28,200 bases of DNA from a virus, in IMG/VR virus record IMGVR_UViG_3300031566_000290, positions 1 to 28,200 of that record; one strand, given 5' to 3'. A program made the translations under genes and the position numbers. The notes beneath the pieces were generated by a model that was not told where the DNA came from, did not search any database, and worked only from the letters and a program-made list of their open reading frames with translations. Shown piece after piece: positions 1-28,200 of this stretch (the stretch's first letter is position 1; each line of letters starts with the position of its first letter).

Positions 1-489
1 TCACAACAAAAAAAAGCCGTTATTAAGGGAAGCGATATTGGTCTTCAATTAATTCAATACATTGGTGAACATAAAACTGTATCTGGTTTAATTTCACATT
101 GGAGTAGTGAGGTATGTTCCCTTCGAGATGAAATTATTAAAAGCGGTGTGTTGAATCCTCAAGAACATTCAGGATATGTTGCATTGGAAGATAAAGTGAA
201 CACTCTTATATTTTTAGCAAGAGTTTCCCCAACTATTCCTGATTTGAAAAATAATATTGAAACAATCTTTACAGATAAACTCACTGGGATTGTTCTCAGT
301 ACAATACATAAAGCAAAGGGATTGGAAGCAGATCGAGTTTTTATTATAAGACCAGACTTGCTACCATATCCAAATAATAAGAAATGGCAAATAGCACAAG
401 AGAAAAATCTTGAGTATGTCGCTATTACCAGAGCAAAAACAGAATTAATTTATGATCATGAGTGGACAGACGAAGAAGAAGAAAAGTAA
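1..489 (+). CDS. UvrD/PcrA-like superfamily 1 DNA helicase, C-terminal part (5' end outside window)
   Basis: The reading frame is open from the first base, so the gene begins upstream of the window and the TTG at 148 is not a real start. The visible part is the end of an SF1 helicase. STIHKAKGLEADRVFI (about 298-345) is helicase motif V, and EKNLEYVAITRAK (about 400-438) is motif VI with the arginine that contacts ATP gamma-phosphate. These are the hallmarks of the UvrD C-terminal domain, which couples ATP hydrolysis to 3'-5' movement on single-stranded DNA. A role in phage replication or recombination, as for T4 Dda or UvsW, is inferred from the family only. The Walker A and B motifs are not in view. 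The 3' end overlaps the next gene by 38 nt, suggesting one transcription unit. It ends in an acidic tail (DEEEEK). Confidence 0.85.
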   Translation, partial: SQQKKAVIKGSDIGLQLIQYIGEHKTVSGLISHWSSEVCSLRDEIIKSGVLNPQEHSGYVALEDKVNTLIFLARVSPTIPDLKNNIETIFTDKLTGIVLSTIHKAKGLEADRVFIIRPDLLPYPNNKKWQIAQEKNLEYVAITRAKTELIYDHEWTDEEEEK

Positions 490-1396
490 AACAGTCGCAG
501 AACTCGAACAGGAGTTGGCTGAATTAGAAGCATCTAATGCATCAATGTGGAATACATATGGAAGTGAACTTTGTGCTGGCGAGATGATTGAAGAAGAAAA
601 AGCACTTAGGAATAAAATTGAAAAATTAAAACAGCAAGAAGCAAATAAACTTTCATTTGAAGTAGGCAAAGCACACCAAAGAAAAATCCGTGAGGAAAAA
701 ATAAAAGAATATGCTAACGCCAAAGATAAGTATTGGGAAAATATAAACACAGATATTTCCAATGGAATCGTCAAGCCAATTACCTATCAAGAGGCAAAGG
801 ATATTATTGTGGAATATGAGTGGCTTGGTTGTATGCCCTCAATATCATCATATTATTTCGGTATTTTCTTTGATGGACATTGCGGTGGTGTAACAGTTTT
901 CGGAACTGAATATGCTGAAAATCGTGGTGTGTGGGACAAATATAACTACACTGGACGCATTCTCCTATTAGCACGGGGTGTCTGTGTTCATTGGGCACAT
1001 GAACATTGCGGAAGCAAATTAATTATGGAAAGCATTAAGCTCCTTCCAGAAAAATATGATGTTATTACCTGTACCACTGATCGAGCAGCAGGTGAAGTCG
1101 GTACAATATATCAAGCATGTAACTTCCATTATGTAGGCAGCATGCGAAAAGGTAGTGGTCATAGGTTTGGTGTGAAAATCGATGGAAAAATATACGGTTC
1201 ACGAACTATTCGTGCAAGGCTTGGTACAATGAGGAAGGAAGTAATTTTAGAGCATTATCCTGATGCTGAGTTTGTTCCGCAATATAATAAGGAAAGATAT
1301 TTCTACTTTCGTGGCAGTAAATCAAATAAGAGGTATTTAAAGAGACAGATACAACACATGATTAAACCATATCCTAAAAGAGATGAGCAAGAATAA
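452..1396 (+). CDS. Mom-like / GNAT-fold putative DNA-modification protein
   Basis: 314 aa. Residues about 12-95 are Lys/Glu-rich and probably coiled coil. Residues about 105-290 resemble the Mom family, GNAT-fold proteins that in phage Mu convert adenine to N6-carbamoylmethyl-adenine and so block host restriction. Supporting segments are YYFGIFFDGHCGGVTVFG (134-151), LLLARGVCVHWAHEHCGSKL (171-190) and, most telling, TTDRAAGEVGTIYQACNF (208-225), which matches the 'GTIYQA-N-Y-G' signature of Mom-like phage proteins. A plain acetyltransferase of the same fold is the main alternative. The ATG at 452 overlaps the helicase gene by 38 nt; an ATG at 458 is equally possible, and neither has a Shine-Dalgarno. 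The next gene begins inside its last codons. The N-terminal coiled coil is additional to the roughly 240-residue Mu protein. Substrate and product cannot be read from sequence. Confidence 0.6.
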   Translation: MIMSGQTKKKKSKTVAELEQELAELEASNASMWNTYGSELCAGEMIEEEKALRNKIEKLKQQEANKLSFEVGKAHQRKIREEKIKEYANAKDKYWENINTDISNGIVKPITYQEAKDIIVEYEWLGCMPSISSYYFGIFFDGHCGGVTVFGTEYAENRGVWDKYNYTGRILLLARGVCVHWAHEHCGSKLIMESIKLLPEKYDVITCTTDRAAGEVGTIYQACNFHYVGSMRKGSGHRFGVKIDGKIYGSRTIRARLGTMRKEVILEHYPDAEFVPQYNKERYFYFRGSKSNKRYLKRQIQHMIKPYPKRDEQE

Positions 1397-1730
1397 AAAG
1401 ATTAAATGGAAACAAAAGAAGGGTTGGGTAACAATTGAAGAGGTTGAAGCCAAAGCAGGTGTTAAATTAACCTACCCAAATCAACGTATTGAAGGAAGTG
1501 TAGATGAAGAAAGATATGCTGAATTAAGACGCTTTGGATGTTCGGATATTTGGGACGATAAAGGTAGTTGGTTACATAGAGATTGTTTTAGCAGGAACTG
1601 TAAAAGATGTAACTACTATCCAATCATGAAAAAATATTATGACGAAAAAGAACTTGATCCCGATATGCCAGCCGATTTAGGCAAGGCAGGGGCAGTTTTT
1701 GATTTTTTTGGAATTAAAAACGATGGATGA
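1383..1730 (+). CDS. Small Cys-rich protein, possible zinc binder, unknown function
   Basis: 115 aa, not recognised. The N-terminus is very basic (KNKKIKWKQKKG, residues 3-14). The middle holds C53, H65, C68, C73 and C76; the last three lie in RDCFSRNCKRCNYYP, a CxxC-containing cluster that could hold one zinc ion. It has no signal peptide or membrane segment. The start ATG lies inside the last codons of the Mom-like gene (14-nt overlap) and its stop overlaps the start of the SLOG gene by 8 nt, so it is almost certainly co-translated with both. A nucleic-acid-binding accessory role is a guess from the basic N-terminus and the Cys cluster. It is real rather than spurious because the frame fills the space between two convincing genes with the same stop/start overlaps. 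Confidence 0.7.
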   Translation: MSKNKKIKWKQKKGWVTIEEVEAKAGVKLTYPNQRIEGSVDEERYAELRRFGCSDIWDDKGSWLHRDCFSRNCKRCNYYPIMKKYYDEKELDPDMPADLGKAGAVFDFFGIKNDG

Positions 1731-2085
1731 AATTAAAGTAATAATAGCTGGTGGCAGAGATTTCGATAATTACGAGCATCTAATGAATGCTTGTGATTAC
1801 ATGCTACAAAACTGTGGTTATATCGAAGTAGTAAGTGGTGGCGCAAAAGGTGCAGATATTCTTGGAGAGAAATATGCCTATGAAAGAGGATATCCTGTTA
1901 AAAGATTCCCTGCGGATTGGGATAAACACGGTAAGAGTGCCGGTTATAAAAGAAATGTTGAAATGGCAGATTATGCAGATGCTCTAATCGCCTTTTGGGA
2001 CGGTAAAAGCAAGGGAACTAAACACATGATCGACATCGCTAAAAATAAAAAGTTAAAAGTAAAAACATATGGATACACAATCTAA
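1723..2085 (+). CDS. SLOG-superfamily (DUF2493/YspA-like) nucleotide-binding Rossmann protein
   Basis: 120 aa from the ATG at 1723. An in-frame ATG at 1699 exists, but 1723 gives the short ATGGATGA overlap with the upstream stop and starts directly on the first beta strand. IIAGGRDF (7-14) is the glycine-rich first loop, VVSGGAKGAD (36-45) is the second signature, and a third block lies at DYADALIAFWDGKSKGTKHM (83-102). Together these are typical of DUF2493 proteins of the SLOG superfamily, the fold of DprA and of lysine-decarboxylase-like (LOG) nucleotide hydrolases. SLOG domains bind nucleotide-derived ligands or DNA ends. Which ligand applies here is unknown. It is the fourth member of an overlapping cluster with a helicase and a Mom-like protein, so a link to nucleic-acid modification or sensing is possible but unproven. 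Confidence 0.8.
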   Translation: MDEIKVIIAGGRDFDNYEHLMNACDYMLQNCGYIEVVSGGAKGADILGEKYAYERGYPVKRFPADWDKHGKSAGYKRNVEMADYADALIAFWDGKSKGTKHMIDIAKNKKLKVKTYGYTI

Positions 2086-2383
2086 TGAACAATTCATTCA
2101 CTATTTGTGGATTAATGAGAAAGAAGGTAAGATCGGAATCTACCTTAATGTCTTGGAAAGAAAATTAATCTTTCGTGGAATGATGAAGGTTAAATTTGAT
2201 GGGATGTCAAACTATCACGTATTGGGTGAAAAGGAATATACCCTTGGGGACGGTGAACTAAATTTTGAAAAAGTATGTAAAGCGGTATATGATCAAATGC
2301 AGGAAAACCTTACTCTAATAAAAGGAGTACAAGCATTCTTAGCAGAAACTACCCAAATCGAAATTAAGGAAGAAGAAGATTAG
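2069..2383 (+). CDS. Small hypothetical protein
   Basis: 104 aa, not recognised. It is soluble, has no Cys pairs, and ends in an acidic tail (EIKEEED). Alternating hydrophobic residues in KIGIYLNVLERKLIFRGMMK suggest a small beta-rich or alpha/beta domain. The ATG lies 17 nt inside the SLOG gene, continuing the run of overlapping genes. Its stop overlaps, by 4 nt, the stop of the convergent minus-strand gene. It is the last gene of the left-hand plus-strand operon. No function can be assigned. Confidence 0.65.
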   Translation: MDTQSNEQFIHYLWINEKEGKIGIYLNVLERKLIFRGMMKVKFDGMSNYHVLGEKEYTLGDGELNFEKVCKAVYDQMQENLTLIKGVQAFLAETTQIEIKEEED

Positions 2384-2862
2384 TCATGTGTTGATGCTAA
2401 AGATGTATCGCTTACCGCCTCAGTAGTGGTAGCAGATAACGACCCACTACTATTTTCTTCACCAATTGAGTTGTTCAAATCTCTAAAACGATTATTGTTT
2501 GCTGTAATAGCATCGGTATTCTTTTTTATTGCACCTCTTATGTCATCAAATTCTTCAGAAATAAATTCTTTTTGTTCAATATACAATTCTTTCTGATGAA
2601 TATTGGATTGGTTCATAGCAGGGATTATAACAAGTTTATAAAATCCAATAAACATCCCCAAAATTGTTAAAATTGTTGCAATAAATCCTTTTAACGTAAA
2701 AAGGATTTGGGTGTTTGGACTTATTGTTATCGTATTATTGGTTGTCGTATTATTTACGGTAGTTCCAGTGTCAGGCATTTTCTTCTTTTTCTTTTTAGTT
2801 TTGGCTAACCCCACAATTTTTATTATGCCGTTAATTATTTTTTCGAGTAATTCTATTTTCAT
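2380..2862 (-). CDS. Small membrane protein with one TM helix and C-terminal coiled coil
   Basis: 160 aa from the ATG at 2862; a GTG nine bases upstream (2871) is possible. The layout is a short amphipathic N-terminus, a run of six lysines (KTKKKKKKMPD), a Thr/Asn-rich stretch, one strong transmembrane helix around TLKGFIATILTILGMFIGF, then a charged probable coiled coil (HQKELYIEQKEFISEEFDD) and a Ser/Thr-rich tail. It overlaps the end of the upstream exported-protein gene by 32 nt. The layout would suit a phage envelope or lysis protein, but no holin or spanin family was recognised. It converges on the plus-strand operon with a 4-nt stop overlap and no terminator hairpin between them. Confidence 0.6.
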   Translation of the reverse strand: MKIELLEKIINGIIKIVGLAKTKKKKKKMPDTGTTVNNTTTNNTITISPNTQILFTLKGFIATILTILGMFIGFYKLVIIPAMNQSNIHQKELYIEQKEFISEEFDDIRGAIKKNTDAITANNNRFRDLNNSIGEENSSGSLSATTTEAVSDTSLASTHD

Positions 2863-3382
2863 ATGTTGCACTTTCCCATTTAATTGAATAATTCACTAAT
2901 TCTTTGGGATTGGTAGTATCATATTCATATAACAACGTTGGTTCTCCTTGAATGTATGCGGGAAATCCATCTGGAAATTCACCATTTGTTACATCCACAT
3001 CGTTAATGTATATGCGTGCGTTATATATCCACGTCCCAGTACTGTCTCCTTGATATATTGAATTACTAATCAAATATAGTCTATAACAATAAATCATTTT
3101 ATTTACATACTGAATCTCTTGTTGTGTCGAATTAAGTTTGTAAATATTTTGTTTCGCCATTATTTCCTTGTCAATTCTTTTTTCTTCGTGTTGACTAAAT
3201 GTAGAATAGGCAGTAATAGATACCTTAACCCCAACATCAGTATTTGGCATCACCCAAGTACCCAAATCTTGATGTTTTGATTCTTTTGGTTCAGCATTTT
3301 GTCCGTTTAAAAACAATGCCATTGACAATAGAATTAAAATGATAATTATCCTCAATATAATCCTCTTTGTTTTTCTCTTCAT
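2831..3382 (-). CDS. Hypothetical exported or membrane-anchored protein
   Basis: 183 aa. The N-terminus is a basic segment (MKRKTKR) followed by a long hydrophobic stretch (IILRIIIILILLSMALFL), so it is a signal anchor or signal peptide; there is no clear lipobox cysteine. The rest is soluble, Tyr-rich and probably beta-rich, including WIYNARIYINDVDV. It is preceded by a copy of the TATTTATA motif only 6 nt upstream of the ATG, so it should be expressed late. It lies just past the terminator of the capsid gene. Together with the next membrane protein it could form an envelope or lysis pair, but that is inference from topology only. It belongs to no family I recognise. Confidence 0.6.
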   Translation of the reverse strand: MKRKTKRIILRIIIILILLSMALFLNGQNAEPKESKHQDLGTWVMPNTDVGVKVSITAYSTFSQHEEKRIDKEIMAKQNIYKLNSTQQEIQYVNKMIYCYRLYLISNSIYQGDSTGTWIYNARIYINDVDVTNGEFPDGFPAYIQGEPTLLYEYDTTNPKELVNYSIKWESATYENRITRKNN

Positions 3383-3388
3383 TGCACA

Positions 3389-3397
3389 TATAAATAC
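3389..3397 (-). promoter_or_regulatory. Late-promoter-like motif GTATTTATA
   Basis: Exact copy of the recurring motif, read on the minus strand, ending 6 nt before the ATG at 3382. With so short a spacing a transcript would have almost no leader. No -35 element is visible. Confidence 0.6.
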
Positions 3398-3408
3398 TTA
3401 TTTAAAAC

Positions 3409-3441
3409 AAAAAAGGGAAGCAACTTGCTTCCCTTTTTTTA
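3409..3441 (-). terminator. Rho-independent terminator after the major capsid gene
   Basis: GGGAAGC and GCTTCCC arms (3415-3421 and 3427-3433) enclose a 5-nt loop and are extended by A/T pairs. On the minus strand the hairpin is followed by a run of T. It lies just downstream of the capsid stop and just upstream of the promoter-like motif of the next gene. The A-tract on the other side makes it usable in both directions. Confidence 0.8.
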
Positions 3442-3457
3442 TTTTGATAACTACAGA

Positions 3458-5131
3458 TTATCTCAATTCGCCAATTCCGAATGTTTGAAGACCATCACAG
3501 TAGATTCTACCATAGTAACGGTTCAATACCATTTTCTTAGCATAACGAGTCATGATACCACGAATCGGAGTGAAATCGAATGGATTGTACATTACAGGAG
3601 TTAACTGCATTGGTACATAAGGAGCGTAGATATAACCAGTTTCAAGGATTGAAGTACCTTTATGACCAATAAGCACTGTGTTAGCAGGAGCATAAGGATC
3701 ACGATATACTTGGTAACGACCTGAAAGTGTACCAATTTTTTCAATACCCATGTTATATTTATCTTGCTCTGGAGCAGCGTTGCTCACGTGGAAGTACTCA
3801 AGGTCATCGAATACTGCACTTACTTCTGGAGACACAACTACCCATGAAGCACCACCACGAAGGGTTGCTTTGTGGATTTGAGCGGAAATTTGGTTGATCT
3901 TAGTGATCAATGTCTGGTTCCAATCCTTTTGTGTACCGTAGTAAGATGTAGATTGCTTACGAAGACCATTATAGTCCCAACGTACTGTCCATGCTGCGCC
4001 TCTACGTAGATCACGAAGAATCTCACGGTCAACTTCAGCAGCCATTTGTTCTGAAAGAAGAGCAGTTAACTCAGCTTCAGCGTCAATGTTGTGGAATGCA
4101 CTAACGTCTTGTGCCAATTCAGGAGTCCACTGAGCACGCATTTTACGTGTTTCAACAGATACTGTAACTTGGTCAAGTACGAAAGTTACTTCAGCCATAC
4201 GACTATCTTCTTCAATGTCACTATATGTTCTATAGCTATAGTTGAATGCAGGTGTAGTTGCAGCAGAAAGTGGTTGGAAACCATCGGTTCCAGCATATGT
4301 TAAGTCAACATAAACCTCTAAAACACCGTTTTTGTTAACGATTGCCTGTCCGTACTTCTGTACTCTCACATTGAAAGGAAGTGAAGTACCAGCCAACATA
4401 GTTTCGGTTGAGAAAGCAGCAGGTGCTACAAAGTCAACGCTTGAGAAAATTCTCAAACCAGCAAGGAATGATTCAGTGTCCATAGGAACACCAGCAGGAC
4501 CAATTAATTTACCTTCAAAAGTAGTACTAAAACCACTAATTGTAAGTAACAATTGCTTATCACCTGCTGCATACACAGGAGGTCCTTGAACAGTAACACC
4601 AGTTACAACAGTGATCTGACCCTTTGAACGGTCAAACAATGAAGTACCTTCTTCTGCATACTCAGTTGCATAAAATGCATCATACAATGAATTTTGTTGG
4701 AACTGTGTTCTTGCAGATAGTGCTAATTCAGCAGCGTTTGAGTATGCGCCATCGGGTGAAGTATTGTTATACTGATTATTACCCATGTCTACTCTTTCAC
4801 TTGCTTTAGGGTTGATATAATATAACTTACCAATAGGCAAGTTCAATGCCTGTACAGACACGATATCGTTTGCTAACAATTTAGCAAATACTCTTCGGAT
4901 AACTGGAAAAGCTACAGTTTCAAACTGACCTGACGATGCAGAATCAGTAGATTCGTTAATCATATATGATAATTGATTTTCGAATAACTGAGCGCAATTT
5001 TCCTTAACATTACCCTCAAGACCTTCTAACAGACCGATTTTTTCCCAACGGTTTGTAGTGATCTCTCTTTGTTCACGAAGTTGTTTTAATCCAATATTAC
5101 CAACTTCTGCGCTTTCGGTTAAAAATCCCAT
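3458..5131 (-). CDS. Major capsid protein, T4 gp23-like
   Basis: 557 aa (T4 gp23: 521). The N-terminal region carries the family signature: WEKIGLLEGLEGNVKENCAQ (29-48), then FENQLSYMINE (50-60), then AFPVIRRVFAKLLANDIVSV (74-93), followed by the QALNLPIGKLYY segment. This protein forms the hexamers of the icosahedral shell. MINE at 57-60 fits the (L/I)xE cut site of gp21-type proteases and sits close to the Glu65 cut of T4 gp23, so the first 60 residues are probably removed on maturation. The gene follows the scaffold gene after 21 nt with no promoter motif of its own, so it should be co-transcribed with it, and a strong terminator follows the stop. The codons look polished, as expected for a highly expressed gene. 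The start has no Shine-Dalgarno, only an A/T-rich leader. Confidence 0.93.
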   Translation of the reverse strand: MGFLTESAEVGNIGLKQLREQREITTNRWEKIGLLEGLEGNVKENCAQLFENQLSYMINESTDSASSGQFETVAFPVIRRVFAKLLANDIVSVQALNLPIGKLYYINPKASERVDMGNNQYNNTSPDGAYSNAAELALSARTQFQQNSLYDAFYATEYAEEGTSLFDRSKGQITVVTGVTVQGPPVYAAGDKQLLLTISGFSTTFEGKLIGPAGVPMDTESFLAGLRIFSSVDFVAPAAFSTETMLAGTSLPFNVRVQKYGQAIVNKNGVLEVYVDLTYAGTDGFQPLSAATTPAFNYSYRTYSDIEEDSRMAEVTFVLDQVTVSVETRKMRAQWTPELAQDVSAFHNIDAEAELTALLSEQMAAEVDREILRDLRRGAAWTVRWDYNGLRKQSTSYYGTQKDWNQTLITKINQISAQIHKATLRGGASWVVVSPEVSAVFDDLEYFHVSNAAPEQDKYNMGIEKIGTLSGRYQVYRDPYAPANTVLIGHKGTSILETGYIYAPYVPMQLTPVMYNPFDFTPIRGIMTRYAKKMVLNRYYGRIYCDGLQTFGIGELR

Positions 5132-5152
5132 TTTATTAATTTTTTATTTTTT

Positions 5153-6631
5153 TTATTTAATTATTTTTTTGTCTTTTCTTTCAACATACTCAATCAATGA
5201 TTTGATTTTGTTGATATGACTATCGTTCTCATAAGCAGTTTTCTCTTCAACTTCACCAAGTCTTTGTTTTGAAGAAGATGCTACTGAATCAGTAACTTTT
5301 GCTTCAACACTTTCGGTGAGAGTTTTCTTAGATTGTGTCATCTCATTTAAAATACCATCGTATTTTTTCTTTGAGTCTCCAATTGATCCAACTTCTTTGA
5401 ATTCGTTAATGATTTTTACTTTGTCTTCTTGAGTCAATGCCAAATCTTCGTTTACCAATAAATTATTGACGTTTGCCAAATTGGTGTTGAAGATAGCCAT
5501 CTCATTCAATTGAGTACGATATTTGCCCAATGCTGTCTTATAGCTTTCAAGTAATTTGTCTACAGTTGCTTTGTATTTTTTAGATTCGTTGATCTTCTTT
5601 GCAAATTTCTTATTTTCCTCAAGTAGTGCAGTTAGTTTCTTAGAAACACCCTCATTTTGAGGATTGTTTACACTACCGACACGCTTGTGTCTGTGTGGAG
5701 CAAATTCTTTACCGGGTAAGTGATCACCAGCAACTTGCTTACTTGAGCTATGAGCCATACCCATTGCTTCATCAAGTTCTGCTTCACTCATTACAGCTTC
5801 GATATCAGCGTCCTCAACTTCTACCTCATCAATCATCTGAGTAGTTGGTCCACCTTTTTCTCTGCCAGTGTAATTTTGTTTGCCACCGTGATTTTTTTGT
5901 TCTTCCAATTCAGCTTCTTCATCAATCATAGAAGTTGTTGGTCCACCTTTTTCACGACCCGGGATACTTTGCTTACCACCTTGATTTTTTTGCTCGTCCA
6001 TACCGCCAATCATTTCATTGAGCTTATCTCTCATAGACACTAATTGATCAAAAGGACTATCTTTTCCTTCTTCCAATTCGCCTTTGAGTTGTTCCATTTC
6101 TGAAATTTCAGCTTCAATGTCTTCCATTGATACGATATCATCGTCTGCACCTGCACCATCGATTGCTGCGCCAGCATCGTCCATTTCAAGGTCTGTTACA
6201 TCAAATTCCTCTTTAAGAGTTGTGTCATTAGCAAGAGTGTCTTGCTTAGTTGTGATTTTGTCAGTATATGTGTCCCCATCTTCTGGAAGTGGAGTATTGA
6301 TGTTAGGAGTATCACCCTCAACATCACCCATAAAATCCTTATCACGCTCTTCATTTACGGCTTTTTTAGCCTCTTTTTTTTGTTGTTTCATAACAGATTC
6401 TTTATTTGATTTTTCAGATTCATCTAACTTAGTAGATTCTTTACCTTCAACCTTTTTATAAGGTTCTTTACCTGAAGTATTTTTATTTAATTCTTCTTTT
6501 AACAAGTTTTGAAATTGATTCGGAAACTTAGATGCCAATTTTTTGGCAGCATTAGCTTCAGCAGCTTCCTGAATTAGTTTATAGTCAGTTAAAGCGTCTT
6601 CAATTATAGATTTCTTTTCTTCCTTTGCCAT
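5153..6631 (-). CDS. Prohead core scaffold protein (gp22 position)
   Basis: 492 aa and extremely charged: Lys/Glu-rich at the N-terminus, Asp/Glu-rich in the middle (around DVTDLEMDDAGAAIDGAGAD), with coiled-coil-rich helices towards the C-terminus (LLEENKKFAKKINESKKYK). It lies between the protease and capsid genes, exactly where T4 has scaffold gene 22, and the composition fits a removable internal core. It is nearly twice as long as T4 gp22 (269 aa). Part of the excess is an internal tandem repeat of 31 residues. Many (L/I)xE tripeptides occur, including LIQE at 19-22 followed by small residues, so digestion by the neighbouring protease is plausible. The assignment rests on position and composition; there is no motif proof. 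A TATTTATA motif lies 23 nt before the ATG. Confidence 0.75.
   Translation of the reverse strand: MAKEEKKSIIEDALTDYKLIQEAAEANAAKKLASKFPNQFQNLLKEELNKNTSGKEPYKKVEGKESTKLDESEKSNKESVMKQQKKEAKKAVNEERDKDFMGDVEGDTPNINTPLPEDGDTYTDKITTKQDTLANDTTLKEEFDVTDLEMDDAGAAIDGAGADDDIVSMEDIEAEISEMEQLKGELEEGKDSPFDQLVSMRDKLNEMIGGMDEQKNQGGKQSIPGREKGGPTTSMIDEEAELEEQKNHGGKQNYTGREKGGPTTQMIDEVEVEDADIEAVMSEAELDEAMGMAHSSSKQVAGDHLPGKEFAPHRHKRVGSVNNPQNEGVSKKLTALLEENKKFAKKINESKKYKATVDKLLESYKTALGKYRTQLNEMAIFNTNLANVNNLLVNEDLALTQEDKVKIINEFKEVGSIGDSKKKYDGILNEMTQSKKTLTESVEAKVTDSVASSSKQRLGEVEEKTAYENDSHINKIKSLIEYVERKDKKIIK
5813..5998 (-). repeat. Tandem 93-bp coding repeat, two copies, in the scaffold gene
   Basis: Two adjacent 31-residue units (5906-5998, then 5813-5905 in gene direction) share EQKN-GGKQ---GREKGGPTT-MIDE. 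They differ at scattered positions, so the duplication is not very recent. Each unit ends with a possible I-D-E cleavage tripeptide. Confidence 0.75.
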
Positions 6632-6654
6632 AATTTCAAAGTGTTTTATTTTAC

Positions 6655-6663
6655 TATAAATAC
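6655..6663 (-). promoter_or_regulatory. Late-promoter-like motif GTATTTATA
   Basis: Exact motif copy on the minus strand, 23 nt before the scaffold ATG at 6631. It probably drives scaffold and capsid genes together, as no copy lies between them. Confidence 0.65.
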
Positions 6664-6675
6664 ATTATTATTAAG

Positions 6676-6722
6676 AAAAAGCACCCATTTACTTAAATTA
6701 CGGGATAAAATTCTTGCTTTTT
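6676..6722 (-). terminator. Possible terminator after the prohead protease gene
   Basis: On the minus strand the arms AAAAAGCA and TGCTTTTT flank a long loop with weak internal CCC/GGG pairing, followed by a T-rich stretch. It lies between the protease stop and the scaffold promoter motif. The loop is long, so this is tentative. Confidence 0.35.
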
Positions 6723-6760
6723 ATCTTTTTTATGCTTATATTTTCAGCTTTTTATTTTTA

Positions 6761-7486
6761 TTACAATAGGAATTTTTCAATTCCATTGATTATTTTTTCA
6801 CTTTCCTCTTTTAAATAAATACCATTTTTCTTCACAAAGTTTTCGCCCATTGTAGTTTGCTCTATGTTTGTTGAAGCGGGGTACAGGTATGCACCCGGTG
6901 TGCTTGGAGTTGCAACAAGGTCAAAGCCAATTAATTCAAAATCTGCTTGTACCAAGTTCTTTCCATTAATTTCTTTGAGAGTTCCAACACCACGAGAAGA
7001 AATCCCTAATTTCATTCCATTCTCCAAATACAAAATAATTTTATCACCAATTACTGAACAAATACCCATATTAATATATCCTCTTGTGATAATTAATTTA
7101 ATTTGTCCGAAAAGTATGTGACTTTGATCGTCTTTTCCCCACCACATTTTGGTGATCATGTGCGAAATATTTTGTAGTGAAATGATACTACTATCTGGAT
7201 GGTCTGCTTCTGAAGCAGCACTACTACCATCAACCAATTTTTGATATTCTTCAACTTGAGGAACTAATACTTCTTGTGGATAAACTCTTCCGTTTTTATT
7301 TTCAACACCCCATTTTTGAAGAATGCAGTTAATTAAAAGAGGTTCATTTTCTTTTAAAACGAAACTTTCACTTAGTATTTCTTTATTTAGATCAGCACTG
7401 ATATAACCAGCATCTTGTTCAATCAAAATACCAAATCCCGTTTCTCCCGCCTGTAGTATCTTCGCCTCGTTTAATCTCCTAATCAT
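6761..7486 (-). CDS. Prohead core protease, T4 gp21-like serine peptidase
   Basis: 241 aa (T4 gp21: 212). The catalytic signatures are clear. His96 lies in EADHPDSS, the usual 'DHP' block, and the nucleophile is Ser163 or Ser164 in LGISSRGVGTL (160-170), followed by the typical FELIGFDLVATPSTPGAY segment (183-200). Enzymes of this family sit in the prohead core, cut scaffold and capsid proteins after (L/I)xE, and then degrade themselves. Candidate cut sites are present in the neighbouring capsid and scaffold proteins. The gene lies directly upstream of the scaffold gene, as 21-22 in T4. The start at 7486 follows a CTATTTATA motif by 15 nt. The C-terminal tail (EESEKIINGIEKFLL) is helical and could be self-cleaved. 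Confidence 0.9.
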   Translation of the reverse strand: MIRRLNEAKILQAGETGFGILIEQDAGYISADLNKEILSESFVLKENEPLLINCILQKWGVENKNGRVYPQEVLVPQVEEYQKLVDGSSAASEADHPDSSIISLQNISHMITKMWWGKDDQSHILFGQIKLIITRGYINMGICSVIGDKIILYLENGMKLGISSRGVGTLKEINGKNLVQADFELIGFDLVATPSTPGAYLYPASTNIEQTTMGENFVKKNGIYLKEESEKIINGIEKFLL

Positions 7487-7501
7487 AATTATAACTTTTT
7501 A

Positions 7502-7510
7502 TATAAATAG
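7502..7510 (-). promoter_or_regulatory. Late-promoter-like motif CTATTTATA
   Basis: Motif copy on the minus strand with C instead of G in front, 15 nt before the protease ATG at 7486 and immediately after the stop of the 40-residue gene. Confidence 0.6.
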
Positions 7511-7514
7511 TCCG

Positions 7515-7637
7515 TTAATGTGATTTCTGTAAAAACGATTTACTTTTTTTGGATTCCAAAAAAATTCGAGTTTCTAATCGCAACTTAATCTCATTGAGTA
7601 ACTTATTTGTTTCTTTCAGTTTTTCGATTTTTTTCAT
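7515..7637 (-). CDS. Very small hypothetical protein (40 aa)
   Basis: A 40-codon frame, MKKIEKLKETNKLLNEIKLR and onward, predicted as one charged amphipathic helix with a basic C-terminus (ESKKSKSFLQKSH). It starts 6 nt after the stop of the upstream membrane-protein gene and ends 4 nt before the protease promoter motif, so it fills a gap that otherwise holds nothing. The first residues read as a leucine-heptad helix, compatible with a partner for the neighbouring coiled-coil protein or with a small head-core protein such as T4 gp67/gp68, which precede gene 21 in T4. Both ideas rest on position and composition only. It could be non-coding, but the tight fit on both sides argues for a gene. 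Confidence 0.5.
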   Translation of the reverse strand: MKKIEKLKETNKLLNEIKLRLETRIFLESKKSKSFLQKSH

Positions 7638-7643
7638 GTCTCA

Positions 7644-8054
7644 CTACGCTTTATTATCAATAATATCTCTAATATCATCAAGTTTTAAAAGAATCTCATT
7701 TGTTTTTAGCTTACTCAAGTCTTCACTTAGTTCAAGAACTTCTGAAATGGAATTTAATACTCGAAATGCCTCCTTTTCCGATTCTGCCCATTGACGAGTT
7801 GCCTCTTCTTCTTTTCTTAATATATCAGCACGTAAACTTTGATTTTTCGTGATGTTTTCTTTTCTTAGAGCATCGATTCTTGCAGTATGTTGTGTTTGAA
7901 GTTGCTTGACTTCATTTCGATGTCCAGATATTCTTTTCATGCAAATACGTAACAAAACACCGAAAACCAGAATAGATGTGATGAATAAATAAAAGAAAAC
8001 ATTAGTCCAAATTGGGTGGAAATGATCTATGACCGATAATAGTATAATGCTCAT
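7644..8054 (-). CDS. Membrane-anchored coiled-coil protein, unknown function
   Basis: 136 aa from the ATG at 8054. A GTG at 8120 would give 158 aa, but a CTATTTATA motif lies between the two, 13 nt before the ATG, so the shorter form is preferred. The N-terminus carries one transmembrane helix (VFFYLFITSILVFGVLLRI, about 19-37) followed by a basic flank and a long charged coiled coil (about 45-135, with Arg/Lys/Glu heptads such as DILRKEEEATRQWAESEKEA). The arrangement, a short outer segment, one TM and a long cytoplasmic coil, is not that of a known holin or spanin. It is upstream of the 40-aa gene and the prohead protease, so a role in prohead assembly at the membrane is one possibility. 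Confidence 0.65.
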   Translation of the reverse strand: MSIILLSVIDHFHPIWTNVFFYLFITSILVFGVLLRICMKRISGHRNEVKQLQTQHTARIDALRKENITKNQSLRADILRKEEEATRQWAESEKEAFRVLNSISEVLELSEDLSKLKTNEILLKLDDIRDIIDNKA

Positions 8055-8067
8055 TTTAGTCGTTTCA

Positions 8068-8076
8068 TATAAATAG
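8068..8076 (-). promoter_or_regulatory. Late-promoter-like motif CTATTTATA
   Basis: Minus-strand copy, 13 nt before the ATG at 8054. It forms a divergent pair with the plus-strand copy at 8126. It would lie inside the coding region if the GTG at 8120 were the start, which argues against that start. Confidence 0.55.
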
Positions 8077-8125
8077 TCTTGTTTATTCGTTTGGATAGTA
8101 TTATCTTTATATTTTTCCACTTCAA

Positions 8126-8134
8126 CTATTTATA
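8126..8134 (+). promoter_or_regulatory. Late-promoter-like motif CTATTTATA
   Basis: Plus-strand copy, 15 nt before the ATG at 8150 of the giant hub-like gene. It shows that the motif reads TATTTATA in the gene direction on both strands. The hub and lysin genes would share it. Confidence 0.65.
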
Positions 8135-8149
8135 TGTAAAATAAGATTA

Positions 8150-11100
8150 ATGGCAGGAAATGTAAAACTTATCGATCCGAATAATGCAAACCTAAACTAT
8201 ATTCAAAATAGTAAGGGTGAAAAAGAATATCAGCACAATGGAATCCCACCATATGAGGACATGTATATTCTTGCCGAATTAAGTGCTGTTCGTAGAGGGA
8301 GAACAATTTTAACTACAAGAATTGATACTGATATCACAAAAAAAGACGAAAGAAGTTTTAATGACGATAGGTATGTTAGCTTTATGGGGCAAAATCAAGA
8401 CCCTGATAATGAAGCGCATTTTAATCAATATACCACTAACTGGTATGATGGAAGTACTGATGTTAATAAAACCTATGAGGGTTTTGGTATCAGTAAAATT
8501 GATATTGAAATAAATTCATCATATATTCCACAAATCAGCATTGAATTTGTAGACATTAGAGGTTTAGCATTTTTTAATCGTGAGAACTCGCCATATCGAA
8601 TATTGTTCGATTTCCCCCCACCAATTTTTTATCTTTCATTTAAGGGATACTACGGTAAGATATTAACATACCAAATGCACTTGGTAAAATATAATACCGA
8701 ATTTAAGGCAGAAACTGGTAATTATCATATTGATGCAAATTTTATTGCTATTACATATGCACCATTAACAGACATTCCATTCAGATATATTCTTCAAGCA
8801 CCTTTAATGGACAAAGATAATCCAGTAACATTATCGCCAGATTCTACTGAACCACCACAGAACACCTTGGATTTGATTTTAAAATTAGAGCAAGTTTATT
8901 CAGAAATTCCTGAAAAAATTAAAACGGATGTTGAAAATACAAAATATGAGAATGCTCAAACAAAATTAGCATTATATAATAGATCATTAGAATTATTATT
9001 TAATTTTAAAAACGAGAAATCGTTAACCGATTTGGGTGATCCAATTTTATTTACATATAATATTTCACCAAATGAAAGTAATCAGCGCACAGTTAAAGAA
9101 ATTAAAACGTTTTCTGAATATAATGATTATTTAAGAACATTTGCGTCCCCCGACCTTCCTGTGAATATTAGTAAACAATTATACATTGGTTATTTTTCTG
9201 ATAAATCGGTTGAGGTTGAACTTGACGAGAATGGAAACCCCATTACAACATACAACACAGCACTTAATTTAAGAAATGCTAAATATTCAGAAGAATTAAA
9301 TAAATACAAGAAAAAACTGGAATTAAAGGGAAAGGATATTATAAGTGGAATTAATGCGAAGGACATTAAAGACGCTGAACCTATTTGGGATAACACAGAG
9401 GGAGAATTAATTGAGGAAACACAATATATACGTCATATCGGAATTAATATCACTGACTACTATGTTAAATTATACAGGGGGAAAAAGGAATTAGAGGATG
9501 AAAAATTAATCACATCCTCAAGTTTAAATACCAAGATAAATAGTATGATTTTAAAACGTCTTGGTATGTTGCCAACCATTTACAATATTTTTGAAATATT
9601 GATGAATGATGTTGATAAATTCTTCTCTGTACTTAAAACCACAACAACAGATGCTGAAGAGCACCATGCAAGGTATAAAAATCAGATTATTAACGATCCA
9701 TCATATAAAGACGTAAAGGAAGATACCGATGTGTTCGCATTTCCGTTGGTCGTTAGACAAGAAAAAATATGTAATCAAATTGTAGAGGAAAGAAGAGCAC
9801 CCTTTGAAATTAGTGATAAGTGTGATCAACCATTTCCTGAATTGGATTTGGTTCAAAGGTTTATCGACTCGTTCATTAAATACAATAGAATATATAACCA
9901 AGCAACACTAAAATCAGAAAAAGACGCACAGGGTGATTATAAATGGATTCCATCTACACCCGTTGATAGTCGTTTTGTAACATCAAATTTACACAGTCCT
10001 TATTTTGGAACAGATAGTAGTGATGGTGAACAAACAATAAATTTGGTCGATGATACCCGCTTAAATCAAATCATCAAAATATTTTATGAAAGATTTCAAC
10101 TTCTAACTGGGTTTGCACTCCCATATTCATTTTATAATATATCTGACCCCAATAAAGTAAGATTATATGATATTGATAATGCTGCGAGTGAAGCATATAT
10201 TAAATTATATGCTGAAGCCGAAGCAATAAATTTGGTGAATTCAATAATAAATGAAGACTATGCTCAACTCTTAAAAACTTTTGCATCTAAAAACAATTCT
10301 CAAAAGGGTTTATATGATCCAGCAAATGGTTTTTTTAAATATATTGAAAAAAACCTGCCAGCACTTTATAGTGATACACCAACGAATTATAGTTTCTCGA
10401 ATGGGGATGCAATGTATAGAGATAAAAAGGATGAGGATTTCGTGGGACTTACGGTAGTTCCCACAACAAACATCGAAATGAGAAGTGGTGCATCAAAAGA
10501 CGGATTTAATGAGTTCATTGAAAAAACAAAAACAAATTGGAGAGACATTATTTTTAAGGGTCGATCTGATGTCATTGAAGACTCATTTGGTTTCACTGCC
10601 GAAAATGTTATTTTTCGTTCCGACACTGATTCGAAGAACGATGCATTTAATAGAACAAAATTTATTGCAAGTACATGGACTTGGTATAGAAATGATAGGC
10701 TATTTGGTGCAAATAATGGGGGGATTGTGTTTAACCCCCCAATTGGTGGTACAGAAACATTTGACACTCCTTTTCCTGAGATACTTGATAAACTGAGCGA
10801 TAACGGAAATCAATGGTTCTTTGAACAAGGCATTACTTATGGAAGAATTCTTGATGTTAAAGATACTACGGGAATCGAGGGTGTTTGGCTTGATGAATTA
10901 GGTCTTGCCGATACACAAATGTATCCAGTAATTATTGATTATGATAGTACAGAGTTTGATCTCGAATTATCAACTCTAATGTACTTATCTAATTTTGGAA
11001 GAACATTGTCCGCCTTTAATTATTTCCCATATTTTCTAAATAAGGATTTCTTTTCAACACCCTCATTAATTGAATTACCTCAATTTGTTCTCGCATATAT

Positions 11101-12880
11101 GGGAATGTTGGTGGGACATCAAAAGGGAGATGCTTTATGGACAAGATTATATGATTTTATTGTTACTGGTGCAGGTAAAAGATTAGATTCAGCATGTATT
11201 ATGATTTTTGCGGATATTCATGACGTTAATAAATACTTGAGTTCAATAGATAAGGAATATCTTAGAACATATTATGAAACGTGGGTAGGTCTTAATTACA
11301 ATGATTTGAAACTTAATATGAAAGAATTGTACCGACTTGTTGACCCACAGAAATGTGTTGATGAATTCAATCCTGAACAATATTCAGACACAAAGACTAA
11401 GTTTTATGAGACAGAGAATAAAATGGTTGAGTGTAAGAAGGAAAAATACTCGAAATTTTTAGTAAAACACAATAAAGACTATAATGCCAGTAAGGGATTT
11501 GATTACATGTGGGATGGTATGTTGAATAGAGTCGCATTAGTTTGTTACAGTGAGTTAACATTTAGATTCGAAGAAGAAATCAATCCTCTTTACAGTTCAC
11601 TTGAAGAAAAATTGAGTGGTACGGATAATACTTTTAATGTTGATACATACGGTGCACAAATAAAATCAAAAACAGAACAATTCTTTTATACGTTTTTCGG
11701 GGAATTAAATACAAGAATTGAAAAAAGACGAAAACAATTAGATAACGAAAAAAAGGAATTCGAAAAATCAACTGGGGATCAAGATATTGTGACCCAAACA
11801 TATTATTCGTTTAAAAACATAAATGATAAATGGCTTGCTGGATTAAGTAAAAACATAAATGGTTATCCATTTAAAACGAATACCAACAAAGGATTAATTA
11901 GTCAATTTGCTTTTGTTGACAGAGCAATGAATCCAATTGGGGACACTATAATTGATGTCAGAAACCTAATTGATGCCAAGGACAGTCCCGATTTATCAAT
12001 ATTCACAGTAATATCTCAAATGTTATCATTAAATGGCTTTGAATTTTTTCCACTACAAAACTTCATGAGTTTTCAAGAAGATGAATGGGAAGATTGTTTT
12101 AAAATTGATACCAGTGGTAAACAAGAACAACACCCCGTATTTGTGTGTATGTTTATTGGAGGAACATCAAGTTATCCAACAGGTCTTGAAAAATATTCAC
12201 CGTTTAAAGATGATGGAATTGCTGATTTAGGAAATCCACCAAGTGACTTTTTAAACGAGGGGTGCACACCTAATGAAGAAGGTGATCGTCAAATCGATGA
12301 ATATGATTCCTTTGGAAATCCTGTAACACCAGAGAAAGGAAATATATATAGCCAAGTCCGTGCATTTCGAGTTCGTTATGGTGAACAAAACCAAAACATG
12401 TTTTATAATTTCGGTATTGATAGTAAAGAATATCCAGAAACAAACGAATCAATTCAAATACTTTCACGATTAGCTGGTGATGAAAAAACTCAATCGCCTG
12501 TTCCTAAAGCACAGAGTTTATATAGCACATATGAAAATAGAGCGTATCGAGCAAACATTACTGGTTTTGGAAATGCCATGCTTCAACCAACACAATATTT
12601 TCAATTAGAAAACGTACCAATATTCAATGGAGCATATATAATATTAACGGTGAGACATCAGATAACCGCAAATAAAATGGTTACAAGTTTTTCTGGAACA
12701 AAACTGCTTAAATATCCAATGCCAAGAGTTCTAAATCCTGCTGCAATTGTCGGATTCGATGGTGGAAGTTCAGACACCGCATCTTCATTGACCTTTGAAG
12801 AAGTTACGTTGGGAGTTGGAACAGCAGAAAATCCAGCACAAGCTAAATACAATTCAATGTACACATTAGAAATTTATTAA
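8150..12880 (+). CDS. Giant baseplate-hub-like structural protein
   Basis: 1576 aa. The last part (about 1460-1520) has the hub/VgrG-type pattern: an N-terminal GFGNAMLQPTQYFQL, then NVPIFNGAYIILTVRHQI, then VTSFSGTKLL. This 'low-energy beta-barrel, gained ligand-free H' pattern recurs in T4 gp27, Mu gp44 and VgrG proteins that form the trimeric hub at the tip of contractile tails. An N-terminal beta-rich block (about 115-220, GFGISKIDIEINSSYIPQIS and ILFDFPPPIFYLSFKGYYGK) would supply the other hub domain. The roughly 1200 residues between are unrecognised, with charged helices around 1110-1240. T4 gp27 has only 391 aa, so this is a greatly enlarged version or a fusion. The next gene, a lysin, starts one base after the stop, matching the gp27-gp5 partnership. 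Alternative: another large baseplate or tail protein. Confidence 0.6.
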   Translation: MAGNVKLIDPNNANLNYIQNSKGEKEYQHNGIPPYEDMYILAELSAVRRGRTILTTRIDTDITKKDERSFNDDRYVSFMGQNQDPDNEAHFNQYTTNWYDGSTDVNKTYEGFGISKIDIEINSSYIPQISIEFVDIRGLAFFNRENSPYRILFDFPPPIFYLSFKGYYGKILTYQMHLVKYNTEFKAETGNYHIDANFIAITYAPLTDIPFRYILQAPLMDKDNPVTLSPDSTEPPQNTLDLILKLEQVYSEIPEKIKTDVENTKYENAQTKLALYNRSLELLFNFKNEKSLTDLGDPILFTYNISPNESNQRTVKEIKTFSEYNDYLRTFASPDLPVNISKQLYIGYFSDKSVEVELDENGNPITTYNTALNLRNAKYSEELNKYKKKLELKGKDIISGINAKDIKDAEPIWDNTEGELIEETQYIRHIGINITDYYVKLYRGKKELEDEKLITSSSLNTKINSMILKRLGMLPTIYNIFEILMNDVDKFFSVLKTTTTDAEEHHARYKNQIINDPSYKDVKEDTDVFAFPLVVRQEKICNQIVEERRAPFEISDKCDQPFPELDLVQRFIDSFIKYNRIYNQATLKSEKDAQGDYKWIPSTPVDSRFVTSNLHSPYFGTDSSDGEQTINLVDDTRLNQIIKIFYERFQLLTGFALPYSFYNISDPNKVRLYDIDNAASEAYIKLYAEAEAINLVNSIINEDYAQLLKTFASKNNSQKGLYDPANGFFKYIEKNLPALYSDTPTNYSFSNGDAMYRDKKDEDFVGLTVVPTTNIEMRSGASKDGFNEFIEKTKTNWRDIIFKGRSDVIEDSFGFTAENVIFRSDTDSKNDAFNRTKFIASTWTWYRNDRLFGANNGGIVFNPPIGGTETFDTPFPEILDKLSDNGNQWFFEQGITYGRILDVKDTTGIEGVWLDELGLADTQMYPVIIDYDSTEFDLELSTLMYLSNFGRTLSAFNYFPYFLNKDFFSTPSLIELPQFVLAYMGMLVGHQKGDALWTRLYDFIVTGAGKRLDSACIMIFADIHDVNKYLSSIDKEYLRTYYETWVGLNYNDLKLNMKELYRLVDPQKCVDEFNPEQYSDTKTKFYETENKMVECKKEKYSKFLVKHNKDYNASKGFDYMWDGMLNRVALVCYSELTFRFEEEINPLYSSLEEKLSGTDNTFNVDTYGAQIKSKTEQFFYTFFGELNTRIEKRRKQLDNEKKEFEKSTGDQDIVTQTYYSFKNINDKWLAGLSKNINGYPFKTNTNKGLISQFAFVDRAMNPIGDTIIDVRNLIDAKDSPDLSIFTVISQMLSLNGFEFFPLQNFMSFQEDEWEDCFKIDTSGKQEQHPVFVCMFIGGTSSYPTGLEKYSPFKDDGIADLGNPPSDFLNEGCTPNEEGDRQIDEYDSFGNPVTPEKGNIYSQVRAFRVRYGEQNQNMFYNFGIDSKEYPETNESIQILSRLAGDEKTQSPVPKAQSLYSTYENRAYRANITGFGNAMLQPTQYFQLENVPIFNGAYIILTVRHQITANKMVTSFSGTKLLKYPMPRVLNPAAIVGFDGGSSDTASSLTFEEVTLGVGTAENPAQAKYNSMYTLEIY

Positions 12881-12881
12881 A

Positions 12882-14711
12882 ATGCGCAAAAATACTATAA
12901 TAACACAAAAGGGTAAGGAATTTATAACACAGGTTGTTACGCTTGGGGGAAACAAACTCTTAGAGGGTAATAATGGACCATTACCGTTTAGTGATAATGG
13001 AACTGGAAATAAGGTTGATAAAACGTGGGTGGTAAATGCAATTGCTTCGGATGGGAAACCATTGAATGTTTCTAATTTAGCTCAATCGTTAATTGATTGG
13101 TTTCAAAAATATGGTGACATGTATGAACTCGATCCAAACATTTTAGCTGCACAAGCATATGTTGAATCTGGTTATCGACTTTGGTATTATTCTAAAACAA
13201 CCACTGCATCTGGATTACTTCAATTCAAAATGTTGGATATTTTTAGCCTTGTTATAAATAATTTCGGTGCAGGCGGTCCTCTTTATTGGAGCGAAGAAAA
13301 CCTCAATGCATATCGTCCATTGAACGCAATTATTGATGGACTTGAGCAAGAGCTTGCTGTTTCCTCATATGAATCAGATAGTGGTGCACCCGGTACTCGA
13401 ATAGTTGCTACCCAAAATCGAATAATTTTACACCAAAACATTATTAACAATCCCGAATATATGATCAAAGCACAGGCGAGATATATGAGATATTTTGCAG
13501 AAAACTGTGGAAAACTCGCAAGCACATCACTACTGTGCTTTAGAGCAGGTGCTAAATATGTTACAGATACATATTCAAGATCAATTGAAAAGTTACTCAA
13601 GGATTATGATAATGATGTTAATAACCCAATAGTAAAAGATGCATTGGATTATGTGTTGACTGTTTGGGGTGTGTTAGGCGACAACAACAATAGAATTTTT
13701 GGTGGGAAAGAAATAAAAAAATATAAACCACTTTATCACACTTTTGGATATACTGATTTATTTAGACATGCAAGTAATGACGACTTCGCAACATATCCGA
13801 ATGAAAATTTCGACCCATTTGCTGCAAATGTAACTGAAGCCGATGAGTATGGAATTATCGCCTCAGACTTAGATGACCTTTCAATTGCCAGAGATAGTAG
13901 ATATAAATTTATATATTTCCCATCAGATCAGTACTTCCAAGGTGAAGCTACAAGCAAAGCACAAATTGTATTGCACCATACCGTTAGTGGTGATAAAGGT
14001 GGTGTTGGTGGCGATATTAAATGGTGGAGAGATAAAGGAGAAAAGGTTGCCACTGCATTTATAATCGCAAGAGATGGTGGAATATATCAATTATTCAATA
14101 CCAATTATTGGGCATATCATCTTGGTCTCAAAGACAATAGAAACAAATCTCTAAATCAACATTCCATAGGGATCGAGATTGATTCTTGGGGTGGTTTGAA
14201 ACAAGGTAAAGATGCTCAAGGTAATTTAGGTTGGTATCCTACGATTATGTTTGATAAAGATAGACAGTCTCAGGAAATAAGAAAAGGGGCAAGTCCAGTT
14301 ACCGATGTTACATTTTATAATTCAAAAACGGGATATCCAAATGGTTTTAGAGGATTCTATGCATTCGAAACATATACTCAAACTCAAATAGATGCCGTTA
14401 GGGATTTAATATTATCATTAGTGTTTCAATCAAAAATGAATGAAAATGATAACGCAAGGGGAGGTAAGTTTCCAGACATTAGTTTAGTGTTTAATGAAGA
14501 CATTTGGAACATTAATTATAATTATTCTGGCGCAGAACTTATTAGTACAAGCAGTCCAGATGGTGCGCCAGCCATTTCAGAAAATGCAATGAAAGGTAAA
14601 AAGGGTATTTGGACACATACAAGTTATCGTGCTGACAAATCGGATTGTCATCCTCAATTAGAATTGATTAAGATGTTACAGAGTTTACAAAATTATCGAT
14701 CTAAAGTATAG
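12882..14711 (+). CDS. Tail-associated lysin: transglycosylase-like domain plus N-acetylmuramoyl-L-alanine amidase domain
   Basis: 609 aa with two predicted peptidoglycan hydrolases. Domain 1 (about 65-240) is SLT/lysozyme-like: LDPNILAAQAYVESGYRLWY (83-102) with catalytic Glu95, then TTASGLLQF (107-115). Domain 2 (about 355-595) is Amidase_2-like: IVLHHT (362-367; His365 or His366 as the first zinc ligand), YHLG (412-415), and SIGIEID (428-434). No ordinary GHRD block follows, but WTHTSYRADKSDCHP (577-591) near the C-terminus could provide the remaining ligands. It starts one base after the hub-like gene, so the pair is probably translated together and the protein probably sits at the tail tip, as gp5 does in T4, to open the cell wall during infection. 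An endolysin for release is the alternative, although no signal peptide or holin neighbour supports it. It ends inside the convergent gene by 11 nt. Confidence 0.75.
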   Translation: MRKNTIITQKGKEFITQVVTLGGNKLLEGNNGPLPFSDNGTGNKVDKTWVVNAIASDGKPLNVSNLAQSLIDWFQKYGDMYELDPNILAAQAYVESGYRLWYYSKTTTASGLLQFKMLDIFSLVINNFGAGGPLYWSEENLNAYRPLNAIIDGLEQELAVSSYESDSGAPGTRIVATQNRIILHQNIINNPEYMIKAQARYMRYFAENCGKLASTSLLCFRAGAKYVTDTYSRSIEKLLKDYDNDVNNPIVKDALDYVLTVWGVLGDNNNRIFGGKEIKKYKPLYHTFGYTDLFRHASNDDFATYPNENFDPFAANVTEADEYGIIASDLDDLSIARDSRYKFIYFPSDQYFQGEATSKAQIVLHHTVSGDKGGVGGDIKWWRDKGEKVATAFIIARDGGIYQLFNTNYWAYHLGLKDNRNKSLNQHSIGIEIDSWGGLKQGKDAQGNLGWYPTIMFDKDRQSQEIRKGASPVTDVTFYNSKTGYPNGFRGFYAFETYTQTQIDAVRDLILSLVFQSKMNENDNARGGKFPDISLVFNEDIWNINYNYSGAELISTSSPDGAPAISENAMKGKKGIWTHTSYRADKSDCHPQLELIKMLQSLQNYRSKV

Positions 14712-15474
14712 CTTTTTTTAATTCGTAAAGTTTTACAATATCACTGTCAGCCGTTGCGACATTGAATGTCATTTCATTAATTTTCTCAAGTGACTTTGCA
14801 ATTTTATCATTGCTGTTGTCCTCATTCAACTTTTCAAGTGCAGCTACGTTTTCTTCTTTAAATTCTTTGAAGAGTTCTTCTTTCATATTATTATCTGCCA
14901 CAACAAGTTTTTTAAAGAGCTTAACATCTTCTTCGTTCATGCTCTCATATTTTTCATTGAACTTATTGATGGCGATTTCGATTACCTCTTCATTAATGAT
15001 TTCGGGAACAATATTCGTGGACTCATCCTCTTTAGGCTGTCTTATATGATCTAAGACAAGATCAAATGCTTCATGCATTTTATCAATATTTACATTCTCA
15101 CTTAGTTTAAGTGATTCTTCAATTAATGTGGTAATTGCCTCATATAAAGCTATCTTTTCATTTTCGATGACCGCTTCACCGATGAATGGTTTTAACTTAT
15201 CGTGCTCAGTGGAAAGTTCTTCCAAAGTATATGTTTCAAACAATCTAACATTTTTATCGATGAAATTAGGAATAAGCGCATCACTGTTAATATGCTTATT
15301 CTCAATACTGTTGAAAACCTTAAACTCTAATTGAAGAACAGGTGAGTTTTTAACCACATCGAAAAACTTAGATGCGGTGTTCTTAGTTTCCACTAACAAT
15401 GAATCGTCAAACATCGATTCCCTTAATTTGTCGGAAACTACCAGATTTGCTACCCCTATATTAATGTTTTTCAT
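14701..15474 (-). CDS. Hypothetical acidic helical protein downstream of the portal gene
   Basis: 257 aa, not recognised. It is almost wholly helical, Glu/Lys/Asn-rich (for example EEVIEIAINKFNEKYESMNE and KLFKKLVVADNNMKEELFKE), with no Cys, signal peptide or membrane segment. It follows the portal gene and has its own TATTTATA motif 18 nt before the ATG. In T4 the small acidic head-core genes 67 and 68 come after portal gene 20, so a head-core or portal-associated role is a reasonable guess from position and composition, but no more. Its stop overlaps that of the convergent lysin gene by 11 nt. Confidence 0.65.
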   Translation of the reverse strand: MKNINIGVANLVVSDKLRESMFDDSLLVETKNTASKFFDVVKNSPVLQLEFKVFNSIENKHINSDALIPNFIDKNVRLFETYTLEELSTEHDKLKPFIGEAVIENEKIALYEAITTLIEESLKLSENVNIDKMHEAFDLVLDHIRQPKEDESTNIVPEIINEEVIEIAINKFNEKYESMNEEDVKLFKKLVVADNNMKEELFKEFKEENVAALEKLNEDNSNDKIAKSLEKINEMTFNVATADSDIVKLYELKKAIL

Positions 15475-15492
15475 ATATCTTATGTGATTTCT

Positions 15493-15501
15493 TATAAATA
15501 C
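15493..15501 (-). promoter_or_regulatory. Late-promoter-like motif GTATTTATA
   Basis: Exact minus-strand copy, 18 nt before the ATG at 15474. A partial copy (AATTTATAG) directly abuts it upstream at 15501-15509. Confidence 0.6.
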
Positions 15502-15530
15502 TATAAATTACTGTAAATGTTTACCTGCAC

Positions 15531-17498
15531 TTATTTTTCTTCTTTTGCTGCTTCAGCATCACTTAAATCAATTTCATCAAGTAACTCAGCGTCAATCTCT
15601 TCAAACTCAACAATAGTATTGTTATTAATGCTCTCAGACTCCCCTAAAATGGCATCAATTTCATTAACCATATTGATTGCTTTAGAATTAAGGTCTTCGT
15701 TCTTATCGTTACTCTCTTTAAGCAATTCCTTACGTTTAACCTCATGTTGCTTCTCTTTGTTTTGACCATAAACCAATTTTTCGAGATGTCTATCATATTC
15801 TTCTTCAGACATTTTACCCTCTACCTGAATTGGGGGTAAATCACCCGGTGTTTGATTTGGCAATCCTTCGATTGGAGGTGGCATTCCACCTTCCGCACCA
15901 CCCATTGGTGGTAAACCACCTTCACCTTCCATACCTTCTTGACCAGTACCTCCAGTTGCAGCAGCAGCAGCTAATTCTTCATCAGCAAATTTCTTATCAA
16001 TGTCAGCAAAAAGACCAGATTGTTTGATAATAACAGGTGCATCCGCAAGCTCCTGATTAACAACTTTCTCCATCTTTTGTTGTTTGAGGTCTTCAACGAT
16101 ATCTCTATCGGTCATGTTAAAGATTGTTCGTTTAGCCAACGTATGTGACATTGCAGCAATACCGTTTTCACCACGAGTAAGTTCAGTATAAACCTGTGCT
16201 TTCTCACGGAACAGTTCGGATTTCATCATCTCTTGTTGAGTTGAAGGATTCGTCAATGTCAAGGTGAAGTCATTCATATCCTCTTTAGTGTAACCCATAA
16301 AATACAGGTGAACCATCGCCATTTTATTTAATTCCTGAATAAGTGATTGTTGAATACGATTAATTTTCTTTGCAAAACGAATGTCGTATTGCGCCATGTT
16401 TTTTCCACCACCAGCAGCGTCTTGAAATGACAAGAACGGTTTTGGTACGCCAAGTCCAGTAAATAGATTGTCTCTCAAGTATTCAATATCTTGAATCTGG
16501 TCAAGATTTTGAGCACCCGGTAAAGTTTCAATTCCTGTTTGAGTGTTTGCGTTACGTACTGGAAGGAAATAATCTTCATCGTTCCCTAAAATATTGAAAC
16601 GATAATCAATTTGACCGTCATTGGGTGCTACTTCCATCGTTTTCTTAAACTTGGTAGCTACCTTATACATGTACTCTTCAATATCGTCTTCATCAATGTT
16701 TCCAACATCAATTTTAAAGACTTTCTTTTCACCAGCACGAATAATACGATAAGTAAGCATTGCATCTTCAGCCATTACCAATTGACGAAATACTCTACGA
16801 ACTTTATTTAATACAGACGATCCGTATGGTAGATATTTATCATCACCCAGTAATCTAAAGTGTGCGACTTCGAAAATGTTAAACTCATCTCCTGTCATTC
16901 TTTCCTTAAACTTAACAGCAGGTTTACCTTTTTGGATTCGTTCAAACCTTTCAATTTCATAGTTAACCATTTGCTTCACGTGAGTAATACCTTTCTTTCT
17001 TTCACCATAAAGCAAAACAAAATTGTCACCATATTTGGTTAAATTTCTTGTCCAGAAAGGTAGGTTAACGTTTACATTTACAACATCATAGAAGAATTCT
17101 TCTAAAATATATTTAATTCTTTCTTTGTTCGAATAGATATTCAGCATCTTTCCATTCTCACCAATTGTGGTAGCTTCTTCCATAAACAAGTCAAGGGCAG
17201 ATGAAATGATTGGGTAGTATTCCATACCTTCATAATCAATGTATGCTGGAAGACGTGCTGCTTCATATTGAAGTGCTTTTTGGAATCCCCTGTCAGTTGT
17301 TCGAAAATACTTGCTTTGTATTTTCTTTTGCTGCTCAAGTTCTAATGCCTTTCTTTTGATATCTTCAGGTGAATTACCCCTGATAATGATTTTTGTGTTA
17401 TTTTCATCTCTTTGAATAGGGGCGAAACCGAACCCATCTAAATTGAAGAAATTGTTCAGTTGCTGAAATATCGTACCTCTTTTATCTTGTTCTGCCAT
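15531..17498 (-). CDS. Portal protein, T4 gp20-like
   Basis: 655 aa (T4 gp20: 524). Portal proteins form the dodecameric ring at the capsid vertex through which DNA is pumped and to which the neck attaches. The family pattern is visible in PAYIDYEGMEYYPIISSALD (64-83), FEVAHFRLLGDDKYLPYGSS (207-226), FRQLVMAEDAMLTYRIIRA (about 234-252), and DNLFTGLGVPKPFLSFQDA, a strongly conserved gp20 segment. The extra length is mostly C-terminal: a Gly/Pro/Met-rich linker (GGLPPMGGAEGGMPPP) followed by an acidic, Lys/Glu-rich tail of about 100 residues, unusual for a portal. It follows the terminase gene, with two motif copies in the gap. The neighbouring 257-aa gene follows after 56 nt. The assignment is secure; the role of the tail is not known. 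Confidence 0.9.
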   Translation of the reverse strand: MAEQDKRGTIFQQLNNFFNLDGFGFAPIQRDENNTKIIIRGNSPEDIKRKALELEQQKKIQSKYFRTTDRGFQKALQYEAARLPAYIDYEGMEYYPIISSALDLFMEEATTIGENGKMLNIYSNKERIKYILEEFFYDVVNVNVNLPFWTRNLTKYGDNFVLLYGERKKGITHVKQMVNYEIERFERIQKGKPAVKFKERMTGDEFNIFEVAHFRLLGDDKYLPYGSSVLNKVRRVFRQLVMAEDAMLTYRIIRAGEKKVFKIDVGNIDEDDIEEYMYKVATKFKKTMEVAPNDGQIDYRFNILGNDEDYFLPVRNANTQTGIETLPGAQNLDQIQDIEYLRDNLFTGLGVPKPFLSFQDAAGGGKNMAQYDIRFAKKINRIQQSLIQELNKMAMVHLYFMGYTKEDMNDFTLTLTNPSTQQEMMKSELFREKAQVYTELTRGENGIAAMSHTLAKRTIFNMTDRDIVEDLKQQKMEKVVNQELADAPVIIKQSGLFADIDKKFADEELAAAAATGGTGQEGMEGEGGLPPMGGAEGGMPPPIEGLPNQTPGDLPPIQVEGKMSEEEYDRHLEKLVYGQNKEKQHEVKRKELLKESNDKNEDLNSKAINMVNEIDAILGESESINNNTIVEFEEIDAELLDEIDLSDAEAAKEEK

Positions 17499-17520
17499 TT
17501 TATAAAATATTATAGTTTTT

Positions 17521-17529
17521 TATAAATAC
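17521..17529 (-). promoter_or_regulatory. Late-promoter-like motif GTATTTATA, proximal copy
   Basis: Exact minus-strand copy, 22 nt before the portal ATG at 17498. A second, slightly changed copy lies 37 bp further upstream. Confidence 0.65.
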
Positions 17530-17557
17530 TTGATTTTACGTGAAAAACCACTTTTTA

Positions 17558-17566
17558 GATAAATAC
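17558..17566 (-). promoter_or_regulatory. Second, weaker motif copy GTATTTATC upstream of the portal gene
   Basis: One mismatch in the last base relative to GTATTTATA. It lies between the terminase stop at 17570 and the proximal copy, so the portal gene may have two start points. Confidence 0.4.
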
Positions 17567-17569
17567 ATT

Positions 17570-19633
17570 TTACTTTTGTTTTATCCCATTAAACAACCAA
17601 GCATTTGCAACATGTTTCTGTAAATCAGGGTTTCCTTTATTCTTTGATAATATGGGTATATTCTTCTTTTCCTTGTCATCCTCCAACTTCTTCTTCATTT
17701 CAGCCATTTTTTCAGGATCATTTGCCATGAGCATAGCATCCAACATTTTTTTAGTAGCACCCTTATTTTGTCTAAAACGAGCCATGTCAAAATTCAGAAC
17801 ATACAAACCAATTGCCAATCCCATGATTGAATCATCGTGGAATGATCTCTTATGGTCAGCAACACGGTTTCCAGCCACTGTAACGAACGTTTTAAGTTCA
17901 TTGAGCAATCTTATTGACCTGATGATTACATCCTCTAAATGGATCGCTCTCTGCATCTCAAGAAGCACCGAAGGTCTGTTTTGACCGATAAAGAAACCGG
18001 GTATCAAATCAACGGGGATGATAGAACCATCTGACATTATTTTCTGTCCCTTTTTAATGTAACCTTGGAGTCTATCTCTGGATGGTTTATGAGAAACCTC
18101 TGCATAATGAATGTTCTCAGTTTCCTTTCCATATTCACCGCCATATCCAACATCAATTAATTTCTCAATCGTTTGAACACCATATCCACCAGTGATATCA
18201 ATAACAGCATACGCATTGTTATATCTTTTACCAAATTGATATGCTATTTCGGCAAGTAATTGTGGTGTAACTTTACCGTAATATTCGGCAACCTGTTCCA
18301 CTTTCTGCCTTTTTACTTTAACAATTTTTATTTTTTCGTTTTCTATAACTTCCTTTTCTTCAACAATATTAATAACTTTGAGAATATTAATTGTTGAATT
18401 ATCTTCACCGTGACCCGGTGAAGCATCAATTGCCATTATATACTCTGTTCCATGAATTGGGTCTTCCCAAATCCAGAAATTTTTGTCAGTATATTCTTGA
18501 CGTAGAAAAGGTCTAATCTCCGTCTCTTCAATTCTTCTCAGAAACTCCTCTGCAATAAAGTTGTCACCTGATCCAAGGAATGAACATAAAATTTCCTGTG
18601 CAATCTTACGCATATCACCGTTGGCACTCTTAATCTCTTCTTCAAACCAAGGAGATGTTGCTTGCCAGCCATCATCCATCATTTTTATTCGCTCGGCATC
18701 AGTAAAGCCAGTGTCAATTCGCTCAAACTCATTCTCTCTTCCCTTGTTCTTAACCCATCTCAAACCTTTATTGTAGCGTGGGTCATTGAACCACCAAAGT
18801 TCAACTGCCTTAAATGTACTCTTCTCTTTTCCTTGTCTTGCAGCTTCGAAAGTTTTGTAGAACACTGGATCAAGACCGTTTGGTGTAGATACCATAATTG
18901 CACGACCACCAGTTTGAAGAGTTGGTTTTGCAGATGTCCAGAATTTATCTGATTTCTCTGTCCATGCTGTTTCATCCCAAAACAATAAAGTTGGAGTATA
19001 ACCACGAAGACCTTTTGATGAGAATGCACTCAACTGACAGCCATTATCATATCTCTTTAGTTTTTGAGTGTCTTTAACATCTGGATGTGGTCTCAACCAA
19101 TCAGGACAACCATCAATAAAGTCAACCACATCGTTCATTAATTCATCACGTGCTGTTTCAAGTTTATCCGCAACAATTGCCACACTACGATGTGATTTAA
19201 ACATCACATACCATGCAATATATGCACAAGTTGTTGTTGAGATACCCGCCTGACGATATTTGTTAGCAATCACAAACCGTTCATCAAGATAAGTATTGAT
19301 TAATTCCTTCTGAAAATCAAACAGAGCAAACGGTACGATTTGACCACCTTCACCCTGTGTTTGGTCGAAAATAGTTAAATAGGTTTCAATAAAATATATT
19401 GGATTAGAGGCACATCTAATAATCTCATACTCCCTTTCAGCCATAGATAGTTCACTAACCTTCTTCAAATCACCACTTTGTGTGACAATAATTGGTTCTG
19501 GTAGTTTACCCGCCTTTCTTAATGCCTTTTCAAGTTTCCTTTTCTCTTCCTTTAACTTTTGAAGTTTCGGATCAAGAGGTATCAAGGGAACGTGTTCGGG
19601 ACTAATACTTGGACTTTTTTCTTCTATCTCCAT
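17570..19633 (-). CDS. Terminase large subunit, T4 gp17-like packaging ATPase/nuclease
   Basis: 687 aa (T4 gp17: 610). The ATPase domain has a Walker A-like segment KYRQAGISTT (125-134), Walker B TLLFWDE (215-221) with catalytic Glu221, and motif III MVSTPNG (247-253). The nuclease domain has IMAIDASPGHGEDNST with Asp403 as the first metal ligand, AVIDITGG with Asp479 as the second, and HDDSIMGL near the C-terminus supplying the third. The protein pumps DNA through the portal and cuts the concatemer. An extra N-terminal segment (1-60, with a Lys/Glu-rich coil KLQKLKEEKRKLEKALRK) is present. The portal gene is next downstream; T4 has the tail sheath and tube genes (18, 19) between them, but these are not here. 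A motif copy with one mismatch precedes the start by 13 nt. No small terminase gene was recognised nearby. Confidence 0.92.
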   Translation of the reverse strand: MEIEEKSPSISPEHVPLIPLDPKLQKLKEEKRKLEKALRKAGKLPEPIIVTQSGDLKKVSELSMAEREYEIIRCASNPIYFIETYLTIFDQTQGEGGQIVPFALFDFQKELINTYLDERFVIANKYRQAGISTTTCAYIAWYVMFKSHRSVAIVADKLETARDELMNDVVDFIDGCPDWLRPHPDVKDTQKLKRYDNGCQLSAFSSKGLRGYTPTLLFWDETAWTEKSDKFWTSAKPTLQTGGRAIMVSTPNGLDPVFYKTFEAARQGKEKSTFKAVELWWFNDPRYNKGLRWVKNKGRENEFERIDTGFTDAERIKMMDDGWQATSPWFEEEIKSANGDMRKIAQEILCSFLGSGDNFIAEEFLRRIEETEIRPFLRQEYTDKNFWIWEDPIHGTEYIMAIDASPGHGEDNSTINILKVINIVEEKEVIENEKIKIVKVKRQKVEQVAEYYGKVTPQLLAEIAYQFGKRYNNAYAVIDITGGYGVQTIEKLIDVGYGGEYGKETENIHYAEVSHKPSRDRLQGYIKKGQKIMSDGSIIPVDLIPGFFIGQNRPSVLLEMQRAIHLEDVIIRSIRLLNELKTFVTVAGNRVADHKRSFHDDSIMGLAIGLYVLNFDMARFRQNKGATKKMLDAMLMANDPEKMAEMKKKLEDDKEKKNIPILSKNKGNPDLQKHVANAWLFNGIKQK

Positions 19634-19646
19634 TATATTATTTTAT

Positions 19647-19655
19647 AATAAATAC
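19647..19655 (-). promoter_or_regulatory. Late-promoter-like motif GTATTTATT
   Basis: Minus-strand copy with one mismatch in the last base, 13 nt before the terminase ATG at 19633. Confidence 0.5.
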
Positions 19656-19675
19656 AATGGGTCAGTAAAATAGCA

Positions 19676-19707
19676 AAGCACGACACATATCTTGACATGT
19701 CGTGCTT
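19676..19707 (-). terminator. Terminator-like hairpin upstream of the terminase
   Basis: Arms AAGCACGACA (19676-19685) and TGTCGTGCTT (19698-19707) are perfectly complementary over 10 bp with a 12-nt loop. It follows the stop of the 19738-20229 gene. On the minus strand the tail is TTTGCTATTTTA, a weak T-tract, so it may be a terminator or an RNA-stabilising stem. Confidence 0.6.
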
Positions 19708-19737
19708 CGATCCTCTTCTCCCAAATGGTGAGATAGG

Positions 19738-20229
19738 CTATTTCAAATTCACTGAAGAACTTTCAACAAACTCGTTCCCCTTGAATATGATTTTTCTTTC
19801 GTAAAGTAGTTCTTTAACCTTTGCTAAAGTTATTCCATAATGGAAAACTAATACAGGCGGTTCATCTTGTTCCTCAAACAAATCCTCATATTGATTGAAA
19901 CCATCATCTGCTGGATTCTCACATTCATTATCAATATCTTCATATGCCAATGCAATTATGTTGTGATATCCATGCATATATGGTCGAGTAACATCTTCAT
20001 GAAGGCACACAAGATCAAATGAACCTGTTTTTAAACTATAAATAGAATCAACAAAATCTTTATGTGGTGGTTCTGCATTATCACAGGCTGGAGCCATATC
20101 CCATAACCAATCCTCATATTCTATATTTGTTTCATCGCTTGAGAAAATAAATTCATACAACCCCTCGTTGTTGGCATTGTATCCAATCTTTAATACGTAA
20201 ATGAGTTTTAAATTTGAATCTGTATGCAT
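19738..20229 (-). CDS. Hypothetical acidic protein
   Basis: 163 aa from the ATG at 20229. A TTG six bases upstream would lengthen it by two residues, but the motif 13 nt before the ATG supports the shorter form. It is acidic (for example NECENPADDGFNQYEDLFEE), has no signal peptide or membrane segment, and begins with a likely beta hairpin (NLKLIYVLKIGYNANNEGLY). A hydrophobic strand follows (VLVFHYGITLAKVKELL). Three Cys and several His are scattered, with no clear metal site. It lies between the two-TM protein gene and the terminase gene, with a hairpin after its stop. I do not recognise a family. Confidence 0.7.
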   Translation of the reverse strand: MHTDSNLKLIYVLKIGYNANNEGLYEFIFSSDETNIEYEDWLWDMAPACDNAEPPHKDFVDSIYSLKTGSFDLVCLHEDVTRPYMHGYHNIIALAYEDIDNECENPADDGFNQYEDLFEEQDEPPVLVFHYGITLAKVKELLYERKIIFKGNEFVESSSVNLK

Positions 20230-20241
20230 AATCAATATTTC

Positions 20242-20619
20242 CTATAAATACTTAGGAAGAGTGATTCCATACGTGCTTTTGATAACTGCATCAACAAAAA
20301 GTAATGTATTTCGAGTTCTTTTAAGAAATTTCTGATGTTGATATTTATAAAACACAGATGTTACCCATAATATAAAGGCAAATAGAAGTGATATTCCAAA
20401 CAAAGGTCCCTCCATAAAAATACTTAGGGCATGAACGAATAAAACCACCAATGCAATGTCCTCAAACAATTTGCTTCGACTGTATGAAACAAGTATGTCT
20501 TGTTCAGCTTCCTCAATGAAAAGTCGTCTGTATTCAAAGTCTTTCTCTTCTTCGGCAAGACGCAATAATTCATCGTCTCTTCTTTTCCCACGTATGGGGT
20601 TTAATGTCTCGTATAGCAT
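20242..20619 (-). CDS. Small protein with two transmembrane helices
   Basis: 125 aa. The N-terminal 50 residues are charged and helical (RGKRRDDELLRLAEEEKDFE). Two hydrophobic segments follow, LFEDIALVVLFVHALSIF and LFGISLLFAFILWVTSVF, separated by a short MEGP turn, so both ends should be on the same side of the membrane. The C-terminus is basic (HQKFLKRTRNTLL). Size and topology would suit a class II holin, but holins normally have only a short charged N-terminus, so that is weak. The start has a variant motif, GTATAAATG, 11 nt upstream. The stop codon lies inside the promoter-like motif of the next gene. Confidence 0.65.
   Translation of the reverse strand: MLYETLNPIRGKRRDDELLRLAEEEKDFEYRRLFIEEAEQDILVSYSRSKLFEDIALVVLFVHALSIFMEGPLFGISLLFAFILWVTSVFYKYQHQKFLKRTRNTLLFVDAVIKSTYGITLPKYL
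20243..20251 (-). promoter_or_regulatory. Late-promoter-like motif GTATTTATA overlapping a stop codon
   Basis: Exact minus-strand copy, 13 nt before the ATG at 20229. The same bases encode the last residues (K-Y-L) and part of the TAG stop of the upstream two-TM gene, so one sequence serves as both coding end and promoter. Confidence 0.6.
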
Positions 20620-20630
20620 AATTAGTATTT

Positions 20631-20639
20631 CATTTATAC
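20631..20639 (-). promoter_or_regulatory. Variant motif GTATAAATG before the two-TM gene
   Basis: Read on the minus strand it sits 11 nt before the ATG at 20619, where other genes have GTATTTATA. Its core TATAAAT is closer to the T4 late consensus. It may be a weak variant or a chance match. Confidence 0.3.
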
Positions 20640-20672
20640 AATATTACGAAAAACTTCAATTTTTATTACAAA

Positions 20673-20706
20673 AAAAATGACAATAAATCGCTTTATTGTC
20701 ATTTTT
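20673..20706 (-). terminator. Strong Rho-independent terminator after the 915-aa gene
   Basis: Perfect 15-bp inverted repeat (20673-20687 with 20692-20706) around a 4-nt loop that reads GCGA, a GNRA tetraloop, on the minus strand. The core is ATGACAATAAA, and the arm ends in a run of T in both directions. It lies 20 nt after the stop at 20727 and just before the two-TM gene. Confidence 0.85.
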
Positions 20707-20726
20707 AATATAATTATGATGTTTAA

Positions 20727-23474
20727 TTAGCCGATTTGTTCTAAATGATCAACAGGTTTGTAAACCAATTCGCCCATCTTATTTGCTTGAAGCATTCCAA
20801 CACCGTTTGGATCATTAGCCACTTGAGTTAAAATATCCAATTTTGCCTCTGGAGTTGCTCTACCAATATAACTGGCTGCGCTTCTATGAACCTTTCCACC
20901 ACTAAAGATGTCTCTAATCCATTGATTAATTGCGTGTTGATCAGTTGCTATTGTTGGCAATGCTTGCTTTAATTGTCTTTGTCTACGAATGTCGCCACCA
21001 ATTCTTTGTGACATCTTACCAGCAAAGTTAGCAATGTTTTTACCAAAATCGCCTTCTTCTACAACACTTTCAAATAATGCAACTTGACTTGCAATCATTT
21101 TATCGAGTTTCTTCAACGACTCACTTTTTTTATCCTCATTAAGACTTGGTTTTCTTTTCCCTGCCATTTCTTCTAAGCGATTGCGAATGTAGTTTCTTAC
21201 CTTTTTTTCTGATTCACTCAATGTAACATTAACAGCATCTTTTGTGATCTCAACTGAAGTTACATCTGCACCATCAGGTTTAGGTATTCCAGCACCCATA
21301 GTTTCAAAACCAGCAGTCATATTCATTTCTGGTTCTTTGTGTTGTGTTACGTCAAATACTTCCTCTTCTCCACCTTCAGGCTTTTCAACCTCAATTTCCT
21401 CTTCTTCACCCTCCATCATTGGTTGTGTCTGAACATTAAGTGGATCATTACCGTCCATGCCTTCTGCAACAGCACCGCCTTTAAGGATTCCTTGAAGTGC
21501 CATTATAACCGATTGTTTATTAATTGGACCATCACCTGCCTTTTGTGATGCAACATCCAATTTATTAACCATTTCACCGAATTTTTGTGCAGCCTTTTGA
21601 ATTTTTGCTTCAACTGTACTTTTAACTCCTTTTTGGTATTGTTGAGATATTTCAGTACCCATTTGGTCCATTGAATTCGCAACTTGTTCAATTTTGTTTG
21701 TAACTGCATTTGTTATGCCTTGAACAGCACCTTGAACTCCTTGTTTAATTCCAGTACCAATGTTACCAACAGCAGACTTAGCTTTATTACCTAAGTAACT
21801 ACCAACATTCTTTAAACCACCGAAATTAAGTTCGTTAAGTTCGTTTAATGTATTTTCATCTAACGCTGCAAGGTCTTCATCAGACATTCCACCGTATTTA
21901 GAAACAACTTCTTCTTCAGTTAATGTTTTAAGAGTAGCATCTTTCTCCTTTTGAGGTTCTATTTGCCACCAAAACATACCTTTTACGGTATCAGCTTTTT
22001 TTTTGGACGTATCTTCTACTTCATTAATTTTCTTAACAAAAGGTTCGAGATGTGTTGTAAGTTCTTCGTTTGCATATTCTTCTTTCAAACACTCTGCAAG
22101 TTCGTCTGAATGAAAAACTGCCATTGACTCAAGGTCTTCATCGCCCATTTCGTCTTGTTCCATAGCATAACCATTCATAAGGCTTGCCATTTCATCAACA
22201 CTACATTCCATCAAAGATTCAGCATTATATCCTCTGCTCTCAGCATATTTGGCAAAACCACATTCATTACACGATTTTTCTTCAGCCATTTCCATGTTTG
22301 CATCTTCTTGACCCTCAATATCTGACATTTGAAGTTGATCTTCAGGTGTTTGCCCACCCTCTTCTTCTGGTTTAATTTTTATAATGTTCTCGTTGGCAAT
22401 TTCCTTCTTGGTATCAATATCCATTTTAGCAAATTCCTTTTTAAGAGGGTCTAAAAGTCTTCCAACAGCAGATTCAACTTCTTCATCGGTAAATTCTTCT
22501 TTACCCATTTTTTCAGCTAATTTCCCAATCTCTGAGTCGATTATCCTTTTTTCTTCTGAGTCTTGAAATAATTGACTGCCTTCAGGATCAGCAGTTTCAG
22601 GATCACCTTCAAGACTTGTATCAACAACCTCTTCTTCACCACCATCTACAGGCATTTCTGCATCTACAGACATTTCTTCTTCACCACCATCTACAGGCAT
22701 TTCTGCATCTACAGACATTTCTTCTTCACCACCATCTACAGGTGCTTCAGCGTCAACGTCAATTGCGTCAATATCTAATGGTTCTTCAACAGGAGCTTCT
22801 GGTTCTACAGCAACTTCAGCATCAGGTTCTTCAGCAGTTTTTTCTTCTGCACCTGCAAGTTTTTCTTCTGCACTTGCAATTTCGTCTTCAATACCCTCAT
22901 CAACATCTTCTTTTTTCTCTTCTTCAGCCTCTTCCTTTTCTTCCTCTTTTTCACCCTTTTCAAATTCAGGACTTTCTTTCTTTTCGTGTTTCTTACCCTC
23001 TTTTTCTTCCTCGTCCTTTTCCTCTTTTTTCTCGTCCTTATCTTTTTTCTTACCGAAATCTGGCTTCACTCCTTTTTCAAAAGTAGGTTTTTCACCCTCA
23101 CTCAATAGAGAGGGTTTTGATCCAGACTTGGTAACAATTTCTTTTCCACCCAAGGCTTCATTGATTGTCAAAAGAAGCATATTTCTATTTTTATCAGCCT
23201 CAGATAATTTATTATATCTGTACTCAGTAATATTCTCCTGTCCACCGATATAAGCGAAATCCTCAACATTAGGATTACCTTGGCTATTGGCTTTTTTTAT
23301 GAAGTATTGGTGGTTTTCCTTAACGATGCCATAAGCAACCTTATCAGCACCCCTTTTGAAGTCGATTAGTGTACCTAACGAGTTTCTATTTTCATGAACT
23401 CTCGTTCCTTTAACGTCTGCTAATTGTTGCATTCTTGCTATTTGAGCATCTTTACTTGTATTTTTCTTCATCAT
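20727..23474 (-). CDS. Large acidic repeat protein, probably virion or head-core associated
   Basis: 915 aa (ATG at 23474; 23471 is equally possible). The N-terminal 120 residues look folded (VKENHQYFIKKANSQGNPNV). Residues about 130-290 are low-complexity Glu/Lys then Asp/Glu/Ala/Pro-rich, with three 15-residue repeats containing VDAEMPVDGGEEEMS. Residues about 400-425 contain SCNECGFAKY and a later Cys (SLMECS), a possible zinc knuckle. Residues about 540-660 are an amphipathic, Gly/Ala/Gln-rich helical segment (KQGVQGAVQGITNAVTNKIE). The last 90 residues look folded again (IRDIFSGGKVHRSAASYIG). It is upstream of the packaging genes, with a motif copy 43 nt before the start and a strong terminator after the stop. 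Composition resembles the scaffold protein, suggesting an internal head or core component, but no family was recognised. Confidence 0.6.
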   Translation of the reverse strand: MMKKNTSKDAQIARMQQLADVKGTRVHENRNSLGTLIDFKRGADKVAYGIVKENHQYFIKKANSQGNPNVEDFAYIGGQENITEYRYNKLSEADKNRNMLLLTINEALGGKEIVTKSGSKPSLLSEGEKPTFEKGVKPDFGKKKDKDEKKEEKDEEEKEGKKHEKKESPEFEKGEKEEEKEEAEEEKKEDVDEGIEDEIASAEEKLAGAEEKTAEEPDAEVAVEPEAPVEEPLDIDAIDVDAEAPVDGGEEEMSVDAEMPVDGGEEEMSVDAEMPVDGGEEEVVDTSLEGDPETADPEGSQLFQDSEEKRIIDSEIGKLAEKMGKEEFTDEEVESAVGRLLDPLKKEFAKMDIDTKKEIANENIIKIKPEEEGGQTPEDQLQMSDIEGQEDANMEMAEEKSCNECGFAKYAESRGYNAESLMECSVDEMASLMNGYAMEQDEMGDEDLESMAVFHSDELAECLKEEYANEELTTHLEPFVKKINEVEDTSKKKADTVKGMFWWQIEPQKEKDATLKTLTEEEVVSKYGGMSDEDLAALDENTLNELNELNFGGLKNVGSYLGNKAKSAVGNIGTGIKQGVQGAVQGITNAVTNKIEQVANSMDQMGTEISQQYQKGVKSTVEAKIQKAAQKFGEMVNKLDVASQKAGDGPINKQSVIMALQGILKGGAVAEGMDGNDPLNVQTQPMMEGEEEEIEVEKPEGGEEEVFDVTQHKEPEMNMTAGFETMGAGIPKPDGADVTSVEITKDAVNVTLSESEKKVRNYIRNRLEEMAGKRKPSLNEDKKSESLKKLDKMIASQVALFESVVEEGDFGKNIANFAGKMSQRIGGDIRRQRQLKQALPTIATDQHAINQWIRDIFSGGKVHRSAASYIGRATPEAKLDILTQVANDPNGVGMLQANKMGELVYKPVDHLEQIG
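22631..22765 (-). repeat. 45-bp tandem coding repeat, about 2.5 near-identical copies
   Basis: Copies begin at 22631, 22676 and 22721. The first two are nearly identical at DNA level and the third diverges after about 20 bases. In the protein this gives three units of VDAE(M/A)PVDGGEEE. The conservation implies a recent slippage or duplication event. Confidence 0.85.
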
Positions 23475-23517
23475 AATATATTTAATATATGTGTTATTAT
23501 CTTCGGTTACATTTTTT

Positions 23518-23526
23518 TATAAATAC
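23518..23526 (-). promoter_or_regulatory. Late-promoter-like motif GTATTTATA
   Basis: Exact minus-strand copy, 43 nt before the first ATG of the 915-aa gene, the longest spacing in the window. Confidence 0.55.
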
Positions 23527-23553
23527 TTCTTCATCATTAAAAAGCATGTTTAA

Positions 23554-23820
23554 TTAAATAATTTGCCCATTATCATTGAGAAGACCATTTTCTTTCAACA
23601 ATTTCTCAACACGTGGGGTTATTAGTTTTTTTCTTCTATAATTTTCAATAACCGATTGATTTGATTTTGTAACAGAAACTCGTTCGCTCAAAAATTGCGA
23701 ATTTTTGTGCAAAGCATCCAAAATCGAGCAAAAAATGCGTTCTGCCTTTTTCCTCTCGACATATTCATTTAATTGACTTTTAGTTACAATAATTCTTTTT
23801 TTCATGTTATTTATTTTCAT
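23554..23820 (-). CDS. Small basic protein paired with the nucleotidyltransferase gene
   Basis: 88 aa from the ATG at 23820, which overlaps the upstream stop by 14 nt; a second ATG at 23805 (MKKRIIVTKSQL) would remove the overlap. It is basic, with helical segments (LNEYVERKKAERIFCSILDA) and a likely helix-turn-helix-like C-terminus (RRKKLITPRVEKLLKENGLL). It has no promoter motif of its own and should be co-translated with the nucleotidyltransferase-fold gene. The size, charge and coupling would fit a small regulator or partner. No family was recognised. Confidence 0.6.
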   Translation of the reverse strand: MKINNMKKRIIVTKSQLNEYVERKKAERIFCSILDALHKNSQFLSERVSVTKSNQSVIENYRRKKLITPRVEKLLKENGLLNDNGQII

Positions 23821-24616
23821 TCATGCTTAATTCTTGGGTCAGAAAATCTTGTTTTAGATTAATTAATTTACCCATGTATCCAGTGTTTCGAAGAACCTTA
23901 AATGCTAAATTTTCTGAGGAAAACTCACCTTCATTCTCTAAACCACTTTGTCTCATTTTTTTAATTTTATCTTTCAATCGATTATATTTTTCTAAGAATA
24001 CTTCAGCGTCATTCATTTCCGCCAAATCATCGATTGCGTTCATTAAATCAGCAGATTTTAATTGAATGTTTGACGAATTTATGTCAACAATTTGTTTGGT
24101 TGGTTCGTTAATCCATTTATTTTTTAAAATAGAATATGTACCGGTTGAATGATGTGGTTCTTTTGAATCCTGATAATACATTTCAACATCATGTCCCTTA
24201 ACCTGAATTGGCATTCTTTCATTCCACAACGTTTTCTTCATTTTTAAAAAATCGCTAACAAAGTCATCGTGTTCTGAAATTTGACTAAAATCTAAGATGA
24301 TATGCACATCCATATCAGAGGTTTCATTATAATTATAGTTTGCCATACTTCCAGTTAAAATAATGTCACTATAATTAAGATTTTCTAAATCAGAAAACTC
24401 AATAAATCTTTTGGCATTAAGCAATAGAATTTTTCGAACATCTTCTTTCAACTTACCATTCTTGTCCCAAATCAATGGATTTAGCTCATCGTGATATTGA
24501 ATAGAAGACACGTCAACCTCATCTGGCTCAATCGCTTCTTTAAGCGTGTCAGATATATTATTGTCTTTCCAGTACGGTGCAGACCAGCTTCTCGGATTTT
24601 TTTTGTTCTCTCCCAT
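23807..24616 (-). CDS. Nucleotidyltransferase-fold protein (Pol beta superfamily)
   Basis: 269 aa. The signature is DIILTGSMANYNYNETSDMD (84-103): the G-S motif at 89-90 followed by the D-x-D metal pair Asp101/Asp103, then VHIILDF. A third acidic residue is likely Asp143 or Glu145 in KGHDVEMYYQD. All three acidic positions look intact, so the protein is probably active and transfers a nucleotide to an unknown acceptor. The N-terminal 70 residues and a C-terminal helical region (about 175-235, KYNRLKDKIKKMRQSGLENE) flank the domain. Superfamily members include tRNA nucleotidyltransferases, antibiotic-modifying enzymes and MNT antitoxins; which type applies here is not visible. It starts 6 nt after a TATTTATA motif and overlaps the small basic gene that follows. 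Confidence 0.8.
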   Translation of the reverse strand: MGENKKNPRSWSAPYWKDNNISDTLKEAIEPDEVDVSSIQYHDELNPLIWDKNGKLKEDVRKILLLNAKRFIEFSDLENLNYSDIILTGSMANYNYNETSDMDVHIILDFSQISEHDDFVSDFLKMKKTLWNERMPIQVKGHDVEMYYQDSKEPHHSTGTYSILKNKWINEPTKQIVDINSSNIQLKSADLMNAIDDLAEMNDAEVFLEKYNRLKDKIKKMRQSGLENEGEFSSENLAFKVLRNTGYMGKLINLKQDFLTQELSMNENK

Positions 24617-24622
24617 ATTTGT

Positions 24623-24631
24623 TATAAATAC
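24623..24631 (-). promoter_or_regulatory. Late-promoter-like motif GTATTTATA
   Basis: Exact minus-strand copy, 6 nt before the ATG at 24616. It lies in the 19-nt gap after the stop of the GP88-like gene. Confidence 0.6.
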
Positions 24632-24635
24632 TAAA

Positions 24636-25646
24636 TTACTTCTTATATTTCTTAATTATCTCTCGGTTTTTTAATGAGTTTTTCATGGCATCACTACCCG
24701 CCTTTTGAGTACCATGTATTAATAGGGCAAAATTACCGTCTTGTTTATAAGCCAACGTATCGTCCACATCAATTGGTAATCTTAGATTCGCAGCTTCTTC
24801 GGGGGATTGTACAACCACAGCATATTTCAAGTCGTGTTTACTAATCAAATCATCACGTTTCCCACCAACACTTGCAATTAATTTCATGTTGTCGGGAATA
24901 TCTCCCATTCTCGCAACCCAAAACGGTAATGATTTTGTGTATGCATAAAATAATATATCTGGTCTTTGCTCCGCAACTTTAAGCCAAGAATCAAAATATT
25001 CTTGTTCATAAAAATCACCTGATTCATGAATACGGAAAACATCAATTTTACCGTGATTTTGTTCAAAATACTTCAGGGATTTTAAAATTAAATCAATCTT
25101 TCCTGTTTTATCGAATTGATCCAAGAGGTCTTTATTTCTCCATCTCATTTCTTGAGCGTTGGGGTATCTTGCTTCTTCACTCCCCGCATAACATCGCATC
25201 TCACCATAATCCTGAACCAGTTTACCGTGAATCTTCTCTCTGTCCCTTGGAACTAATGTTTTACAAATATCCGCAAGTGGACACGTATAACCAGCAGGTA
25301 ATGAAATGTATGGATGATCCAACTTACTATTTTCCATGCTTATTGTGAGTAGACAATCTTCCTTTTCGTTAATTTTCTCCTTGTTTCTTAGATGTGCAAA
25401 GGGGTCAAACTCTTCCTCTTCCATTAAAGAAATGAATTCATTAAGAAATTGATTATCCTCATTTACGTTTCCAGAAAGTTTATTGTGTTTAATAAAAACT
25501 TCAGCAAGTTTTGTGAATATCCCTTTATCAACACCCTCATTTAGTTTGTGGGAATAATGTTTGCTATCCTCTTCTTTAAGCAGAGGATATCTAAAACTGG
25601 AATCCAAACGATTAAATCTATCGTATAATAAGTATTTGTCGTTCAT
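24636..25646 (-). CDS. GP88-family phage protein (unknown biochemical role)
   Basis: 336 aa from the ATG at 25646. A TTG six bases upstream is possible, but the ATG sits 13 nt after the motif. Conserved features of the 'Gene product 88' family are visible: FRIHESGDFYEQEYFDSW (204-221), then FYAYTKSLPFWVARMG (233-248). A Cys group precedes it, C122 and C128 in TCPLADICK and C152 in EMRCYAG. Their conserved spacing would fit a metal or cluster site, but this is inference. The family occurs in many phages of unrelated hosts; I know of no established function. An N-terminal extension of about 95 residues, rich in charged segments (SLMEEEEFDPFAHLRN), precedes the domain. The C-terminus is basic (LKNREIIKKYKK). 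The next gene downstream encodes the nucleotidyltransferase-fold protein. Confidence 0.75.
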   Translation of the reverse strand: MNDKYLLYDRFNRLDSSFRYPLLKEEDSKHYSHKLNEGVDKGIFTKLAEVFIKHNKLSGNVNEDNQFLNEFISLMEEEEFDPFAHLRNKEKINEKEDCLLTISMENSKLDHPYISLPAGYTCPLADICKTLVPRDREKIHGKLVQDYGEMRCYAGSEEARYPNAQEMRWRNKDLLDQFDKTGKIDLILKSLKYFEQNHGKIDVFRIHESGDFYEQEYFDSWLKVAEQRPDILFYAYTKSLPFWVARMGDIPDNMKLIASVGGKRDDLISKHDLKYAVVVQSPEEAANLRLPIDVDDTLAYKQDGNFALLIHGTQKAGSDAMKNSLKNREIIKKYKK

Positions 25647-25659
25647 GCACAAACTTTTT

Positions 25660-25668
25660 TATAAATAC
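25660..25668 (-). promoter_or_regulatory. Late-promoter-like motif GTATTTATA
   Basis: Exact minus-strand copy, 13 nt before the ATG at 25646. It forms a divergent pair with the plus-strand copy at 25693. Confidence 0.6.
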
Positions 25669-25692
25669 AGAATTATTAATTAAAGACTTGGA

Positions 25693-25701
25693 GTATTTAT
25701 G
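25693..25701 (+). promoter_or_regulatory. Late-promoter-like motif GTATTTATG
   Basis: Plus-strand copy with one mismatch in the last base. It overlaps a possible ATG at 25699, so the next in-frame ATG at 25720, 18 nt downstream, is the more likely start. Confidence 0.55.
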
Positions 25702-25719
25702 ATAAATTGTTGCAACAAA

Positions 25720-27819
25720 ATGAATTTAGACTGTCTAAACGATATTATCACAGATAACTTAGCAATCCAAATTGATCTTACTGAATTAGATTCATGGGAT
25801 TTAAACACTGGCTTGACTGCATATAGTCTCACTAAATGGTCTGGTGCAAAATCAGATAACATAGACCTTATTGATTTTGGTCTTACTGGTTTTGACAATG
25901 GAAGAACCAATGAAATGTGGAACGGAATTACCGTCACACCATCAGACACGCTCTTTTCAATGTACCGAGTTGGGTATAATGTTGTTCAGAACCCAACAAG
26001 CGGGGAAACATCTGGAATGACAATCAACACAGAATTTCTTCCAATAAGCGGGATTACTTCAGGGGACACTGGAAATTACTTCGAAGCTGCTGGTGGATAT
26101 TTACAGGGATTCTTTAAATTGGATGGTTATAACTACGAACTATTGCCAGCACGATATAATAATGGTATTACTATCGAAACATTAGTTTATTTATATCCTG
26201 ATTCACAAGGAATTTTCTACATGATGGGTGCGAGAGCAGAAGACAAGTATAATCCGTTCTTCTCAGGTGAAACAACAACAGGTGGTTCTGAACAAAACAT
26301 TACAACCGTTTCAGGTGTGATAACCAGTGAAGACAACTATCTTGAGGCAATACAACCCGAAACGATTAACACCAAAGCATTCGCTGCCTACGAAGGTAAT
26401 AGTACAACTACAATATATAAAGAAGTTCCTCAGAGTGGGAATACAACGAATAATGTTATTGCGTTTGAAATTACTCAAGATAAGAAACTTGCATATAAAT
26501 ATATTGATGAAAATAATCAAATTATAACAAACAAATCAATAGCATCAATTTATCCAACTACTGGTTGGACAATGATTGCTATTGCATTTACACCAGATGA
26601 AACAATTGACGATCCTGATCTACTTGAATGTGCCCCAAAAAGACCGGGTAAATTTATTATGTATGTTAATGGAAGAGCGATTTGGATATTAAATGACTTT
26701 CCAGAATATTTCTTTAAAGCATTTAATAATGATCGTGAAAAACAAATTGGCGTGCCATATTCAATAAGTTGGGGTGGTGGTTCATTTGGGTTAAAGTATT
26801 CGTGGCATTATGATATTCAAACATATGGAATATATACTGGTGAGGATCAAACGTATATTGACGATAATTTTGTTGTCGAAAGCACTCCCGATCCAACAAT
26901 GTGTGACCCATTCACTGGTGGAACACCAATAGCTGGATTATCATTAAGTGCCGATAGCTCTACATTTAAAAGTGCAGACATTTGCGATCCAACAATTGAA
27001 TATCCTGTTACTGTAATGCGTGTCGAATATACTGGAGGCACAACAGGGGTATCGGCTAACACATATTACATAAAATTTGCTCAACCAATTACTGTATTAT
27101 CGAATCGTGATTATGAAATTAATTTAAATTTATATAATGGCGGTTTCTTTAAAACATATGATGAAAACGACTTCTTTGTTCAGAATAACATCACAATGTT
27201 TGTTTATGGTACAGAAGATGTTGATATTATTTCAGAAAGCCAATATGTGTTTCCACTTAGTATTGATGATGTACTTAATGATCCAGAAACATATGGATTA
27301 CACCCGTTTCCAGATAGACAAGAAGCGCAATATGAATACATCAACGGAATATCATATTACGGTGATACTGGTCTACCAATAATAACAAATCCAGCATTCT
27401 ACGAATATCTTGGAATCGACCCCACTTCAATGCAGCATGCGGGAACAACTATTGTAACTGGGGGTGATACTTGGTTGCCAATGAAAACTACCTTTAAAGT
27501 AAAAGACAATTCAGGAAAACAAATTGTGTATATTGGTCTTTTAATTGAAACGGATTACGAATTTAATTTGAATGAACCACTGTTTATAGCAGATTTCACA
27601 TATACAGGTGCAGACATTTTATCACAAGACCCAAGAAAGTCTGATTTATTGATTCAACAAAACTTTGATTCGTACTTTAATGGTAAGATTCAGAAACTAA
27701 GAGTATATAATAACGGTTTGACATCTGCCGAAATATTACATAATGCCTTAATTGAATCGAAAAGCAACCCAAATGCTAATCTTCTTGTAAGTAAAGGCGG
27801 TAGAATTATTTATAGATAA
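25720..27819 (+). CDS. Large virion protein with LamG/concanavalin-like domain
   Basis: 699 aa from the ATG at 25720. An upstream in-frame ATG at 25699 lies inside the promoter-like motif, so the later start is preferred. A LamG/ConA-like lectin fold is suggested by NGITIETLVYLYPDSQGIFY (about 148-167), GWTMIAIAFTP (about 282), KFIMYVNGRAIWIL (about 310-323) and the C-terminal FNGKIQKLRVYNNGLTSAEI (about 652-671), which is the usual last strand plus 'L-x-x-x-E-I' helix of LamG. The region between about 390 and 640 is inserted and beta-rich. Such domains bind carbohydrates, and in phages they occur in tail fibres, baseplate and other surface-exposed proteins. Host-receptor binding is inferred. 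It has no signal peptide. It is the first gene of a plus-strand unit, divergent from the GP88-like gene. Confidence 0.65.
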   Translation: MNLDCLNDIITDNLAIQIDLTELDSWDLNTGLTAYSLTKWSGAKSDNIDLIDFGLTGFDNGRTNEMWNGITVTPSDTLFSMYRVGYNVVQNPTSGETSGMTINTEFLPISGITSGDTGNYFEAAGGYLQGFFKLDGYNYELLPARYNNGITIETLVYLYPDSQGIFYMMGARAEDKYNPFFSGETTTGGSEQNITTVSGVITSEDNYLEAIQPETINTKAFAAYEGNSTTTIYKEVPQSGNTTNNVIAFEITQDKKLAYKYIDENNQIITNKSIASIYPTTGWTMIAIAFTPDETIDDPDLLECAPKRPGKFIMYVNGRAIWILNDFPEYFFKAFNNDREKQIGVPYSISWGGGSFGLKYSWHYDIQTYGIYTGEDQTYIDDNFVVESTPDPTMCDPFTGGTPIAGLSLSADSSTFKSADICDPTIEYPVTVMRVEYTGGTTGVSANTYYIKFAQPITVLSNRDYEINLNLYNGGFFKTYDENDFFVQNNITMFVYGTEDVDIISESQYVFPLSIDDVLNDPETYGLHPFPDRQEAQYEYINGISYYGDTGLPIITNPAFYEYLGIDPTSMQHAGTTIVTGGDTWLPMKTTFKVKDNSGKQIVYIGLLIETDYEFNLNEPLFIADFTYTGADILSQDPRKSDLLIQQNFDSYFNGKIQKLRVYNNGLTSAEILHNALIESKSNPNANLLVSKGGRIIYR
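27806..27814 (+). promoter_or_regulatory. Late-promoter-like motif TTATTTATA
   Basis: Exact TATTTATA core with T in front, plus strand, 7 nt before the ATG at 27822 and inside the last codons of the LamG-like gene. Confidence 0.5.
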
Positions 27820-27821
27820 TC

Positions 27822-28200
27822 ATGACATTGAAAAATATCATCAACGAAGAAATCAGAAACTTTGTAACGGAAGAGGAATTTTTCGATCCCACTCTTCCAG
27901 ACGATATTAAAAGATTATCCAAAAAATTTGTCGGAAAAAATGTGATTTGGTACGGTGACCCAGATCAAATGATTGTCATTCCAGCAGAAGACGTACATGG
28001 AATGTGGGGAAATATATATGATTCAGAGAAACTTGATTTTGTGGTTGATTTAATTCTTAATTCACCCGAAAGGGTTGAATTTGAATGTTCGTATGGAATC
28101 GGTAGTGTGGTCGATTTAACAAATATTCGTGAACACCAAGAGGCAGTACAAACAGATAATTTTATGACCGATTATGAGGGGCATGAGAGTCCATATTCTA
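27822..28200 (+). CDS. Hypothetical protein, 3' end outside window
   Basis: The frame is open from the ATG at 27822 to the right edge (126 codons), so the gene is truncated by the window. It begins MTLKNIINEEIRNFVTEEEF, a short amphipathic helix with an acidic end. The following segment (KFVGKNVIWYGDPDQMIVIP) looks like an alpha/beta domain, but no family was recognised. A TATTTATA core lies 7 nt before the start, and the previous gene ends 2 nt before it. The N-terminus contains an I-N-E tripeptide that could be a prohead protease site, but short matches like this occur by chance. Confidence 0.65.
   Translation, partial: MTLKNIINEEIRNFVTEEEFFDPTLPDDIKRLSKKFVGKNVIWYGDPDQMIVIPAEDVHGMWGNIYDSEKLDFVVDLILNSPERVEFECSYGIGSVVDLTNIREHQEAVQTDNFMTDYEGHESPYS

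Follow-up and report, generated by a model that had tools for sequence, protein, structure and literature searches.

Does a Mom-type gene that lies next to a SLOG gene behind a phage helicase belong with it to a single nucleic-acid modification or sensing module, as a sequence-only reading of this DNA had suggested, or are the two unrelated neighbours? The stretch of DNA that raises the question, referred to here as the window, is a single IMG/VR record of 28,200 bases whose first letter already falls inside an SF1 helicase gene. The features that bear on the question are these:

1 to 489, plus strand: C-terminal end of an SF1 (UvrD-type) helicase, truncated where the contig begins; bounds the variable interval on one side (UvrD_C, 1.1e-15; PHROG 1967 DNA helicase, 3.2e-20)
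452 to 637, plus strand: "ccN" segment of the Mom protein, residues 1-62, with the YGSELC turn (tblastn/HMM matches to stand-alone genes; AlphaFold2)
638 to 1396, plus strand: Mom (GNAT-fold) domain, residues ~63-314 (Pfam PF25680, E 2.5e-25; best PDB fold match 8bv8)
1383 to 1730, plus strand: 115-aa orphan with four clustered cysteines, without relatives in the collections searched
1723 to 2085, plus strand: YAcAr/YspA-type SLOG protein, 120 aa from ATG 1723 (YAcAr PF10686, E 1.1e-17; PHROG 289, E 2.4e-34)
2069 to 2383, plus strand: 104-aa protein, kept at the same place in the family and not cargo (cluster in 45-46 of 55 intervals)
2380 to 2871, minus strand: 163-aa protein, often but not always present in the interval (27 of the 80 related loci give a match)
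2831 to 3382, minus strand: 183-aa protein, often present in the interval (24 of the 80 related loci give a match)
3458 to 5131, minus strand: T4-type major capsid protein, bounding the variable interval opposite the helicase (match to PHROG 138, major head protein, at E 5.1e-66)
8150 to 12880, plus strand: 1,576-aa protein, kept beside the capsid region in 69 of the 80 related loci
12882 to 14711, plus strand: N-acetylmuramoyl-L-alanine amidase domain protein, plus a sub-threshold transglycosylase match

All four overlapping open reading frames that had been described 3' of the helicase are present. The helicase overlaps the 314-aa Mom-family product by 38 nt (452-489), which in turn overlaps the orphan by 14 nt (1383-1396); the orphan overlaps the SLOG gene by 8 nt (1723-1730), and the SLOG gene overlaps the 104-aa frame by 17 nt (2069-2085). 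A stand-alone ccN gene in locus L134 (loci gathered for comparison carry L numbers) overlaps its helicase identically, evidence for a start at 452 and for the 38-nt overlap, and the relatives in L134 and L146 favour ATG 1723 over TTG 1699 as the SLOG start. From these overlapping plus-strand frames, the operon-like packing of the helicase with the genes that follow it appears to have been read correctly.

Besides the T4-type capsid protein, the window encodes a prohead protease (S77), a portal protein and a terminase. Since its capsid protein is 68-87% identical to those of 80 retained relatives on contigs of up to 365 kb, the window is taken to be one piece of a T4-like jumbo phage genome; among cultured or deposited phages, the nearest capsid matches are just 31-43% identical. 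The product of 8150-12880 gave no significant match in Pfam and PHROG profile searches. In 54 of the 80 related loci the helicase and the capsid gene face each other, their matched ends lying about 0.4 to 6.6 kb apart. When the window itself is counted, which gives 55 intervals, 28 contain GIY-YIG endonuclease proteins and 13 contain Mom domains. As judged by comparative sequence analysis, the helicase-capsid stretch is a variable accessory cargo interval of this T4-like jumbo phage family.

We find that the product of 452-1396 carries a genuine Mom-type domain, as the evidence of profile, fold and conserved residues indicates. The Mom assignment, which had originally been made from the sequence alone, is borne out by profile searches (PF25680, 89.8 bits against a curated cut-off of 27.1; PHROG 1384, E 2.3e-26), and a Foldseek search of the PDB returned the Mom protein of phage Mu (8bv8) as its top match (E 1.3e-11), a structure that the family profile also matches (E 1.5e-10). 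Residues R111, S124, D149 and Y159 of Mu Mom correspond to R175, S188, D210 and Y220 in the window and are the same in all 40 aligned proteins; the S124A form of Mu Mom is called inactive in a PDB title. Mu H58-Y59, which we take to be residues of importance next to the active region, is replaced by E123-W124 in the window and in most of its branch, and the group transferred could therefore differ. It is also conceivable, if unlikely, that this Mom-like enzyme acts on RNA, a protein or a small molecule rather than on phage DNA, as the GNAT fold is common to tRNA and protein acetyltransferases and the E-W for H-Y exchange lies by the active region; Mu Mom itself, however, is the best match in both fold and sequence, and the arginine, serine, aspartate and tyrosine do not vary. 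We note that a Mom relative in L239 (Vibrio phage 501E54-1) has a thymidylate synthase and a Dam-type methyltransferase in its vicinity.

The fusion within 452-1396 had not been foreseen: residues ~1-62 of the Mom protein correspond to a separate small protein. Homologues of ccN that stand alone were found by tblastn/HMM in L134, L142, L146, L149, L150, L152, L211 and L214. Three of these, L134, L146 and L211, have neither the Mom domain nor the orphan; there the helicase is followed by the small protein on its own (79-157 aa) and then by SLOG. In the window ccN runs in frame into a complete Mom domain, after which comes the orphan gene; the start of the second part of the fusion coincides with the N-terminus of stand-alone Mom proteins in other phages. 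Taken together, the gene order of L134 and the position of these Mom starts at the junction make the window look like the L134 arrangement with an in-frame Mom domain and an orphan added. An AlphaFold2 model of the Mom protein, built from a 42-row alignment, has a mean pLDDT of 91 and places N-terminal helices at residues 15-36 and 42-66, with the invariant YGSELC motif around the turn of the predicted helical hairpin. The exact YGSELC pattern is rare, being found in 10 IMG/VR contigs and 2 GTDB bacterial genome-bin contigs, and only in the window, among the contigs that bear it, is the module attached to Mom; tblastn for the module in phage records gave no match. The two bacterial contigs are from metagenome-assembled bins (L235 and L236, one of them labelled Candidatus Sungbacteria) and carry the module as YGSELCAG.

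What might such a hairpin do for a Mom enzyme? In relatives it is found alone or on other tails, some of which resemble the N-terminus of the capsid protein. In the small proteins of L146 (4111-4347, minus strand) and L211 (5998-6468, plus strand), the YGSELC hairpin is followed by a stretch that is similar to the capsid protein of the window phage over residues ~12-61 (46-74% by tblastn, E 6e-6 and 0.007); this stretch, which is missing from the window fusion, is possibly a prohead-targeting peptide. The predicted shape and the swapping of tails suggest that the hairpin probably serves in Mom oligomerisation or in docking on another phage protein. A more specific version, in which the hairpin is a docking adaptor and the fusion steers Mom to the replication machinery or the prohead so as to couple modification to replication or packaging, seems to us rather improbable.

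The fusion is seen in one contig only and ccN otherwise stands alone in the helicase-capsid spot, as might be expected if the junction were an assembly chimera or a recent and functionless one. We consider this very unlikely, given that the reading frame is open through the ccN-Mom junction, that GC and GC3 on either side resemble those of the neighbours, that the helicase, SLOG and 104-aa genes around it stand in the order usual for the family, and that the predicted structure is confident in the ccN and Mom parts alike.

The Mom domains of the family also bear on where the fused copy came from. Twelve of the 13 Mom-bearing intervals hold Mom-GIY-YIG fusions on the capsid side (13 proteins in all, two of them confirmed by Pfam); the window is the sole Mom-bearing interval without a nuclease, and its Mom lies on the opposite strand, within the helicase operon. 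The capsid-side, plus-strand fusions to a SegE-like GIY-YIG domain are those of L142, L145, L149, L154, L166, L170 and L190, with a tandem pair in L178, and their genes mostly begin about 35-100 nt past the major capsid gene. Weaker Mom matches occur in further frames of 500-640 aa elsewhere in the family records. With so many fusions in this very interval of its relatives, the window's Mom domain might be thought to have arrived as a Mom-GIY-YIG homing endonuclease that afterwards lost its nuclease. This is a highly improbable history: in a maximum-likelihood tree the 14 Moms of capsid-side loci form a single clade apart from the window Mom, which groups with the stand-alone Moms of L001, L004 and L038 at 100/99 support, and the window Mom lies on the other strand and side and shows no trace of a nuclease. 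Since the capsid proteins on the L001, L004, L037 and L038 records are 55-65% identical to that of the window, the tree grouping suggests that the source of the Mom domain was probably a related jumbo phage.

The 115-aa protein between Mom and SLOG had been described as an unrecognised Cys-rich protein. It has indeed no relative among phages, in IMG/VR, in GTDB or among 209 of the loci gathered for comparison, but it contains only four cysteines (C53, C68, C73 and C76, with one CxxC). A single-sequence structure model was uninformative (pLDDT 42). A role as an analogue of Com was considered and rejected, as the gene lies 3' of Mom instead of 5' and its cysteine pattern is unlike that of Com.

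The SLOG assignment also withstood profile searches; the PF10686 match scores 64 bits against a cut-off of 28.2 and covers profile positions 2-66 of 66. Because SLOG genes are widespread in phages (1,245 of 50,697 phage records, and 31% of jumbo phages according to PMC9503650), Mom-SLOG neighbours are to be expected by chance. Among the interval proteins scanned there was no SIR2 or TIR match of the kind that a Thoeris-type SIR2-SLOG plus TIR arrangement would give, and the SLOG protein stands alone. The C-terminal part of a 561-aa annotated putative helicase of ICP1 (L209, MN419153) is a SLOG domain. Near the 80 SLOG loci surveyed, no homologue of the window helicase was found, so that in this sample the ICP1 type of fusion cannot be taken as the rule; a general SLOG-helicase neighbourhood was rejected on the same count.

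Are Mom and SLOG linked? Their functional connection had been drawn from adjacency, and a gene-neighbourhood survey did not find the pairing to recur. Elsewhere in the viral collection, SLOG occurs within 6 kb of none of 45 Mom loci and Mom within 6 kb of none of 80 SLOG loci, Mom exceeds the cut-off in none of 49 SLOG-bearing records outside the family, and the one other Mom record (of 45) that holds a SLOG has it over 100 kb distant; several of these negatives depend on the sensitivity of pattern-plus-tblastn scans. Across 44 non-redundant intervals of the family, with the window excluded, co-occurrence is at chance level (table 30/3/10/1, odds ratio 1.0, p 0.70), and 44 family records hold Mom in 20, SLOG in 10 and both in 5, where 4.5 would be expected. 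These samples consist of kin sequences, which the test takes as more independent than they are, and the records are mostly fragments, so that the absence of a gene is weak evidence, equally for Mom and for SLOG. By these comparisons of sequence records, Mom and SLOG are independent accessory genes that are statistically unassociated in the family. That Mom, the orphan and SLOG are nonetheless one module, with SLOG making or sensing a nucleotide precursor for the Mom modification, is extremely unlikely: the three genes are adjacent, overlapping and on the same strand in the window contig, and the L154 interval also holds Mom and SLOG (on opposite strands, about 2 kb apart), but against this stand the survey counts, the SLOG genes found at this spot with Mom absent (L134, L138, L146 and L211) and the consideration that, to our knowledge, Mu Mom requires no SLOG partner.

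The best explanation overall, and one that we regard as likely, is that these genes are cargo of the variable interval, with the ccN-Mom fusion as the main new feature and SLOG as an unrelated neighbour. The fusion protein is best read as an anti-restriction enzyme that was gained horizontally and has taken on a new architecture. A small hairpin protein, which stands alone behind the helicase in relatives, would have been joined to a complete Mom domain as its N-terminal part, and the orphan may have arrived with the Mom domain or next to it. By analogy with Mu Mom, the Mom domain would add a methylcarbamoyl-type group to adenines of the phage DNA and so hide that DNA from restriction enzymes, a chemistry that we draw from the PDB molecule name, PMC7824862 and general knowledge, and the hairpin would probably allow Mom to form oligomers or to dock on a further phage protein. 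SLOG would be an independent counter-defence gene that, by analogy with the predictions in PMC9503650, most likely binds or cleaves an immune signal derived from a nucleotide, for instance cyclic ADP-ribose. What is new here is a Mom domain fused to a hairpin, in one metagenomic contig; the Mom and SLOG families themselves were known.

If this reading is correct, the locus shows the acquisition of an anti-restriction enzyme into a native phage operon, within a jumbo-phage family that displays Mom-less relatives, the occupied state and the likely donor branch side by side. A further caution is that function is not to be read from adjacency in phage accessory spots, and the Mom-GIY-YIG fusions that adjoin the capsid gene suggest that homing endonucleases take DNA-modification domains along with them.

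Comparison with known systems places the locus further. Viral SLOGs have been predicted to sense or cleave an NAD-derived immune signal (PMC9503650), and the window SLOG resembles the YAcAr/YpsA-like phage SLOGs of that study in being a small, stand-alone and full-length phage protein with nothing unusual in its sequence; unlike the SLOG of ICP1, which is the C-terminus of a putative helicase, it adjoins a helicase without being fused to it. The variable interval is reminiscent of HEG-islands (PMC10448857) in lying by the essential capsid gene and often containing GIY-YIG endonucleases, although a profile search detects no endonuclease in the window's own interval. With Mu Mom (8bv8, PF25680) the window protein has in common the family, the fold and the R/S/D/Y residues, but at about 20% identity, and it has an added N-terminal hairpin and E-W in place of H58-Y59; in contrast to the com-mom arrangement of Mu, the start of the window Mom is overlapped by a helicase gene and not by the gene for the zinc-finger protein Com. 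Lastly, Mom enzymes have been reported in jumbo phages as fusions to endonuclease domains (PMC7824862). The window copy is nuclease-free, and the nuclease of its relatives is GIY-YIG rather than of the restriction-enzyme fold and lies beside the capsid gene; nevertheless the window too holds a jumbo-phage Mom domain, and its close relatives likewise fuse Mom to an endonuclease.
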